Source: Segetibacter aerophilus (GTDB lineage Bacteria > Bacteroidota > Bacteroidia > Chitinophagales > Chitinophagaceae). From it: DNA of 64,000 nucleotides. This document shows positions 1 to 64,000 of the stretch, piece by piece. Each line of letters starts with the position of its first letter. Position 1 is the stretch's first letter. Made by a program: the position numbers and the translations under genes. The stretch covers positions 62,001-126,000 of the forward strand of contig NZ_BJYT01000009.1 of NCBI RefSeq assembly GCF_007991655.1, in the 5' to 3' direction. Under the pieces are notes generated by a model that saw only the letters and a program-made list of their open reading frames with translations, ran no database searches and was not told the origin of the DNA.

Positions 1-42
1 AGTGGGACACTGCTGCCGGACATGGCATTCTACGATCTTTAA
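1..42 (+). CDS. C-terminal tail of an upstream gene (partial, tentative)
   Basis: The first frame of the window reads SGTLLPDMAFYDL and then a TAA stop. A hairpin followed by a T-run lies about 45 bases downstream on the same strand, which is what the end of a plus-strand gene would look like. Thirteen codons are too few to recognise a family, so no product is proposed. It could equally be a chance open stretch. Confidence 0.25.
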   Translation, partial: SGTLLPDMAFYDL

Positions 43-85
43 ATAGAAGTATTTATCAAACAGATTTGCAGACAGAACTTTTATA

Positions 86-126
86 CAACAAAGAAGATTT
101 ACTAAATCCTTCCTTTGTTGCTTTTT
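86..126 (+). terminator. Rho-independent terminator
   Basis: CAACAAAG and AAGATTT pair with AAATCCTT and CTTTGTTG to form a long, slightly bulged hairpin, followed directly by CTTTTT. It would end a plus-strand transcript entering the window from the left. It lies between that putative gene end and the convergent sulfotransferase gene. Confidence 0.5.
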
Positions 127-210
127 AGAGAAAGATATGGTTGTAGGCTACATATGCAGTTTTCTCTTACTGCCATCTAACCCTTTTAAACTTGCCTCTT
201 ATAACAGGCT

Positions 211-891
211 CTAAGCCATTTGACCTTTCATAAGTTGACCTAACATTTCTTTAAAATTTTCTTTCTTGTTTGTATGAGGAAGAGGCTCAGCGGGCTCTGC
301 TACTTCAAGGAAATTGCAAAGAGGTCCCCAACCTTCGCTAACGTCGAACACAAGTAATTTATCTGCGGGAACGTATGCTTTCACTTCTTCAATGTGCTGA
401 TTAAACACTTTTTCTGCAAAAACTTTGTCCAGAAATTTCCCTTCGAAATGATCTCCCATAATTACATCTTTAGCAAATTCAACGCATTTAATAGTTTCTA
501 CAAGTCCGGGATTAGCAGCTATCTTTTGACCCATTTCTTTTTTTTGCTCCTCTGATGGATTTTGCGCCTGCCAAATCGTACTATAAACGCTATCGTGCCA
601 TTTTTCAAAAGGTCTGACAGTTAAAATAACTTTTGCATCAGGGTACCGTTTCATATGTTCCTTATACCAGGGGTACGCAGGAAAATCAACCGTTGCCTGG
701 TAGCCATTATATAACTCATCCCAATTTGTAGTGCCCGTTTCTCGTAGCGTTATCCAATGTTGAAGGTGTTGAGGCTGTACAAGTAGTTCCTTCATATGAT
801 ATGTCTTTATATAACCCAATTTCTCCAAAGACTCTTTAAGAGTGTTTGTACCGGTTCTCGGGAAGCCAGCCCCAATAATTTTGATTGACAT
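211..891 (-). CDS. Sulfotransferase family protein (Sulfotransfer_4-like)
   Basis: 226 residues. The N-terminus holds a PAPS-binding P-loop-like motif, GFPRTGTNTL (residues about 9-18), preceded by a hydrophobic strand (IKIIGA). A second conserved stretch, AKVILTVRPFEKWHDSVYST (about residues 85-104), resembles the 3'-phosphate-binding strand and helix of sulfotransferases (VRxPxxxxxS type). This matches the small cytosolic sulfotransferase family often misnamed NAD-dependent epimerase-like. It would move a sulfuryl group from PAPS to an unknown acceptor. No signal peptide is seen. It is divergent from the arylsulfotransferase gene, which is also a sulfuryl-transfer enzyme. The substrate cannot be read from sequence. 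Confidence 0.8.
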   Translation of the reverse strand: MSIKIIGAGFPRTGTNTLKESLEKLGYIKTYHMKELLVQPQHLQHWITLRETGTTNWDELYNGYQATVDFPAYPWYKEHMKRYPDAKVILTVRPFEKWHDSVYSTIWQAQNPSEEQKKEMGQKIAANPGLVETIKCVEFAKDVIMGDHFEGKFLDKVFAEKVFNQHIEEVKAYVPADKLLVFDVSEGWGPLCNFLEVAEPAEPLPHTNKKENFKEMLGQLMKGQMA

Positions 892-1226
892 TTTTATTTT
901 TTTAAAATGTTTGGAGAAATATTTCTAATCAAGGTATTATTTAAATTACTTAAATGCAAGGCGCAACGTGCTTTCCTTACCCGGTTTGAGTAATTAGTTT
1001 TTTTAGTCGTCGCGTTGCTATGATTTAAGAAATAAAAGAATTAAATTAGTAATGCTGCCTACACTCCCATCAATCGTCGAAGCTTTTACGAACCAATTCA
1101 AAGAATTCCTGAGACGGTATGATGCCAATGAAGTTTTCCGACACCTATAGCCTAATAATTTAGATACATCTTGCTCACTAGCGAAAGCTTCATCTCCATA
1201 TTGTTTTCATCATTCAAGCATTCAAC
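892..1226. other. Divergent intergenic region
   Basis: 335 bases between the start codons of two divergent genes, so it should hold both promoters. I could not pick a convincing TAnnTTTG box. The only structure noticed is a 32-codon open stretch listed separately. No hairpin terminator or member of the dispersed repeat families was found. Confidence 0.4.
1052..1150 (+). pseudogene. Short ORF, possible transposase N-terminal relic
   Basis: An ATG-started frame of 32 codons reading MLPTLPSIVEAFTNQFKEFL and ending FRHL. The composition (LPT..., FxxQFxxFL, a basic/acidic mix, coding-like third positions) recalls the beginning of IS4-like transposases, but the match is from memory only and the stretch is short. 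No inverted repeats or further transposase sequence follow. It may be a relic or a chance ORF. Confidence 0.18.
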
Positions 1227-2804
1227 ATGAAAAAAAATTATCTGCTCCTGGCTCTGTCTGTTGTTTTTATTACTCAGTCATTTGCTCAAAATGGTGTCTC
1301 AGCGACCGATACATCTAAAAAGAAACCAGCAGCTCCGGCAGACAGGAATATGTTTGGGTTAGGAATTAAACGAGGTTTAATTTCAAATACTGATGAGGCT
1401 ACTAATGGTTACATCCTGTTTCCAGTTACTAATTCCGCTTTGGTTTATCTACTTAACCGCAAAGGGGAAGTGGTGCACGAATGGAAAAGCAATTACGGCT
1501 CTCTTGCGCCTGTTGCCTATTTAAACAACGACGGTTCCATTATACAAAATGTATTGGATCCTGATTTTCCTGTTTTTGCCGGGGGAGGAGAAGCCGGCCG
1601 AATAGAAAAAATAACGTGGGATAATAAAGTTGTATGGGATTATGAATATGCAAACGAAGAAGCCCATATTCACCACGATTTTACTGTTATGCCTAATGGT
1701 CATATTTTAGCGATTGCCTGGGAAGCAAGAACAGCTGATGCCGTTATTGCAGCAGGAAGAAAGCCGGCTTTAACACCTAAAGCAGGTCTTTGGCCCGATA
1801 AAATAATTGAAATTGAACCGCAAGGCGAACGCGGTGGGAAAATAGTATGGGAATGGAAAATATGGGATCATTTAATTCAAAACCTTGATGCAAAAAAAGC
1901 AAACTTTGGCAATCCTGCTGATCATCCCGAATTACTAGATTTTAACGCTGGCGAAGCACTTCCCCCGCCGATGACAAAAGACGATTTCGAGATGCAAAAA
2001 GTACAGGGCCGGTTCTGGAGAAACAATACACTGGACAACCTCGGATCGGATGTGTATCATTTCAATGCTATTAAATATAATCCCGACCTCGACCAAATAG
2101 CATTTAGTTCACCACACTTAAGTGAGATATTCATAATAGATCATAGCACGACTACCGCACAAGCAGCAAGCCACAAGGGCGGCAGATGGGGAAAAGGCGG
2201 AGATTTTTTATACAGATGGGGAAACCCCGAACACTACGGGAGAGGAGACTCAACTAAAAGAACGTTGTTTGGACAGCACGACATACGTTGGATTGAAAAA
2301 GGACATCCCGGGGCAGGCCACCTGATGCTATTCAACAACGATATTTCTAACCGCAACAACATGAATTATTCTTCTATTTATGAGATCGTTCCCCCGACTG
2401 ACTCCAAGGGGAACTATCTCATTGAAAAAGGCAAACCGTTTGGACCGGAAAAACCGATATGGAACTATGTCGCCCCAGACACCGTCTCCTTCTGGAGTAG
2501 TTTCATTTCCGGGGCGCATAGATTAAATAACGGCAACACCTTTATAAATGAGGGAGCTAAAGGACATTATTTCGAGGTGACTAAAGACGGAAAAATTGTT
2601 TGGGATTATTTCAACCCATACCGCGGAAACATGCAAAAGCCCAATGGTGATCCAATTCCACTAGTCCCTCTAACTTATATCACCTTCAGGTCAATATTTA
2701 TACCTGCTGATCATCCTGGGCTTGCAAATAAAAAATTAGAGCCGTTAAATCCGCAACCGAAAACTTTTGTTATGCCTCCGCCGCCAGGAACCGCAAGCAA
2801 ATGA
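1227..2804 (+). CDS. Aryl-sulfate sulfotransferase family protein, secreted
   Basis: 525 residues with a clear signal peptide (MKKNYLLLALSVVFITQSFAQ). The body shows the repeated blade-like motifs of arylsulfotransferases: LNRKGEVVHEW, HHDFTVMPNGHILAIAWE (about residues 150-170), a second His-rich stretch YHFNAIKYNPDLDQIAFSS, and GAHRLNNGNTFINEGAKGHYFEVTKDGKIVWDY near the end. In the family, PAPS-independent enzymes move sulfate between phenols through a catalytic histidine in a beta-propeller. Here several candidate histidines are visible but I cannot assign which is catalytic. It is expected in the periplasm. It is convergent with a sulfatase, 43 bases apart, suggesting shared sulfate-ester chemistry. 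Confidence 0.8.
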   Translation: MKKNYLLLALSVVFITQSFAQNGVSATDTSKKKPAAPADRNMFGLGIKRGLISNTDEATNGYILFPVTNSALVYLLNRKGEVVHEWKSNYGSLAPVAYLNNDGSIIQNVLDPDFPVFAGGGEAGRIEKITWDNKVVWDYEYANEEAHIHHDFTVMPNGHILAIAWEARTADAVIAAGRKPALTPKAGLWPDKIIEIEPQGERGGKIVWEWKIWDHLIQNLDAKKANFGNPADHPELLDFNAGEALPPPMTKDDFEMQKVQGRFWRNNTLDNLGSDVYHFNAIKYNPDLDQIAFSSPHLSEIFIIDHSTTTAQAASHKGGRWGKGGDFLYRWGNPEHYGRGDSTKRTLFGQHDIRWIEKGHPGAGHLMLFNNDISNRNNMNYSSIYEIVPPTDSKGNYLIEKGKPFGPEKPIWNYVAPDTVSFWSSFISGAHRLNNGNTFINEGAKGHYFEVTKDGKIVWDYFNPYRGNMQKPNGDPIPLVPLTYITFRSIFIPADHPGLANKKLEPLNPQPKTFVMPPPPGTASK

Positions 2805-2847
2805 CAGAGGGAATAACCAAGCATAATAACTGAGTAGTCAAAGCCCA

Positions 2848-4380
2848 TTAATCTTTTAATATCACACCGTTCTCTTTTACATAAGTTTTCCAGGCGATTA
2901 GCATTTCCTTGTATTTAGCCGGGTACTGACTTGACAAATCATATGACTCAGTTGGGTCCTTATCTATATCAAATAATTCAAAAACAGCCTTGCCAAATGG
3001 GGGTTCCATTTTTCTTATTTTCCACTTTCCTTTCCTAATTGCGCACCTGCCAAAGAGTTCCCATCCCATCACATAATCATCCTTATGAACATCACTTTTT
3101 TTCTTTTCCAGAAATGGCAGTAACGAAGACCCCTTATATTTAGCCAATGATTTTCCATTATTGGTAGGTGGATACGTGGCCCCCGCGACGTCAAGAAATG
3201 TCGGGGCAAGGTCCATGATAGTGGTAAAAGTCTTAACTATACCTCTCCCCTCGTTTTGAAATGGCATTTTGATAATCATCGGGCTATGAATACCGCCCTC
3301 CGCACTATAACCTTTGTAGTAACTGTTTACTGCACTGCTCGCATGTGCCCATTGCGGCCCATAGGCAATAAATGAATTGGCAGTACCCATATAGGGATAT
3401 GGATTAGATGGATTAGGGGTTTCATTTAGTTCAAAAACATCTGGACCATTATCGGACAAAAAAACAAAAAGAGTATTTTCATATTCGCCTATTACTTTCA
3501 GGTACTGAATAAGTCTACCAATATTTTGATCAAGGTTTTCAATCATTCCGGCATAGATTTCCATTTTCCTAGATTCTATTTTCTGCTCGCTTTTGCTTAA
3601 AGAGCTCCAGGCTAATAAGGGTTGGTTTGAAATATTATACAGGCTTCCTTTGACGCGGGGAAGTGGTGGCAATTGCACGTCTCCCAAAACAATTCCTTTT
3701 TCTTTTAATGACTCAAATCTAAATGTCCTCAAGCTGTCGTACCCAATATCATACACCCCTTTATACTTTTCAATAAAATCTGTAGGAGCTTGCAATGGCC
3801 AATGCGGAGCCGTGTAAGCAGCGTACAAAAAAAAAGGCCTGTTATCTACTCGATCCTTTTCTATAAATTCAATTGATTTGTCAGTGTAAAAATCAGTAGA
3901 ATATTTACCAGGCGGAAATTGAGCAAAGCTCCCGTCTTCCCAAAACTGGCTCTGACTTCTGTCGGGCGCAAAGTGGTTGGCAGCGGCATCAAGCAAAGCA
4001 AAACAACGTTCAAAGCCTTTAGCGGAGGGACTTTGTTCTTTCGTAAGGCCAAGGTGCCATTTGCCTGATATGTAGGTGTGATAACCGGCGTCCTTCATCA
4101 ACTGCGCAACACAAACAACTCTATTATTAAGAAATCCTTCGTATCCAGGCTTTCCTACCTGTTCGGGATAGTATGAAACATTTTCAGCCATATTTCCTAA
4201 TCCTGCAATATGGTTATCGGTACCACTTAACAGCATTGCTCTTGAAGGGGAGCAAGTGGCAGCAGTATAAAAATTAGTAAAAATTTGACCCTGTAATGCA
4301 AGCGCATTTATGTTGGGAGTGGCAATCTCACTTCCAAAACAACCAAGGTCGGAGTAACCAAGATCGTCTGCAACAATCAA
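2848..4380 (-). CDS. Sulfatase (arylsulfatase family, formylglycine type)
   Basis: At least 510 residues. The metal-binding start VADDLGYSDLG, the formylglycine motif CSPSR (in AATCSPSRAMLLSG), GKWHLG, and FLSDNGPD are all present, so this is a Cys-type sulfatase needing an anaerobic-type or FGE maturase. It removes sulfate from sulfate esters, probably in the periplasm. The only legal start in this frame is the TTG used here, which would begin inside the first beta strand. The frame stays open upstream to about position 4470 and encodes KFILIILCCLVFSFQ followed by RPNIV, which is a signal peptide plus the missing strand. There is no ATG, GTG or TTG in that part, so the true start is probably an unusual codon (CTG or ATA) or a sequencing change. 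Confidence 0.9.
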   Translation of the reverse strand: MIVADDLGYSDLGCFGSEIATPNINALALQGQIFTNFYTAATCSPSRAMLLSGTDNHIAGLGNMAENVSYYPEQVGKPGYEGFLNNRVVCVAQLMKDAGYHTYISGKWHLGLTKEQSPSAKGFERCFALLDAAANHFAPDRSQSQFWEDGSFAQFPPGKYSTDFYTDKSIEFIEKDRVDNRPFFLYAAYTAPHWPLQAPTDFIEKYKGVYDIGYDSLRTFRFESLKEKGIVLGDVQLPPLPRVKGSLYNISNQPLLAWSSLSKSEQKIESRKMEIYAGMIENLDQNIGRLIQYLKVIGEYENTLFVFLSDNGPDVFELNETPNPSNPYPYMGTANSFIAYGPQWAHASSAVNSYYKGYSAEGGIHSPMIIKMPFQNEGRGIVKTFTTIMDLAPTFLDVAGATYPPTNNGKSLAKYKGSSLLPFLEKKKSDVHKDDYVMGWELFGRCAIRKGKWKIRKMEPPFGKAVFELFDIDKDPTESYDLSSQYPAKYKEMLIAWKTYVKENGVILKD

Positions 4381-4624
4381 AACAATATTGGGTCGTTTCT
4401 TTTGCCTTTGTTCTTGAAAAGAAAAAACCAGACAACAAAGTATGATCAGTATGAATTTGCTTTTTTCCAGTTAAACAAGATAATTTATTTAAAGAGTACA
4501 TCAAAGTTGCTCACCTGGAATAAGGACGTCACTATAGTAACTACATTTTTAAATTATTATCTTGTAAAGACTACTATCCTGCAAAGCCTTCCTTAGCCAC
4601 ACCTTCACGCGCTAAAATTTAATT

Positions 4625-5794
4625 ATGGACAAGCACAACTGGAAACTGAAACTTACTCTACTTCTTGTGAGCAGCCTCACTATTATGTCTGTTATTACTA
4701 TTTCTCCTGCCCTACCCCGAATGGCCAGTGCTTTTTCCGGCGTTACAAATGCAACCTTTCTTGTTAAGCTGGTCTTAACTATTCCGGCTCTTATGATAGC
4801 CGTCTTTTCGCCTATTACAGGTCGATTAATTGATAAGCATGGCAGGCTAAAAATTCTATGGTTCTCTTTAGTACTATATGCACTATGCGGATCGGCAGGA
4901 TACTTTCTAAATAATCTTTATCACATACTTATTTCAAGGGCATTGCTTGGAGTAGCGGTTGGCATGTCTATGACAATCGTGATCACACTAATTGCTGATT
5001 ATTTCGAGGGCTTGGAGCGACAAAAATTTGTGGGATTACAAATCGCTTTTATGTCTATCGGAGGTATTGTATTTATTGGTTTGGGTGGAATTCTTTCAGA
5101 CCTTGGATGGCGTTATCCCTTCTTAATTTACCTGTCTTCGCTAGTTGTTCTACCTTTTAGCATTGCCTACCTTTATAAGCCAACAGTTATAAAAAAAGGA
5201 AATGAGGCAACACCATTCATTAAAGCCCCGCCAATAATATGGATGTTATTTATCAACACTATGCTGATGTGGATCATCTTCTTTTTAATACCTGTACAAA
5301 TACCTTTCTACCTTAAGACCCTAGGTGTAGAAAAGAATGCTCTGGTAGGTGCAGCCATTGCAACAAGTACAGCATTTTCTGCCATCTCATCGTTTGCTTA
5401 TTCTAAAATAAAAAGTCGTTTTAGTTTTCTTACCATTTTTTCTATGGGGTATTTATTAATGGCTCTCGGATTTATTTGTGTCTTTTTTTCCAGTTCTTTT
5501 GTAATGGTTGTTGTTGCCATGATGCTTTCTGGTTTTGGAATGGGAATGATGATACCAAATACGAATATGTGGGTCATGAAAATTGCCCCTCCTGCCATCC
5601 GCGGAAAAGAAATAGGTAAGTTGACCACCTTTTGGTTTCTTGGGCAGTTCTTATCACCCATCGTAATTTTTCCTGTGTTAAATGTCTTATCGGTATCCGC
5701 CACATTTATGCTGGCCTCAGGCTTTCTTTTTTTGATGTCAATTACCTTTCTTGTTTTTCATTCTACCGCGACAGGAAAGTTGATTACCCAATGA
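4625..5794 (+). CDS. MFS transporter (multidrug/metabolite efflux type)
   Basis: 389 residues with about 12 hydrophobic segments. The loop 2-3 signature GRLIDKHGRLKIL (about residues 59-71) is the classic MFS motif A, and the first helix carries ITISPALPRMA, common in DHA1-type drug/proton antiporters. It should sit in the inner membrane and exchange an unknown solute for protons. It starts with ATG after an A/T-rich leader without a Shine-Dalgarno site. It has no obvious operon partner: the next gene begins 224 bases further, and that gap holds nothing I can name. Confidence 0.85.
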   Translation: MDKHNWKLKLTLLLVSSLTIMSVITISPALPRMASAFSGVTNATFLVKLVLTIPALMIAVFSPITGRLIDKHGRLKILWFSLVLYALCGSAGYFLNNLYHILISRALLGVAVGMSMTIVITLIADYFEGLERQKFVGLQIAFMSIGGIVFIGLGGILSDLGWRYPFLIYLSSLVVLPFSIAYLYKPTVIKKGNEATPFIKAPPIIWMLFINTMLMWIIFFLIPVQIPFYLKTLGVEKNALVGAAIATSTAFSAISSFAYSKIKSRFSFLTIFSMGYLLMALGFICVFFSSSFVMVVVAMMLSGFGMGMMIPNTNMWVMKIAPPAIRGKEIGKLTTFWFLGQFLSPIVIFPVLNVLSVSATFMLASGFLFLMSITFLVFHSTATGKLITQ

Positions 5795-6006
5795 TAGAAA
5801 TTGCAAATAATGAGTTGGTGGCAATTATAATTTGCAAAATCTTTGAAGAAAAATAATAAGTTTTGAAAAAAATGCAGAAATGAGATCGATAATAGAGTAA
5901 GGCAATAAGTACATCAAAAAGCACCTCAAAGACGTCCTATACACTCTTCTTATTATGAAATTTTCCACATCGTTAGAATGAATAAGTAACGGTGTAATGC
6001 AAAGAC

Positions 6007-6014
6007 TATTTTTG
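6007..6014 (+). promoter_or_regulatory. Possible -7 box (TATTTTTG) with almost no leader
   Basis: TATTTTTG matches the Bacteroidota -7 consensus TAnnTTTG and lies four bases before the ATG of the glycosyltransferase gene. If used, the mRNA would be leaderless or nearly so. No good TTTG -33 box is visible about 19 bases upstream, so this is tentative. Confidence 0.3.
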
Positions 6015-6018
6015 CCGC

Positions 6019-7143
6019 ATGATCATATTGGATTATTGGCGCGAGATTGTTTTTGCTGTGTTTTGCCTGGTCACCTTTATTCAACTTTTCTATTACATCG
6101 CCATTTTTAGCCGTCTTGCTTTTTACAAAGTTGCTCCTAAATTTCACTCTCAACAACAGCCCGTTTCTGTCATTATTTGTGCAAGGGACGAAGCAGATAA
6201 CCTGGCAAGAAATCTGCCTGGCGTACTTGTTCAAAACTATCCCACTTCTAACGAGGTTATTTTGGTAAATCATAATTCTACTGACGATACAAAGTACCTA
6301 ATAGAAGAATTTCAACGGACTTTCAAAAACCTCATGCCTGTTTCTTTGACCCAGGACGCAATGATGATCTCAGGTAAAAAGTTTCCGTTAAGCATGGGAA
6401 TAAAATCGGCCCGCTATGAAACCTTATTATTAACGGATGCTGATTGTGTTCCTGCAAGCGAAAACTGGATTCAGCTAATGCAGGATGGATACAAGCCCGA
6501 GACAGAAATTGTACTAGGTTATGGCGCGTACACAAAAGCTGGTAGCTTTCTCAATAAAATAATTCGCTTTGAAACATATCATTCCGCCCTACAATATTTG
6601 AGCTATGCGCTTGCTGGCATTCCTTACATGGGTGTTGGGCGAAACCTTAGTTACAAAAAAGAAATCTTTTTCAAGAACAAAGGTTTTTCATCCATGAACT
6701 TTATACCGGGAGGAGATGACGATCTTTTTATAAATAAGGTCGCTACAAAAACAAATACGGCAATTGTAATAGATCCGGAGGCGCATACTTTAAGCAAGGC
6801 AAAGAAAACATGGGAGGAATGGTTTACACAAAAAACAAGGCATTATTCAACTGCGAAATATTACCAGAAAAAACACAAGTGGTTGCTTGGTATGTATTCG
6901 GTTACACAATTTTTGTTTTACCCGCTTTTTATTTTCACCGCCATTTTTTTCAGCTGGTGGATCGCTCTTTGCATTTTTGGAGTCAGGTTAATAGTTCAGG
7001 CGTTTATCTATTTTACCACAATGAAGAAACTAAACGAAGCTGATCTATTCCCGTTGTTTTTATTATTCGAATTATGGATGTGCGTCTACTATATCTTGTT
7101 TTTGCCGGCTTTGTTTAAAAAGGCAAAAAAATCGTGGAATTAG
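6019..7143 (+). CDS. Membrane-anchored family 2 glycosyltransferase
   Basis: 374 residues. An N-terminal membrane segment (about residues 9-29) is followed by a GT-A fold that starts VSVIICARDEADNLARNLP, with VNHNSTDDT and the metal-binding LLTDADC. GGDDDLFINKVA (about residues 234-245) and TRHYSTAKYY resemble the acceptor/product region of processive GT2 enzymes. Two or more membrane helices close the protein. It probably adds a sugar from a nucleotide sugar to a lipid or polysaccharide acceptor at the inner membrane. The neighbouring rsmG gene, 44 bases downstream on the same strand, may be co-transcribed but is functionally unrelated. The substrate is unknown. Confidence 0.85.
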   Translation: MIILDYWREIVFAVFCLVTFIQLFYYIAIFSRLAFYKVAPKFHSQQQPVSVIICARDEADNLARNLPGVLVQNYPTSNEVILVNHNSTDDTKYLIEEFQRTFKNLMPVSLTQDAMMISGKKFPLSMGIKSARYETLLLTDADCVPASENWIQLMQDGYKPETEIVLGYGAYTKAGSFLNKIIRFETYHSALQYLSYALAGIPYMGVGRNLSYKKEIFFKNKGFSSMNFIPGGDDDLFINKVATKTNTAIVIDPEAHTLSKAKKTWEEWFTQKTRHYSTAKYYQKKHKWLLGMYSVTQFLFYPLFIFTAIFFSWWIALCIFGVRLIVQAFIYFTTMKKLNEADLFPLFLLFELWMCVYYILFLPALFKKAKKSWN

Positions 7144-7187
7144 GAAATTAAAAAATGCCCGCTGTTTTAGATTAAAAGAATACTCGA

Positions 7188-7811
7188 ATGGAAATCATTC
7201 TAAAATATTTCAGTGACTTCGATGAGAAGCAACTGCGACAATTTGCCGCGCTGGAAGAATTGTATAAAGACTGGAACGGCAAGATCAATGTCATTTCGCG
7301 TAAAGACATCGAGAGCCTGTACCTGAAGCATGTATTGCATTCACTCGCTATTGCAGCCACTATTGAATTCCAGCCCGGGACCAGCGTTATTGACATTGGT
7401 ACCGGCGGCGGCTTTCCTGGTGTTCCATTAGCCATTTTTTTCCCTGAGGTGCAGTTTCATCTTGTCGATAGTATTGCTAAAAAACTAAAAGTTATCAATG
7501 AAGTCTCTAATGCAATTGGATTAACTAACATAACTACTCAACACACGCGTGCAGAAGAAATCAAAAACAGGCAGTTTGATTTTGCAGTATCAAGGGCGGT
7601 GGCACCGATTAAAGATTTATGGAAATGGGCTTATCCGCTTATAAAAAGGGGTAACAAGCAAGAGTTGCCCAACGGTTTAATTTGCCTAAAGGGAGGCGAT
7701 TTGGTACAGGAAATTGCGGAAAGTTCAGTTAAACCCCGAATGATACCAATCGACGAAATTTTCGAGGAAGATTATTTTAAAGAGAAATACCTGTTGCACA
7801 TTACAAAATAA
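7188..7811 (+). CDS. rsmG: 16S rRNA (guanine-527-N7)-methyltransferase RsmG
   Basis: 207 residues, the usual length for RsmG. The SAM-binding motif VIDIGTGGGFPGVPLAI is unmistakable, followed by LVDSIAKKLKVI (motif II) and the SRAVAP motif (about residue 133) typical of this family. The protein methylates N7 of G527 in 16S rRNA in the cytoplasm; loss of it gives low-level streptomycin resistance in other bacteria. It starts at an ATG 44 bases after the glycosyltransferase gene. Recognition is secure. Confidence 0.96.
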   Translation: MEIILKYFSDFDEKQLRQFAALEELYKDWNGKINVISRKDIESLYLKHVLHSLAIAATIEFQPGTSVIDIGTGGGFPGVPLAIFFPEVQFHLVDSIAKKLKVINEVSNAIGLTNITTQHTRAEEIKNRQFDFAVSRAVAPIKDLWKWAYPLIKRGNKQELPNGLICLKGGDLVQEIAESSVKPRMIPIDEIFEEDYFKEKYLLHITK

Positions 7812-7891
7812 GCTTGCAGTGAAGCCCTGCCTTTTAATAATGGCCAGGTTTAAAAGAGTTTTTATGAAGCCAGCATAGTTTACAAATGAAG

Positions 7892-7923
7892 CTATGTTGC
7901 GACGCTCCGTTCATCCTCTGTAT
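7892..7923 (-). repeat. Dispersed intergenic repeat, variant copy
   Basis: Read on the minus strand it contains GATGAACGGAGCGTCGCAAC, the same layout as the copy at 41895 (GATGAACGAAATGCGACGCA). Both keep the (G)CGACGCAAC-like end of the dispersed repeat but have a different left half. It faces the standard copy at 8051 in inverted orientation. Confidence 0.45.
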
Positions 7924-8050
7924 TCCATAGGTACAAATGAAATGCAACCTGTTTATTCCCTTTAAGCAAAACAGCCGAAAAAACAGTTGAACTAACACTT
8001 GTAGCCAGGAGCTTAAGGCATGGATAGGAACGATGATGAAAGCTATACAT

Positions 8051-8083
8051 GTACAAGAGTGCGACGCCACTAATGATGATGAT
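8051..8083 (+). repeat. Dispersed intergenic repeat, GCGACGC subtype
   Basis: Begins GTACAAGAGTGCGACGCCAC and continues into ATGATGATGAT. This is one of about ten copies of the same 24-27 base motif between genes in this window. It lies 76 bases beyond the end of pdhB in the convergent gap with rsmG. Confidence 0.65.
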
Positions 8084-8158
8084 AAACAAATGCCGGCCCC
8101 ATGAAAATCCCCAGCACTTGGGCCAGGGACAAAACTAATTTTTGATATAAGGGCTAAA

Positions 8159-9142
8159 CTATTTCTTCAAGTACATTACTTCCTTTACCAGCTTCACAGT
8201 TCTTGGAACATCGGGAAGGTAAGCCGCCACAAGATTTGGAGCGTAGTGCATAGGAGCATCGGCACTGGTAATACGGCGGATAGGTGCATCAAGATAATCG
8301 AACCCTTCTTTCTGAATGCGGTACGTAATCTCAGAGCTTACAGAAGCAAAAGGCCACTGCTCTTCAACTATCACCAGGCGATTTGTTTTCTTTACACTTT
8401 CTAAAATCGTATACCAGTCTAAAGGACGGATTGTTCTTAGGTCTATTACCTCAGCTTCGATACCTTCTTTCGCCAATTCTTCAGCAGCGCCTAAAGCCAC
8501 TTTCATCATCTTATTGAAAGAAACGATGGTCACATCTTTTCCGGGCCTTTTTATATCAGCCTTCCCTATCGGAATGTAATATGTTTCTTCGGGCACTTCA
8601 CCTTTTTCTCCATACATCACCTCGCTTTCCATAAACACCACCGGGTCATTATCGATGATGGCACTTTTCAATAATCCCTTGGCATCGTATGGGTTAGAAA
8701 CCGAAATAACTTTCAACCCGGGAATATTGGCATATAAACTTTCAAAGGCAGTAGAGTGCTGCGCTCCCAATTGGCCAGCACTTCCATTTGCTCCGCGGAA
8801 TACGATGGGGCAACCAACCTGGCCACCACTCATTGCAAGCATTTTACTTGCTGTATTTAAAATCTGATCCAGCGCTAAGACTGCAAAGTTCCAGGTCATG
8901 TATTCTACGATAGGACGAAGTCCGTTTTGTGCAGCACCGACAGCTATAGCAGTAAAACCTAGTTCTGCGATCGGCGTATCTATTACCCTTTTTGGACCAA
9001 ACTCTGCTAACATTCCCTGGCTAACCTTATATGCACCGTTGTATTCCGCAACCTCTTCACCCATCAAAAAGACTTTTTCATCTTTTCTCATTTCTTCGCT
9101 CATGGCTTCTCTTAGGGCCTCTCTAAAAAGGATAGTACGCAT
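8159..9142 (-). CDS. pdhB: Pyruvate dehydrogenase E1 component, beta subunit
   Basis: 327 residues, full length for a separate E1-beta chain. It shows the transketolase-like pyrimidine domain (RPIVEYMTWNFAVLALDQ, GGQVGCPIVFRGANG, LGAQHSTAFE) and a C-terminal transketolase domain (EVIDLRTIRPLDWYTILESV, RLVIVEEQWPFASV). With E1-alpha, E2 and E3 it oxidatively decarboxylates pyruvate to acetyl-CoA; branched-chain 2-oxoacid E1-beta is the main alternative, but the HSTAFE and GANGSAGQLGAQ stretches fit the pyruvate enzyme. The alpha subunit is not next to it here. It stands alone between a TonB-dependent receptor terminator and rsmG. Confidence 0.93.
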   Translation of the reverse strand: MRTILFREALREAMSEEMRKDEKVFLMGEEVAEYNGAYKVSQGMLAEFGPKRVIDTPIAELGFTAIAVGAAQNGLRPIVEYMTWNFAVLALDQILNTASKMLAMSGGQVGCPIVFRGANGSAGQLGAQHSTAFESLYANIPGLKVISVSNPYDAKGLLKSAIIDNDPVVFMESEVMYGEKGEVPEETYYIPIGKADIKRPGKDVTIVSFNKMMKVALGAAEELAKEGIEAEVIDLRTIRPLDWYTILESVKKTNRLVIVEEQWPFASVSSEITYRIQKEGFDYLDAPIRRITSADAPMHYAPNLVAAYLPDVPRTVKLVKEVMYLKK

Positions 9143-9253
9143 ATTGTCAGTGGAATTATTAGGAATAAATAAAGGTGCTTTTTAAAAAGCCCCGCAAAAA
9201 TAGAAGATTATAGATTATAATCCCAAAATGACTAATCAGTATTTTAGGTGGGG

Positions 9254-9287
9254 CAAAAAAAATCCCGCTAAAGCTATTAGCGGGATT
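9254..9287 (-). terminator. Rho-independent terminator of the TonB receptor gene
   Basis: A perfect stem ATCCCGCTAA / TTAGCGGGAT with a short loop, followed on the minus strand by eight T residues. It lies about 20 bases past the stop codon of the TonB-dependent receptor and separates that gene from pdhB. Confidence 0.85.
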
Positions 9288-9308
9288 TCGTCGTTTTTTC
9301 GAATTAGG

Positions 9309-12197
9309 TTAAAAAACATTATAAGCCAAGGCGACGTAATAAAGGCCGCCGATATTTGGGTTACCAAAAGCGGTTGTATAATAATGATTGGTAAGATTAG
9401 TTGCACCCAATTTTATCATCGTTTTAATTGCTGGCATTTTGAAATTGATTTGGGCATCAAGCGTATGAAAAGCCGGAACGTTTCCGGCACCAAAATCATT
9501 TTCATAGTAGTAAGCATCCTGAAAGCGGTATTGCAAAGCAAAGCCAACTCTTTTCTTGTAAAGAAATCCGCTGTTAGCTAAACCAACATTAGCTCTGTAC
9601 TTAGGAGTATTATAGTACGTAATGAAATTAGCAGGAACATTTTTTATTTCATCCGAATAAGCGTTTGCATTAATAGAGAAATTGTTAGGTAGCAGGTATT
9701 CTGCAGAAAGACCCCAACCCTGGGTATTAACCTTTTCGGTACTGTTTACTGAAACCGAGTAAATTTTATAGTTCAGCAAGCCCGGGATAGTACCGTTAGA
9801 AGATTGCAACGCGGTAGTACGGCCGATGAAATTTTCGTACTTGGTATAATAAGCATAAGCATCCAACAGAAGCTTGCCTCCCACTAATGTCTTGTACCCA
9901 ATTTCATAAGAGGTAGCAGACTCTGGCTTGTACTCTCCAAACGTTTGTTGTTTCAGCAATGCAGGATTGCCGCTTGCAGCAAAAGCTTGCACACTTTCAA
10001 CAGTATAGACAGGATTACCTTTAAAATTATAAAAATCGCGCAGTTGCGGTAGACCGCCAATCAGGCGAATTCCACCACCAATAACCAGGTTTATCCACTG
10101 GTTCTGAGTGGAAGGGAAACGATAAGCCGTTTGATATGACAGTCTAAGATTGTTGTCTTTAGCTACAGTGATTACCGCAGAAAAGCGTGGAGTAAAACGT
10201 CCCTTAAAGTTTTCATTCTTATCATACCTTGTTGATGCAGTCAGTTTTAATACGTCTTTGAAAAATCTTTTTGATATTAAAAATGAAGCACCTACCTCAT
10301 TGATACCAATACGTCCTGCGGTGTCGGCGAATATTGTTCCGCCAGAATTTAGCACGTACCTCTTAAAGCTTGCTCCTACCAGGACTTCCGCAAATTTTAC
10401 TTTATCAGTTAGGTTGTATTGTCCTTCAGTCATATACAACGCTGACTTGTCCACAAACAAACCTCCGCCATTTGAAATTGATCTTGCAGCAACAGAGTCA
10501 AAGATTTTTGTAAACTGAGGCGTACCTGGTTCAGGTCTTCCCTGGTCTGCATAAGTACGGGCAGCAGAATGATAAGCTGCGGTATTAGCAAGCATCACTC
10601 CCTGGGCAGTTGCAGCCGCTTGTTGATCTGTTTGTCCGGCACCCTTAGCTGCTACAAAAGCAGTTTGGTAAGTTGTGGCAGCGCCTGTGGCAAACACTGC
10701 AGCATATTGCGGGTACCAGCTTCCTGCAGCGTTTGCTGGATTAAAGCTTCGTTTCCATCCTTCGTTAAAAAGTTGGGAAGTAGCAGTAGCATTGAAAGAC
10801 TTACCTGCATCTTCCTGGGTTGTATAACCTCTTAAGAACCAGTTTTTGTGCCTGAACTCAAGTTTATACTGGGCCATTTTAAAATCTCTCAGACTATACC
10901 TATCGCTACCGGTGTAAACCGTAGTTCCTGAACCCCAATTAGCACTTAAAGAACTCTCCACTGAAGGGGTGATCTTGTAATGGATAGCACCTGAAAATCT
11001 AAGATTTTTTGTAGTGGGATCTATAATGTCAGCTTCTTTATACCCGGTTCTTGAAACGTTGATAGCTCCATTTGTCAGGTAAGGCGCAAGGATTGCAGCA
11101 AATTGCTGTGGGTTTGGACTAGCCGCTACAACGCCTTGTAGAAAAGGAGTTCCAGGATCTCCGGTACTTGGCGGCTTGCGAATATCAAGAGATGTTTCAT
11201 CGCCATAAACATTTACACCTTGGTAATTTGGATCATCCGTCCGGCTACCAGGGATGGTTTTTCCAGTTGCCGGATTGTTGCCTCTATTAAAGTTGGAATA
11301 ATCCTGCGCTACCCAATCTTTGGCTTGTATATATTGAACTCCAAACTTGAAAGCAAATTTCTCAGACAGTGCGCGTGCATATCTCATGCTAACATCGTTG
11401 TAAGCGGAAGCACTTCTCGCATTGTCACCGATATGCATTACTCCTTCTTTTACCTGCGCACTTAATCCCTGGTATTTAAAAGGATTCTTACTATTGATAA
11501 GTAAAGTTCCGTTCATTCCACCTGGACCATACAAAGCTGAAGATGCTCCACCAAGCAACTCCATATTATCAACGTCGAGATCAGTTGGCCCAATCATACT
11601 ACCGACAGGAAAATTCAGGCCGGGAGCTTGGTTATCCATTCCATCAACTAATTGATTAAGACGAAGGTTTCCACTACCGTTGAAACCACGCGTTGAAGGA
11701 GTTTTAAAATTGAGACTTGAGGTTATTATATCAACACCTTTCAAAGTACCGACAATATCATAATAACTAAGCGCGGGAGAATTACGAATCGCTGTAGAGC
11801 TTACTCGCTCAATAGTAACAGGTGACTCTAAAATTCTTTCAGGTAGCCTGGATGCGGCAACTACAACATCTTGTGCTAATGCAGAAGTAGGATCAAGGAC
11901 AACTGACACAGAGGAAGAATTACTTGTCACTAACACCTCTTTAGGGGCAAAGCCAACTGAGGATATAACTAATGTAGCAGGAAACTTCTTTATGCCCGAT
12001 AGCTTAAAATTACCTTTATCATCAGTGTAAGTACCGGTACCTGTTCCTTTAACTATTATAGAAACAGCAGCTATGTTCTCATTGTTGATAGTGCTTTTAA
12101 TGTTTCCTGAAACAGTATTATTTGATTGGCTAAAAGCATTAACAGAAACAAGTGCTACCAAAAGAAAGGGGAAAAGCAAATCGTAGATCTTTTTCAT
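9309..12197 (-). CDS. TonB-dependent outer membrane receptor with carboxypeptidase-like plug extension
   Basis: 962 residues. A signal peptide (residues 1-24) is followed by a CarboxypepD_reg-like beta-sandwich (about residues 27-105, VSGNIKSTINNENIAAVSI), a plug domain (about 115-225 with STRGFNGSGNLRLNQLVDGMD and GASSALYGPGGMNGTLLI) and a long beta-barrel ending in the aromatic-rich YYVALAYNVF. It should import a large or scarce solute across the outer membrane using TonB energy. No SusD gene accompanies it, so it is not a standard polysaccharide SusC; siderophore, cobalamin or another cargo is possible. It is monocistronic with its own terminator and is divergent from purC. Confidence 0.9.
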   Translation of the reverse strand: MKKIYDLLFPFLLVALVSVNAFSQSNNTVSGNIKSTINNENIAAVSIIVKGTGTGTYTDDKGNFKLSGIKKFPATLVISSVGFAPKEVLVTSNSSSVSVVLDPTSALAQDVVVAASRLPERILESPVTIERVSSTAIRNSPALSYYDIVGTLKGVDIITSSLNFKTPSTRGFNGSGNLRLNQLVDGMDNQAPGLNFPVGSMIGPTDLDVDNMELLGGASSALYGPGGMNGTLLINSKNPFKYQGLSAQVKEGVMHIGDNARSASAYNDVSMRYARALSEKFAFKFGVQYIQAKDWVAQDYSNFNRGNNPATGKTIPGSRTDDPNYQGVNVYGDETSLDIRKPPSTGDPGTPFLQGVVAASPNPQQFAAILAPYLTNGAINVSRTGYKEADIIDPTTKNLRFSGAIHYKITPSVESSLSANWGSGTTVYTGSDRYSLRDFKMAQYKLEFRHKNWFLRGYTTQEDAGKSFNATATSQLFNEGWKRSFNPANAAGSWYPQYAAVFATGAATTYQTAFVAAKGAGQTDQQAAATAQGVMLANTAAYHSAARTYADQGRPEPGTPQFTKIFDSVAARSISNGGGLFVDKSALYMTEGQYNLTDKVKFAEVLVGASFKRYVLNSGGTIFADTAGRIGINEVGASFLISKRFFKDVLKLTASTRYDKNENFKGRFTPRFSAVITVAKDNNLRLSYQTAYRFPSTQNQWINLVIGGGIRLIGGLPQLRDFYNFKGNPVYTVESVQAFAASGNPALLKQQTFGEYKPESATSYEIGYKTLVGGKLLLDAYAYYTKYENFIGRTTALQSSNGTIPGLLNYKIYSVSVNSTEKVNTQGWGLSAEYLLPNNFSINANAYSDEIKNVPANFITYYNTPKYRANVGLANSGFLYKKRVGFALQYRFQDAYYYENDFGAGNVPAFHTLDAQINFKMPAIKTMIKLGATNLTNHYYTTAFGNPNIGGLYYVALAYNVF

Positions 12198-12368
12198 AAA
12201 GCAGTTTTTATAAAGTATTGCACTACCAAAATAAATATAGTTTACATGCCGAGAAAATTTAATTTTCTAACAACTGTGCGTACTAAATTAAAAGCAATAA
12301 TTCCAACAACAACACAATACAAATAATCGTGCGTGCCAATAAAAATATTTTTAAAACTGTCTGGATAT

Positions 12369-12376
12369 TACTTTTG
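12369..12376 (+). promoter_or_regulatory. Possible -7 box (TACTTTTG) close to the purC start
   Basis: TACTTTTG fits TAnnTTTG and lies four bases before the purC ATG, the same arrangement as before the glycosyltransferase gene. It would give an almost leaderless purC mRNA. The -33 element is not obvious. Confidence 0.3.
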
Positions 12377-12380
12377 AAGC

Positions 12381-13313
12381 ATGAGCAAATTTCAGTTTCC
12401 CAATCAAACAAATTTCTATAGCGGCAAGGTGAGAGATGTTTACTCAATAGGCAAAGACTGGTTGGTGATGGTAGCGAGCAATCGTATTTCTGCCTTTGAT
12501 GTGATCCTACCGAAACCAATACCATATAAGGGTCAAGTACTAAACCAGGTAGCTGCATTCATGCTTGCGCAAACGACAGACATTTGCCCCAATTGGCTTG
12601 TAAGCACGCCAGCTCCCAACGTCGCTCTTGGAAAACGTTGTACTCCTTTTAAAGTTGAAATGGTTGTTCGCGGTAATCTTACCGGCCATGCATGGCGGAC
12701 ATATAGGGAAGGAAAAAGAATGCTTTGTGGGGTTGCGTTGCCCGAAGGTTTAAGAGAAAATGATTTTTTTGCTGCCCCCATTATTACACCTTCTACCAAA
12801 GCGGAAGCGGGTCACGATGAAGATATATCAAGAGAAGATATTATTGCCTCTAACCTGGTGAACGAAGCCGATTATCAACTACTTGAAAAGTATACTCTTG
12901 CGTTGTTTGAAAGAGGTAAAGAACTTGCAGCAAAAAGAGGGCTAATCCTAGTCGATACAAAATATGAATTCGGAAAGATTGGAAACACGATCTATCTCAT
13001 GGATGAAATTCACACACCTGACTCTTCACGGTATTTTTATGAGGATGGTTTTGAAGAAAGGTTGCGAAACAATGAAGCTCAAAAACAGCTCAGTAAAGAG
13101 TTCGTGCGTGAATGGTTAATAGCAAATAATTTTATGGGTAAAGAAGGGCAAACTGTACCTGACATGAGTGAAGACTGGATACAGACCATTAGCAACAGGT
13201 ACATTGAATTGTACGAACAATTGATAGGAGAAAAGTTTGTTCCGGAAGACTTAAGTGATGAAGAAACGGAAAGAAGAATAATTGCTGCTTTAAAAACGCA
13301 GGGCGCTATTTGA
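12381..13313 (+). CDS. purC: Phosphoribosylaminoimidazole-succinocarboxamide synthase
   Basis: 310 residues, of the longer eukaryote/Bacteroidota-like SAICAR synthetase type. Clear motifs are [39 protein letters not shown], and LVDTKYEFG followed by [14 protein letters not shown] (substrate and Mg-ATP binding). It joins CAIR with aspartate using ATP in step 7 of de novo purine synthesis, in the cytoplasm. It stands alone, divergent from the TonB receptor. Nothing unusual is seen. Confidence 0.96.
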
Positions 13314-13466
13314 TTTATAAGTAGAAGAATTTAAAACCTCCGCTTTTGACGTTAAACGTAGAAGCACGGCTTTATTATTGAGTTACTAATGACCAGGAAA
13401 GTGCGACCAAAAAAAGTTGGCATAGAATTTTTACCCATAAGTAATATCATTTTAAATCAATTATTT

Positions 13467-14054
13467 ATGAAAAAAAATCTATTTATGCTAGCGCTTGCGA
13501 TGGTTGCAGGTGTAGTTGTGGTAAAAGCCCAAATTCAAAGAGGAAATGTATTGGTAGGTGGAGATGTTGCTAATTTTGATGTAGGCCTTAATGAAGGTTC
13601 TGTGTTTACCGTAGATATCACTCCTAAGGCAGCTTGGTTTATTAAGGATAACACTGCAATTGGAGCTTATCTTAATTTAGGCTATCAGACAGCAAAAGGA
13701 AAAGGCTCGGATTTCCTTTACGGAGTCGGGGCCCTGGTCCGTCAATATTCAGGCGGTAATGCTGTTCCCGCTCTAAGGCATACCCGTCTATTTGTCGAGG
13801 CTAATGTAGGTATTGACGGAATAAATCATTCGGCTTCAAGCACTAATACTACTACTAATGGATTAGGCTTAGGTATCGGACCAGGACTGTCTTATTTCAT
13901 AACACCCAACGTTGGTCTTGAAGGATTAGTTATGTATAGAGGTATATTAGGATTTGGAACCAGGGCAACCACTAGTAACTTAAATCTTAATGTAGGTTTT
14001 CAAATTTATTTGCCTGGAAGGGCTCTTAGAAATGCTGCAACAAATACACAGTAA
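13467..14054 (+). CDS. Small outer-membrane beta-barrel protein (unknown function)
   Basis: About 195 residues from the ATG chosen here, which opens a good signal peptide (MKKNLFMLALAMVAGVVVVKA). An upstream in-frame ATG at 13389 would add 26 unlikely residues before it. The mature part has alternating strand-like segments (VLVGGDVANFDVGL, FVEANVGIDGI, GLGLGIGPGLSYFITPNVGLEGLVMYRG) and ends LNVGFQIYLPGRAL, as in OmpA-barrel/porin-family OmpW-like proteins of Bacteroidota. It is expected in the outer membrane. No catalytic motif is visible. It is followed by a hairpin shared with the convergent supraoperon end. Confidence 0.7.
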   Translation: MKKNLFMLALAMVAGVVVVKAQIQRGNVLVGGDVANFDVGLNEGSVFTVDITPKAAWFIKDNTAIGAYLNLGYQTAKGKGSDFLYGVGALVRQYSGGNAVPALRHTRLFVEANVGIDGINHSASSTNTTTNGLGLGIGPGLSYFITPNVGLEGLVMYRGILGFGTRATTSNLNLNVGFQIYLPGRALRNAATNTQ

Positions 14055-14084
14055 TAAGACAGCGTGTTGTTTCTTTAAAAAGGT

Positions 14085-14140
14085 AAAAGCTGCAGCTGTT
14101 TAAATAGTACTTAAGGCTATTCAAACCGCCGCAGCTTTTT
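14085..14140. terminator. Hairpin between convergent transcripts, likely bidirectional terminator
   Basis: AAAAGCTGC on the left pairs with GCAGCTTTT on the right, enclosing about 37 bases. The stem ends in A-runs on one side and T-runs on the other, so it could stop both the beta-barrel gene (plus) and the end of the trp-his supraoperon (minus). The long loop makes it less certain than the other terminators. Confidence 0.5.
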
Positions 14141-14152
14141 AATGTTACTTTT

Positions 14153-15253
14153 TTATTTCAGCAATTTTCTCAACATCTGGTATAGCGTTTCACCTCGCAG
14201 GTCTCTTGCTATAATTTTACCTGTGGGATCTAACAGCAAATTTGCAGGAATGCTTTGGATACGATACAACTGGGCAACTTCATTTTGCCAGTATTTAAGA
14301 TCACTCACATGCGTCCAGGTTAAATTATCTGCCTGTATGGCTTGTTTCCATTTGTCCTTACTCTGATCGAGCGACACACTTAAAATAGTGAAGTTCTTAT
14401 CTTTGAAAGCGTTATAAGCTGCAACGACAGCAGGGTTTTCATGGCGGCAAGGTCCACACCAGCTTGCCCAAAAATCAACCAGTACATATTTGCCTTTAAA
14501 GGATGACAAGGAAACCGGTTTGTTGGCTGTATCATTCTGGGTAAACTCAACTGCCTGGGTTCCTGTAGCACCTACTTTACTTGAAGCCAAAAATTTAGCT
14601 ATTTCCCTTCCGTAAAAAGTTTCTTGTGCCGCAGGTTTTAAGCTGTTGTAGCGCTTCTCAAGAACATTCATATCATTTGTAATTGGGCTTGTTACATACA
14701 CTATAAAAGGCGTTACCGGCGACCCTGGTTTGGCTTTTATGAAGAGGTCAACTTGTTCTAACACTTTTTGTTTCGTCTTTTCAAAAAGGCCAACTAGTGA
14801 ATCTCTTTTTAGACCTGCAGCTGTTTTATTTGCGGATGCTACAATTTGATCAAGTTTTACTTTGAGCGGATCAAACTTAGATTTGTAATATGCATAATCT
14901 GCTGCAGCCGCAGAACCCGTTATCATTAACTTTTTAAGCGATTTTACGTCACCGGTTGCAGTCAGCTTAGCAGGTGTTAAGAACACTTCAGTTACCTCAG
15001 GATGGCCAATAAAAGATAGCTGGTAAATATCAGCGTCAGCAACTTTACCGAAAAGAGTAAACTTTCCTTTTTGTGCATATCCGGTAGCAATTACATTACT
15101 GGCCTGACCAGAATGTGCAAGAAAAACCATCGTACTATCAGGTAAGCCAGCGATGCTTCCACTGATTACAAAGTCACCTTCAGGCGATTGATTGGCTATA
15201 TTTTGGGCAAACGAAAAACACGGTAACAGAAAAAGTGCTAAGAAGAATTTCAT
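14153..15253 (-). CDS. TlpA-like thioredoxin-fold protein with DUF4369 N-terminal domain
   Basis: 366 residues from the chosen ATG, which begins MKFFLALFLLPCFSFAQ (signal peptide) one base after the hisIE stop. A DUF4369-like beta domain (GDFVISGSIAGLPDSTMVFLAH, about residues 27-110) precedes a helical linker and an AhpC/TSA thioredoxin domain with the redox motif WASWCGPCR (about residue 262) and a cis-Pro segment (QSIPANLLLD). It is probably a periplasmic or membrane-associated thiol-disulfide oxidoreductase. It is the last gene of the trp-his supraoperon; this family has no role in histidine synthesis, so it is likely a passenger. Confidence 0.85.
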   Translation of the reverse strand: MKFFLALFLLPCFSFAQNIANQSPEGDFVISGSIAGLPDSTMVFLAHSGQASNVIATGYAQKGKFTLFGKVADADIYQLSFIGHPEVTEVFLTPAKLTATGDVKSLKKLMITGSAAAADYAYYKSKFDPLKVKLDQIVASANKTAAGLKRDSLVGLFEKTKQKVLEQVDLFIKAKPGSPVTPFIVYVTSPITNDMNVLEKRYNSLKPAAQETFYGREIAKFLASSKVGATGTQAVEFTQNDTANKPVSLSSFKGKYVLVDFWASWCGPCRHENPAVVAAYNAFKDKNFTILSVSLDQSKDKWKQAIQADNLTWTHVSDLKYWQNEVAQLYRIQSIPANLLLDPTGKIIARDLRGETLYQMLRKLLK

Positions 15254-15254
15254 A

Positions 15255-15851
15255 CTATTTCGAGTGGCGCTTTTGTAAAATCTGAATAACATCGTGCAAT
15301 TTATAGCCTTTTGCGTTAAGTAAAATCAAATAATGAAACAGCAAATCGGCGGATTCATTTAGAAATAACTCCTCATTATTGTCCTTCGCTTCAATAACAA
15401 CTTCTACCGCTTCCTCCCCTACTTTTTGGGCAATTTTGTTTAGTCCTTTCTTAAAAAGAGAAGCAACATAGGATTTATCAGGGGTAAGACTTTTCCTTTG
15501 TTCGATCACTTTTTCGAGGTAAGGCAAAAAATTATCTGAACGATTTACCTCATTAAAACAGGTATCGGCGCCAGTGTGACAAACCGGACCAACAGGGTTG
15601 GCTTTTATTAAAATGGTATCGTTGTCGCAATCTGTCAGTAAAGATTTTACAAAAAGAAAATTGCCACTCTCTTCACCCTTTGTCCAAAGCCTTTGCTTGG
15701 TTCGGCTATAAAAAGTAACCTTACCAATCTCATTCGTTTTAGCTAAAGCTTCTTCATTCATAAAGCCCAGCATTAATACTTTATTAGTCTCGTTATCCTG
15801 TACAATTACCGGAACTAAACCGTCACTATATTTTGCAAAATCTATATTCAC
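15255..15851 (-). CDS. hisIE: Bifunctional phosphoribosyl-AMP cyclohydrolase / phosphoribosyl-ATP pyrophosphatase
   Basis: 198 residues. The HisI half (about 1-105) carries LMLGFMNEEALAKT, FYSRTKQRLWTKGEESG and the metal-binding CDNDTILIKANPVGPVCHTG with its cysteines. The HisE half (about 112-198) has GEEAVEVVIEAKD and ESADLLFHYLILL. It performs steps 2 and 3 of histidine synthesis. The start is GTG. It follows hisF by about 150 bases that contain a dispersed repeat, and its stop is one base before the next gene, so the two are translationally close. Confidence 0.95.
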   Translation of the reverse strand: MNIDFAKYSDGLVPVIVQDNETNKVLMLGFMNEEALAKTNEIGKVTFYSRTKQRLWTKGEESGNFLFVKSLLTDCDNDTILIKANPVGPVCHTGADTCFNEVNRSDNFLPYLEKVIEQRKSLTPDKSYVASLFKKGLNKIAQKVGEEAVEVVIEAKDNNEELFLNESADLLFHYLILLNAKGYKLHDVIQILQKRHSK

Positions 15852-15893
15852 TTATTTGTTTTTTTAGTGAGCTTCATTAATTCTGTTGTATCA

Positions 15894-15916
15894 CCGGTTG
15901 CGTCGCACTCTTGTAC
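15894..15916 (-). repeat. Dispersed intergenic repeat, GCGACGC subtype
   Basis: On the minus strand GTACAAGAGTGCGACGCAAC is followed by CGG. It lies between hisF and hisIE, about 43 bases before the hisIE start, in operon orientation. Confidence 0.65.
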
Positions 15917-16000
15917 TTTCAATCTTTTTTGACCTAAAACACAAAAATCAAAAAATTGAATAATTTTCTTAACTCTCCTTTGATAAAGTCCATCATAAAA

Positions 16001-16819
16001 TCACATCCGAACGACAATCCCCTTATCTCTTAAGTACCCTTTCAAATCAGGGATAGTAATTTCTTTGAAATGAAAAATGCTGGCTGCTAACGCTGCGTCT
16101 GCTTTGCCTTGTTCAAAAACATCTGTAAAATGTTCCATTGTTCCGCCACCACCAGAAGCAATAACAGGAACCGGCAAATTTTTAGAAAGCATTTTTGTTA
16201 TATCTAAAGCAAAGCCTTTTTTAGTACCGTCATTATTCATCGACGTAAGTAAGATTTCTCCTGCGCCCCTGTCAACTGCTTCCTTTGCCCAATCAAAACA
16301 TTTGGCCTCTGTCTTTGTGCGTCCACCGTTTAGATAAACATACCATTCCCCATCTTCTTCCTGTTTCGTATCTATCGCTAGTACAACACACTGGGAACCG
16401 AATTCTTTTGCAAGATCATTTAGTAATTGAGGGTTTCTGAAAGCAGCTGTGTTTACCGATATTTTATCAGCTCCGTTTTGTAATAACACACTTACATCTT
16501 CAACGCTTCCTATTCCCCCACCAACTGTAAAGGGGATATTAATCTTATGAGCAATTCGATTTACAAGTTGACTTAACGTTTTTCGTTTTTCAACCGTTGC
16601 GGTTATATCAAGAAACACGAGTTCATCAGCTCCCTGTTGTGCATACAATGCACCTAGTTCTACCGGGTCACCTGCATCCCTGATATTTTCAAAGTTGACA
16701 CCTTTTACCGTGCGACCGTCTTTAATATCGAGGCAGGGTATAATTCTCTTGGTTAGCCCCCCCCGCCCCCTGAAGGGGGAGCCGGAAAGACGTTCACTAT
16801 CTCTTATAAGTTCTTTCAT
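16001..16819 (-). CDS. hisF: Imidazole glycerol phosphate synthase cyclase subunit, with repeat-derived N-terminus
   Basis: 272 residues. From residue 22 onward it is a normal HisF barrel ([14 protein letters not shown] with the first catalytic Asp, [16 protein letters not shown] with the second Asp, [12 protein letters not shown]). With HisH it makes IGP and AICAR. HisF usually begins MLTKR; here the initiator has been replaced by GG, and the 21 extra residues (ending [10 protein letters not shown]) come from a GC-rich palindromic element read in frame. The ATG chosen is the first one upstream and gives [12 protein letters not shown]. No start codon lies between the element and LTKR, so the extension must be translated if HisF is made. 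Length without it is a standard 251. Confidence 0.94.
16755..16783 (-). repeat. GC-rich palindromic element inside the hisF 5' end
   Basis: On the minus strand it reads GCTCCCCCTTCAGGGGGC followed by a run of G and CT. The core is a palindrome, CCCCCTTCAGGGGG. It ends exactly where the HisF initiator codon should be and is translated as GSPFRGRGG. The same layout is found at the hisA junction. Confidence 0.75.
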
Positions 16820-16854
16820 TTCTATTATTTGCCAAAGTGGTATCCCCCATTTGG

Positions 16855-16881
16855 TTCCTTTCTAGGGATTAGGGGCTTAGG
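16855..16881 (+). repeat. Degenerate GC-rich palindromic element at the hisA 3' end
   Basis: Read on the plus strand as TTCCTTTCTAGGGATTAGGG followed by GCTTAGG, it aligns with the better copies TCCCTTTAGGGCTGGGGCTT. It overlaps the hisA stop codon (TAA is formed by the complement of CTTA). Divergence makes this copy less certain. Confidence 0.45.
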
Positions 16882-18010
16882 ATCTAAATTGCTTGAGTTC
16901 TAACAATGAAATTTTATTCTCATAAATAGCCTTCCCAATAATTACACCTTTACAACCAATTTCCTGGAGCTGGTCAACATCTTGCAGGGAGCTAACGCCT
17001 CCACTGGCGATAAAAAAAAGATCAGGAAATTTTGAAATGATGTTTTTATAAAGGTCTACAGAAGGGCCTTCCATTTTGCCGTCTTTGCTCACGTCAGTGC
17101 AAAATATCTGTTGCACACCTTTATTTACATACTTTTCTATAAAGTCATAAATCCAAATGTCTGTTGTTTCAAGCCAACCGCTCACGGCAATTTTTTCATC
17201 TTTTACGTCGGCCCCCAAAATAAACTTTTCTGCCCCAAATTGCTGAAGCCACGTGGTAAATGCTGTTTCGTCTTTTACGGCAATGCTTCCTACCGTTGCA
17301 TAAGTGGCCCCACTCTCTAAAACAATGCTGACATCTTTTTCGGTTTTTATTCCACCTCCAAAATCTACTACCAACTTCGTTTTTCCCGCAATTGCTTCGA
17401 GTACCTTCCAGTTTTTTACTGCACCTGCCTTCGCTCCGTCCAAATCAACAAGATGTAGCCGCATTATTTCTGCATCCTCAAATTGCTTTGCGACATCTAA
17501 AGGATTTTTATGGTAAATAGTTTTTTTTGAATAATCGCCCTGTGTCAGTCGAACGCATTTTCCATCGATGATATCTATTGCTGGTATTATTTGAAGCCCC
17601 CCCACCCCTAAAGGGGAGCTTGTAAAAACCTGAGTTTTTTGTTTGGCGTTTCCTATCTCAGTTTCAATTTGTTTTAGCACTTTTGATACATCATTAAAAA
17701 GTTCGTTATTCTCAAAACGTAGTATCTTAATTCCCAACTCTTTCAAATGACCTTCTCTGATTTCGTCATTTCTTTTTACTTCTTCAATTGCATGAATACT
17801 TCCATCTAACTCTATCCCCAACTTAAGTTCATGGCAGTAAAAATCTAGAACATACAAAAACGCAGGATGTTGTCTCCGAAATTTTACCCCCAATTGCCCT
17901 CCTTTCAAATAGTTCCAAAGCAACTCTTCAGCGTCTGTCGTACGATTTCTAAGCTCTTCAGCTTTTTCAAAGATCAAGTTATTAGCCCCATAAAACATTT
18001 CTTTCTTCAC
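16877..18010 (-). CDS. hisA: Fusion: DUF559 endonuclease-like domain + HisA isomerase
   Basis: 377 residues. Residues 1-120 are a DUF559/Vsr-like PD-(D/E)XK domain: TDAEELLWNYL, KFRRQHP (43-49), DFYCHELKLGIELDG with D56, E67 and D69 as likely catalytic residues, and ILRFENNE. Residues 139-377 are a complete HisA barrel (LQIIPAIDIIDGKCVRLTQG with catalytic D146, VDFGGGIKTE, FILGADVKDE, FIASGGVSS), the ProFAR isomerase of histidine synthesis. The linker VFTSSPLGVGG is a translated GC-rich palindromic element. HisA normally starts M-IIPAID; here that codon is CTT, so HisA is made either as the fusion (start GTG at 18010 or ATG at 17998) or from an internal GTG at 17605. I know of no role for DUF559 in histidine synthesis. 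Confidence 0.9.
   Translation of the reverse strand: MKKEMFYGANNLIFEKAEELRNRTTDAEELLWNYLKGGQLGVKFRRQHPAFLYVLDFYCHELKLGIELDGSIHAIEEVKRNDEIREGHLKELGIKILRFENNELFNDVSKVLKQIETEIGNAKQKTQVFTSSPLGVGGLQIIPAIDIIDGKCVRLTQGDYSKKTIYHKNPLDVAKQFEDAEIMRLHLVDLDGAKAGAVKNWKVLEAIAGKTKLVVDFGGGIKTEKDVSIVLESGATYATVGSIAVKDETAFTTWLQQFGAEKFILGADVKDEKIAVSGWLETTDIWIYDFIEKYVNKGVQQIFCTDVSKDGKMEGPSVDLYKNIISKFPDLFFIASGGVSSLQDVDQLQEIGCKGVIIGKAIYENKISLLELKQFRS
17594..17621 (-). repeat. GC-rich palindromic element forming the DUF559-HisA linker
   Basis: On the minus strand it reads GCTCCCCTTTAGGGGTGGGG followed by GGGCTT. It aligns base for base with the hisF copy apart from a shorter stem and C/T changes. It is read in frame as SSPLGVGG, and ends at the position of the lost HisA initiator. 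Confidence 0.75.
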
Positions 18011-18033
18011 CTGTTATACGTTTTAAAATTAAT

Positions 18034-18095
18034 TTCTTCTCGCTCCTCCCTTTAGGGCTGGGGCTTCTTCTCTCTCCTCCCTTTAGGGCCGGGGC
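18034..18095 (+). repeat. Two tandem 31-base units carrying the palindromic element
   Basis: Two adjacent 31-base units (18034-18064 and 18065-18095) differ at only two positions. Each begins TTCTTCTC, contains CTCCTCCCTTTAGGG and ends in CTGGGGC or CCGGGGC. The second unit supplies the last codons (MPRP) and the TAA stop of hisH. Confidence 0.8.
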
Positions 18096-18682
18096 ATCTC
18101 TATAAAATTTTTCAAAATTTGTTCGCCTGCGTTAGCGCTCTTTTCTGTATGAAATTGTACACCATAAAAGTTGCCCTTACTTAAAGCGGCGCTGAAAGGT
18201 TTGGTATAATTGGTCGTAGCGATTGTGTGTTCACCTAGCGAGGCATAATAGCTATGGACAAAATAGCAATAACTGTCTTCTTTTACATTTTTCATTAAAG
18301 GAGACTTTAAGTCGTAGATATTATTCCAACCCATTTGAGGCACTTTTAATTCGGAGCCGCTGCTATCAAACTTAAGTACCTGTTCTTCAAATATGCCTAA
18401 ACAGTCAGTATCATTTTCTTCGCTGTATGCGCACATTAACTGCATTCCCAGGCATACGCCAAGTACCGGCTGTTTTAATTCTTTAATTACCTGATCCAGC
18501 TTTCTTGCCTTTAAATAGTCCATAGCTGTACTGGCTTCTCCAACACCAGGAAAAATTACTTTGTCTGCTGATTGAAGCTCTTCGACGTCGTCAGTCACTT
18601 CCGCCTCCACTCCTATTCTTTCCAGTGCAAATAATACTGATTGAATATTACCGGCATTGTACTTAACTATTTTCAGAACCAT
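18083..18682 (-). CDS. hisH: Imidazole glycerol phosphate synthase glutaminase subunit
   Basis: 199 residues. A class I glutamine amidotransferase with the nucleophile motif VLGVCLGMQLM (Cys about residue 78), the His/Glu motif GVQFHTEKS near the end, and the opening IVKYNAGNIQSVLFALERIG typical of HisH. It feeds ammonia to HisF. The C-terminus ends NFIEMPRP, where the last three codons and the TAA stop lie inside a palindromic element, so the natural end was probably replaced by the insertion. It follows trpA by 72 bases on the same strand. Confidence 0.95.
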   Translation of the reverse strand: MVLKIVKYNAGNIQSVLFALERIGVEAEVTDDVEELQSADKVIFPGVGEASTAMDYLKARKLDQVIKELKQPVLGVCLGMQLMCAYSEENDTDCLGIFEEQVLKFDSSGSELKVPQMGWNNIYDLKSPLMKNVKEDSYCYFVHSYYASLGEHTIATTNYTKPFSAALSKGNFYGVQFHTEKSANAGEQILKNFIEMPRP

Positions 18683-18754
18683 GATTTAGATTAATTATGA
18701 CGAAAGCCTGTGGGAAAAATGATTGGACTCATTCCCTTCTGAAACTTCCACATC

Positions 18755-19522
18755 TTAAATAATTGTTTGCAAAAAATCTCTTGTTGCTGTATTAACATCT
18801 TTACCATTACCTAACGCTTTAATGTAAGCGCTTCCGATAATTGCGCCATTTGTGTATTTACAAGCTACTTCGAATGTTTCGCGGTCTTTTATTCCAAATC
18901 CAACAAGAATGGGATTTGTGAGATTCATGTCGCTCAACTTTTTAAAATACCCTTCCTGCTCACTGATGTCTTTGTTATTGCCTGTTGTAGAGGAGGAGGA
19001 AACGGCATATAAAAAACCTGTACTTAATTCGTCAATCCTTTTCAATCTTTCATCTTTTGTTTCTGGTGTTACAAGAAAGATAAGATTCAATTGATGTCGC
19101 TCAAGGATCTCTCGGTATTCAGTCTCATACTCATACATCGGCAAGTCAGGAAGAATTAAACCATCAATACCAACTTCGGCAGCTTTTCTACAAAAATTTT
19201 CAAACCCATATTGAATAACAGGATTCATATAACCCATTAGAATAACAGGGACATGAATAGTAGGCCTCATTTCTTCTAATTGATTGAACAAAATTGAAAT
19301 CGTCATTCCATTTTGTAAAGCAACCGCACCACTTTGCTGGATTACCTCTCCGTCTGCAAGCGGGTCGCTGTAGGGCATTCCCAGTTCTATTAAATCAGCA
19401 CCATTATCCTGCAAAGCTTTCATTACTTCCATTGTACTTTCAAGTTTAGGAAAACCTGCAGTACAATACACATTTAAAACTTTTTGCTGCTTCTGTTTGA
19501 ATAATTCTTCAATCTTTGTCAT
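18755..19522 (-). CDS. trpA: Tryptophan synthase alpha chain
   Basis: 255 residues. The catalytic Glu lies in LIELGMPYSDPLADGEVIQQ, the second acid in LILPDLPMYEYE, and the phosphate-binding loop in PILVGFGIKD. It cleaves indole-3-glycerol phosphate and passes indole to TrpB. In most Bacteroidota trpA directly follows trpB; here two GNAT genes (19528-20480) separate them. It begins with ATG six bases after the GNAT stop, so it is in the same operon. Confidence 0.96.
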   Translation of the reverse strand: MTKIEELFKQKQQKVLNVYCTAGFPKLESTMEVMKALQDNGADLIELGMPYSDPLADGEVIQQSGAVALQNGMTISILFNQLEEMRPTIHVPVILMGYMNPVIQYGFENFCRKAAEVGIDGLILPDLPMYEYETEYREILERHQLNLIFLVTPETKDERLKRIDELSTGFLYAVSSSSTTGNNKDISEQEGYFKKLSDMNLTNPILVGFGIKDRETFEVACKYTNGAIIGSAYIKALGNGKDVNTATRDFLQTII

Positions 19523-19527
19523 CGCGG

Positions 19528-19998
19528 TTATTTAAGATCTATCTCCATTTTTATATCTGCCCTTTTATATTCGACGTTTCCTAAAGGAACTTCCTTGAAT
19601 CCAAATTTCGAATACAAGTGTATGGCAGGTTTTAACCTTGTGTTTGAGTATAGAATAATTTTGTGAGCTTTTAAATCGCGGGCTTTCTTCAAACAAAACT
19701 CAATCAATTTATTTCCAATTTTCTTCCCCTGGAACTCTTCTGCAACAGCCATTTTTGATAACTCGTAAACGCCGTCTTCAGTTTTTATCAAAGCAAATGT
19801 TCCCGCTATTTGATCACCTGTTATAGCAAAAAATATAAAACCTCCTTTGTCTATAATATAAGCTCTAGGAGAGGCCAAAATCTTCTCATCAATTGGTTCG
19901 ACTTCAAAGTACTTCTGAAGCCATGCACGGTTTAATCTGGCAAAGTCTTCGTTGAATTTTTCGTCGTAGCTGATGATATTGATTTGTTCTGGGTTCAT
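19528..19998 (-). CDS. GNAT family N-acetyltransferase
   Basis: 156 residues with the GNAT fold. The acetyl-CoA loop appears as KMAVAEEFQGKKIGNKLIEF (about residues 85-104), followed by the strand KIILYSNTRLKPAIHLYSKFGFKEVPL typical of motif B. It should transfer an acetyl group from acetyl-CoA to an amine in the cytoplasm; the acceptor is unknown. It overlaps the preceding GNAT gene by four bases (ATGA) and precedes trpA by five bases, so translation is coupled. Tryptophan synthesis has no acetyltransferase step, so it is likely an inserted passenger. Confidence 0.85.
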   Translation of the reverse strand: MNPEQINIISYDEKFNEDFARLNRAWLQKYFEVEPIDEKILASPRAYIIDKGGFIFFAITGDQIAGTFALIKTEDGVYELSKMAVAEEFQGKKIGNKLIEFCLKKARDLKAHKIILYSNTRLKPAIHLYSKFGFKEVPLGNVEYKRADIKMEIDLK

Positions 19999-20480
19999 TT
20001 TTGGTCCTTATACATAAAATACTTTTCCTTATCCCTCTCCTCCATTTTGAAACCCAACCTCAGATATAGCTTCTGTGCCCTGATATTTACTTTTAAAACT
20101 TCGAGCTCCAACCTTTTCTTTTTCTCCTCAGCTTCTTTAATCAGGTCCCGCATGATTTTAGTTCCAATACCTTGCGACTGGTAATCTGGTAGCAGGTACA
20201 ATCCACTTATGAAAATGCTTGCATCTCCTTCTTTCACATCCACACTTCCTATCGGTTGATCACCTGCTCTGATAATTTTTGTATTCCCTTCTGCAAAACT
20301 GTTCTTGTGAAACTTCGTCTGAAACTGATCATCCCAACCCCATGTTTGCTCTACGTATTCGCGGTAAGCAATCCTCTTAAGTCGATAAACAAAATCGAAA
20401 TCGTCATTTGTTGCTGCTGATAAAGTGTAAGCCCCAAACCCTTGAAGGGGCATTAAAGGATACCCATACTTATTTGGCAT
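19995..20480 (-). CDS. GNAT family N-acetyltransferase
   Basis: 161 residues. The acetyl-CoA site reads YLLPDYQSQGIGTKIMRDLI (about residues 96-115), followed by LEVLKVNIRAQKLYLRLGFKMEERD. The N-terminus (MPNKYGYPLMPLQGFGAYTL) is unusual: the part LMPLQGFGAYT is encoded by a GC-rich palindromic element, and the normal GNAT start is probably just after it. It follows trpB by 64 bases and overlaps the next GNAT gene by four. The acceptor is unknown. The two paralogous-looking neighbours may be an old tandem pair, but their sequences have diverged. Confidence 0.85.
   Translation of the reverse strand: MPNKYGYPLMPLQGFGAYTLSAATNDDFDFVYRLKRIAYREYVEQTWGWDDQFQTKFHKNSFAEGNTKIIRAGDQPIGSVDVKEGDASIFISGLYLLPDYQSQGIGTKIMRDLIKEAEEKKKRLELEVLKVNIRAQKLYLRLGFKMEERDKEKYFMYKDQK
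20429..20451 (-). repeat. GC-rich palindromic element in the GNAT 5' end
   Basis: On the minus strand GCCCCTTCAAGGGTTTGGGG followed by CTT. It has the common plan CCCTTYAAGGG plus a GGGGCTT tail, in operon orientation, and is translated in frame as PLQGFGA. Confidence 0.65.
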
Positions 20481-20525
20481 AAGAAAATATTTAATAAACT
20501 AAAACCCGAACAACAATCTCACTAA

Positions 20526-20560
20526 CTCCCTTTTTGGGGCCGGGTTAAACTCCCTTTAAC
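20526..20560 (+). repeat. GC-rich palindromic element at the trpB 3' end
   Basis: On the plus strand CTCCCTTTTTGGGGCCGGGT followed by TAAACTCCCTTTAACG. It carries one full and one partial unit. The complement of GGTTAA forms the TAA stop of trpB, whose last residues LKGV are encoded by the partial unit. Confidence 0.55.
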
Positions 20561-21789
20561 GCAGGAGCTTGTTCCATACTTCTCATATACGTTGCCAAAT
20601 CTTTGTCACCTCTTCCACTTAAACAAACAATAGTTACATCGTCTTCTTTCAAATCCATTTGCTTCAAAGCAGAGAATGCGTGAGCCGACTCAAGGGCTGG
20701 AATGATCCCTTCAAGCTTTGCCAATTCAAAAGCGGCCGTCAAAGAGTCTTCGTCTGTTACACTTAAGAAAGTACCACGGCCACAGTCGAACAAGTGTGCA
20801 TGCATGGGTCCAATTCCCGGGTAGTCGAGGCCGGCAGAAATGCTATGAGGTTCTATTACCTGGCCGTCTTCAGTTTGCATAACCAGGCTTTTGCTTCCGT
20901 GTAAAACACCGGCACGACCAAGCTGTGTAGTAGCTGCACTCATGCCACTATTAATACCATGACCAGCGGCTTCAACAGCGATCAACCTTACAGCCGGTTC
21001 ATTAATAAAGTGATAAAAAGCGCCCGCAGCATTGCTTCCACCACCAACACAGGCAACTACCTGGTTTGGTAACTCGGCGCCGGTCTTTTCCTTTAGCTGC
21101 CATCTCATTTCTTCGCTTATAACGCTTTGAAAACGAGCAACCATATCAGGATAAGGGTGCGGGCCGACAACACTTCCAATAATATAATGAGTGTGTACTG
21201 GCTCGTTGATCCAGGCACGGATTGCTTCGTTCGTAGCATCTTTTAAAGTTCTGCTACCGCTCTTTGCAGGAACCACAGTTGCTCCAAGCATCTTCATCCG
21301 GGCAACATTTGGTGCCTGACGTTCTATATCCACCTCTCCCATATATACGACACACTCCATTCCTTTCAATGCACAAACCGTTGCAGTTGCTACACCATGT
21401 TGCCCTGCGCCTGTTTCAGCTATAATCCTTTTTTTGCCCAATTTCTGTGCAAGCAAAATTTGCCCTATTGTATTATTTATTTTATGTGCCCCTGTATGAC
21501 AAAGGTCTTCACGCTTCAGGTAAATCTTGCTGTTGAACTGCTTGCTTAAACGCTGTGCAAAAAATAAAGGAGTTGGCCTTCCAACATAATCTCTAAGCAA
21601 CTCCTGGTATTCCTTCTGGAAAGATGGTTCAGCCATAATTTCTAAATACCGCGTCTTCAATTGCTCCACATTTGGATGCAACATTTCGGGAATATAAGCA
21701 CCTCCAAATTTGCCGTAATAACCAAATTCATTAGGTCCGACACCTTCCTTACCAATTGGCGATAAAATCGTTTCTTCTACAGTCGTCAT
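20545..21789 (-). CDS. trpB: Tryptophan synthase beta chain
   Basis: 414 residues. The PLP lysine is in the motif [19 protein letters not shown], followed by [13 protein letters not shown], the phosphate-binding GGGSNAAG and the C-terminal [13 protein letters not shown]. It condenses indole with serine to give tryptophan. The start is ATG ([13 protein letters not shown]). The last residues (ALKGV) and stop fall in a palindromic element. It is 86 bases after trpF and 64 before the first GNAT gene. Confidence 0.97.
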
Positions 21790-21875
21790 TGAATTACTTT
21801 TTTAGCTGGTGCAACGCACCACCTTAGTTTGAGCTTTTTTAAAGGAGTTTCTCGTTTTTGCTTTATGTGATTGGT

Positions 21876-22559
21876 CTAAGGTGAAGACAGACTCTTTACA
21901 AACGCTCCCACTTTGTCCATATCCTTTACTCCGGGTGATATTTCAAACTTGCTGTTTATGTCGACTGCAAACAAGTCTTTTGCTACAGGTTGTTGCATGA
22001 ACTCTTTTATACTACCGCCATCTGCTGGCTCAATTCCTCCACTTAAGAAAAAGGGCTTATTAATGTTCACTCCCTTTAACTTACTCCAATTGAATTTCTT
22101 GCCTGTACCGCCATAACCTGCACCATCGGTATCGAACATAAACATGTCAGTGTCTGCGCTATAATTCCTGGTCTTCCATTCTACTTCGCAATCGTCTGTA
22201 ATTCTAAATGCTTTAATAACAGAGATATAGTTAGAAAGTTTCGAGCAATAAAACGGGGTTTCGTCTCCATGTAATTGCACCATATCAAGGCCGAAGTTAT
22301 CAACATGATTCATTACCTCATCATAAGAAGCATTCACAAAAACACCTATTTTAAACACCTTCAACTTTGCTTTTTTTACCTCATGCCCTTTTAAATGACG
22401 CATAACAAACCGAGGCGATTTATGGTAAAAGATCATTCCCGCAAACTGCACTCCCATGTCACCTAACTGGTGCATTTGATCCAAGCTTGTCATGCCACAA
22501 ACTTTTATGCGGCAAGCCTTGAACGTGTCTGTTGCCTCGGTGCCACTATTGCTATCCAT
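21876..22559 (-). CDS. trpF: Phosphoribosylanthranilate isomerase
   Basis: 227 residues. The catalytic Cys is in CRIKVCGMTSLDQ, the catalytic Asp region in FDTDGAGYGGTGKKF and the phosphate loop in FLSGGIEPADG. Compared with the usual 205-210 residues it has about 15 extra N-terminal residues (MDSNSGTEATDTFKA) of low complexity; a shorter start is not available as ATG right before the first strand. It acts on PRA to give CdRP. Ten bases separate it from trpC, so they are co-translated. Confidence 0.95.
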   Translation of the reverse strand: MDSNSGTEATDTFKACRIKVCGMTSLDQMHQLGDMGVQFAGMIFYHKSPRFVMRHLKGHEVKKAKLKVFKIGVFVNASYDEVMNHVDNFGLDMVQLHGDETPFYCSKLSNYISVIKAFRITDDCEVEWKTRNYSADTDMFMFDTDGAGYGGTGKKFNWSKLKGVNINKPFFLSGGIEPADGGSIKEFMQQPVAKDLFAVDINSKFEISPGVKDMDKVGAFVKSLSSP

Positions 22560-22569
22560 TACTTAATTT

Positions 22570-23379
22570 TTATCCCTCCATTTCAACCTTTGAAGCTGCT
22601 TTAAGGGCATTTACAAAATCAGCAAAAGCAATCGAAGGATCAGCATGTTTCATAAAGTTTTCTCCAATCAAAAAACCCTTGTATCCATGCTGTCTAAGGC
22701 GAAGAATCGTGTCTACATCACTTATTCCACTTTCAGAAATCTTTATTTTATCGGCAGGTATTTTCTCACTCAATTCAATTGACCGGTTAACATCCACCGT
22801 AAACGTTTTTAGATCCCGGTTGTTTACGCCGACTATGTCGACCTCTGTGCAAATATGCGACAACTCTTCTTCATTATGAATTTCAAGCAGCACTTCGAGA
22901 CTTTGTCGCTTTGCAAAAAGTGCCAGTTCCTGTACCCGCTGAGGAGTTAGATTTGCAGCAATCAGCAAAATAACACTTGCCCCAATAGCCTTCGCCTCTA
23001 TGATCTGATACTCATCAATTATAAAATCCTTTCTTAAAATTGGCACCGAAACTATATCTCTCGCATAAATAATATCATCGTTTGATCCACCAAAGTAATT
23101 CTCATCAGTCAAAATCGAAATGCCTGCAGCACCATGAGCGTCATAGGTTTCTACAACTGGCCCGATTTGAATGTCTGCATTAATAACACCTTTTGACGGT
23201 GATTTTCGCTTAAACTCGGCAATGATACCTGTGCTTCCTTCTGCAAGAAGATTTGAGACGAGTGAATTGCACATTGAAGCGTACAAAGGAAAAGTCTTAA
23301 GATCTTCCACAGGCACCAGCTCCTTTTTTTGCTCTACTTCAATTCGTTTGCTGGCGATAATGTTATCAAGAATGTTCAT
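22570..23379 (-). CDS. trpC: Indole-3-glycerol phosphate synthase
   Basis: 269 residues. The catalytic Lys/Glu motif is GIIAEFKRKSPSKGVI, with SILTDENYFGGS, PILRKDFIIDEYQ, VGVNNRDLKTF and KISESGIS all in order. It closes CdRP to indole-3-glycerol phosphate. It starts at ATG 303 bases after trpD; that gap is unusually long for this operon and is filled with three kinds of repeats. Confidence 0.97.
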   Translation of the reverse strand: MNILDNIIASKRIEVEQKKELVPVEDLKTFPLYASMCNSLVSNLLAEGSTGIIAEFKRKSPSKGVINADIQIGPVVETYDAHGAAGISILTDENYFGGSNDDIIYARDIVSVPILRKDFIIDEYQIIEAKAIGASVILLIAANLTPQRVQELALFAKRQSLEVLLEIHNEEELSHICTEVDIVGVNNRDLKTFTVDVNRSIELSEKIPADKIKISESGISDVDTILRLRQHGYKGFLIGENFMKHADPSIAFADFVNALKAASKVEMEG

Positions 23380-23449
23380 ATTGTAAAAGTAAAACTCTAA
23401 TTAGTTTATTATTCTATAGCGTTTCTTGGCCGACTTTAGATTTTCATAG

Positions 23450-23476
23450 CATCATCGTTGTGTCACTCACTTGTAC
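23450..23476 (-). repeat. Dispersed intergenic repeat, GTGACAC subtype
   Basis: On the minus strand GTACAAGTGAGTGACACAAC followed by GATGATG. This is an almost ideal copy of the second subtype and lies between trpD and trpC in operon orientation. Confidence 0.7.
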
Positions 23477-23500
23477 TTTTGGTAATTCGCCGCGCGGCCG

Positions 23501-23542
23501 CCTCATCCTGGCCTCCTTCTCCTTGGGGAGAAGGAAGCCAGG
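23501..23542 (+). repeat. Long hairpin repeat between trpD and trpC
   Basis: CCTTCTCC and GGAGAAGG form a perfect 8-bp stem around TTGG, flanked by further pairing CCTGGC / GCCAGG. It resembles the GC-rich elements at the other junctions (palindrome plus a C/G-rich side arm) but with a different core. It might also act as an mRNA stabiliser or attenuator, since no T-run follows on the operon strand. Confidence 0.6.
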
Positions 23543-23620
23543 CAGGGGAATAAATTGTTTTTCTTTAGCATTGACAATTCAACTCTAACAACTTGACCCA
23601 ACAAAATATTACAGCAACTA

Positions 23621-23681
23621 ACCCTAAACTCTAAACCTTAAACTTCAAACTCTAAACCCTAAACCCTGAACTTTAAACCTT
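23621..23681. repeat. Telomere-like heptanucleotide tandem array
   Basis: Eight consecutive 7-base units follow the pattern ACYYTAA: ACCCTAA, ACTCTAA, ACCTTAA, ACTTCAA, ACTCTAA, ACCCTAA, ACCCTGA and ACTTTAA, then a partial ACC. The array stops two bases before the trpD stop codon. It is a degenerate copy-slippage array; the likeness to plant telomere sequence is presumably coincidence. Confidence 0.85.
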
Positions 23682-23682
23682 T

Positions 23683-24675
23683 CTATTGCAAACTCACCAA
23701 CTTCTGCAAACACTTGTATGCTTTGCCACTTTCCAAACTTTCTACAGCCGCTCCGTAGGCTTCATCATACGAATTATATTCTCCGGTGCATTGCAACGCC
23801 ATTGCTGAATTTGCAATTACAACCGCATTTTGAGCAAATGTTCCTTCGCCCTTAATAATCTTTAAAAACATTTTAGCTGCTTCTTCGGGTGTATTGCCAC
23901 CGAAAATGTCCTGAGGTTGCACCATACGTTTACCAATCTGTTCTGGTGTAAAAACCTTTTCTCCTGCGTTCGTGATGACTTTCGTGTCATCAGTCAGTGA
24001 TATCTCATCATACCCATCAAGGCTGTGAATAATAGTGAAAGGCTTGCCTGTTTGCTGCAACAAATAATTATAAATTCTCGCCATTTCAAGATTATAAACC
24101 CCGACCAACTGAAAATCAGGATCAGCCGGATTGATCATTGGACCAAGCATATTAAAGAACGTACGAATTCCAAGGCTTTTTCTTAGTGGACCAACAGTCT
24201 TCATTGCCGGGTGAAACAATGGAGCATGCATAAAGCAGATGTTTGCTTCATCAACCTCTTTCTTCAAAGCGTCAATATTGTTCTTAAGCTTATAACCCAG
24301 TTGCTCCATTACGTTTGATGCACCGCTGGTAGAGGTCATGCCATAATTGCCATGTTTTGCCACTTTCTGTTCAGTGCCGGCAACTATAAAACATGAAAGA
24401 GTTGAGATGTTGAAAGTATTTTTTCCATCACCACCCGTACCAACAATGTCCATTGTTTTAAAGCCGTTCAAATCAACTTTTGTGCAAAGCTCCAGTAAAG
24501 CATCTCTAAATCCCTGCAACTCATCTATCGTAATGCTTCGCATTAAATAAACAGTTACAAAAGCTGTTATCTCGTACTCGTTGTATATAGCTTTCGAGAT
24601 GTTGGTGAGAACCTCTTTAGCTTGCTCGCGACTTAAAGTCTTGTGCTCGAATAGGTGTTGTAAGATTTTCTTCAT
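23683..24675 (-). CDS. trpD: Anthranilate phosphoribosyltransferase
   Basis: 330 residues. PRPP-binding motif DIVGTGGDGKNTFNIST, then AKHGNYGMTSTSGASNVMEQLG and the anthranilate-contact region RKSLGIRTFFNMLGPMINPA. It joins anthranilate to PRPP. The ATG lies directly against the terminal repeat of the GxxExxY module (the repeat begins at the next base upstream), so whatever ribosome-binding sequence it once had is now the repeat end. Confidence 0.97.
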   Translation of the reverse strand: MKKILQHLFEHKTLSREQAKEVLTNISKAIYNEYEITAFVTVYLMRSITIDELQGFRDALLELCTKVDLNGFKTMDIVGTGGDGKNTFNISTLSCFIVAGTEQKVAKHGNYGMTSTSGASNVMEQLGYKLKNNIDALKKEVDEANICFMHAPLFHPAMKTVGPLRKSLGIRTFFNMLGPMINPADPDFQLVGVYNLEMARIYNYLLQQTGKPFTIIHSLDGYDEISLTDDTKVITNAGEKVFTPEQIGKRMVQPQDIFGGNTPEEAAKMFLKIIKGEGTFAQNAVVIANSAMALQCTGEYNSYDEAYGAAVESLESGKAYKCLQKLVSLQ

Positions 24676-25183
24676 TGTCTGAACCGGGATTTAGAAGGAT
24701 TTTTAGGATTGTGTGGAGACATTAGATGATTTGTATTTTTGATTTTCGAGCCTTTTGAATTGCGGGCTTTGAGAACCAAAATTTATAAGAAGCCCGACTT
24801 CAACATTATAAGCTTCTAAATAATTTTTAGCCTGGGCAAGATGAACGCTTTCAAGATTTACTAGTGCCTTTAATTCAACCATAATTTTTCCATCTACTAA
24901 AAAGTCTACTCTTCGTTCGCCTACTTCTAAATTTTTATAATAAACTTTCATATTAAATTCTCTTTCAAATGGCATCTTAATTTCCATAAATTCTATTGCC
25001 AGAGCTCGTTGATAAATTACTTCCTGAAACCCATTCCCTAATGCCGCATGTACTCTCATGGCTGCGCCGATGATTTTTTCAGTGGTTTCTTTATACTTTA
25101 GTTCGGACATGACTGGTTTTAGAAATTAAAGAATGTTGATTTTCTTATAATCCAATTAATCCTACAAAATCATGGTTCAGACA
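24676..25183 (-). mobile_element. Putative GxxExxY nuclease element with terminal inverted repeats
   Basis: The 508-base unit starts TGTCTGAACC and ends GGTTCAGACA, a perfect 10-base inverted repeat. The similarity continues inward: GGGATTTAGAAGGATTTTTA on the left against ATGATTTTGTAGGATTAATT on the right. Inside is one gene, a PD-(D/E)XK GxxExxY protein, in operon orientation and ending inside the left repeat. The left end touches the trpD ATG and the right end supplies the trpG TGA stop. No target duplication is visible. Mobility is inferred. Confidence 0.6.
24703..25110 (-). CDS. GxxExxY family PD-(D/E)XK nuclease-like protein
   Basis: 135 residues. The family signature GFQEVIY is at residues 27-33 (G27, E30, Y33). 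The nuclease core follows: RRVDFLVDGKIMVELKA with D69, E79 and K81 as the D...ExK triad, and Q93 in a following helix (HLAQAKNYLEAY). The end is GLLINFGSQSPQFKRL, standard for the family, and the C-terminal tail lies in the flanking repeat. Family members are widespread in Bacteroidota and unassigned in function. It sits between trpG and trpD, where it has no known metabolic role. All catalytic residues look intact. Confidence 0.88.
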   Translation of the reverse strand: MSELKYKETTEKIIGAAMRVHAALGNGFQEVIYQRALAIEFMEIKMPFEREFNMKVYYKNLEVGERRVDFLVDGKIMVELKALVNLESVHLAQAKNYLEAYNVEVGLLINFGSQSPQFKRLENQKYKSSNVSTQS

Positions 25184-25749
25184 GTTCCCACCAGCCAATT
25201 CCTAATAATCGCTTCGCCATCTGGTGTCAACACACTCTCTGGATGAAACTGTACACCTCTTACATCATATTTCTTGTGCTGCAGACCCATGATTAAGTTG
25301 TTGTCGTCTCTTGCTGTTATTTCGAGTTCTTCGGGGAAACCTTCTTCTTTTACAACCCAGCTATGATATCGTCCAATGGCAATTTGCTTCGGTAAACCTT
25401 TAAACAAAACGTTTTCGGTATCTAATTGGCAAGGGGTTGCTACACCATGGAAAACACTAGAAAGATTTTCAAGTTCACCACCAAATGCCTGTCCTATAGC
25501 CTGGTGGCCAAGGCATACTCCTAGTATTGATTTTGTCGGCGCATATTCTCTAATCACGTTCAGCAATAAACCTGCTTCAGATGGAATACCCGGCCCAGGC
25601 GAAAGAATAATTTTGTCGTATTCTTTTATTTTTTCCAATGGAATTTGATCGTTTCGGTAAACGTCTACTTTTTCGTGCGTGATCTTTTCAACCAGGTGAA
25701 CAAGGTTGTATGTGAAGCTGTCGTAATTATCAAAAACTAATATTTTCAT
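25177..25749 (-). CDS. trpG: Anthranilate synthase component II (glutamine amidotransferase)
   Basis: 190 residues. FDNYDSFTYNLVHLVE, the oxyanion motif LSPGPGIP, the nucleophile GVCLGHQAIGQAFGG and the VQFHPESVLT His-Glu motif are all present. It supplies ammonia to TrpE. The ATG is preceded with no gap by a palindromic element. The final codons GTC TGA coincide with the first bases of the GxxExxY element (TGTCTGA), so the element donates the stop codon. Confidence 0.97.
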   Translation of the reverse strand: MKILVFDNYDSFTYNLVHLVEKITHEKVDVYRNDQIPLEKIKEYDKIILSPGPGIPSEAGLLLNVIREYAPTKSILGVCLGHQAIGQAFGGELENLSSVFHGVATPCQLDTENVLFKGLPKQIAIGRYHSWVVKEEGFPEELEITARDDNNLIMGLQHKKYDVRGVQFHPESVLTPDGEAIIRNWLVGTV

Positions 25750-25770
25750 GCCCTAAACCCTTAAAGGGAT
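25750..25770 (-). repeat. GC-rich palindromic element directly before trpG
   Basis: On the minus strand ATCCCTTTAAGGGTTTAGGG then C, ending at the base before the trpG ATG. Same plan as the hisA and hisF copies, including the placement against a start codon, but here the start codon survived. Confidence 0.65.
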
Positions 25771-25800
25771 AATTTAAATTTTGTTGAATAATCTTGTTCG

Positions 25801-25825
25801 GTACAAGTAAGTGACACAACGATGT
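25801..25825 (+). repeat. Dispersed intergenic repeat, GTGACAC subtype
   Basis: GTACAAGTAAGTGACACAAC followed by GATGT on the plus strand. It lies between trpE and trpG, opposite to the direction of the operon. Confidence 0.7.
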
Positions 25826-25855
25826 CTAATAGTAGCAATGCTGCTAAGCACCTAA

Positions 25856-27271
25856 TCACTCACAAATACCTTCGGCAACTTTGATGGCTGTCTTCAAAGC
25901 GTTCAACTTGTTATTGACTTCCTGCAGTTCGCTTTCTGCAACCGATGCATCCACCACACCCGCGCCAGCCTGGTAAAACAAAGTGTTTTGTTTGCTAAGA
26001 AAAGACCTGATCATAATAGCATGATTTAGCTCGCCATTAAAACCAATCACACCTATTGCACCACCATAATAACTGCGGGAAGTTTTTTCGTATTCGTTTA
26101 TTAGCTGCATTGCCTTAACCTTTGGCGCACCGCTAAGTGTACCGGCAGGAAACGTGGACGCCAATAATTCAAAAGGATTTGTTCCGGATTTTGGTGTACC
26201 CGTAACCTCGCTTACCAAATGAATGACGTGAGAATAATAATGCACCTTGCGATAACTACTTACATGAACGTCATCTGCATAACGACTTAGATCGTTGCGG
26301 GCCAGATCGACCAACATTACGTGCTCTGCATTCTCCTTAGGATCTTTTAGCAATTTTTCAGCAAGAAGTTCATCCTGTTCGTCGTTGCCCGTACGCTTGA
26401 AAGTGCCGGCGATGGGATGTACGATTGCCTTGTTATTTTTTATGATCACCTGACTTTCCGGTGAAGATCCCATTAGACGGTAGTCATTATAGTCGAAGTA
26501 AAAGAGGTATGGACTGGGATTAACAGTCCGCAGTGCACGATATACATTGAACTCATCCCCCGTAAAAGTTTGTTCAAATCTCCTGCTCAATACTATCTGG
26601 AAAACATCTCCACGGTGACAGCTTTGTTTGCCTTTTTCTACAATGTTGATATATTCTTCATTGGTAAGATTTGACGTCTCTTCTCCTGTAGCTTTAAAGG
26701 GAAAAACAGGAACATCTTTGCTTTTGATAAGAGAAATGATCAAATCCAAATCACTTTCAGACCCTTTCACCTGGTTTTCGCAGATGTACAATTCGTCTTT
26801 AAAATGATTGATAGCTATAACGTACTGGTACAAGCGATACCGCATTAGAGGAATGGCATTCGGTTCATCTTTACCATCTTTCAACTTAACATCTTCAAAA
26901 AACTGAACAGCATCGAACGTAGTGTATCCGAACAGGCCTTGTGAAACAGGAATTTCACTTTTGTTAGAAGGCTGAAAACGCTTCAAAAAAGTGTCAAGCT
27001 CTAACACGACTGCAGCTTTACCAGCTAACCTTTTTCGTATGACCGGCTCATTTGGATACTTAAATTCAAATGTATCTGCCGTACTTACTTCAATGCCCGC
27101 AATTGGCTTTACACAGATAAATGAAAAACTGTTTTCGGCTACGTGGAAGTCGCTACTCTCCAGGAGAATGCTACCAGGAAAACGGTCTCTCAACCTGAGA
27201 TAAATACCTACCGGAGTGTATACATCCGCAAGCATCTTTTTACAAACAGTCTCGAAAACAATAGGTTTCAT
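25856..27271 (-). CDS. trpE: Anthranilate synthase component I
   Basis: 471 residues. The chorismate-binding C-terminal half has GDVFQIVLSRRFEQTF, PSPYLFYFDYNDYRLMGSSP, HPIAGTFKRTG, ENAEHVMLVDLARNDLSR and TFPAGTLSGAPKVKAM. The N-terminal domain carries LLESSDFHVAENSFSFI, which includes the LLES feedback site that binds tryptophan. It makes anthranilate from chorismate with TrpG. It is the first structural gene behind the leader-peptide attenuator, which begins about 145 bases upstream. A palindromic element ends five bases before the ATG. Confidence 0.97.
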   Translation of the reverse strand: MKPIVFETVCKKMLADVYTPVGIYLRLRDRFPGSILLESSDFHVAENSFSFICVKPIAGIEVSTADTFEFKYPNEPVIRKRLAGKAAVVLELDTFLKRFQPSNKSEIPVSQGLFGYTTFDAVQFFEDVKLKDGKDEPNAIPLMRYRLYQYVIAINHFKDELYICENQVKGSESDLDLIISLIKSKDVPVFPFKATGEETSNLTNEEYINIVEKGKQSCHRGDVFQIVLSRRFEQTFTGDEFNVYRALRTVNPSPYLFYFDYNDYRLMGSSPESQVIIKNNKAIVHPIAGTFKRTGNDEQDELLAEKLLKDPKENAEHVMLVDLARNDLSRYADDVHVSSYRKVHYYSHVIHLVSEVTGTPKSGTNPFELLASTFPAGTLSGAPKVKAMQLINEYEKTSRSYYGGAIGVIGFNGELNHAIMIRSFLSKQNTLFYQAGAGVVDASVAESELQEVNNKLNALKTAIKVAEGICE

Positions 27272-27276
27272 AATTT

Positions 27277-27315
27277 GACCTCACCTTGGTCCCTCTCTTC
27301 TAAGAGGAGCCAAGC
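27277..27315 (-). repeat. Palindromic element just before trpE
   Basis: On the minus strand CTCCTCTTAGAAGAGAGGGA followed by CCAAGGTGAGGTC, with GCTTGG and CCAAGG as outer arms. The core TCCTCTTAGAAGAGAGGGA is a stem, and the tail resembles the side arm of the trpD/trpC hairpin (CCTCATCCTGG). It probably belongs to the same broad class of elements. Confidence 0.5.
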
Positions 27316-27416
27316 TTTTTAATTTGAAAATTTAACTTCAATAGTGACTTTTCAACTACCTGTAATGATCATCATATCCCGTAATCCATTCATGCCCCAA
27401 CCCTCGTTCAAAACAT

Positions 27417-27445
27417 AAAAAAAACCCCGGCTTTTGCCGGGGCTT
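27417..27445 (-). terminator. Attenuator terminator of the trp operon
   Basis: A very stable stem CCCCGGC-AAAA-GCCGGGG followed by eight T residues on the minus strand, 145 bases upstream of trpE. Because it precedes the operon rather than ending a gene, it should act as a regulated terminator. A competing antiterminator is visible: CCGGGG at the end of the leader peptide (27491-27486) can pair with CCCCGG of the terminator stem (27442-27437), with TGTTAT / ATAACA (27479-27474 and 27457-27452) stacking inside. Confidence 0.85.
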
Positions 27446-27482
27446 GTAATATGTTATATTTAGATAAACAAAAATAACACAG

Positions 27483-27539
27483 CTACCCCGGGAAGGAGAT
27501 GCTATGCCACCAATTGTTATTTAAAGTCAATGTTTTCAT
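27483..27539 (-). CDS. trpL: trp operon leader peptide with tandem Trp codons
   Basis: An 18-residue open frame, MKTLTLNNNWWHSISFPG, with two adjacent TGG codons at positions 10 and 11, ends 38 bases before the terminator stem. A ribosome stalled at the Trp codons leaves the CCGGGG of the PG codons free to form the antiterminator. A ribosome that reaches the TAG covers it and the terminator forms. This is the E. coli logic, with different sequence. The size, Trp pair, spacing and the matching RNA segments together make chance very unlikely, though it is shorter than usual gene-finder limits. Confidence 0.85.
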   Translation of the reverse strand: MKTLTLNNNWWHSISFPG

Positions 27540-27547
27540 TTGCCTAG

Positions 27548-27579
27548 CAAAGATGTAGGACTATTTTCTACTGAACAAA
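27548..27579 (-). promoter_or_regulatory. Probable trp operon promoter
   Basis: TTTG (27579-27576) is followed after 20 bases by CATCTTTG (27555-27548), close to the Bacteroidota pattern TTTG-N19-20-TAnnTTTG with the first T changed to C. Transcription would start a few bases before the trpL ATG at 27539. Confidence 0.45.
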
Positions 27580-27638
27580 TTTTTTTTGCAAGGTTTTTGC
27601 CATTAGTAAAATCAATTGAAAAAATAAACAAACAACCA

Positions 27639-27914
27639 ATGACCATACTGCACAAAGAAAATGCAAACGAAGGAGCTTTTTATATTGAAGAAGACGGGCA
27701 AAGGCTTGCCGAGATGGATTATAGAAAAGAAAAAGACAGAATAATTATTCAACATACAGAAGTAAATGAGTCTTTAAGAGGTAAGAATGTAGGCTTCCAA
27801 TTGGTGGAGCGTGGGGTAGAATATGCGCGGGAAGCAAACTTAAAAATAGTTCCGCTTTGTGTGTTTGCGAAAAAAGTACTTGATATGCACAAAGAGTTCC
27901 AGGATGTTTTATAA
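27639..27914 (+). CDS. Small GNAT-like N-acetyltransferase (YjdJ/Acetyltransf_CG type)
   Basis: 91 residues from the ATG chosen (MTILHKENANEGAFYIEED). It shows the compact fold of the Gcn5-related family without a full substrate domain: HTEVNESLRGKNVGFQLVERGVEYARE holds the acetyl-CoA loop RGKNVG, and VPLCVFAKKVLDMH is the conserved end with a Cys. A longer frame opening at a TTG upstream would run antisense through the trp promoter and leader region and is not accepted. Biochemical function of the family is poorly known. It is divergent from the trp operon. Confidence 0.82.
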   Translation: MTILHKENANEGAFYIEEDGQRLAEMDYRKEKDRIIIQHTEVNESLRGKNVGFQLVERGVEYAREANLKIVPLCVFAKKVLDMHKEFQDVL

Positions 27915-28006
27915 GTGATAAAAAGAACACTATTATTTGCAATTATACGTTTGTTAAAGCATCAGGGGCTAATAGCTTTTATAACCTTTTTTATAGAGAT
28001 TTGAGT

Positions 28007-28441
28007 ATGAAGAAATTTCTCCCACTGGTTCTCCTGCCCTTTTTGGTGTTGACCAGCTTCAATTACAATAATGCAGATGCGATTTTAGGCGAGTGGGCAA
28101 ATGGCACTAATAAAGGTCATATTCAATTGTACAAACAAGACGGCAAATACTATGGTAAAATTATCTGGTTGAAGCAGCCGAATGATGAAACCGGAAAGCC
28201 TAAGATCGACAAAAATAATCCCGATGAAAACGCTAGAACAAAGCGTTTGTTAGGGTTAATCATGCTGCGTGATTTTAAATATGAAGATGGTGAATGGACC
28301 GATGGAAAAATTTATAATCCCGATGATGGCAAGGAATACAAAAGTAAAATGAAACTTAAAGATCAGAAGACTCTTGCTGTTCGTGGCTACATTGGAATTT
28401 CTCTTATCGGTAAAACAGAAACTTTTGTCAGAGTAAAATAA
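28007..28441 (+). CDS. DUF2147 domain protein, secreted
   Basis: 144 residues from the ATG. A signal peptide (MKKFLPLVLLPFLVLTSF) is followed by the DUF2147 pattern: ILGEWANGTNKGHIQLYKQDGKYYGKIIWL, a GLIMLRDFKYEDGEWTDGKIYNPDDGKEYKSKM block and a C-terminal LAVRGYIGISLIGKTETFVRV. The fold is a small beta-barrel and the family is exported; no activity is established. An in-frame TTG two codons earlier is a less likely start. It stands alone. Confidence 0.88.
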   Translation: MKKFLPLVLLPFLVLTSFNYNNADAILGEWANGTNKGHIQLYKQDGKYYGKIIWLKQPNDETGKPKIDKNNPDENARTKRLLGLIMLRDFKYEDGEWTDGKIYNPDDGKEYKSKMKLKDQKTLAVRGYIGISLIGKTETFVRVK

Positions 28442-28496
28442 CCAATGAAAAACATTCATTCTATTATTCCTGTTTTTCCAGCCCCGTAAATTTATA

Positions 28497-28523
28497 GAAC
28501 ATTGTTGTGTCACTCTCTTGTAC
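28497..28523 (-). repeat. Dispersed intergenic repeat, GTGACAC subtype
   Basis: On the minus strand GTACAAGAGAGTGACACAAC followed by AATGTTC. It lies downstream of the DUF2147 gene and upstream of the amidohydrolase gene, opposite to both. Confidence 0.7.
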
Positions 28524-28683
28524 AGTTTGTCTCAATTCAGCCCGGTTCTTTACTTAAAACCAATTATTCCTCCCAAAGATTCCCTTAACTATCATTCAAT
28601 CCTTAGATCTAACACCGTCTTTTTAAAAAAGACAGCGTCCCTTTTTGCTTTTACTTTGTTGTATTATTCTTAAGTAATACAAC

Positions 28684-29940
28684 ATGCGATTTCTATTTTG
28701 GATTTTCCTTTTAATTACCGGTTCGAGTTTTAGTCAAAATGACAAGTACATTTTACTAAAAGCTGATCGTGTTTTCGATGGTGAAAACATGCATAGCAAC
28801 TGGACGGTTCTGGTGAAGAACAATAAGATCGAACAGGTGGGACTTATCCAAAATATCCCAGGTAATACAGAAACGATTAACCTTCCCGGCACTACGTTGA
28901 TGCCTGGTTTGATAGAAGGTCATTCTCATTTATTTCTTCATCCTTATAACGAAACCTCTTGGAACGACCAGGTGCTGAAAGAAAGCCGGGCCGAAAGAAC
29001 AGCCAGGGCAGTAAATCATGCAAAGGCAACGCTGTCTGCGGGTTTCACAACAGTCAGAGATCTTGGAACTGAAGGAGCAATGTATGATGATGCCGGATTG
29101 AAAAAAGCCATTGAAAAAGGTGTGATCCAAGGTCCAAGGATGATCATAGCTACGAAGGCAATTGTTGCCAAAGGTACATATGGACCAAGATCAGAGTCAC
29201 CGGACGTCGAATTGCCACAAGGCGCAGCAGAAGTTGTAGGTATAGAGGACATAGCCAATGAAGTAAGAACACAAATAGGCAAAGGTGCTGATGTGATTAA
29301 AATATATGCAGACTACCGATGGGGACAAAACGGCGAAGCTATGCCTACGTTTAGTGAAGAAGCACTCACGATGGCCGTAGCAACAGCAAAAAATGGAGGA
29401 AGGCAAGTGGTAGTACATTCCTCCACACCCGAAGGAATGCGTCGAAGCATTTTGGCTGGTGTTTCAACAATCGAACATGGGGACGATGGAACTGCAGAGA
29501 TCTTCAGGCTAATGAAAGAAAGAAAAGTAGCACTATGTCCTACACTTGCTGCAGGTGACGCTATTTTGCAATATCGTGGATGGAAGAAAGGAGTCGATCC
29601 GGAACCTGCATCCCTAGTAAACAAAAAGAAATCGTTTCAGCTGGCATTACAGGCTGGTGTAACAATTTGCATGGGTGGAGACGTAGGTGTTTTTGCTCAC
29701 GGAGATAATGCACGCGAAATGGAAATGATGGTAGAGTATGGGATGAAACCGTTAGAAGTACTACGATCAGCTACGTCAGTAAATGCTGACGTCTTTGGAT
29801 ACGGAACAAAGTTTGGAAGAATTAAACCAGGTCTATTTGCGGATATGATTGCAGTACAAGGAAACCCAGTCGAGGATATAAAGGCTATAAAAAAAGTTGT
29901 CTTTGTAATGAAGGATGGTAAGGTTTATAAACGCGACTGA
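28684..29940 (+). CDS. Secreted amidohydrolase-family protein (imidazolonepropionase-like)
   Basis: 418 residues with a signal peptide (MRFLFWIFLLITGSSFSQ). The metal site is complete: GLIEGHSHLF (HxH), DVIKIYAD (bridging Lys), QVVVHSSTPEG and STIEHGDD (two His), and CMGGDVGVFAHGDN (Asp). The closing FGRIKPGLFADMIAVQGNPVEDI is the standard amidohydrolase end. It is in the group that includes Xaa-Pro/Xaa-Arg dipeptidases and imidazolonepropionase-like enzymes; periplasmic location argues for peptide or amide hydrolysis. The substrate cannot be assigned. It is a single gene. Confidence 0.88.
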   Translation: MRFLFWIFLLITGSSFSQNDKYILLKADRVFDGENMHSNWTVLVKNNKIEQVGLIQNIPGNTETINLPGTTLMPGLIEGHSHLFLHPYNETSWNDQVLKESRAERTARAVNHAKATLSAGFTTVRDLGTEGAMYDDAGLKKAIEKGVIQGPRMIIATKAIVAKGTYGPRSESPDVELPQGAAEVVGIEDIANEVRTQIGKGADVIKIYADYRWGQNGEAMPTFSEEALTMAVATAKNGGRQVVVHSSTPEGMRRSILAGVSTIEHGDDGTAEIFRLMKERKVALCPTLAAGDAILQYRGWKKGVDPEPASLVNKKKSFQLALQAGVTICMGGDVGVFAHGDNAREMEMMVEYGMKPLEVLRSATSVNADVFGYGTKFGRIKPGLFADMIAVQGNPVEDIKAIKKVVFVMKDGKVYKRD

Positions 29941-30024
29941 GAGAAAACAGATGACGCGTTGCAATCAATTCGAAACGATAAGTTTTCCTCGATCCTTTCG
30001 AACCGTGTTATCAGTGTTTCATAA

Positions 30025-31194
30025 TTACAACACCCCTTTTGTCGATGGCAAATAGTTGCTAAGAGGATCTCGCTTTACAGCCATTTTTATCGCTTTTGCA
30101 AAAGCCTTAAAAATAGCTTCAATCTTGTGGTGTTCGTTATCTCCTTTGGATTCAATATTTAGGTTACATTTTGCTGCATCGCTGAACGATTTAAAGAAAT
30201 GGAAAAACATTTCTGTCGGCATCTCTCCTATCTTCTCCCGTTTAAATTCTGCATCCCAAACAATCCAGTTTCTGCCGCCGAAATCTATAAGAACTTTTGC
30301 TTCGGCTTCGTCCATGGGCAATGCAAACCCATAGCGTTCCATTCCTCGTTTATCGGCTAAGGCTTTTGCAAAGGCTTCACCCAAGGCAATACCAGTATCT
30401 TCAATTGTGTGGTGCTCATCTATTTCTAAATCCCCCTTTGTTATGACTTTTAAATCCATCTTTCCATGGCGTGCGATTTGGTCAAGCATATGATCAAAGA
30501 AACCGAGGCCTGTGGAAATTTCAGCTTTACCGCTGCCATCAAGATTTAAGTCAATACTAATCGTTGTTTCATTGGTATTGCGCTCGTGATGCACTTGTCG
30601 TAAACCCAGCTTTAGAAATTCATAAATGTCTTTCCATGAAGTAGTTTCTAAAGCGATTACTTTTTCAAGTTCAGCCCGGGCATCTTTAATTTCCGCTCCC
30701 CCAAGGTTTGCATCATTATTTATCCATATTCCCTTACAGCCTAAATTTTTGGCAAGCTGTATATCAGTAATCCTGTCACCGATTACGTAAGAATTTGGAA
30801 TGTCATAATTGTCATTGCCAAGATAATCTGTAAACATACCAATACCAGGTTTACGGGTTGGTGCATTTTCAGCAGGAAAAGTTCGATCGAAATGTTGCGC
30901 GGAGAAATGAATTCCTTCGTTTTCGAGGCTCTTCATTATGAAATTATGAACCGGCCAAAAAGTGTTTTCAGGATAAGCATCTGTTCCTAATCCATCCTGG
31001 TTACTGACCATTACCAGTTCATAATCAAGTTCTTTCGCAATTCTGCCCATATACTCAAACATGTGCGGATAAAAGGCAAGTTTACTGAAACTATCAATCT
31101 GGTACGTTGGTGGTGCTTCGTTGATAAGGGTTCCGTCGCGGTCAATGAATAGTACTCGTTTCAAAGGCTTTATTTTATGATTATTTCCGAACAA
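30025..31194 (-). CDS. hisB: Bifunctional histidinol-phosphatase / imidazoleglycerol-phosphate dehydratase
   Basis: 389 residues. The N-terminal HAD phosphatase (about 12-175) has [10 protein letters not shown] with the nucleophile Asp, [10 protein letters not shown] and a [17 protein letters not shown] end. The C-terminal IGP dehydratase (about 200-389) has [33 protein letters not shown] and [18 protein letters not shown], which bind manganese. It does steps 6 and 8 of histidine synthesis. No ATG is available: TTG at 31194 or TTG at 31164 (giving [11 protein letters not shown], closest to relatives) must be used. It lies apart from the other his genes. Confidence 0.95.
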
Positions 31195-31522
31195 AATGTA
31201 TCCTCACTCCAGATTTTGTTCCTGGTAGAAATTGCTTCAAATATATTCCAAACTATGGCAAACAGGAGCTTTTCATGAAAGCGTTAAATCCTTCTTTAAA
31301 TCTTTTGAAATTTAGTCAACCTTTTGATTGTTTTTGTCGACTAGCTGAAGAGTAAGCAGTAGAATAACCTGTCTTAAAATTGCTAATTCGTCATGACAAT
31401 AGAAGGCGTAATTGCAGAAGAAAAAAGAATTTTTAGTTGAAAAAAGTGAACTAGTACGGGCCTGTATCAGCCTGCAATGACTTTCACATCTAATTCACAG
31501 GTTGTGTATAACGTAGTATGAA
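31195..31522. other. Intergenic region between divergent hisB and phoH
   Basis: No gene, repeat family member or stable terminator is seen in this stretch. I looked for a histidine leader peptide before hisB and found no run of His codons. Promoters for hisB and phoH must be in this gap. Confidence 0.4.
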
Positions 31523-31548
31523 ATTTGATTATCGAAGAATTATATTTG
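31523..31548 (+). promoter_or_regulatory. Probable phoH promoter
   Basis: TTTG at 31523 (within AAATTTGATT) and TATATTTG at 31541-31548 match the Bacteroidota -33 and -7 elements with a spacing of about 14 bases, somewhat short. The start codon is about 75 bases downstream. Confidence 0.35.
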
Positions 31549-31623
31549 GTTAGAGGGAAAACAAGTGCTGAAGGTTTGTTACAGACATCAGTGCCATTGG
31601 TAAAAACATAAAAAATAAAAAAT

Positions 31624-32613
31624 TTGACAGACACTATTATTAATCTTGAAACAGTAAATCCCATTGAATTTTTTGGTGTAAACAATGGGAAGCTGGATCT
31701 CCTTAAAAAGAAATTTCCGCTGCTAAAAATACTAAGTCGGGGCACCCAGATAAAACTAAGTGGGGCGCCCGAGCAAATTGAAACGGCAAAAGAAAAAATT
31801 GATTTAATACTTCAATACCTGGAAAGAAACGGACACTTAAGCGAAAACTACTTTGAGCAAATTCTCGGTGGAGACGATGCAGAAGTGATTGACAATTTCG
31901 TTGAAAGAAATCCAAATGATATCCTGGTTTTCGGACCGAACGGTAAAACAGTAAGAGCGAGAACTGCTAACCAAAAGAAAATGGTGCAGGCAGGTGATCG
32001 AAACGATATTCTTTTTGCAATCGGGCCCGCAGGTACGGGTAAAACTTATACTGCAGTGGCAATGGCAGTAAGGGCGCTTAAAAATAAGGTTGTTAAAAAA
32101 ATTATTCTTACAAGACCGGCTGTCGAAGCAGGCGAAAATCTTGGTTTCTTGCCGGGAGATCTAAAAGAAAAAATCGATCCTTACTTACGTCCATTGTATG
32201 ATGCTTTAGATGACATGATACCTGCTGATAAATTAGGGTATTACATGAGTACGCGAACAATTGAGATTGCTCCTCTTGCTTATATGCGTGGACGCACTTT
32301 GGACAATGCCTTTATCATCTTGGACGAAGCGCAGAACACCAACGACTTGCAACTTAAGATGTTTCTTACGAGGATTGGAGCAAATGCGAAGGCTATCATT
32401 ACAGGTGATCCAACGCAAGTTGACTTACCTAAGAACCAAAGAAGTGGGCTTGAAAAAGCATCTCGGATTTTGAAAAATATTGACGGGATTGCTCACATAG
32501 AACTCGATGAAGAAGACGTGGTACGTCACAGATTGGTTAAAGCGATTATCAAAGCCTACGACCGTGAAAAGGAAAAAGAGCAGGTACCAGGTTTTCAACC
32601 GAACAACCGGTAA
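31624..32613 (+). CDS. phoH: PhoH family ATPase
   Basis: 329 residues. An N-terminal KH-like region (about 25-65, LLKILSRGTQIKLSGAPEQIETAKEKI) is followed by a RecA-type ATPase: Walker A GPAGTGKTYTA (about 137-147), TRPAVEAGENLGFLPGD, Walker B FIILDEAQN and TRIGANAKAIITGDPTQVDLP. Family members are linked to RNA metabolism, often next to ybeY; no ybeY is here. The start is TTG after an A-rich leader, there being no ATG before the conserved region. A terminator follows. Confidence 0.93.
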   Translation: MTDTIINLETVNPIEFFGVNNGKLDLLKKKFPLLKILSRGTQIKLSGAPEQIETAKEKIDLILQYLERNGHLSENYFEQILGGDDAEVIDNFVERNPNDILVFGPNGKTVRARTANQKKMVQAGDRNDILFAIGPAGTGKTYTAVAMAVRALKNKVVKKIILTRPAVEAGENLGFLPGDLKEKIDPYLRPLYDALDDMIPADKLGYYMSTRTIEIAPLAYMRGRTLDNAFIILDEAQNTNDLQLKMFLTRIGANAKAIITGDPTQVDLPKNQRSGLEKASRILKNIDGIAHIELDEEDVVRHRLVKAIIKAYDREKEKEQVPGFQPNNR

Positions 32614-32638
32614 TTAATTTAAAGTTGTTAATAAATGT

Positions 32639-32669
32639 AAAAGAGGCAGCCTTACCGGTTGCCTCTTTT
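32639..32669 (+). terminator. Rho-independent terminator after phoH
   Basis: AAAAGAGGCAGCC pairs with GGTTGCCTCTTTT (one wobble) around a short loop, followed by GCTTT. It separates phoH from the next lipoprotein gene. Confidence 0.8.
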
Positions 32670-32737
32670 GCTTTAGCATAGCCCATATAAAAAATGACTT
32701 TTTTTTATTGTTACCTTTAACGCCTACAAAAAATTAA

Positions 32738-33145
32738 ATGAAATATTCTTTTTTAGCCTTCGCTTTCTTGTTACTATTTTCTTGTAAAAATCCTGATGAA
32801 GAGTATCACAAACCCGAAAGCGCTATAGATGCTGGCCGCGAGTTTATTCAGCAAACATTAAAAGGGAAATTTAATGCAGCAAATAAATACATGCTGCAGG
32901 ATGAAGACAACCAGTTTTGGTTGGCGAAGTGGAGCAAGGAATTCAAAAAAAGCAGTGAGCAGGATAAAACAGGCTATAGTAATGCTTCTATTACTATTTA
33001 CGAAGTGACTGATGTGGTTCCAGATAGTGTTACAATTGTAAGCTTTACCAATTCTTACCGGAAAAGGCCACAGAAAATAAAAGTGGTTAAAGCGAACGGA
33101 GAATGGAAAGTTGATTTTAAATACACTTTTTCCGGCAACTTTTAA
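32738..33145 (+). CDS. Small lipoprotein, DUF4878-like
   Basis: 135 residues. The signal peptide ends in a lipobox LLLFSCKNP, so Cys16 is probably lipidated. The mature part (AIDAGREFIQQTLKGKFNAANKYML and VTIVSFTNSYRKRPQKIKVVKANGEWKVDFKYTF) looks like the NTF2-like DUF4878 fold, in which the final strand is a GEWKV-type motif. It should be anchored in the inner or outer membrane. No catalytic residues can be named. It precedes ppa by about 150 bases on the same strand. Confidence 0.72.
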   Translation: MKYSFLAFAFLLLFSCKNPDEEYHKPESAIDAGREFIQQTLKGKFNAANKYMLQDEDNQFWLAKWSKEFKKSSEQDKTGYSNASITIYEVTDVVPDSVTIVSFTNSYRKRPQKIKVVKANGEWKVDFKYTFSGNF

Positions 33146-33298
33146 CCTGCGTAATTCATCTTTCTCGCGTGAAGGTTTGATGATTTTTAGAACAAAAACG
33201 AAATAATGATTAATACGGCTAAGTTGTAATATTGCATCTTTTAGAAATATCTTTTCACGAGCACCCAACACTTTTAAATTAATTTATCAAATAAGAAT

Positions 33299-33847
33299 AT
33301 GGAGAAATTTACAAACGTTTTACATCCATGGCACGGAGTAGAGTGCGGAGAGCAGGCACCAAGATTAGTGAATGCTGTAATCGAAATTCCGCAGGGATCG
33401 AGAGCGAAGTATGAGATCGATAAGCCAAGTGGCCTTCTAAGATTAGACAGGGTCATCTATTCCTCTTTCTATTATCCATCCAACTATGGCTTTATTCCTC
33501 AGACTTATGGCGACGATAAAGATCCTCTTGACATTCTTGTTTTGTCAAGTATTAGTATTCAGCCGATGTGTCTTGTTACTGCTAAAGTGATAGGGGTAAT
33601 GCAAATGATAGATCAAGGCGACGGCGATGATAAAATTATTGCCGTAGCCGCAAATGATCCGTCTATCAATTATATTAACAACATCGAAGAACTTCCTAAA
33701 CACTTCTTTGGTGAACTACGTCACTTCTTTGAAGAGTATAAAACGCTCGAAAACAAAAGTGTAAAAGTTGAAGAGTTCCAGGATAAGAGCATGGCTTTGA
33801 AAATAATCCAGGAAGCAATGGATAATTATAAAAGGAATTTTAAATAA
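33299..33847 (+). CDS. ppa: Inorganic pyrophosphatase (family I)
   Basis: 182 residues. [42 protein letters not shown] (metal-binding acidic cluster) and [11 protein letters not shown] identify a family I soluble pyrophosphatase. It hydrolyses pyrophosphate in the cytoplasm and drives biosynthetic reactions, including the PRPP-using steps of tryptophan and histidine synthesis. A strong terminator follows. Confidence 0.96.
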
Positions 33848-33855
33848 TCGTACAT

Positions 33856-33900
33856 AGTTCTTGTGCTTCTAATTTTTTGTTGGAGGCACAAGAACTTTTT
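33856..33900 (+). terminator. Rho-independent terminator after ppa
   Basis: A stem AGTTCTTGTGC / GCACAAGAACT encloses a T-rich loop and is followed by TTTTT. It lies only nine bases after the ppa stop codon. Confidence 0.85.
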
Positions 33901-33959
33901 CGTTTTTCAAAATATGTGAGAAAAAGATTAAAAGGATAATCTTCGGTATAGCACCTGAT

Positions 33960-34721
33960 TTATTCACTTATAATCCTTTTTATTAGCCTCAGCTTATGCG
34001 TTCGTTTACCTGTATCTCCGTTAACTATTCCCAGGTTGTCAATTGTATCTATCCTTACCTTTCCTGATGCATGAATGATAGTTTTTGTATCAAGCAGAAT
34101 TCCTACGTGTGTTATCCTCCCCGCTTCATTGTCAAAAAAAGCTAGGTCTCCTGCTTTAACCTCCTGCAAAAACCCTACTTCATCACCTTGCGTTACTTGT
34201 TGAGATGCATCTCGTAATAATGGAATGTTGAGAAATTTAAAAACAGTTTGTGTGAAGCCACTGCAATCAATTCCAAAAACAGATCTACCTCCCCAGAGGT
34301 ATGGAGAATTTAGAAAGAGAAATGCGATTTCTTCAAGAAGCTCCATACTCGACTTGTTCTTTTCTACGTTAAAAACTTTTCCTGAATATTCCACGCGACG
34401 TCTTCCTACAAACCCATTATTATGTAAGGAGCTTCCAAAAGGAATGCGCATCAACTTATCATCAACGATAATTTTATTTACCCAATCTCCCGCTAACCTC
34501 CCTGTTTTTATAAAACTTTGGTCATCTTCAAATTGTTCCAATTGGCTTTCCTGGCACCATCCTTCATAACTGTCATAGACACCTTTTACTTTTACGAAAT
34601 CCCTGGCACTTTCAACAACTTCGCAAATTTCTCCAAACAGCAATTGGCTTACCTGCTCGCTTCGATGCGCTGATTCAGCACGCATAGGACAAACCGGAAC
34701 AATGCAAACTAATAAGGTCAT
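33960..34721 (-). CDS. NlpC/P60 (C40) peptidase with SH3-like N-terminus
   Basis: 253 residues. An N-terminal signal-like segment (MTLLVCIVPVCPMRAES) leads into one or two bacterial SH3-like modules (SEQVSQLLFGEICEVVE, VKGVYDSYEGWCQESQL). The C-terminal catalytic domain (about 130-250) has the Cys in FGIDCSGFTQTVF, the His in GRITHVGILLD and a third polar residue in IIHASG. It should cut gamma-D-Glu to diamino-acid bonds in muropeptides, outside the inner membrane. It is divergent from the sigma factor gene. Confidence 0.9.
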   Translation of the reverse strand: MTLLVCIVPVCPMRAESAHRSEQVSQLLFGEICEVVESARDFVKVKGVYDSYEGWCQESQLEQFEDDQSFIKTGRLAGDWVNKIIVDDKLMRIPFGSSLHNNGFVGRRRVEYSGKVFNVEKNKSSMELLEEIAFLFLNSPYLWGGRSVFGIDCSGFTQTVFKFLNIPLLRDASQQVTQGDEVGFLQEVKAGDLAFFDNEAGRITHVGILLDTKTIIHASGKVRIDTIDNLGIVNGDTGKRTHKLRLIKRIISE

Positions 34722-34803
34722 AAGAAAATTTATAGTACAGTTAATATTGTTATGGAAAAAGTTTTTATCAGCATCTCTAATAAAAAAATATCTACATTGA
34801 AGC

Positions 34804-35379
34804 GTGGCTAAAGATGCATTTGCACATATCGAAGATAAAGAACTGTTATCTAAGTTTTACAGCGATGGAAACAACCAATGGCTTGGCATTTTGCTTCAAC
34901 GTTACACGTTGCTTTTATATGGAGTGTGCATAAAGTATTTGAAAGATGAAGAAGAGGCAAAAGATGCAGTGCAGCAAATATTTCTTAAGGTAATAACCGA
35001 AGTGCAAAAATACCGGGTAGATTATTTTAAAAGCTGGTTGTATATGGTGGCCAAGAATCTGTGCCTGATGAAAATAAGAGAAAAACACGGACGTATACCT
35101 GTTGAAATCTCAGACAAGATTGCATCAGCAGAAGATATGTTTAGTAAAACAGAATTGCTTGAAAAAGATCACACACTCTCATTGATTGAAGAAGGTTTGA
35201 ATGAATTGAATGCGGAGCAGAAGCTATGTGTAACTTTGTTTTATTTACAAAAACAAACGTATCAACAGATTACAGATTTCACGGGTTTTAATTTATTGCA
35301 GGTTAAAAGTTACATACAAAACGGAAAGCGGAATTTGAAATTGATTGTTGAGAAAAAATTGAAGAAAGTAAATGGCTGA
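34804..35379 (+). CDS. RNA polymerase sigma-70 factor, ECF type
   Basis: 191 residues. Region 2 (about 22-90) has YGVCIKYLKDEEEAKDAVQQIFLKV and SWLYMVAKNLC, and region 4 (about 125-185) has LNELNAEQKLCVTLFYLQKQTYQQITDFTGFNLLQVKSYIQNGKRNLK, a helix-turn-helix for -35 recognition. The start is GTG. The gene overlaps the next one by eight bases, which is a single-TM partner that looks like its anti-sigma factor. What signal it responds to is unknown. Confidence 0.9.
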   Translation: MAKDAFAHIEDKELLSKFYSDGNNQWLGILLQRYTLLLYGVCIKYLKDEEEAKDAVQQIFLKVITEVQKYRVDYFKSWLYMVAKNLCLMKIREKHGRIPVEISDKIASAEDMFSKTELLEKDHTLSLIEEGLNELNAEQKLCVTLFYLQKQTYQQITDFTGFNLLQVKSYIQNGKRNLKLIVEKKLKKVNG

Positions 35380-35776
35380 TTGGAGAAATATATTGTCAGA
35401 TAACAACGAGCAGTTGAGCGAAGAAGATCTTCTAAAGTATCTTGATGACGATCTGTCTCAGGAAGAAAAGCATTCCATTGAAAATAGGATCAACAATAGC
35501 CCTTTTGAGGTTGATGCGTTGCAGGGCCTGTTACAGGTCAAAAACAAAAAACACCTGCAAAAACATGTAAACCAGTTAAATCAAAAACTACAGCATTTAA
35601 CAGCCAAAAGACAAAGAAAGGAAAAAAGAAAAATCAAGATCTTTAAGTGGGTAATATTGACTCTGCTTATTCTGCTTTTTACTTGTGTCGTTGGTTATGT
35701 TATTATAAGACTTCATGTCAGAAGTAATATCAACACAAAAAACCTTAACAGTACTACTAAGGTGTTAACCATGTAA
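35372..35776 (+). CDS. Single-TM protein, probable anti-sigma partner
   Basis: 134 residues. The cytoplasmic N-terminus has EEDLLKYLDDDLSQEEKHSIENRI, like the zinc-less anti-sigma segments that often open with a Leu-rich LxxYLxGxLS motif. A basic coiled stretch (about 58-90) is followed by one membrane helix (about 91-113, VILTLLILLFTCVVGYVII) and a short outside tail. Overlap with the ECF sigma gene supports an anti-sigma role, but there is no enzymatic or sensor domain, so the identification is inferred. Confidence 0.7.
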   Translation: MADWRNILSDNNEQLSEEDLLKYLDDDLSQEEKHSIENRINNSPFEVDALQGLLQVKNKKHLQKHVNQLNQKLQHLTAKRQRKEKRKIKIFKWVILTLLILLFTCVVGYVIIRLHVRSNINTKNLNSTTKVLTM

Positions 35777-35810
35777 ACTAGTAGTGTCAAAGTCAATAAA
35801 TCTTTAAAAT

Positions 35811-35845
35811 AAAATGGGTTGCTTTTTGGTAACCCATTTTTGTTT
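35811..35845 (+). terminator. Rho-independent terminator
   Basis: AAAATGGGTT pairs perfectly with AACCCATTTT around GCTTTTTGGT and is followed by TGTTT. It ends the sigma/anti-sigma transcript. Confidence 0.85.
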
Positions 35846-36071
35846 AGTTCAAATCCCTCTACATTTTTATAAAATATAATGTAGAATGATGATCATCTAC
35901 TTGAGATATGTAGCCGGTATCAATAACCTTGTTTTCGCCAGTTCTCGGTCCACGGTTAACAGCTATCATTAAAAGCCCAAAAAACTTATTTTGTTAAAAC
36001 ATTCTTAAAAAATCAGACGGCTTGGAAGGGTTAATAAAAAAGTTTTACTATTGATACGAAATAACTCGTAT

Positions 36072-36449
36072 ATGGCAAAACAGATAAAACCAACAGAGGG
36101 TGAACTAGAAATATTGCAGGTATTGTGGGAGAAAGAAAAAGCAACTGTTAGAGACGTACACGAAACAATCCTTAAAACGAAAGAAGCAGGATACACGACA
36201 ACTTTAAAGTTGATGCAGATTATGTTTGAGAAAGGTTTAGTTACCAGGGACGACTCTGCTAAGACTCACATTTACCAGGCAAACGTAAGTAAGGAAAAAA
36301 CACAAAGTCAGTTTGTGGGGAAAATGATCTCAAGCCTTTTTGGAGGATCATCAACGCAGTTGGTTATGCAGGCACTTGGAAGTCAATCGCCAAGCAAGGA
36401 AGAATTACATGAAATACAACAACTTCTTGATAATTTGAAAAAACAATAA
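36072..36449 (+). CDS. BlaI/MecI/CopY family transcriptional repressor
   Basis: 125 residues from the ATG chosen (MAKQIKPTEGELEILQVLWE); an in-frame TTG 21 bases upstream is less likely. The winged helix reads TEGELEILQVLWEKEKATVRDVHETI, TTLKLMQIMFEKGLVTRDD, then a dimerisation helix region ending LHEIQQLLDNLKKQ. Family members repress beta-lactamase or metal-resistance genes and are cleaved or released by BlaR1-type proteases. One base separates it from the M56 peptidase gene, forming a classic repressor/sensor pair. Confidence 0.93.
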   Translation: MAKQIKPTEGELEILQVLWEKEKATVRDVHETILKTKEAGYTTTLKLMQIMFEKGLVTRDDSAKTHIYQANVSKEKTQSQFVGKMISSLFGGSSTQLVMQALGSQSPSKEELHEIQQLLDNLKKQ

Positions 36450-36450
36450 T

Positions 36451-38487
36451 ATGCATCCTCTGCTCCATTCCCCCTTCCTCCAGGCATTGGGCTATACCAT
36501 TATCAATAGTTTATGGCAGTTTGCACTTTTATGGCTTTTATACTTTCTAATTAACACAATTTTTAAATTAACCTCGCATCAGAAATATACTACCGGACTT
36601 GTTTTCGAGATCATAGGTTTTACCTGGTTTATCGGAACTATGGTTTTCTATTACAACCAGTGTTTGTTGCTACCGGAACAAAGCGGTGTAAATTCACAAT
36701 CTTATATTCCCGGACTTTTAACTCGTACCGGGGCTTCTTTCAGCCAACAATTTTTCATTATAGTTTTAAGGTTCGAGCAGTTCTTTCCCTACTTGTCGAT
36801 TGCTTACCTCGCGCTACTTTTTATTCTTGCAGCAAAATGGGTTTTCGCTTATAGGTTTACTCAACAGGTACGATTTGCAGGGCTTGCAGAAATAGATGAA
36901 GATTGGAAACTTTTTGTTCAAAAACTATCATTAAGCTTAGGCATTACGAGACCTGTACATATCTTTTTATCCGAACTGGTACAAACGCCTCTGACTGTTG
37001 GCTTTTTTAAGCCGGTAATTTTAATCCCGCTTGCCACCATTAACTACCTGAATCCACAGCAAATGGAGGCTGTAATCTTGCACGAACTTGCACATATCAG
37101 GCGATATGATTACTTATTCAATTTGATCCTGGCAGTAGTTGAAGCATGTCTTTTCTTTAATCCGTTTATGCAACTAATACATCAGCAGGTTAAAAAGGAA
37201 AGAGAAAATTGCTGCGATGATTGGGTTTTAAGATATGACTACAGCGCTACTTCTTATGCGCGCGCATTATTACAAATAGCATCGAACCAACCGGGCAAAC
37301 AACTGCTATCGGTTAACGCAACCGATAATAAAAAGCTGCTTATTAGCAGGATAAAAAGAATTATAGAAAAAAACGAAAAGACTTTTTTTAATCACAAACA
37401 TCAGTTACTGGCTTTGTTAGTGCTGACCACTGTTTTTAGTTTCCTTTCATTATTATCACCCTCAAAAAAAACTGCTCTTACATCTAATAGGTCAACTCAA
37501 GCTAATGTTGTTTTTCAGCCTATAGCTGCAAAAGTTAAAAACCCTCTCTTTAATCCTGTATTCTTTTTAGCGAATGCCTCTGAAGACACAGTTTCTGAAG
37601 ACACAGTTGAGATAACAAAAAAACTGGTTGAAATAAAACCAGTTAAATCCAGAACTGCTATTAGTCGTTTCGCTGAACCTGTTTCTCAACAAGCTACTGC
37701 TGCAGAAGAAGCTTCCATGTTGCCAAACGAAGATAATAAGTTGGTAGAAGCTGCTTCTGTAGTCAATCCAATGATAGAAGTTAGCTCTCCATCATTTGCT
37801 GCCTCTCTAAATGTGGCACTGGAAAATTGGTCAAAAAACCAGGACTATTTTAAAACACAGGAGAAAACAGAAAAATGGTTTTCAGAAGAAGCTTTCAAAC
37901 AAATGGAAGTTGCAAAAAACCAGCTTAGAAAAGTTCAAAAAGAGACAATTAAAGAAAAGGATATTTTAAACCTGGAAAAGGTTAGAATGCAAGTTGCAAG
38001 CGCGCTTGAGCAAGTAAAATCTACTAACAAAAAGGTTGAACTGAGTAAACTAAAAAGTCTTGTTCGGCTGGGAATTAAAAAAATTCAGAAAGAAAAAGTA
38101 AGCACTCTTCTTCCAGATATGAATGTTTTTAAGCTAAATGAACTGGAGTTGCTAGAGAAGCAGATAGAGAAAGAAATGACTTCGCTTAATCAAACCACCT
38201 TCTACACAACGGCTTCGATTACTAATACAGATTATAACTTCAGAGTTCCTGCTGTGGTTTATACACCTCCTACTGAAAAAGAACATACTTTTTCTTTCCA
38301 ATTTTCGACAAAGCCAAGAGTGAGAGTAATTAGTTCACAAGGTTTGATCGAACTAAAAAGAGAGCAAAAAAAGGAAAAACTTCCTGTTGCCGAGGCTGAA
38401 GAAGATGACGTTACACACAATGAAACAATTGCTCCGCCACCCGCACCACCAGCGAGAGTTCGTTCTGTCTATATAATAAAAATTTAG
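36451..38487 (+). CDS. M56 (BlaR1-like) membrane metallopeptidase with unusual C-terminus
   Basis: 678 residues. Three or so membrane helices precede an M56 domain with the zinc motif HELAH at residues 211-215 (VILHELAHIRRYDYL), NCCDDWVLRYD and a following helix at about 318-338. BlaR1 normally ends in a penicillin-binding sensor; here the outside part (about 340-678) is Lys/Glu-rich and partly coiled, with SEDTVSEDTVEI, and ends in PPPAPPARVRSVYIIKI. I see no penicillin-binding motifs (SxxK, KTG). It probably cleaves the upstream BlaI-like repressor in response to another signal. Confidence 0.88.
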   Translation: MHPLLHSPFLQALGYTIINSLWQFALLWLLYFLINTIFKLTSHQKYTTGLVFEIIGFTWFIGTMVFYYNQCLLLPEQSGVNSQSYIPGLLTRTGASFSQQFFIIVLRFEQFFPYLSIAYLALLFILAAKWVFAYRFTQQVRFAGLAEIDEDWKLFVQKLSLSLGITRPVHIFLSELVQTPLTVGFFKPVILIPLATINYLNPQQMEAVILHELAHIRRYDYLFNLILAVVEACLFFNPFMQLIHQQVKKERENCCDDWVLRYDYSATSYARALLQIASNQPGKQLLSVNATDNKKLLISRIKRIIEKNEKTFFNHKHQLLALLVLTTVFSFLSLLSPSKKTALTSNRSTQANVVFQPIAAKVKNPLFNPVFFLANASEDTVSEDTVEITKKLVEIKPVKSRTAISRFAEPVSQQATAAEEASMLPNEDNKLVEAASVVNPMIEVSSPSFAASLNVALENWSKNQDYFKTQEKTEKWFSEEAFKQMEVAKNQLRKVQKETIKEKDILNLEKVRMQVASALEQVKSTNKKVELSKLKSLVRLGIKKIQKEKVSTLLPDMNVFKLNELELLEKQIEKEMTSLNQTTFYTTASITNTDYNFRVPAVVYTPPTEKEHTFSFQFSTKPRVRVISSQGLIELKREQKKEKLPVAEAEEDDVTHNETIAPPPAPPARVRSVYIIKI

Positions 38488-38501
38488 AACTTCAGTAAAA
38501 C

Positions 38502-40250
38502 CTATAATCGCGGAGCCGTCGGCTTTATTGGTTTATCAAAAGTGTTGGCTCCGTGCACTTTTACTTTTCGGCGAAAAACTTTATCTCCTGCAGAAACATA
38601 CAAAGTATCAAAGTCAGTACCTCCAAAGCAAACATTGGAAGCCTGACCTGAGGGTATCGGTATGATAGCATTTACCCTTCCTGTTTGATCGAGGATTTGG
38701 ATGCCTAAACGAGTTGCTACATATACCCTTCCGTCTCGATCACATTTTAATCCATCGCCCCAGGCATTGCCCTCGATGTCCGTTTCGTGCAACCAACCGT
38801 AACGTTGTTTATTAGCAAGAGATCCATCGGGCTGCACCTGGTACACCCACACCCAATGTGTAGAAGATTCGGTTATGTACAGTTGCGTTTGGTCCGGCGA
38901 CAAAGTAACTCCGTTTGGATACTTTAACCCCGCATCTATCTCTATCTTTTTACCATCCTTAATCAGGTAAAGCTTACCTGGCTTTTTACTTCCATCTGGC
39001 GACGTTACATAGATGTTTCCGTTTTCAGCAACTACGAGGTCATTTCCCAAAATATCACTTGCTACAACTGCCTCTTTCCCGCTAGCATCGTAGCTAAGAA
39101 TTTGTTTTGTTTCCCCAGCCACTACGTAGCGTTTTCCGTTAGAACCGAAAGACGTACCGCTCGATTTTTTAGAATGCAATGGCAGAGTTATCAACGCTCC
39201 CTTAGCATCAACTTTATAGGTTTTTGATTTGAGAATATCATGGAAGAAAACATTGCCTGCTGCATCCGCCGCCGTACCTTCTGTAAAACCATATCCCTGT
39301 CCTACAAGTTCCCATTTGCTGCCCGGTATCAAGATGTCGTTTATGAACTGATTTTTTGAGCTACCTGTGGTCATTGGCTTTGGCCAATCTTTCCATAAAA
39401 ACCTCATTACCTCTGGAAAAATGGCGGTGCCGTGCCTTCCGCTATGTTGACCTTCTCCCCAAATATGCTTCGATTCGTAACCTGAAAAAGTTAAGGCTCT
39501 TTCCATGGTTTCGTTGGCTTTCCACCAATCACCTGCATAAATGTTTAAATCGTTCGTACCATCCTGGAGAAAAATTCGAAGTGGCTTTGGTTCATATTTA
39601 CGAACAAGTGTAGGATATCTATCAGCCCCTCTTAATCCAACATAAGTGCCAATGGCGCTAAATACTCTTGAAAACTCAGAAGGCCTTTCCCATGCAGCAG
39701 TAAATGCACAAACTGCCCCGCTGCTTGATCCACCAATGGCTCTATCATTTCCGCTCTTAGACAATTTTATTTCACGTCCATCGCTTGCTTTCTGCTTTTC
39801 AACTTCCGGAAGCATTTCTTCTAAAATAAACCTTGCATACGCATCTCCAAGTCCGTCATATTCGAAACTGCGATTGTACCTGTTTAAAGCGTGAGCCGTG
39901 TCTAATGCTTTTACGATACCCGGATTTATAAAAATGCCTATGGTTACGGGCATTTCTTTAGCATTAATTAAATTATCAAAAACTGTCGGAGCCTTCCATT
40001 GTATACCATCCTGGTTTATGTACACACAGGCAGGTTTATCGGGTCGGTATTGTGCAGGAATATAAATCCAATAATCTCTTGAAGTACCGGGAAAAATTCT
40101 AGAGTTGTTGAAACTAAACTTTCTCACTTCGCCTTTTGGTACTCCTGAATGTTCAACTGAAGCAGAGTCTTCGGGATAGGTTTCGGTCGTTGTTTGCCCA
40201 TACGATTGCATTTGAACGAGCAGTACGACAACTACCATTAATTTTTTCAT
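38502..40250 (-). CDS. Secreted esterase D-like / SMP-30 gluconolactonase-like fusion
   Basis: 582 residues with a signal peptide (MKKLMVVVVLLVQMQSYGQ). The N-terminal half (about 40-285) is an esterase of the Fes/esterase D type with RDYWIYIPAQY, the nucleophile motif AIGGSSSGAVCAF, and a His in GEGQHSGRHGTAIF. The C-terminal half (about 300-570) is an SMP-30/gluconolactonase propeller (GFTEGTAADAAGNVFF, YPNGVTLSPDQTQLYITES, WGDGLKCDRDGRVYVATRLGI). The two could act on ester-linked sugars and their lactones in the periplasm, though this is inference. It is minus-strand and convergent with the M56 gene. Confidence 0.85.
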   Translation of the reverse strand: MKKLMVVVVLLVQMQSYGQTTTETYPEDSASVEHSGVPKGEVRKFSFNNSRIFPGTSRDYWIYIPAQYRPDKPACVYINQDGIQWKAPTVFDNLINAKEMPVTIGIFINPGIVKALDTAHALNRYNRSFEYDGLGDAYARFILEEMLPEVEKQKASDGREIKLSKSGNDRAIGGSSSGAVCAFTAAWERPSEFSRVFSAIGTYVGLRGADRYPTLVRKYEPKPLRIFLQDGTNDLNIYAGDWWKANETMERALTFSGYESKHIWGEGQHSGRHGTAIFPEVMRFLWKDWPKPMTTGSSKNQFINDILIPGSKWELVGQGYGFTEGTAADAAGNVFFHDILKSKTYKVDAKGALITLPLHSKKSSGTSFGSNGKRYVVAGETKQILSYDASGKEAVVASDILGNDLVVAENGNIYVTSPDGSKKPGKLYLIKDGKKIEIDAGLKYPNGVTLSPDQTQLYITESSTHWVWVYQVQPDGSLANKQRYGWLHETDIEGNAWGDGLKCDRDGRVYVATRLGIQILDQTGRVNAIIPIPSGQASNVCFGGTDFDTLYVSAGDKVFRRKVKVHGANTFDKPIKPTAPRL

Positions 40251-40305
40251 TTTTAAAAATTGGTTTAAATAATGTCAATAGTAGGGAATTGATAAAGAAA
40301 GAAGG

Positions 40306-41787
40306 CTAACTAACCAATGCAGGTTGCCTCACTTTTTGGTAACAAAGTGGATCGAACTTTTTAGTTTCTTTTCTGAAAGTCACTGTCAGACCCGGGTAAA
40401 GGGTTGTGTTTTTTCCATTCGAGTTCATATACCAACTTCTGCACCCCGAGGCCCAGACAGTATTTTTCAGCTGTGCCTGTATTCTTTCATTGTACGCCTC
40501 CTGCACCGATGGCTTTAAATCGACATACTCATGCGGTCCTGACTTTGCGATGTAATCGATATACTGCAGAATATAGTTCACCTGCGACTCTATCATATGT
40601 AAAATAGAATTGTGGCCAAGCCCGGTATTAGGTCCCAGTAAAATACCAAGATGCGGATAGCCAGATATCGTTGTCCCGAGATAGGCTTGCGCCCCCGTCA
40701 TTTTCCATTCACTAACTAGATCACGGCCCTGCAATCCCCGCACTTTTATATAAAGATTTAAGTCTGCGGCTACAAAGCCAGTTGCAAATATTACGGCGTC
40801 AAGCAGATGCTCGGTACCATCCATAGTAAGTATACCGCGTTCTGTAAACCGATCAATCCCCTCAGCTACAAGACTTACATTGTCGCGGTTAAAAGTGGGG
40901 TAATAATCATCTGACTTTAAAATTCTTTTGCAGCCTATTGTATAGCGCGGGGTCAGTTTTTTGCGTGTTGCAGCGTCTTTAACTTCCTTACGTAATTTTC
41001 GAATGGCCGTCCATGCCATTACCCTGTTTAACGTTTTATTGCCTATAAATCCCAACCCAAAAAACTCGTTTATCCAATAAAAAAATTCTCTTTTAAACCT
41101 TTGCGCCGCTGGAAACTGTTGATATACTTTCTTAGTTGTTTCACTTATTTTTTTATCAAAACGATCCATAATCCACGGAGGAGTACGTTGCATAACGGTT
41201 AGTTGTTTTACCGACGGCGCAAGATGAGGCACCACTTGTATCGCACTTGCCCCGGTACCTATTACAGCCACTCTTTTGCCTGTCGGCGCGAAGTTTTTAT
41301 CCCACTGGCTGGTATGAAAATGGGCGCCTTTAAATTTATCTAAGTCTTTAAAAGTGGGTATAAAAGGTCTATTCAAAGGACCTAAACCAAGCAGTAATAC
41401 CGATACTGTAGTCTCTCGTCCCATCCTGTCAACAACTACCCAGCAACTTTCTTCTTCAAAAAATCTTGCCTCTACAATGTCTGCGTTTAGTCGAATGTGA
41501 CTTTGCAACTCACAAGAAACTGACACGTTTTTGAGGTAGTCTAAAATCTCGGGTTGACCGGCATATAGGTTACTCCATTTGGCATTAGGGACCTTAGCAA
41601 AAGAGTACAGATGGACAGCTATATCACAAGCACAGCCGGGATAAATATTATCCCGCCAGGTGCCACCAATTTCCGAAGCTCTTTCAAAAATCACAAAAGA
41701 CTCTTTGCCCGCTTTCTTTAGACCTAAAGCTGCCACCAGGCCCGCAAATCCTGCTCCTACAATTCCAACCTGGTATTCTGGCTTCAT
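40306..41787 (-). CDS. Flavin-dependent monooxygenase, Baeyer-Villiger type
   Basis: 493 residues. FAD-binding GxGxxG in VGIVGAGFAGLVAALGLKKAG, NADPH-binding second Rossmann AVIGTGASAIQVVPHLA, and GTWRDNIYPGCACDIAVHLY. The Baeyer-Villiger fingerprint FxGxxxHxxxW[P/D] is found as FKGAHFHTSQWD (about residues 147-158), in the Asp variant. It would insert oxygen next to a carbonyl, giving esters or lactones, using NADPH and O2. No signal peptide. An SDR gene lies downstream on the same strand, which would be a sensible partner for a hydroxy/keto substrate. Confidence 0.88.
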   Translation of the reverse strand: MKPEYQVGIVGAGFAGLVAALGLKKAGKESFVIFERASEIGGTWRDNIYPGCACDIAVHLYSFAKVPNAKWSNLYAGQPEILDYLKNVSVSCELQSHIRLNADIVEARFFEEESCWVVVDRMGRETTVSVLLLGLGPLNRPFIPTFKDLDKFKGAHFHTSQWDKNFAPTGKRVAVIGTGASAIQVVPHLAPSVKQLTVMQRTPPWIMDRFDKKISETTKKVYQQFPAAQRFKREFFYWINEFFGLGFIGNKTLNRVMAWTAIRKLRKEVKDAATRKKLTPRYTIGCKRILKSDDYYPTFNRDNVSLVAEGIDRFTERGILTMDGTEHLLDAVIFATGFVAADLNLYIKVRGLQGRDLVSEWKMTGAQAYLGTTISGYPHLGILLGPNTGLGHNSILHMIESQVNYILQYIDYIAKSGPHEYVDLKPSVQEAYNERIQAQLKNTVWASGCRSWYMNSNGKNTTLYPGLTVTFRKETKKFDPLCYQKVRQPALVS

Positions 41788-41894
41788 GATCTATAATTGA
41801 TATTTGATGATCTTGAAATTCTCTGTGTTTTTATCTGTAGTAAGGACCCTGCGCTGAACGAAAAGATTTATTATACAAGCATTAGTTCCCCCGT

Positions 41895-41927
41895 CATCAT
41901 CGTTGCGTCGCATTTCGTTCATCTGTA
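41895..41927 (-). repeat. Dispersed intergenic repeat, variant copy
   Basis: On the minus strand it has GATGAACGAAATGCGACGCA followed by ACGATGATG. The right half matches the standard repeat exactly, while the left half resembles the copy at 7892. It lies between the monooxygenase and SDR genes. Confidence 0.55.
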
Positions 41928-42007
41928 AACCAACTTGCAACGTCTGTTTCCATTTTTGGTCATGTTAATTTACAAGATGCTTGCGTTAATGGCTATAGCC
42001 TTGGTAA

Positions 42008-42850
42008 TTATACACTTACTTTAAACGCTTTGTCCATCCTTTTTTTGAAAATCCTTGTATAGGCAACTGGAAACAGCCGTGTCATCATATCTATTACTCT
42101 TCCATCTTTACCTATAACAAGCCGTAGTTTTTTTCGCCTTACTGCTTCCAGTATCAGGTGAGCTGCCCTCTCGGGTGTTGTCATAGCTATCTTATCGAAA
42201 TCCGCTGTTGCTTTTGCATGCATTTCCTCAGTAAGAAACGTTCCTTTGGGTTTAGCCGCACGCATTATGTTTGTTTTTATTCCACCCGGATGAACTGTTG
42301 TTGTATAAATATTTGTTCCCATCAGCTCCATACGAAGTGCTTCCGTAAAACCTCTCACGCCAAATTTGGCTGTACAATAAGCTGTTTGATTGGCGAAACC
42401 TCCTAAGCCAAATACACTCGACAGATTTACAATGTGACCTTCATTTCGTTCCATAAAATAGGGATAGAAAGCTTTCGTCATTCTTATAACTCCCCAAAGA
42501 TTTATATTCATCAACCACTCAAAATCATCCTGGTTCGTATGATGGAAGTTGCCACTAAATAATCCAACTCCTGCGTTATTTATAAGAATAAGCTTTCGAC
42601 CTTTTAATTGAGGTATTATCAATTCGGCAAATTCATAGACCGCTTTTTTGTCTGCCACATCTAAGACATGCACTTCCATTTGCAATCCTTTTCGTGCACC
42701 CAATTGCTTTGTTTCTTCAAGGGGCACGGCATTAATATCGGCGGCGATAACGAAAGCTCCCCGATCTGCAGCTTGTAAAGCAAGTTGCCTTCCGATGCCA
42801 GAGGCAGCACCCGTAACAACTACCACGCAATTATTAAAATCGGCTGACAT
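42008..42850 (-). CDS. Short-chain dehydrogenase/reductase
   Basis: 280 residues. Cofactor motif TGAASGIG (about 14-21), INNAGVGLFSG (NAG), NLSSVFGLGG (catalytic Ser) and the Tyr-Lys pair in YCTAKFGVRGF. The C-terminal part has a predicted membrane-near region, as in members acting on steroids or lipids (RLFPVAYTRIFKKRMDKAF). It should oxidise or reduce an alcohol/ketone with NAD(P)H. It shares a strand with the Baeyer-Villiger-type gene, and both could handle one alicyclic substrate, though this is inference. Confidence 0.9.
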   Translation of the reverse strand: MSADFNNCVVVVTGAASGIGRQLALQAADRGAFVIAADINAVPLEETKQLGARKGLQMEVHVLDVADKKAVYEFAELIIPQLKGRKLILINNAGVGLFSGNFHHTNQDDFEWLMNINLWGVIRMTKAFYPYFMERNEGHIVNLSSVFGLGGFANQTAYCTAKFGVRGFTEALRMELMGTNIYTTTVHPGGIKTNIMRAAKPKGTFLTEEMHAKATADFDKIAMTTPERAAHLILEAVRRKKLRLVIGKDGRVIDMMTRLFPVAYTRIFKKRMDKAFKVSV

Positions 42851-42976
42851 TAAGTTTGGAATTAGATAAGTAAGGTAAAAAATTGTAACATAAATCTTAA
42901 TAAATGACCTTTCTAATTTTAGTCTGCGAAACGATTGAGCAATTAAAAGGACTTTCTAATGCAGCAATTGCTAGAA

Positions 42977-43003
42977 ACAAAAATGCCACCCGTTAGGTGG
43001 CAT
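42977..43003 (-). terminator. Rho-independent terminator of the cold-shock gene
   Basis: A perfect stem ATGCCACC / GGTGGCAT around a five-base loop, followed on the minus strand by TTTTTG. It lies about 25 bases after the cold-shock gene stop. Confidence 0.8.
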
Positions 43004-43028
43004 CTTTGCATATAGCACTAATATATAA

Positions 43029-43226
43029 TTAACCAAGTAAAGAGACATTGAAAGCTTCTAAACCTTTCTGTCCTTGTCTTGTTTCAAATTCAACTTTAGC
43101 GCCGTCATTTAATGACAAGCCATTAAGTCCTGATACATGGATAAAGTAATCTTTTCCACTGTTACTTGTAATAAATCCAAAACCCTTTAGTGTGTTAAAA
43201 AATTTAACTGTTCCTGATTCTTTCAT
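43029..43226 (-). CDS. Cold-shock domain protein
   Basis: 65 residues, a complete CSD. The nucleic-acid motifs are RNP1 KGFGFITS and RNP2 DYFIHVS, and it ends EFETRQGQKGLEAFNVSLL. It binds single-stranded RNA or DNA and acts as an RNA chaperone in the cytoplasm. A TATCTTTA box lies about 22 bases before the ATG, a possible -7 element. The gene is single, with its own terminator. Confidence 0.95.
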   Translation of the reverse strand: MKESGTVKFFNTLKGFGFITSNSGKDYFIHVSGLNGLSLNDGAKVEFETRQGQKGLEAFNVSLLG

Positions 43227-43381
43227 GATAATTTTAATTAATGATTTAAAGATATCTTTTTTATTTAAGAAGCGGACTATTATTCATGCCGATTGTCTAT
43301 TTAAAAAGTTAAGAACATTTTTCGTGCAGATTCAACAACCAAATTAATAGTCAAGAAAAACACGATTAGAGACATAAATTA

Positions 43382-44725
43382 TCAGCTTCCGAAAATGTTA
43401 GTGTTTAAAAACTCATTCCTCATTTTGCCTTTTGGATCGTATTTCATAGCTATCTTTTTAAAGTCTTCAAGCTTCTCGTAACGCGAAGCAAGCACTTTAG
43501 GAGACATGGTAAAGAGCTTGCCCCAATGCGGCCTTGCGTTGTATGGAGAAAGTTCCTGTTCAATTATTGGAAGAAGCTTTTTCACCGCATCCCACTCCTG
43601 TTTCCATGTAAAGTGAATTGCCACAGAGGCCTGGTTTCGGCAAGGACTCATCCATAAGTTATCTGCAGCAATGGTTCTGATTTCTGAAATAAAAAGGTGA
43701 GGGCCTGTTTGTTTTCCTAAACGTTGTATAGCCATGAGCGCATTAACAGCATTTTGTTGTGGGATAAAAAACTCGGACTGCAGCTCCACGCCGCTGCTTG
43801 GCGTAAAGCCCATTTTAAAGTGAGGCAAACGCTCATACCACCTTCCCGGAACGCCCATTTGCTCCGTACAGTTAACAGCAGATAATTCAACGATCGGATG
43901 AAGATTTTTAGTGGCTGCTTTTGCTCCAAAAAACTCGGCCGGCAAGTCCTGATCTGATCCTTGATCACGCCTTTTTATCCAGACTTCATTTATGTTTTCT
44001 GTTTGCCAATCAGTAAAGAGGCTAACACTATAACCGGCTGAAACAATTTTATCAAAGTTGTCTTTCAGTTGGGTAAGTGGCATTTGCAAAAAAACATTTT
44101 GCTTCACCTGGTAGGTAGGCTCAACGTGCAGAGTCACTTTTGTTATCAAGCCTAAAGCACCCAAACCTACAACTGCCGCAAGAAAATCTTCTCCGTCTTT
44201 ATCCTTTGACAGATGAACAACACTTCCATCTGGTGTAACCATTTCTAGCCCGGTAACTGCAGTAGCAAGATTTCCATTGCCGACCCCTGAGCCATGGGTA
44301 GCAGTTGTAATAGATCCAGCAACAGAAATGTGAGGCAGCGATGCAAGATTGTGCAGGGCGAAACCTTTTTGATCGAGGTAAGGTGCCAGTACTCCATACT
44401 TTATTCCTCCTTCAACAGTTACTGTATTAGCCTTCGAGTCTAGCGATACAACCTTGTTCAGTTCTGTGAGGGAAATCAGGTTGTCTTTACTATCGGCAAT
44501 CCTGTTAAAACAATGCCTTGTTCCCAACGCTTTAAATCGATCACATTTTCTCACCAGCTTTTGTACTGCCTCAACTGATTTGGGATAAAAAACTTTATTG
44601 GTACTAAACTCTAAATTGCCTGACCAATTTTTTAGTTTTTTGTTTTGGGCAAGGCCTTGAAGTGGAGATATAAAAGGGGTGGCCATTAAAGTAGAAGATA
44701 GTTTGATGAATGTTTTTCTTTTCAT
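43382..44725 (-). CDS. Secreted FAD-linked oxidase, aldonolactone/alditol oxidase type
   Basis: 447 residues. The N-terminus MKRKTFIKLSSTLMATPFISP looks like an export signal. The FAD-binding PP loop region has RFKALGTRHCFNRIADS and GSITTATHGSGVGNGNLATAVTGLE, and the C-terminus ends with the D-arabinono-lactone-oxidase-like RPHWGKLFTM and FKKIAMKYDPKGKMRNEFL. Enzymes of this family (alditol, xylitol, L-gulonolactone oxidases) oxidise sugar alcohols or lactones, often with covalently held FAD; the His in GTRHCF is a candidate attachment site. Its actual substrate is unknown. It is divergent from the DUF2721 gene. Confidence 0.88.
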   Translation of the reverse strand: MKRKTFIKLSSTLMATPFISPLQGLAQNKKLKNWSGNLEFSTNKVFYPKSVEAVQKLVRKCDRFKALGTRHCFNRIADSKDNLISLTELNKVVSLDSKANTVTVEGGIKYGVLAPYLDQKGFALHNLASLPHISVAGSITTATHGSGVGNGNLATAVTGLEMVTPDGSVVHLSKDKDGEDFLAAVVGLGALGLITKVTLHVEPTYQVKQNVFLQMPLTQLKDNFDKIVSAGYSVSLFTDWQTENINEVWIKRRDQGSDQDLPAEFFGAKAATKNLHPIVELSAVNCTEQMGVPGRWYERLPHFKMGFTPSSGVELQSEFFIPQQNAVNALMAIQRLGKQTGPHLFISEIRTIAADNLWMSPCRNQASVAIHFTWKQEWDAVKKLLPIIEQELSPYNARPHWGKLFTMSPKVLASRYEKLEDFKKIAMKYDPKGKMRNEFLNTNIFGS

Positions 44726-45050
44726 ATTATCGGTCTATATGAAAATGACATATAGATACATCTAAAGTAATATTAATTATGATAGATAAGGGACTAGTAA
44801 ATTTTGATGGAAGTGGGTGAGGCTTTGATAACTTAGGCACGGTGAACAGAAAATGGTAGTAGCTGATTTCGGGATAAAACAAACTTGCCGAAGTTTGTGA
44901 TTTAGTACAAGAGTGCGACGCAACGGCCGTTTCATTGCAGCTATCAGGTTTGGTTAAAAAAGTGCCTTTATTTTCATACTCGGAAAAAGTAAGGGGCTGC
45001 AAGCTTTGAAGATTTTTAGAAGGATTTCTGCATTTAAATAAATTGCTTTT
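44726..45050. other. Divergent intergenic region with one dispersed repeat
   Basis: 325 bases between the oxidase and DUF2721 genes. Only one dispersed repeat copy (44905) is seen. A minus-strand open frame through here contains the repeat translation VASHSCT and is not considered a gene. Confidence 0.45.
44905..44926 (+). repeat. Dispersed intergenic repeat, GCGACGC subtype
   Basis: GTACAAGAGTGCGACGCAAC followed by GG on the plus strand, identical over 20 bases to the copy at 15894-15916. Confidence 0.7.
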
Positions 45051-45494
45051 ATGGATATCACATTTAATACACCTGCATTATTGTTTCCTGCGATCAGCCT
45101 TATTATGCTTGCTTATACAAACAGGTTTCTTGCCCTTGCAAATCTTGTTCGCACTCTGCATGGGGAGTACCTGAAGAGTGACAAACAGAGTGTTCTATCC
45201 GGGCAAATCAAAAATCTGCGGTACCGGTTGAGACTGATTAAAAACATGCAGGCGCTTGGTATCGTTAGTTTTCTATGCTGCATTATTTGTATGTATTTCA
45301 TTTACCTAAATAACAAAACAGGTGCTGATATTTTGTTTGCTCTGAGCCTCATCTTCTTTCTGTGGTCGCTTATGTTATCGCTATTTGAAATACAACTAAG
45401 CACCAAAGCACTTGAGATACAACTAGGTGATATGGAAGACCTGAGAGAGCCTACTATTGTTGATTATGTGAAACGCAAATTTGAGAAGGAATAA
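45051..45494 (+). CDS. DUF2721 family membrane protein
   Basis: 147 residues. The opening MDITFNTPALLFPAISLIMLAYTNRFLALANLVRTLH is the family signature. Three membrane helices are seen at about 10-28, 69-90 and 95-117, with a basic cytoplasmic loop between the first two. The function is unknown and no catalytic residues are visible. It stands alone upstream of the sugar transporter gene. Confidence 0.88.
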   Translation: MDITFNTPALLFPAISLIMLAYTNRFLALANLVRTLHGEYLKSDKQSVLSGQIKNLRYRLRLIKNMQALGIVSFLCCIICMYFIYLNNKTGADILFALSLIFFLWSLMLSLFEIQLSTKALEIQLGDMEDLREPTIVDYVKRKFEKE

Positions 45495-45612
45495 TTCTCA
45501 TGTCTTAAACCAAATTTGTTTACTGCAATTAATTGCAACTCTGTAATTTCAATAATATTGTAAGTACTAACAGTTGTACTTCTATTTACTAACGTTTGCA
45601 TAACATACCAAG

Positions 45613-46860
45613 ATGCCTGCTAACAACTTTCGCTTTGCTATTATCCTGCTTACTTCTTTGTTTTTCCTATGGGGCTTCGCGCTTAACTTAAACCCAATTT
45701 TAATTCCGCATTTAAAGAAGGCCTGTCAACTAAGTGACCTGCAATCAGCCTTGATTGACTCTGCATCTTATATAGCTTATTTCCTGATGGCTATACCTGC
45801 GGGATTGTTTATGAAAAGGCATGGATATAAAGGAGGAATAATCGTTGGTTTATTATTGTTTGCTGCAGGATCGTTTCTTTTTTTCCCGGCTGCTGCTGCG
45901 CGGTCTTATGCTTTTTTCCTCGGCGCTTTATTTATCATCGCCTGTGGACTGGCTTTTCTGGAAACAGCTGCTAATCCATACATCACAGTTTTAGGTGATC
46001 CTAAGACAGCTACACAACGTATCAATTTTGCTCAATCATTCAACGGGCTCGCGGCAACTTTGGCTCCCTTGGTAGGAGGACTTTTTATACTGTCCGGTCA
46101 AACTTACACTCCTCAAGAAGAGGCCGCGATGAGCCAGCAACAACTCAGTAATTATTTGCAAACGGAGGCAAACTCAGTACAAATTCCATTTATTATAATA
46201 GGCGCGGTCGTGTTATTAGTTGCCATATTCATCTGGAAAACAAAGTTGCCGGATATCATAGAGAGTGAAGACGTAAGGGTGGAGCAATCGTTGTTGAAGG
46301 AAAAAAATCTGATGTTAGGTGTGTTAGCCCAATTCTTTTATGTAGGTGCGCAGGTTTGTGTAAGCAGCTTCTTTATCCGATTCTCAAAAAGAGTTGCGGA
46401 TATCGCAGAAAAACAGGCTGCCATGTATTTGTCAGCAGCATTGTTAGGCTTTATGGTTGGAAGGTTTATAGGCACTTTTTTAATGAGGTATATATCTCCT
46501 GCAAAATTGCTCGCAGCTTTCAGTATCATTAATATGGGTTTGCTTGCGCTTGCAGTAATGACCAGCGGTAAAATTTCAGTGTATGCCTTAGTTGGGGTTG
46601 AAGTCTTTATGTCCATCATGTTCCCAACTATCTTCTCTTTGAGTATTCATGGATTGGGAGCAAAAACAAAAGAGGGTTCTTCACTGGTAATAATGGCGAT
46701 AGCAGGGGGCGCAGTCTTCCCCGTGATTATGGGTAAGCTCTCAGATGCAACTAACATACAAACAGCTTATGTCGTACCTGCTGTTTGTTTTATCGTAGTA
46801 TTTTATTTTGCTATAAAGAACCTTCGGGTTAAAGACATTACGTTGTCTGTTGCTCATTAA
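45613..46860 (+). CDS. Sugar MFS transporter, FucP family
   Basis: 415 residues with 12 membrane helices. The N-terminal pattern FFLWGFALNLNPILIPHLKKACQLSDLQSALIDSASYIAYFLMAIPAG and ETAANPYITVLGDPKTATQRINFAQSFNGLAATLAPLVGG are diagnostic for the L-fucose/proton symporter family in Bacteroidota, which also carries other hexoses. It is an inner membrane proton-linked importer. The downstream gene is 42 bases away on the same strand and is a lipoprotein, and the locus is next to the pectin/uronate genes, so a uronate or neutral pectin sugar is a possible substrate. Confidence 0.9.
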   Translation: MPANNFRFAIILLTSLFFLWGFALNLNPILIPHLKKACQLSDLQSALIDSASYIAYFLMAIPAGLFMKRHGYKGGIIVGLLLFAAGSFLFFPAAAARSYAFFLGALFIIACGLAFLETAANPYITVLGDPKTATQRINFAQSFNGLAATLAPLVGGLFILSGQTYTPQEEAAMSQQQLSNYLQTEANSVQIPFIIIGAVVLLVAIFIWKTKLPDIIESEDVRVEQSLLKEKNLMLGVLAQFFYVGAQVCVSSFFIRFSKRVADIAEKQAAMYLSAALLGFMVGRFIGTFLMRYISPAKLLAAFSIINMGLLALAVMTSGKISVYALVGVEVFMSIMFPTIFSLSIHGLGAKTKEGSSLVIMAIAGGAVFPVIMGKLSDATNIQTAYVVPAVCFIVVFYFAIKNLRVKDITLSVAH

Positions 46861-46902
46861 ACAAAGCCGCCATTACTTACCTATCTGCAACCTTGTGTTT
46901 GG

Positions 46903-48147
46903 ATGATCAAAAAACTTATATATTCTACTTTATTCATTACAACGATGATTGCTTCCTGCAACAATGCTGCGAAAAAACAGCCGAATGAAGACAACAATGA
47001 AAATACCTACAAGGAAGGCACTTTCGGTTATGACCTCAATTTTCTGAAGCAGCATGACAGCGTTGTTGTTTTACAAGCGGCGGACGAAAATTCAAAAGTA
47101 ATTGTCTCCCCAAAATACCAGGCAAAAGTATTTACCTCGACAGCTGAAGGAAACGAGGGTTACAGTTTTGGATGGGTTAATTATAAAGCATTTTCGGGAC
47201 AGGTGGATGCACACATGAACGCATTTGGTGGAGAAAATCGTTTATGGCTTGGACCTGAAGGCGGAAAATTTTCGTTGTATTTCGAACCGGGAGCAGAAAT
47301 GGTTTTTGATAACTGGAAAACTCCTGCGCCGATTGATACGGAAGCATGGAAGGTTACGAACCAATCCAGCGATGCTATCAGCTTGCAAAAAGAAATGAAA
47401 CTAACAAATTACAAAGGCACTGAAATGCAGTTGTTGGTGGACAGAATCATCAAAATTTTAGACAAGCAACAAATACAAACCAACCTGGGCGTGACAGTAG
47501 ATACGTCAATAAAAGTGGTAGGTTATCAGACCTCCAATGTATTAATAAACAAAGGTCCTTTCGAATGGACAGACAGTACGGGCATGCCTTGTATGTGGAT
47601 CCTTGATATGTTTAAGCCCACTCCGGCAACTGTGATAGTTGTTCCTTTTAAAGACGCCGGCACTGAACCTTTCAATAAAGTTGCGACCACTAATTACTTT
47701 GGTGAAATCCCCGGCAATAGGATCAAGCATACCAATGAAGTTTTATACTTTAAAGCTGATGGTAAAAGCAGGGGCAAGCTGGGAATTACACCCGGTAAAG
47801 CCAAACCGCTGGCAGGAAGTTATGACGCTCAAAGTAAGGTTCTCACTATAACGATGTTTGATGTTGATCCTGGTGCAAAATATCTCAACCAGGAATGGAA
47901 TACTACCAAGCCTTCATTTTCTGGTGATGCTGTAAATGCGTACAATGACGGACCATTAGCCGATGGAACTCAAATGGGACCTTTCTATGAAATTGAAAGT
48001 GTTTCTCCAGCTGCCTTCTTAAAACCAAACGAATCCCTTTCTCATAAGCATGCAGTGTATCATTTTACAGGAAATGAACAAGGGTTAGATGTAATTGCAA
48101 AAAAGCTTTTTGGAGTTGGTTTGGAAGAAATCAAGAAAGCTTTCTAA
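46903..48147 (+). CDS. Lipoprotein, DUF6786-like
   Basis: 414 residues. The signal peptide ends with the lipobox MIASCNN, so Cys19 is likely lipidated. The body is rich in beta strands: EGYSFGWVNYKAFSGQVDAHMNAFGGENRLWLGPEGGKFSLYF, then PCMWILDMFKPTPATVIVVPF and MGPFYEIESVSPAAFLKPNESLSHKHAVYHFTG. This matches the carbohydrate-active-like galactose mutarotase-shaped family I remember as DUF6786. It is probably a periplasmic-facing sugar-binding or mutarotase-like protein, working with the adjacent transporter. Confidence 0.75.
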   Translation: MIKKLIYSTLFITTMIASCNNAAKKQPNEDNNENTYKEGTFGYDLNFLKQHDSVVVLQAADENSKVIVSPKYQAKVFTSTAEGNEGYSFGWVNYKAFSGQVDAHMNAFGGENRLWLGPEGGKFSLYFEPGAEMVFDNWKTPAPIDTEAWKVTNQSSDAISLQKEMKLTNYKGTEMQLLVDRIIKILDKQQIQTNLGVTVDTSIKVVGYQTSNVLINKGPFEWTDSTGMPCMWILDMFKPTPATVIVVPFKDAGTEPFNKVATTNYFGEIPGNRIKHTNEVLYFKADGKSRGKLGITPGKAKPLAGSYDAQSKVLTITMFDVDPGAKYLNQEWNTTKPSFSGDAVNAYNDGPLADGTQMGPFYEIESVSPAAFLKPNESLSHKHAVYHFTGNEQGLDVIAKKLFGVGLEEIKKAF

Positions 48148-48169
48148 GTACTTCAATCGGTGGTACTCT

Positions 48170-48931
48170 TTAAGCATTCCACCACGCCTTTCGCCTTGGG
48201 GCCTTTTTTATAAATGATTTTACGAGGAAAAGTCCGGAAACGAAACCACCAATATGGGCGGCATAGGCAATGCCCCCAGCCTCTTCTCCTCCCAAAGTGC
48301 CCAATCCATTTAGCACCTGGAAGACAAACCATAAGCCTACCACTATAAAAGCAGGTATGGTTACCACAAAAAATAAAAACAACCATACGTGCACACCCCT
48401 TGTCGGAAACAATAGCATGTAACCACCTAAAACAGCGGAAATAGCACCCGAAGCACCAAGCGAAGGAATGAGTAAATTTTGACCTAAAATTAAAGTGGCA
48501 AACACGTGACTTAAACTAGCGAGGATACCACATAGCAGGTAGAAGGCGAGGTACTTTATGTGTCCTAAAGAGTTTTCTATGTTATCACCGAAAATCCAGA
48601 GGAACAACATGTTGCCAAGCAGATGGGCAATACCACCATGCATAAACATCGAAGTGATTAGTGTAAGAAAAACAGGAACAGGGGTTCGTTGAAGACCAGG
48701 CAGTTGAAGGTCCTGGCCGGTATAAGGGTCAGTCAAAACCTTAGTGTCAGTAATGATATCAGTGCCGGTTAAAATTTCCCCGGGAACGGTGGCATAACCG
48801 AAAGTAACGGGCAGATCCTGACCCAGTCTTTGCCAATAAATGAACGCAAAAATGTTTAGGGTTATTAGCAGATAATTGATGACGGGAGTTATTTTCCTGT
48901 CTCTGTTATCATCCCCAATTGGTAGAAGCAT
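48170..48931 (-). CDS. Rhomboid family intramembrane serine protease
   Basis: 253 residues with about six membrane helices. The active-site serine is in GASGAISAVLGGYML, the His in AYAAHIGGFVSGLFLV, and the HGGIAHLLGNMLFLWIFGD motif places the first helices. It cleaves membrane proteins within the bilayer. It sits after the uronate genes on the same strand but is functionally separate; it starts 68 bases downstream of the uxaC stop. Confidence 0.92.
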   Translation of the reverse strand: MLLPIGDDNRDRKITPVINYLLITLNIFAFIYWQRLGQDLPVTFGYATVPGEILTGTDIITDTKVLTDPYTGQDLQLPGLQRTPVPVFLTLITSMFMHGGIAHLLGNMLFLWIFGDNIENSLGHIKYLAFYLLCGILASLSHVFATLILGQNLLIPSLGASGAISAVLGGYMLLFPTRGVHVWLFLFFVVTIPAFIVVGLWFVFQVLNGLGTLGGEEAGGIAYAAHIGGFVSGLFLVKSFIKKAPRRKAWWNA

Positions 48932-48999
48932 TGTTTCTTACAAAACATTACAAATCTTGTTCCCTTAAGATCGTCACTATTACTCAAACCTGTGTTTAT

Positions 49000-50415
49000 C
49001 TATTTTATCCTCTCATTCCAGTTAAAGTAACTTTTGGCGTTATTAAAGCAAATATCCTGGATCACCTTACCGGTCCATTCGATGTCGTTTGGCAATTCGC
49101 CATCTTCGATTTCTTCACCAAATAAATTACACAAGATGCGGCGGAAATATTCGTGACGGGGAAATGAAAGGAAACTGCGGCTATCAGTAAGCATACCTAT
49201 AAACCGGCTAAGCAAGCCCATATTAGACAGTGAATTCATTTGCTTGATCATGCCATCTTTCTGGTCAAGAAACCACCAGCCCGAACCAAACTGGATCTTA
49301 CCAGCTACAGAACCGTCGTTAAAATTGCCTGCCATTGTAGCAAACAAATCATTATCAGCAGGATTTAAGTTATAGAGAATTGTCTTGGTTAACTTGTTCT
49401 GGTCATCGAGCGTTCTCAAGAATTTTGATAGCGATCGTCCTTGCTGAAAGTCTCCTATAGAATCCCAACCGGTGTCAGGACCAAGGTCGCGTAATCTTCT
49501 TGTATTGTTGTTGCGTAACGCACCCAAATGATATTGCTGTACCCACCCTTTTTCCCAGTCCCATTCCGCAAACTGTATGAGCATTGCCGATTTGAACTGC
49601 GCCTTTTCAAGCTCATTTAAATCTTTACCAGAACGAACTTTATTGAAAATATTTTCAATTTCGGCATCAGTGTAATCTTCAGCAACAATGGCTTCAAGAC
49701 CATGGTCAGAAACGGTGCAACCATTTGCTGCAAAAAAATCATGACGAGATTTTATCGCAGCCAGAAATTCTTTTAAAGAGCCAATTGAAACATTTGCAGC
49801 ACCCTCTAAACGACCAACGTAACTATTGAAGGTGGTTGTATTGTCAACATTCATTGCGTTGTCCGGTCTGAATGCAGGAAGGATAGGAATTTCAAATCCT
49901 TCTTCTGCAAGCTGAATGTGGTATTCAAGATTATCAGCAGGGTCGTCTGTTGTACAAACCATCTTCACCTTCATCTTTCTCAGTAAACTTCTTACTGAGA
50001 ATTCAGGACTTTGAAGCTTTTCTGAGCACTCTTCAAAAATCCCTTGTGCCGTATCTCCGTTTAAAATTTTATACACGCCAAAGTACCTTTGTAGCTCGAG
50101 GTGGGTCCAGTGGTATAGGGGATTGCGTAAAGTATAAGGAACTGTCTCTGCCCACTTTTGAAACTTTTCCTGGTCGGGCTTATTGCCGGTGCAATAACTT
50201 TCATCCACTCCGTTTGCGCGCATCGCACGCCATTTGTAATGGTCGCCGTATAGCCACGCTTCAGCCAAGCTTTTGAATTGATAATCTTCTGCGATTTGCT
50301 TTTGAGGCAGATGACAGTGATAATCTATCACTGGCATGTCTTTAGCAAATTCATGATACAACCGCTCGGCAGTACTATTCTTTAGCAGAAAGTTTTCGTC
50401 CAGGAATTTTTTCAT
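49000..50415 (-). CDS. uxaC: Uronate isomerase
   Basis: 471 residues, full length. The metal-binding VIDYHCHLPQ (HxH) opens the amidohydrolase-like barrel; RNPLYHWTHLELQRYFG, VCTTDDPADNL and GSGWWFLDQKDGM are conserved family stretches. It converts D-galacturonate to D-tagaturonate (and glucuronate to fructuronate) in the cytoplasm. The gene is on the same strand as uxaA and uxaB; together with them it finishes the isomerase route from galacturonate. Confidence 0.96.
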   Translation of the reverse strand: MKKFLDENFLLKNSTAERLYHEFAKDMPVIDYHCHLPQKQIAEDYQFKSLAEAWLYGDHYKWRAMRANGVDESYCTGNKPDQEKFQKWAETVPYTLRNPLYHWTHLELQRYFGVYKILNGDTAQGIFEECSEKLQSPEFSVRSLLRKMKVKMVCTTDDPADNLEYHIQLAEEGFEIPILPAFRPDNAMNVDNTTTFNSYVGRLEGAANVSIGSLKEFLAAIKSRHDFFAANGCTVSDHGLEAIVAEDYTDAEIENIFNKVRSGKDLNELEKAQFKSAMLIQFAEWDWEKGWVQQYHLGALRNNNTRRLRDLGPDTGWDSIGDFQQGRSLSKFLRTLDDQNKLTKTILYNLNPADNDLFATMAGNFNDGSVAGKIQFGSGWWFLDQKDGMIKQMNSLSNMGLLSRFIGMLTDSRSFLSFPRHEYFRRILCNLFGEEIEDGELPNDIEWTGKVIQDICFNNAKSYFNWNERIK

Positions 50416-50450
50416 ATTACAAACGTTGGTTCTTTAGGGTAGATCAAAAG

Positions 50451-50484
50451 TCAAAAGGAAAAAATGAAAAGGAAAAAATCAAAA
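50451..50484. repeat. Short A-rich tandem duplication
   Basis: A 14-base unit AAAAGGAAAAAATG is repeated (the second ending TC) in the uxaC-uxaA gap. It is low-complexity DNA with no evident role. Confidence 0.6.
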
Positions 50485-50508
50485 AGCGGGCAACCAAAAC
50501 TTTAAACT

Positions 50509-52161
50509 CTACAAACTCACTCCCCGCTTCCAGGGAATAAAATCTTCCTGGCCGTTCTTTACTGATTTTGCAACTACTTCGCCGCTCGCGACTTTAATTA
50601 CATAATCCAATATTCTTTCGCCGGCCTGTTCTATAGTTTCTTCGCCTTCTATGATAGTACCAGTATTGATGTCAATGATATCTTTCATCTTCTCGTACAA
50701 CTTAGTATTGCTTGACAGCTTAAGGACGGGAGCAACCGGGTTGCCGGTAGGAGTACCAAGACCCGTTGTAAACAACACGATGTTAGCGCCCGCTGCAACT
50801 TCAGCTGTAGTTGACTCAACATCATTTCCGGGAGTGCAAAGCAAATTCAATCCCGGCTTAGTTACCTTTTCCGGATAATCCAGCACGTCAGTTACAGGTG
50901 AAGTGCCGCCTTTTTTTGCAGCACCTGCAGACTTAATAGCATCGGTAATCAAACCGTCTTTTATATTGCCGGGAGAAGGGTTCATATCGAAACCTGAACC
51001 AGATTCTTTAGCCCTTTGCGCATAGCGGCGCATGATCTCAATAAAGCGGTTTGCCTTTGTCTCGTCCACGCAACGGTCGCTCATCTCCTGCTCTACACCG
51101 CACAACTCCGGAAACTCTGAAAGAATAACTGAACCACCGCATGCCACCAAAAGATCGCTCGTATAACCAATTGCCGGATTTGCAGAAATGCCTGAAAAAC
51201 CATCCGAACCTCCACACTCAAGACCAATACAAAGTTTACTTATTGGAGCAGGCTTTCTTTCGTTTTGATTTGCTATCATTAAACCTGCAAAGGTTTTCTT
51301 CAAGGCCTGGGAAATCAATTCAGTTTCAGACCCTACTTTTTGTTGCTCCAGTATATAAAGGGGTTTATCAAAGTTTGGCATCCGCTTCGCAATTTCTTCT
51401 TCAAGCATTGCAACCTGTGCATTTTGACAACCGAGGCTTAGCACAGTCACACCGCAAACATTGGAGTGCGTAGCATAACCTGCAAACAATCCGCAGAGCG
51501 CTTGTGCGTCTTGTCGCGTGCCGCCGCAACCGCCTTCATGCGTAATGAACTTTACTCCATCAATATTGCTAAATAAACGCTCAATTCTTGCGAGCTGCTC
51601 ATCCTCCTGGAACTGTACATTTAAGATCTCCTGGACTGATCTGCCGGAAGAATACAGTTGCTTTAACTGCTTCGCAAACTGGTTGTATTTCTTTGGACGG
51701 GCAAAACCTAGCTCGTCCAACAAACTTTCTTTCAACACATCCACATTCCTGTTCTCACAAAACACCAATGGGATAACCAACCAATGATTAGCTGTTCCCA
51801 CACTTCCATCACTACGATGGTAGCCCATAAAAGTCCTTCCTTCAAATTTTGATGTATCGGGAACCTTCCAATCTGTTCTTCGTTGGCCTAGCTGGAAACC
51901 GGTAGATGCATGCTTTACGTTTGCAGTAGAAATTCGCGCACCGGCAGGAATATGAGTTTGGGCTTTGCCAACCAATACTCCATACATGAAAATCGAATCC
52001 CCGGGTTCCAAAGCCGTTTCAGGAAATTTATGTTTGGCTTGTATGTCCTCAGCTATTGTATATGTTTTGCCATCCAGCTCTACCACTTCAGCTTTTGTAA
52101 GATCCCGCAAGGCTACAACTACGTTATCGTCTGGATGTACTTTTAAAATACTCTTTTTCAT
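50509..52161 (-). CDS. uxaA: Altronate dehydratase
   Basis: 550 residues. An N-terminal SAF domain (about 1-95, VVVALRDLTKAEVVELDGKTYTIAEDIQ) precedes the catalytic iron-sulfur/iron domain with GYHRSDGSVGTANHWLVIP, FITHEGGCGGTRQDAQALCGL and CIGLECGGSDGFSG. It dehydrates D-altronate to 2-keto-3-deoxy-D-gluconate. It is 93 bases upstream of uxaC and almost touches uxaB (2 bases), so the three form an operon. The Cys-rich region looks intact. Confidence 0.95.
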   Translation of the reverse strand: MKKSILKVHPDDNVVVALRDLTKAEVVELDGKTYTIAEDIQAKHKFPETALEPGDSIFMYGVLVGKAQTHIPAGARISTANVKHASTGFQLGQRRTDWKVPDTSKFEGRTFMGYHRSDGSVGTANHWLVIPLVFCENRNVDVLKESLLDELGFARPKKYNQFAKQLKQLYSSGRSVQEILNVQFQEDEQLARIERLFSNIDGVKFITHEGGCGGTRQDAQALCGLFAGYATHSNVCGVTVLSLGCQNAQVAMLEEEIAKRMPNFDKPLYILEQQKVGSETELISQALKKTFAGLMIANQNERKPAPISKLCIGLECGGSDGFSGISANPAIGYTSDLLVACGGSVILSEFPELCGVEQEMSDRCVDETKANRFIEIMRRYAQRAKESGSGFDMNPSPGNIKDGLITDAIKSAGAAKKGGTSPVTDVLDYPEKVTKPGLNLLCTPGNDVESTTAEVAAGANIVLFTTGLGTPTGNPVAPVLKLSSNTKLYEKMKDIIDINTGTIIEGEETIEQAGERILDYVIKVASGEVVAKSVKNGQEDFIPWKRGVSL

Positions 52162-52163
52162 AA

Positions 52164-53693
52164 TTATACTCTGGTTGATTCAACGTTTTCAGTTAAGCAA
52201 TCTTTAATAGCTTGCTTAACTTCACCCCTTCTCAATTGTTTATAGTTGTCTGCAACTGCCTCAGCAAAACCGGGAAGCCCAGCTAAGTCGTGCTCCCAAA
52301 AATCTTTATCACTCAATACAGCCTGCACTAAATCATCCCCACTTAAATTGCTTCGCTCAGCAAACCAACCTGCATGATCGTCTTGTATTGCGTATTCAAC
52401 TCCTCTCGCAGATCCAATGAATTTCTCATTGATTTTGCTGCAATTCATAAAGACGATATAAGCAGCAAAACCTACTGCTATGAGTTGCGGAACGGTCTCA
52501 TGCGACTCATAATGCTTCAACAAAATTGGCACGTTGCGCATCTTCATTTTGGAAGAATATTGAACCGAAATGCTTGACCATTTGTGTTCAATAAAGGGAT
52601 TTCTAAAACGGTCACGTACCTTTTCTGCGAATGTTTTTGCTTCGTCCAAAGATAAGTTAGAACTAACAATTGCAGGTGCAATTTCATTGACCATTAAAGC
52701 CGTTACATAAGCTGAAATGGCTTCATCATCCATGGCCTCTTTTACGGTAGTACAACCTGCAAGATGCGCAAGCGCACAAGTTAAAGTGTGCGTTCCATTT
52801 AGTAAGCGAAGTTTCAATTCACGAAACTTATTGATGTCGCGAGCTATTACAACACCAGGATCTGTTTTATAAAAAGAAAGCTTTTCTTTTACTTTTTCAT
52901 CCTTTGCTTCAATGGCCCATAAACTATAGCTTTCACTCATGATCATCAGCTCATCGTTATACTGAAATTCCTGTTGAAACTTTTGCTGGTCAGCGGCGGG
53001 CAATTTCCCTGGAACGATCCGGTCAACCAAAGAGTCACAAAAATGATTAGCAGATTCGAGCCAGGCTATGAACGCAGCTTCAGCCCCGTTTAGCTGGGCC
53101 AACTCAAGCACAATAGCTTTCAACTTTTTGCCGTTGTCTACAATCAATTCAGTTGGAACGATTATCATTCCTTTTGCAGAATCTCCTTTAAAAGCTTTAA
53201 ACCTCTTATATAAAAAAGCCAGCAATTTTCCCGGGAAGGAAACTGGCGGCTGACTATCTATCTTATCATCTTTAACTAAGCTAATACCCACCTCAGTGGT
53301 GTTTGAGATAATAATTTCCATGTCGGAATTTTCGGCGCATTCCAATATTTCATTCCATTGCTCTCTCGCTGAAAGAACCCTGCTGATACTTGCATTGATA
53401 ATATTCTCTTCAATCTTTGTCTCGCCTTCTAAACCTCTAATACATTGCGTGAACAAATTATCCTGCTGTGCAAATGCATCAGTTCCGCCTTGTGAAGTGG
53501 ATTTCACAACCACTACTCTTCCATTGAAAACACCTTGCTTATTTGCTTTGTCAATAAAATAATCAGGAAGTCCACGCAGCAAAACACCGGTTCCGAATTG
53601 CAGCACTTTTTCAGGCAGTTGAAAAAGATTTTCGGTTGGAGTTTGAAGGTTGTTAGCTGAAATGCCTGCAATGCTTTTACGGGATAAATTCAT
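52164..53693 (-). CDS. uxaB: Tagaturonate reductase
   Basis: 509 residues, of the mannitol-dehydrogenase family. LPEKVLQFGTGVLLRGLPDYFIDKANKQGVFNGRVVVVKST forms the NAD-binding start, and LRLLNGTHTLTCALAHLAGC with FIEHKWSSISVQYSSKMKMRNVPIL the catalytic and substrate part (Lys and His). It reduces D-tagaturonate to D-altronate with NADH in the cytoplasm. The start is ATG, with 68 bases to the GH105 gene upstream. Confidence 0.95.
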   Translation of the reverse strand: MNLSRKSIAGISANNLQTPTENLFQLPEKVLQFGTGVLLRGLPDYFIDKANKQGVFNGRVVVVKSTSQGGTDAFAQQDNLFTQCIRGLEGETKIEENIINASISRVLSAREQWNEILECAENSDMEIIISNTTEVGISLVKDDKIDSQPPVSFPGKLLAFLYKRFKAFKGDSAKGMIIVPTELIVDNGKKLKAIVLELAQLNGAEAAFIAWLESANHFCDSLVDRIVPGKLPAADQQKFQQEFQYNDELMIMSESYSLWAIEAKDEKVKEKLSFYKTDPGVVIARDINKFRELKLRLLNGTHTLTCALAHLAGCTTVKEAMDDEAISAYVTALMVNEIAPAIVSSNLSLDEAKTFAEKVRDRFRNPFIEHKWSSISVQYSSKMKMRNVPILLKHYESHETVPQLIAVGFAAYIVFMNCSKINEKFIGSARGVEYAIQDDHAGWFAERSNLSGDDLVQAVLSDKDFWEHDLAGLPGFAEAVADNYKQLRRGEVKQAIKDCLTENVESTRV

Positions 53694-53761
53694 AAGAATA
53701 GTTAAAGTGCAATTTGTATTTAGATCAGATTTGTTTCAGGAAATCGAACCTCTTGGTAGAG

Positions 53762-55708
53762 CTATTTTCCCCAAGGAATAATATCATATTTATTTGTCTT
53801 AATCGTCAGCACCCACTTTACAAAATCCTGTGCTGCCTGGAAGTTGTCAAACTCACCAGGGAGTTTTCGGCCATCGATGTATTCATTGTAAAACCACGGA
53901 TCTCCAACGGCAAACACATAACCATGACCCACTTTTGCAATCGCAATCAAATCATCGCCATCTTTCTTTAAAACTGATTTTGCTGGTGCACTTACTTTTA
54001 GTGTACTAAGTTCTTTTATATAGGCCTTTTTGGCATTCTTGAAAATAGAATGGTTCACAGGAATCGGCACTGCACCTTCTTCAAAGTTGGTTCCCTTCAC
54101 GCGGTTCTTATTGTCCTGGTTGAAGTGAATGCCAAACTTTTCTGCCAAAGTATTAAAGTGGTCAAACTCTGCGTTAACGCTGTCGTTCATAAATAGCGCC
54201 AGCACGCCGCCTTCTTTCACCCAATTGTAAATCGCTTTTACATGTTGCGGCTCCATGTAATTCGGCTTTGTACTTTCCTTTTCAGTGTCAGGATCAACAA
54301 TTATATAGACACTTGCAGCGCTTAAATTTTCATACACGGGCGCCTCAGCCAAAGTGCTGATTTTTGAACCGTTTTGTTTAAAAATTTCTCCCAGCAAGGA
54401 GAACCCGTTGTTATCCATTTCATCCCATACGTAGTGGTAAGGAATGTTCTTGCCAGTAATATCTTTTTTGGTTTCACCGTTGAAATAGTGGTCTAGCAAA
54501 ACCAATTTATTCTTACCAATTGCTTTACCAGGTATGATCTCAATTTCATTGCTTGCCAGTAAAAAAGCCCCCACTCCCTTTGGATCATTTACGACCACTT
54601 TTTCGCTCATGTAATAATCGTAGCTACCATCGCGATAAGGGTTACCGCCAAGGCCCGAAACGCTTACAGTACCATGCAGATTTACTTGCCCGTTTTCGGT
54701 TTTAATAAAATTTGCAATAATACCGGCGTATCCTTTTTTTGCTGCCGGTAGATATTTTGAAGACGGCAAAGCGCCTAAGCGAACTCCTTTAGCCAGCGCG
54801 TAAACAAGCATGCTCGATGCTGATGCTTCCACATAATTTTTATCCTTTCCGGCCATATCAACGATGTCATACCAGAGGCCTGTTTTCCGATCCTGGTATT
54901 TTACTACAGCGGTTGCGAAACGATTTAGTATGCGTTCAAGCGTATCTCTGTAAGCGTTATTTTCCGGAAAATTTTCGAGCACATCAACCAATGCCATTCC
55001 GTACCAGCCCATTGCGCGTCCCCAGACATGAGGCGAACGACCGGTTGTTTTATCGGCCCATTGCTGCTGACGGGACTCATCGTAGCCGTGGTACAGCAAT
55101 CCTGTTTTCGCATCACGCGCATGACGCTCCATTAAGATAAATTGCTTAGCTATATCATTAAAAGCAGTATCGTCGTGAAAGGTCTTTGACCACTCTGCAT
55201 AAAACGGTTGCCCCATGTACAAACCATCGAGCCACATTTGCCATGGGTAAATTTCCTTGTGCCAAAAACCTCCTTCTTTCGTGCGAGGATGTGTTCTTAA
55301 TTGGTCCCGTAAAGTTGCTGCTGCTTTGTAGTATTTCTCCTTGCCTAAAACATTATAAAGCATCAACAGGTTTCTGCCGCAAAGAACATTATCAATATTG
55401 TAATTCGAAAGTTTGTAAGTACGAATAGAGCCATCGTCCTTTACAAAAAAGTCCATGCTTTTCTGTATGTAATCGAAGTATTTTTTATCACCCGTTCTTA
55501 ACCAAAGGCCTTCGATGCCCTTCAAAACCACGCCCTGGTCGTAGGCCCATTTCACAGGCTTGTCCTTGTCCATTTGCATCGAGTCTTTCCAGATCGTCAT
55601 GACGGTCGTCGCCATCTTTTCTGAAAAACTTTGAGCATGCAATTGTTGCACAGTTACCAGCAGTAAAACAACCGTTATTAATCTTTTCATACTTTTTAAA
55701 AAGGCCAT
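53762..55708 (-). CDS. GH105-type unsaturated rhamnogalacturonyl hydrolase with DUF4350-like C-terminal domain
   Basis: 648 residues with signal peptide (LITVVLLLVTVQQLHAQ). The catalytic (alpha/alpha)6 domain (about 28-360) has VKWAYDQGVVLKGIEGL, YPWQMWLDGLYMGQPFYAEW (catalytic Asp region) and SPHVWGRAMGWYGMALVDVL. It removes unsaturated galacturonyl residues from the non-reducing ends left by lyases. The C-terminal domain (about 385-648) starts KNKLVLLDHYFNGET and has IIVDPDTEK and GHGYVFAVGDPWFYNEYIDG, a class I amidotransferase-like DUF4350 fold of unknown role. It sits in the pectin locus. Confidence 0.9.
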   Translation of the reverse strand: MAFLKSMKRLITVVLLLVTVQQLHAQSFSEKMATTVMTIWKDSMQMDKDKPVKWAYDQGVVLKGIEGLWLRTGDKKYFDYIQKSMDFFVKDDGSIRTYKLSNYNIDNVLCGRNLLMLYNVLGKEKYYKAAATLRDQLRTHPRTKEGGFWHKEIYPWQMWLDGLYMGQPFYAEWSKTFHDDTAFNDIAKQFILMERHARDAKTGLLYHGYDESRQQQWADKTTGRSPHVWGRAMGWYGMALVDVLENFPENNAYRDTLERILNRFATAVVKYQDRKTGLWYDIVDMAGKDKNYVEASASSMLVYALAKGVRLGALPSSKYLPAAKKGYAGIIANFIKTENGQVNLHGTVSVSGLGGNPYRDGSYDYYMSEKVVVNDPKGVGAFLLASNEIEIIPGKAIGKNKLVLLDHYFNGETKKDITGKNIPYHYVWDEMDNNGFSLLGEIFKQNGSKISTLAEAPVYENLSAASVYIIVDPDTEKESTKPNYMEPQHVKAIYNWVKEGGVLALFMNDSVNAEFDHFNTLAEKFGIHFNQDNKNRVKGTNFEEGAVPIPVNHSIFKNAKKAYIKELSTLKVSAPAKSVLKKDGDDLIAIAKVGHGYVFAVGDPWFYNEYIDGRKLPGEFDNFQAAQDFVKWVLTIKTNKYDIIPWGK

Positions 55709-55740
55709 TCTTTTTTGGTTACAAGCATTGTAGTTCTAAT

Positions 55741-55767
55741 CATCAATGTTGCGTCGCACTTTTGTAC
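55741..55767 (-). repeat. Dispersed intergenic repeat, GCGACGC subtype
   Basis: On the minus strand GTACAAAAGTGCGACGCAAC followed by ATTGATG. It faces a copy of the other subtype 117 bases away in inverted orientation. Confidence 0.7.
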
Positions 55768-55883
55768 AATTCTTTCTCTATTCACCTTTGTCAACTTGCA
55801 CAACAGTTTTTAAATCTTCATGCTTTTCTGCCTTCGCGATTAAAACATCCGCTTAAGAAATAAAGTTCAGCAAAGGATAATAA

Positions 55884-55910
55884 GTACAAGTGAGTGACAC
55901 AACGATGTTC
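55884..55910 (+). repeat. Dispersed intergenic repeat, GTGACAC subtype
   Basis: GTACAAGTGAGTGACACAAC followed by GATGTTC on the plus strand. Inverted partner of the copy at 55741 in the gap between the GH28 and GH105 genes. Confidence 0.75.
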
Positions 55911-55996
55911 AATAATGATTTTTTGCTTGTTATAAAAAACTGTCTAAAAAGCTCGTTAGTAAACATCGCTTATAACTCCACCCATAAAACGTTTTC

Positions 55997-57652
55997 CTAT
56001 TTCATTTCTACTGCCGCCTCGTTGGCGCCATAAGTGGTGGTGAACTTTTTTGATGCCTTTCCTGTGTCTGTTTTAGTTACCACAATACCTTTACTTTTTT
56101 CGCCGCTCACGTTGATTAGAACATTCGAACCTGCACTATAGTCAATGCCTTCCAAAGTAATGTTTTTACTGTTATGCACGTTTAAAACAGGATCAGTATT
56201 CGTTGTATATAACTTTACATTTTTAAAAACGAAGCCATCAGCTTCAGTCATATACAATCCCTCTTTGGCTCTTAAGACCATGTCTTTTAAAACGATGTTT
56301 TTGACATTCATTTCCGGCAGCCCTCTAACAAAAACCGCTTTCTCCGCATTGTTACAAACCACGTTTGTGATATAAATTTCTTTAAACTGCGGCGTCTCTT
56401 CAGTAACCGGCAAAGTCTCCACTTTTGGTGGTTCGCGTTTTTCGCCCGCTAAAACAACAGGGTCCACGGCTGCATAATACATGTCGAATAAGATAGCTTC
56501 AGCAACAATGTCTTTCATGACGATGTTATTGACAAAAATGTTCTCTACAATGCCACCGCGACCGCGGGTAGTTTTAAAACGAAGTCCAATATCTGTTCCG
56601 ATAAAAGTGCAATTGTCAACGTAAATATTTTTAGCACCACCGCTCATTTCGCTCCCGATTACAAAACCACCATGGGCATGGTATACAGTGCAATTACGAA
56701 CCACCACATTTTCTGTTGGCTTACCTCTTTTCCTGCCCTCCGCATCTCTGCCCGACTTTATACAGATGCCATCATCACCCACATCGAACGTGCTATTTTC
56801 AATCACTACATTCTTACAAGACTCCAAATCAATACCATCGCCATTTTGTGCATACCATGGATTTTTAGCATAGACATTTCTAACTGTCAAGTCCTCGCAC
56901 ATGAGGGGATGCAAACACCAGGCGGGAGAATTTTGAAAGGTAACACCTTCAAGTAGCACTTTTTTACAGCCATTGAAAACCAACAGGTTTGGTCGTAAAA
57001 AATCTTTCACTGCTTTCACATCTTCGAGTGTTTTTTCCGGCGTTATGTAGCCAGCGTTTTTTACCGTAGAACCTTTCAATGATTTTTCACTTGGGTACCA
57101 GGTCTTCTTATCGCTGCTTAAAACGCCACCTGACGCTACCAGTTTTTTCCATTGTGTTTCGGTTAATTTGTCCTTTTTAACCATCCGCCAAGCTTCGCCC
57201 GAACCATCAATAATTCCAAAGCCGGTGATAGCAATATTGGTTTGGTTATTAGCAAAAAGCGGTGACTGGTTTCTCCACTGCGGAACACCTTCCCAGTTAC
57301 TTTGCACCAATTCGTATTGATCAAAATCAGGAGTAAACTGCAGTAACGCCTCTTTCTTTAAGTGAAGGTTTACGTTGCTTTTAAGTTCTACTGGCCCGGT
57401 TAGCCACAAGCCCGCAGGAACGACTACAACGCCGCCCCCTTTTTTGCTACAAGCTGTTACAGCGGCATTTATGCTTTTCGTATTGAGCGTAATGCCGTCG
57501 GCCTTGGCGCCATAGGTAATGATGTTTATTGTATCCTTTTTAAAAGTTGGCGTAATTACACGAGGCAGTGTTGGAGCTTGTTTAAAAGCCAATACGGCAA
57601 GAATTGGGAGAACCGAGAGCAATCGTTTGAGCATGTACAATGATTTAGTCAT
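55997..57652 (-). CDS. Polygalacturonase (glycoside hydrolase family 28)
   Basis: 551 residues from the ATG chosen (MTKSLYMLKRLLSVLPILAVLAFKQ is the export signal; a further in-frame ATG at 57727 would add 25 residues that do not look like one). The right-handed beta-helix carries the four GH28 motifs: NGDGIDLESC (N-x-D), VGDDGICIKSG (DD), HGGFVIGSEMSGG (G-H-G-like) and RFKTTRGRGG (R-x-K). It hydrolyses galacturonan, possibly exo-acting. It belongs to the pectin locus. Confidence 0.93.
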   Translation of the reverse strand: MTKSLYMLKRLLSVLPILAVLAFKQAPTLPRVITPTFKKDTINIITYGAKADGITLNTKSINAAVTACSKKGGGVVVVPAGLWLTGPVELKSNVNLHLKKEALLQFTPDFDQYELVQSNWEGVPQWRNQSPLFANNQTNIAITGFGIIDGSGEAWRMVKKDKLTETQWKKLVASGGVLSSDKKTWYPSEKSLKGSTVKNAGYITPEKTLEDVKAVKDFLRPNLLVFNGCKKVLLEGVTFQNSPAWCLHPLMCEDLTVRNVYAKNPWYAQNGDGIDLESCKNVVIENSTFDVGDDGICIKSGRDAEGRKRGKPTENVVVRNCTVYHAHGGFVIGSEMSGGAKNIYVDNCTFIGTDIGLRFKTTRGRGGIVENIFVNNIVMKDIVAEAILFDMYYAAVDPVVLAGEKREPPKVETLPVTEETPQFKEIYITNVVCNNAEKAVFVRGLPEMNVKNIVLKDMVLRAKEGLYMTEADGFVFKNVKLYTTNTDPVLNVHNSKNITLEGIDYSAGSNVLINVSGEKSKGIVVTKTDTGKASKKFTTTYGANEAAVEMK

Positions 57653-57835
57653 TCTAATCATTCTGTTATGACTAAAATGCCTGATAAACTTAGCCAAGTG
57701 TTTTGATTCAACCGGCAAAAGGAACATTTTTTAACCGCATTTTTTACGCAATCGATGCCAATTGTATTTTCAAGTTTCGTTTCAATCGATCAGTCTGCTT
57801 CAGTATGCTCAAAGCTTTTTTTAACCACCAGGAGT

Positions 57836-58831
57836 TCAAAGTTTATTATGCTGTTCTTTAAAAACCTTGTTTAAAAAGTTCAAAGTATACTTCATCGTAG
57901 GTTCGAACCAGGGATGGAATAACCAGAACGGATGCGGTGTATCCGGCACGGTATGCACTTCTGAATAAATGCCATACTTATTCAGCTTGGTGATCATCTC
58001 CTTGTACCCTGCCGTAAACCGGGGATATTGGCTTTGAATAAAAATAATAGGTGGAGTATTTTTACCTGCATGTGTCAACGCTGATGCTTCTTCCCAAACC
58101 TGCGGCTTTTGCTCATACGTTCCACCTAACCATTCAGCTGCTACCTGCCCTTCAGCAGACTCGGGATGTTTAAAAGCAAGAATTCCATCGATGTCCATAA
58201 TCGCATTTACCCAACTTGATTGTTTGCTGTTACCACCGTTGCCTTCAAATTTTTTTATACTATTTGTTGCTCCAACCAGGGCAGCGAGTTGTCCGCCTGC
58301 TGAGACCCCATGAACTGCAATCTTTGTTTTATCGATGTTGTATTTCTGCGCATTTGCACGCATCCACCTGATGGCGGCTTTGATATCATGGACGGCCGCG
58401 GGATACTTTGCTTCGGGAGAAAGCCGGTATTCAACTGCTACTGCCACATATCCTTCCGCAGCTAATCTTTGAGCCATCGGAATTGACATTGATTTATCAC
58501 CTGACTTCCATCCACCTCCAAAAATTAATAATACTGCCGGATAGCGCAGCTTAGTTTTTTTAGCAGGATAAAAAACATCAGCATGTAAGTGCCTTTGACC
58601 AATCGAACTATAAACTACATTTTCCTTTGCCAAAACTCCTTTAGGTAGTTCGGGCCGTACGGTTTCTATGAATGGATATTTTTTACGCTCTTTTACAAAA
58701 GCGCTGTAAACAGTAAATGAGGTATCTCGTGGAATAACTTCCTGGGCGTCTGCAACCACGGCGATCAACACAAATGCAAGGGTAAATAGCGGGATGGTCG
58801 TTGGCAGAAGAAAGGACTTTTTAAGATGCAT
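57836..58831 (-). CDS. Secreted alpha/beta hydrolase (BD-FAE-like carbohydrate esterase)
   Basis: 331 residues from the ATG chosen (MHLKKSFLLPTTIPLFTLAFVLIAVVADAQ is the signal peptide); the frame is open further up, into the 3' end of the pectinesterase gene. The oxyanion motif FGGGWKSGDK, the nucleophile GVSAGGQLA and the acid/His part DTPHPFWLFHPWF form the triad. It is similar to lipase/esterases acting on acetyl or feruloyl esters of plant polysaccharides. Between a pectinesterase and a polygalacturonase, a pectin deacetylase role is a good guess but unproven. Confidence 0.85.
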   Translation of the reverse strand: MHLKKSFLLPTTIPLFTLAFVLIAVVADAQEVIPRDTSFTVYSAFVKERKKYPFIETVRPELPKGVLAKENVVYSSIGQRHLHADVFYPAKKTKLRYPAVLLIFGGGWKSGDKSMSIPMAQRLAAEGYVAVAVEYRLSPEAKYPAAVHDIKAAIRWMRANAQKYNIDKTKIAVHGVSAGGQLAALVGATNSIKKFEGNGGNSKQSSWVNAIMDIDGILAFKHPESAEGQVAAEWLGGTYEQKPQVWEEASALTHAGKNTPPIIFIQSQYPRFTAGYKEMITKLNKYGIYSEVHTVPDTPHPFWLFHPWFEPTMKYTLNFLNKVFKEQHNKL

Positions 58832-58910
58832 TTTCCAAATTTGCTTAAATATCATAAAGAAGCTTACCCGTTGTATATGATATTTCAGAGTTAATGTTAT
58901 AGCGGAACTG

Positions 58911-59957
58911 CTACTGCAATGGGTTCCACTTTTCTTTAAATACCCATCTTGCATTTATTTGCTTTGCACCAGGAGAACCGGCAGCAGTTTTCAAATTATC
59001 CCGATGCCATGCGTAGTCTCCACCGGTCTTATGGCAATTGAAATAATAAATTCTATCACCCCATTGTATAGTATTAGAAGTCGCTACACGATAAATATTC
59101 TTATCAGACATGTTTGCAGCAAACGTGCAATTGATCAAATAAAATTGAGCGTCACGATGATACCGGCCCAAGTTGAAGCCGTCAAAACCTTCAAAAGAAC
59201 AGCCCATCAAAACCGTTTTAGAGTCTTCAAATTTTGACCCATCATGCCAGATTGCTGCAGAACCGGAATGCGAAATAAAACGACAATTTTCAGCATATGC
59301 CCAACCCCGGGGACAATAGAAATCTACACCGCCTTCCATGATGCAATCTTTAAAATAGAACAGTCCATTCTCGACATTCCATGGACTTACCGTATCTCCA
59401 CCAAAAGCACTGAAGTGACAATTGATGGCTTTCAAACGAGTCGCATTCATTGTTCGCATCGCCATTTGATGCCCGCTCTTCGTAATCGTTTTTTGCCTGG
59501 TAACGGTATCTAAAGGGCAACTAATTAAGACATCTTTCGACAGCTTAAATCCATAAGAATTCGTAATGGTTAGATTTTGAAGCGTGATGTCATTACCATC
59601 AATGTTTAAGGTAGCAACACCCCAATCGTCGTTGTGCAAACACCTCCATTCATCTCTCGCAATGGCTTGTGTTATAATCGTGCCCTCACGATCTTCTCCT
59701 GCTAAAATGATATTGTGTTTTTGGATGTAAATCTTCTCGTTGTAAATACCTTTTCTTATGAAAATAGTACGCGGAACATTTGAAGAATCTGCCAAGCTAT
59801 TGATCGCGCCTTGTACGGATTTAAAATCTCCCTTGCCGTTGATATCAACTATAATCCTTCTGCTTGCATTACTCTTCTGAGCCTGTGCACTAGTCAGCAA
59901 AAGAATTGACATAAGAGTTGTAAAACATGCTGCTACAATGAATGATAGTTGCCTCAT
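58911..59957 (-). CDS. Pectinesterase (carbohydrate esterase family 8)
   Basis: 348 residues with signal peptide (FIVAACFTTLMSILLLTSAQA). The beta-helix shows GKGDFKSVQGAINSLAD, RTIFIRKGIYNEKIYI, the FYCPRGWAYAENCRF region (with the acidic residue and disulfide-like Cys) and NLGRYHRDAQFYLINCTF (Arg of the LGRxW motif is present, Trp replaced by Tyr). It removes methyl groups from homogalacturonan, freeing acid for lyase and polygalacturonase. It is 46 bases before the CE12 gene stop. Confidence 0.9.
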   Translation of the reverse strand: MRQLSFIVAACFTTLMSILLLTSAQAQKSNASRRIIVDINGKGDFKSVQGAINSLADSSNVPRTIFIRKGIYNEKIYIQKHNIILAGEDREGTIITQAIARDEWRCLHNDDWGVATLNIDGNDITLQNLTITNSYGFKLSKDVLISCPLDTVTRQKTITKSGHQMAMRTMNATRLKAINCHFSAFGGDTVSPWNVENGLFYFKDCIMEGGVDFYCPRGWAYAENCRFISHSGSAAIWHDGSKFEDSKTVLMGCSFEGFDGFNLGRYHRDAQFYLINCTFAANMSDKNIYRVATSNTIQWGDRIYYFNCHKTGGDYAWHRDNLKTAAGSPGAKQINARWVFKEKWNPLQ

Positions 59958-60003
59958 AATGATTTATTCTTTTCTGAATTTTAGTGCTTAAAACCTTTAA
60001 ACC

Positions 60004-60774
60004 CTACTTTTTGAGTGCGAGAGGCGGACGGATATGATCGGTGAGTGGAAGGTTTAATCCACGTAATTCCTTCAATAAAAGTTGAGCCATCTTGCGGGCA
60101 CCAAATTCATTGAAATGAGTATTATCATTTCGTCCTTCAGGATAGTTAGGATGTTCTCCGGGCTCTAGCTGCATGAATAACCATTTTGAATTTTCTGGTC
60201 CAAATTGTTGCAGAAGCTCGCGGCTCTTGGTATCCATATCGATGAATGGAACTTTGTAGGCAGTAGCAACTTCCTTTACAAGTTCAGAATAGATGGGATG
60301 AGTTTTCTCCATATGGCCGGTAGAGTCGAACCTTCTCCTGGTAACGGGAGTTAGCAATATGGGAAGCGCTTTTTTGCCCCTTGTTTCCGTTACAAATCTT
60401 ATTAGATTGGTTTTGTATTCTTCAGGGGTAGTATAACTGCCCACTTTTTCTTTTACCTCATCGTTGTGTCCAAATTGAATGAAGACATAGTCTCCTTCAT
60501 GTAGATTTTCAACGATGGGTTGCCAAAGATTTTCGGTAATAAACGTTTTTGTACTTCGACCATTTTTAGCCCTGTTATCGATTTCTATGGTAGAATCAAA
60601 AAAGTACGCGAATGGCATTCCCCATCCGGTTTCAGGAAAAGCCTTTACCTCTTTGTTAGCCATTGTAGAGTCTCCAATGAGGTAGACTTTTGTTTGCTTT
60701 TTTTGATGGATGGCAAATGACATTAGGAAGATGCTTACCAACATAACCAGCTTCCTTATCAGACGAATTCGCAT
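60004..60774 (-). CDS. Rhamnogalacturonan acetylesterase, GDSL/SGNH (CE12-like)
   Basis: 256 residues from the ATG chosen (MRIRLIRKLVMLVSIFLMSFA begins the signal peptide; an earlier in-frame ATG adds 16 residues). The SGNH blocks are VYLIGDSTMANKEV (nucleophile Ser), KNGRSTKTF (Gly), IQFGHNDE (Asn) and DNTHFNEFGARKMAQLL (Asp and His). It removes acetyl groups from the rhamnogalacturonan backbone. It is in the pectin locus next to pectinesterase. Confidence 0.9.
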   Translation of the reverse strand: MRIRLIRKLVMLVSIFLMSFAIHQKKQTKVYLIGDSTMANKEVKAFPETGWGMPFAYFFDSTIEIDNRAKNGRSTKTFITENLWQPIVENLHEGDYVFIQFGHNDEVKEKVGSYTTPEEYKTNLIRFVTETRGKKALPILLTPVTRRRFDSTGHMEKTHPIYSELVKEVATAYKVPFIDMDTKSRELLQQFGPENSKWLFMQLEPGEHPNYPEGRNDNTHFNEFGARKMAQLLLKELRGLNLPLTDHIRPPLALKK

Positions 60775-60853
60775 ATCTCTAATTTGGTTCAGACCTTTTG
60801 CCTTATTGTAAAAACAGTTCAATTTTTAATCAAAGCTCAAGCCGCTGGGCTTC

Positions 60854-60961
60854 GTTCTTGCAACAGGACTCCACCCACTTGTTTCTGAAACTGCTACGCA
60901 TGTTTCAGAATGCTTTCGCTTCGCTTAGCACCCAACCGGCTGATGTCCCTTATGCAAGAAC
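60854..60961. repeat. Nested inverted repeats between CE12 and pectate lyase
   Basis: GTTCTTGCA at 60854-60862 and TGCAAGAAC at 60953-60961 bound the region. In the middle TTCTGAAAC (60883-60891) and GTTTCAGAA (60902-60910) form a perfect 9-bp hairpin with GC / GC inside. The two palindromes share a centre region. It could be a small mobile remnant or RNA structure. No T-run follows directly. Confidence 0.5.
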
Positions 60962-61047
60962 TGTTGTCGTTTCTTATTGACTTATTCACTTGTTGTCTCA
61001 TTCACTATTAACTTACTACCTTACTGTCTTACTTTTTCTTATCTCGT

Positions 61048-62493
61048 TTACGCTTTCGGCACCAAGCTATTGAGATACACTTCTATGTTTGTGTAGTGTT
61101 TATGCAATTTGCTTATGGTGGCATCAGTTGGATCGTTAGGATTTAAAGCGTTTCTCTTTTCCCATTCATCCGGTATTCCATCCTTGTCGGTATCGGTGGG
61201 GGCTGGTAGGGATTTTAAAGTAGGCCATGCATTTACGGTGAGTTCGTAAGGCGTGCCATGGGGAAAGCCTCCTTGTACGTCGATTAGCCGTCCTTGCTTA
61301 TTTTTTACATCATTGATTATTCTTTCATCAAGCGTGTCGCGGCGCAGGCTAGCTCCTGCATATTGCAATACTAGTAAATATGCTTCTGTTGGACTTTGGG
61401 TTTGCACTTGCTCCGCCGGGAAAGCTGTGCCCGCTTTTGCCTGTTCTGCATCGGCTACAGATCCATCATTCATTACAACTCCCTTCCAGTTATTTTTAGT
61501 TACATCATCCGCTCCATCTACATAGTTTCCATCAACATAAAATTTTCCATAAGGTATAGTTGGTGGTTTTTTATAAGGATTAAGAATCCTGGATGAAACG
61601 TTGGCGTGGGTGGACGGTCCGGGCTTGTAGTAATTATTCACCAGGTTGTACTTTCCACCTTCACCTGCATACACGTTGTTACTGGACCAGTCGTAAATCA
61701 CATTATTTCTAAAGTCAACAAACTCTTCAGGAATATTCCTGATACCATCAAAACGCGGAGTACGGTTAGCGCAATGAGCAAAAAGGTTGTGGTGACCTGA
61801 AGTACGTCGTCCTCCCCAAATGCCGCCGTATCCATGATGCTCGAAGTCTTTATCGCCGTTCTCGAAATGGTAGGAATAATTAAGTGGCTCAGAGATCAGG
61901 TTCCATTGCAGCGTGGTGCTGTCGCCCTCATAAACACTAAAAACTTCATCGGTACTCCAACTCATCGAGCAATGGTCAACGATTATATTGTTACGATGAG
62001 TTCCACCGAAAGCATCATCGCCGCCGTTACCGGCCACCATCCCGCCTTTCTGGTTTTTATCCCCCATCCTAAAACGCATATAGCGAACGATGATATTATT
62101 ACCGGAAAGTGTAACGGGATAGTCTGCCAAACAAATTCCATCCCCCGGCGCAGACTGCCCGGCTATAGTAAGGTCAGAAGTGAACGCCAGTTTACTCTCG
62201 AGGTGAATGGTGCCGGAAACTGTAAAGACAACTATGCGTGGCCCTTTCACCCGAATTGCTTCTCGTAAACTACCCGGTCCATTATCGTTGAGGTTGCTTA
62301 CGATAAGTACCTTACCGTGGCGGCCACCGGTAGTATATTTCCCAAAGCCTTCTGCTCCGGGAAAGGCAATATTGCTATCACTTGTAGCAACACTACCGGT
62401 TATACTTTTTGCTGCAGAAATTGCCGGAGTACAACCAGGTAATGTTGTTATATAGAAAATAGATGTAGCTAGTAATAGCAGTTTTTCAATCAT
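61048..62493 (-). CDS. Pectate lyase (PL1-like), lipoprotein
   Basis: 481 residues. The signal ends in a lipobox LPGCTPA (about residue 21). The beta-helix lyase fold has AFPGAEGFGKYTTGGRHG, GSLREAIRVKGPRIVVFTVSGTI, NNIIVDHCSMSWSTDEVFSV and HHNLFAHCANRTPRFDG (basic catalytic region). The C-terminal 50 residues have PTDTDKDGIPDEWEKRNALN, a thrombospondin-type-3-like calcium motif that often caps Bacteroidota surface enzymes. It cleaves polygalacturonate by elimination, feeding the GH105 enzyme. It likely sits on the cell surface. Confidence 0.93.
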   Translation of the reverse strand: MIEKLLLLATSIFYITTLPGCTPAISAAKSITGSVATSDSNIAFPGAEGFGKYTTGGRHGKVLIVSNLNDNGPGSLREAIRVKGPRIVVFTVSGTIHLESKLAFTSDLTIAGQSAPGDGICLADYPVTLSGNNIIVRYMRFRMGDKNQKGGMVAGNGGDDAFGGTHRNNIIVDHCSMSWSTDEVFSVYEGDSTTLQWNLISEPLNYSYHFENGDKDFEHHGYGGIWGGRRTSGHHNLFAHCANRTPRFDGIRNIPEEFVDFRNNVIYDWSSNNVYAGEGGKYNLVNNYYKPGPSTHANVSSRILNPYKKPPTIPYGKFYVDGNYVDGADDVTKNNWKGVVMNDGSVADAEQAKAGTAFPAEQVQTQSPTEAYLLVLQYAGASLRRDTLDERIINDVKNKQGRLIDVQGGFPHGTPYELTVNAWPTLKSLPAPTDTDKDGIPDEWEKRNALNPNDPTDATISKLHKHYTNIEVYLNSLVPKA

Positions 62494-62518
62494 TAATTTA
62501 AATTTTTAGGAGCAAATA

Positions 62519-64000
62519 CTAATAACCCGGATTCTGGGTAAGATTAGGATTCGCATCTCTTGCAGCCTGTGGAATGGGCAACAGTTCTGATTTATTTGGT
62601 GTAAACCCGGTTGCAAACCTTGCATTTGCCACTGTGTTGATTGCTGCAGTTACCCATACAACACTTGTGGTACCTGAAGGTGTAGCTGTCGGAGCCTTTG
62701 TATAGTATGAATTACTCCAAATACTCGCATTGTCTGCAGTAGATGTTCTTTTGTAATACATAGCTGTAGGAAGGTTTGAAATATTAGCAGCATACTGAGG
62801 CGGGTTTGCCATATAGCTATAAGAAATGGTTCCCGTGCCGGTTGACATTTTTAGCAAGTTTGCCTTCGTTTCGGTGATTGCAGTAGAAATTAAATTCCAC
62901 CTGATAAGATCATATTTTCTCACGCCTTCACCACCTAATTCCAATGATCTTTCTCTCACAAGCGCAGCAAAAAACTGAGCTTTACTTAAACCGGCAGGAA
63001 GATCAACGGTAGCATCGGCCGTAGTTAACGGCTTACCAAAACCACGTCTCCTAACCATATTAATTGCATTGTAGGCAGCAGCAGTTGGGCCGTTCAATTC
63101 GTTCTCCGCTTCGGCAAACATTAATAGCACATCAGAGTAACGAAGAATTTGCCACTTCAAACTAAAATACTGCACCTGGTTGACCGGCTCTATTGCAGGA
63201 TTTGAAATCCAGTCACGACGATATTTACCATCATTCATTGCGGTTATCGCCTGTCCTATTTTTGTTTGTCCATCTGCGGCAACGTTGTAAGGTGCAATGG
63301 TAACATCACGTCTTGTATCAGTGGAGTCAAACAAGTATAAATATGTGGGCAACGGGTTCACGCTGCTATTACCCAGGTTGTTAACTCTAGGACCGTTATA
63401 ATAACCAAGCTTAGTATCCTCAGCACCTCCTTGCCCAATACCGCTTGCCTGGAACATTAATTCTCCATTAGGATCTGCAGAAACACGCGCACCTACCTGG
63501 TCTTTCCATAGTGCACGGAAGCTTGGGTTTAAAGTGTGTTGGCCAGAGGTCATAATATCATTTGCCTCGTCCCTTGCAATCTGGTAAAATTTAAGATAGT
63601 CTGCATTTCGTTGCATACCTCCGGGTTGACGCAATGAGTAGCCACCACGATATAAAGCGATCCTTGCCCTTAAACCTTTTACTGCTCCTTTTGTAATTCT
63701 TTCATTAGGCGCATCTCCAATGGATGCAAGATCGTTGCGCCAGGGAACCAGGTCACTTGCCACCCTTAAATCTTCAATGATTTGCGCATACAGAGTATCC
63801 CTGTTTACTCTTACAGGCAACGGATCTTCAGACGCCTGCTCGTAAGAAGGCAGAAAGTGAATGGGTAAATCGCCCCAGTTACGTATTGCTTCAAAATAAT
63901 ACTGTGCTCTCAGTGTCAGTGCTTCGCCGAGCATTCTTTGAAGTTGCTTTTTTTGTTGCTCGGTTCCACCGGTATACATGGCCATTTTAGGAATCCTATC
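62519..64000 (-). CDS. susD: SusD/RagB family outer-membrane lipoprotein (partial)
   Basis: At least 494 residues; the frame runs to the window edge (residues DRIPK precede the first ATG in the window), so the lipobox end is missing. The SusD TPR pattern is RAQYYFEAIRNWGDLPIHFLP, LYAQIIEDLRVASDLVPW and TKGAVKGLRARIALYRGGYSLR. The C-terminal half has YSDVLLMFAEAENELNGPTAAAYNAINMVRRRGFG and RERSLELGGEGVRKYDLIRW, and the end is LLPIPQAARDANPNLTQNPGY. It binds oligosaccharide at the surface for a SusC porin, presumably encoded just outside. It marks a pectin utilisation locus. Confidence 0.93.
   Translation of the reverse strand, partial: DRIPKMAMYTGGTEQQKKQLQRMLGEALTLRAQYYFEAIRNWGDLPIHFLPSYEQASEDPLPVRVNRDTLYAQIIEDLRVASDLVPWRNDLASIGDAPNERITKGAVKGLRARIALYRGGYSLRQPGGMQRNADYLKFYQIARDEANDIMTSGQHTLNPSFRALWKDQVGARVSADPNGELMFQASGIGQGGAEDTKLGYYNGPRVNNLGNSSVNPLPTYLYLFDSTDTRRDVTIAPYNVAADGQTKIGQAITAMNDGKYRRDWISNPAIEPVNQVQYFSLKWQILRYSDVLLMFAEAENELNGPTAAAYNAINMVRRRGFGKPLTTADATVDLPAGLSKAQFFAALVRERSLELGGEGVRKYDLIRWNLISTAITETKANLLKMSTGTGTISYSYMANPPQYAANISNLPTAMYYKRTSTADNASIWSNSYYTKAPTATPSGTTSVVWVTAAINTVANARFATGFTPNKSELLPIPQAARDANPNLTQNPGY

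Follow-up and report, generated by a model that had tools for sequence, protein, structure and literature searches.

The window analysed here is a stretch of 64,000 nucleotides of Segetibacter aerophilus DNA, in which the hisA gene begins with a domain of a putative nuclease family, DUF559. How a domain of this kind came to be translated in one chain with a housekeeping enzyme, and whether the palindromic DNA at its borders has anything to do with it, is the question raised by this locus.

The fused reading frame and its borders

The fused DUF559-HisA ORF (16877..18010, minus strand) codes for 377 amino acids; it is read from GTG 18010, and ATG 17998 is also a possible start. The earlier note had claimed a complete DUF559 at the N-terminus of the hisA gene and, indeed, the Pfam profile search places this PD-(D/E)XK, Vsr-like domain (PF04480) at residues 15-119 (17654..17968, minus strand), with an E value of 3.6e-27 and 94.8 bits against a cut-off of 20.6. 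The conserved acidic and His residues are present; D44, E55, D57, H61, E16 and Q35 are 99-100% conserved over 97 DUF559 domains, in fused and free copies alike. The conserved D, the E-x-D and the H, together with the upstream E and Q, are taken here to be the active site, and the domain presumably adopts the Vsr fold. A PDB sequence search with DUF559 gives one match at E <= 1, the endonuclease-like protein 3hrl (E 9.8e-16); the domain is the same as that of the DUF559/YcjD Vsr-like endonucleases (PF04480; PDB 3hrl), and it keeps their conserved residues.

The HisA domain (His_biosynth in Pfam) covers residues 140-367 of the fusion (16910..17593, minus strand); the frame is open throughout the 377 residues and the HisA part has no start codon of its own, in agreement with what had been proposed. 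The linker between the two domains ends in SSPLGVGG, which is encoded by the minus strand of a palindrome at 17593..17622 (GAAGCCCC..CCCCTAAAGGGG..AGCTTG on the plus strand), so that the translated palindromic element postulated between the domains is real; it occupies the position where the start codon of hisA would be expected.

The other border contains two tandem palindromes of 31 nt each, 94% alike: an inner copy (18034..18064, minus strand), inverted relative to 17593-17622, and an outer copy (18065..18095, minus strand), which provides the TAA stop of hisH. The latter gene (18083..18682, minus strand; named from its translation) ends with ...MPRP* inside the outer palindrome. The earlier description of the same element in opposite orientation at the upstream border thus stands as to the inward-facing arrangement, while the single copy has to be replaced by two tandem ones. 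The sequence CCCTAAAGGG occurs without mismatches three times in the window, at 17606 (plus), 18048 (minus) and 18079 (minus), and all three exact matches lie at the DUF559 borders. The earlier interpretation, that a nuclease domain with inward-facing palindromes made a gene fusion at an operon junction, is supported.

A second palindrome of the right-end type is found at the hisA/hisF junction (16754..16785, plus strand), where it encodes 10 residues of an N-terminal extension of HisF and is accompanied by no nuclease; a probable degenerate left end of this element, recognised by eye and with no strand assigned, abuts the hisA stop (16856..16879). The palindrome-coded leader of HisF comprises 21 residues (16754-16819), and HisF proteins of G195 and G200 have leaders which look similar by eye.

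The fusion in related genomes

Ten genomes of the genus Segetibacter were searched, including the one that contains the window; a hisA match was found in nine of them and a fused frame in five of these nine (G000, which is the window's own genome, G199, G198, G172 and G195). The hisH/hisA junction is ordinary and empty of the element in G197 and G098; by eye, no element is seen at this junction in G196, and a short palindrome remnant is seen in G200. In the named collection, eight among the 80 loci listed align from the start of the query (L204-L211). The fused frame is intact in eight sequences: the window, L204, L205, L206, L117 (from G195), L207, L209 and L210. L204, L205 and L206 apparently correspond to G199, G198 and G172, each counted once, and L114 seems to come from the same genome as L205. 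L206 belongs to an isolate genome, Segetibacter koreensis DSM 18137 (NZ_KB893316.1).

An assembly error, which the earlier note had named as a possible cause of the fusion, can be rejected, since the open frame recurs in these eight sequences, isolate genome included. The same note had considered HisA starting at GTG 17605, a codon (17605-17603) that falls within the right-end palindrome; the seven other intact fusions have no start codon at the equivalent position, and as a general HisA start this GTG is discarded. That the fusion is an artefact of assembly or annotation, or that HisA is made solely from an internal start, is highly improbable: this reading can point to the GTG in the palindrome of the window and to ATG codons in the linkers of L207 and L208, but the last 34 codons before HisA contain no ATG, GTG or TTG in L205, and the frame is fused in all eight sequences. 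The corresponding codons of the other seven intact fusions include one to three ATG, GTG or TTG.

Two sequences of the collection depart from the intact form. L208 has an in-frame stop within DUF559 and an HisA that is still open, which indicates that the nuclease is not needed by HisA; in L211 DUF559 and HisA are found on separate frames. Both were left out of the protein alignments and of the dN/dS estimates, L208 on account of its stop and L211 on account of its split frames. For the window and L204, dN/dS is 0.081 in DUF559, 0.022 in HisA and 0.37 in the 26-codon linker; for L204 and L206, the values are 0.063, 0.038 and 0.65, respectively. For the remaining four of the 6 pairs, DUF559 and HisA are saturated at synonymous positions, and the values of the linker lie between 0.6 and 1.5, a range indicating that the linker drifts while its frame stays. 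The DUF559 of the HisA fusion is under purifying selection, with a dN/dS of 0.08 in one pair.

Such strong purifying selection could alternatively reflect domestication, DUF559 being kept for the benefit of the host as a domain of HisA, LeuS, MetH and other proteins; the persistence of the fused frame and the low dN/dS in the HisA group would fit this reading, whereas the in-frame stop in the DUF559 of L208 argues against it, and on the whole it is considered improbable.

Palindromes at DUF559 copies in the family and the phylum

Of 195 family genomes, 95 have a DUF559 match at E <= 0.001 (80 of these below 1e-15), as do 170 of 296 genomes across the phylum; the genome of the window has one match at this threshold. 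The family sample consists of the best-scoring matches, that is, 98 domain hits, 94 of them distinct by DNA, and is not random. A pyrimidine-purine palindrome was sought within 220 bp of the 93 copies having at least 150 bp of flank on each side. It is present on both sides in 64 of these 93 best-scoring copies and on neither side in five; at control positions 500, 800 and 1100 bp further out, both-sided palindromes were seen in 0/88, 1/87 and 0/84 cases. Flanking palindromes, whose consistent absence from relatives would have spoken against the earlier note, are thus present at most DUF559 copies, although one or both are missing in 29 of the 93. Both-sided palindromes characterize 50 of the 61 copies located in open frames of at least 200 aa and 14 of the 32 shorter, free-standing ones. 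Phylum-wide, 22 of 29 copies (from 30 loci) have them on both sides, versus 0/26 at 800 bp.

These figures were obtained with a palindrome rule that was loosened once, and the controls were run with the loosened rule; a stricter rule gave both sides in 52 of 98 copies and missed the CCCTAAAGGG type of the window. With the loosened rule the copy of the window (L001) passes on both sides and the one of G172 (L047) on one side.

Orientation was assigned from the nearest palindromes. Among the 41 internal insertions with palindromes on both sides, 22 have them inverted with the tails outward and one in the reverse arrangement, the rest being mixed or unclear; the 23 non-internal copies include four inverted outward, three reverse, five with right-type palindromes on both sides and 11 otherwise arranged. 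The DUF559 relatives in 42 plasmid records and 2 phage records have identities below 60% throughout. A literature search, conducted mostly without subscription papers and preprints, retrieved no description of DUF559 cassettes with palindromes; in titles and opening lines of abstracts, papers on DUF559 refer neither to palindromic ends nor to fusions with host genes.

Host proteins carrying DUF559 in frame

About two thirds of the 93 best-scoring copies are in-frame fusions to host proteins, of 16 kinds including HisA; seven of these kinds were seen once. Host names were determined on one representative per group, and the remaining proteins were assigned by BLAST grouping and motifs. DUF559 is embedded in LeuS and MetH (two sites each), AroC, IcmF, CinA, adenine deaminase, MetG, IspG/GcpE, an M23 peptidase protein, a Lhr-type helicase, HsdR and an Eco57I-type enzyme; it precedes HisA, ArgB, ThrB and an NTP transferase. 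No Hint splicing domain, as in inteins, was found by Pfam in the eight fused proteins scanned.

In LeuS, site A is upstream of [YF]TTRPDT and site B is upstream of the MPGYAGSSWY motif. Loop A measures 155-243 aa when occupied and 22-37 aa when unoccupied, except for two loops of 55 and 66 aa, which may be remnants. LeuS also contains palindrome-only in-frame inserts, such as PPSPLGEGRGEAG (by eye). Judged by eye, the left palindrome is read in more than one frame, which suggests that insertion happened more than once. LeuS A, LeuS B and hisH/hisA are each known both occupied and empty, as expected of a homing genetic element; these are differences across species, not alleles.

A palindrome-coded in-frame insert, NSPLGAGG, is also seen by eye in TrpA of G200 (L116), while none is seen in the TrpA of the window. 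An HsdR with a DUF559 insert (L002, 786-1140) contains a GIY-YIG domain in frame as well, next to a palindrome-like sequence of another type (by eye); this is perhaps another nuclease using the same in-frame trick.

Phylogeny and signs of movement

The DUF559 tree was built on 97 domains and 106 columns, and with so few columns many forks stay open. HisA copies form one clade (support 100/98) and so do ArgB copies (98/91), as domestication would have it. Conversely, the same DUF559 sits in unrelated enzymes and is patchily distributed among close relatives, which speaks against domestication. The insertions in LeuS, MetH, AroC, IcmF, CinA, adenine deaminase, MetG, the Lhr-type helicase and the M23 protein, nine host proteins in all, fall in a single 49-row clade without any free-standing copy, whose support (93/96) is just below the 95/80 mark; those in HsdR, IspG and the Eco57I-type enzyme lie outside it. 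Host genes are mixed within this clade, which speaks for movement between hosts: AroC of G163 pairs with the LeuS-A copy of G110 (100/88), and the LeuS-A copy of G052 groups with LeuS-B copies (98/79).

A sign of recent movement is a nearly identical pair in G064, where two DUF559 copies are 97.7% identical over 484 bp (BLAST) and their flanks are unrelated, a further point against domestication; the differences are mostly in the first 30 bases, with two in the last ~450 bp (hand count). The first copy is located between a MoxR-like ATPase (by reading) and a DUF58 gene (Pfam), the second between an aspartokinase/homoserine dehydrogenase (by reading) and ThrB (GHMP kinase by Pfam). The DUF58 protein and ThrB share an identical N-terminal leader of 20 residues, MNNNSPSTSAATSSPSGAGG; the ATG of this leader and the stop codon of DUF559 overlap. 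Each of the two sites has left palindromes, and the adjoining left spacers differ; thus the unit that moved was not simply copied end to end, and its target may have been palindrome pairs already in place. L211 has its DUF559 between direct repeats of ~120 bp which span a palindrome pair. No clean duplication of target DNA is visible in G064 and L211. From these two cases, homing into palindromes seems more likely than plain transposition.

On this evidence, the feature in the window is probably one copy of a mobile cassette, formed by a Vsr-like nuclease gene bounded by REP-like palindromes, that persists as an unspliced, in-frame part of a protein. The palindromes of the cassette would often be inverted, with G-rich tails outward, and the cassette would land in operon junctions or in protein loops, the latter presumably exposed at the surface; insertions would survive where translation is not interrupted. 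The upstream gene can take its stop from the left end (the TAA in CCCTAAAGGG). Translation in the nuclease frame, or from a start codon located in the spacer, would proceed across the right end and enter the downstream gene, which has lost its own start; the 377-aa DUF559-HisA protein would be the outcome in the window. As for the mobility, the putative nuclease may drive it: it may nick or cut the palindrome or the target DNA, and the cassette may be copied in during repair, in a homing-like process which involves no splicing.

Palindromes without DUF559

The genome of the window also contains inward-facing palindrome pairs without DUF559, for instance before murG and murC (genes named from their translations), and palindromes resembling these occur in genomes that lack a DUF559 match; the palindromes are therefore not exclusive to the nuclease. 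Loci L034 and L040 show, besides the pairs before murG and murC, one lone palindrome where argC (likewise named from its translation) begins; by eye, argC seems to have lost a start codon near its conserved N-terminus. Searched for in this genome, the palindrome pattern matched at 31 places on one strand and 26 on the other, and its reversed form, the control, at 6 and 12. Over the 195 genomes, with a pattern that does not cover the palindrome type of the window, the median excess of palindromes is 8.5 in the 80 genomes with strong DUF559 matches, 3 in the 100 without any and 2 in the 15 with weak ones (Mann-Whitney p 3e-9, a value uncorrected for kinship and with exceptions to the trend). Indeed, the excess amounts to at least 10 in 12 of the 100 genomes that lack DUF559, and G077 and G157, which lack it too, have 99 and 108 occurrences of the counted pattern. 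The palindromes of the latter two genomes (L158-L173), about 100 in number, are of a related design, AACCCACCCC..CCCCTCC..GGAGGGG, and some form inward pairs (by eye).

Their occurrence without DUF559 in the genome of the window and in those 12 others suggests that another agent may move the palindromes. The palindromes would then be REPIN- or MITE-like, moved by a RAYT or by another enzyme, and DUF559 would be a passenger, or a parasite homing into them, a reading that partly overlaps with the mobile cassette. It gains from the palindrome pairs and the two palindrome-rich genomes just described, and L211 and G064 point to entry of DUF559 into existing palindrome pairs; moreover, REP insertions within some tnpAREP genes keep the frame, according to excerpts of PMC6006769. 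REPINs are resembled also in the paired inverted palindromes, both in the pairs of the window's genome and in the 22 outward-tailed internal copies with their one reverse counterpart. The REPIN/RAYT system differs in its HUH Y1 transposase and in the GT[AG]G foot of canonical REPs (PMC6006769, in excerpt), while a Vsr-like nuclease and other palindromes are found at the DUF559 cassettes. A RAYT moving these palindromes would be expected to have them at its own borders within the genome concerned, but the two strong RAYT genes of the window's genome have, by eye, a different palindrome type, so that RAYT was dropped as the obvious mobiliser; PF01797 has no match in G172, G077 and G081 and only weak ones in G163. 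Elsewhere, two of eight RAYT loci have DUF559-type palindromes on both sides, a small sample that does not settle the mobiliser but leaves RAYT in place as a rival. Taken together, movement by another enzyme appears rather unlikely, if clearly less so than domestication. Genes of 23S-rRNA IVPs were also tried as further cargo of the same palindromes and rejected, with none of eight loci flanked.

Comparison with known systems and implications

Palindromic DNA lying in frame in protein genes is known from the Rickettsia palindromic elements (RPE), which are not known to contain a nuclease gene. The palindrome-only in-frame inserts in LeuS and in TrpA of G200 (by eye) are similar to them; membership is not claimed, as RPE belong to another lineage and are likened here by description.

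The WHO and HO homing genetic elements of yeast are also among the nearest known systems: according to excerpts of PMC7282813, WHO elements resemble inteins but need no splicing. Likewise, in WHO/HO a nuclease gene is located at a housekeeping gene without protein splicing, one end of the host gene is replaced and transposition to other loci occurs (PMC7282813, in excerpt). They differ in having the 3' end of FBA1 as main target and in encoding an intein-related protein with a zinc finger (same excerpts), whereas the DUF559 cassettes involve many host genes, a PD-(D/E)XK domain, palindromic ends, and both N-terminal and internal unspliced insertions.

The wider proposition, that these cassettes represent a new class of autonomous mobile elements found across Bacteroidota, in which a Vsr-like nuclease and palindromic ends home into junctions and loops and evade selection through being translatable from end to end instead of through splicing, rewriting N-termini or loops of essential enzymes, is plausible and somewhat short of probable. 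If true, selfish nuclease genes could reside in essential genes with no need of introns or inteins, and there would be a candidate function for part of the DUF559 family, which is uncharacterised. The cassettes would also represent a natural, repeated domain-insertion experiment, in which leucyl-tRNA synthetase, methionine synthase, chorismate synthase and other proteins accept a unit of ~150-200 residues, and they would explain odd N-terminal extensions in Bacteroidota, among them the leaders ending in GG that were seen in HisA, HisF and ThrB.

Other repeats in the window

Two further repeats were observed in the window. Another inverted repeat, GTCTGAACC.., flanks a GxxExxY (PDDEXK_3) gene at 24677-24710 and 25150-25190 (by eye). 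Finally, the repeat GTACAAGNGAGTGACACAAC occurs at 15897, 23457, 25801, 28504, 44905 and 55884, with these six matches at <= 3 mismatches comparing with 0.01 expected.
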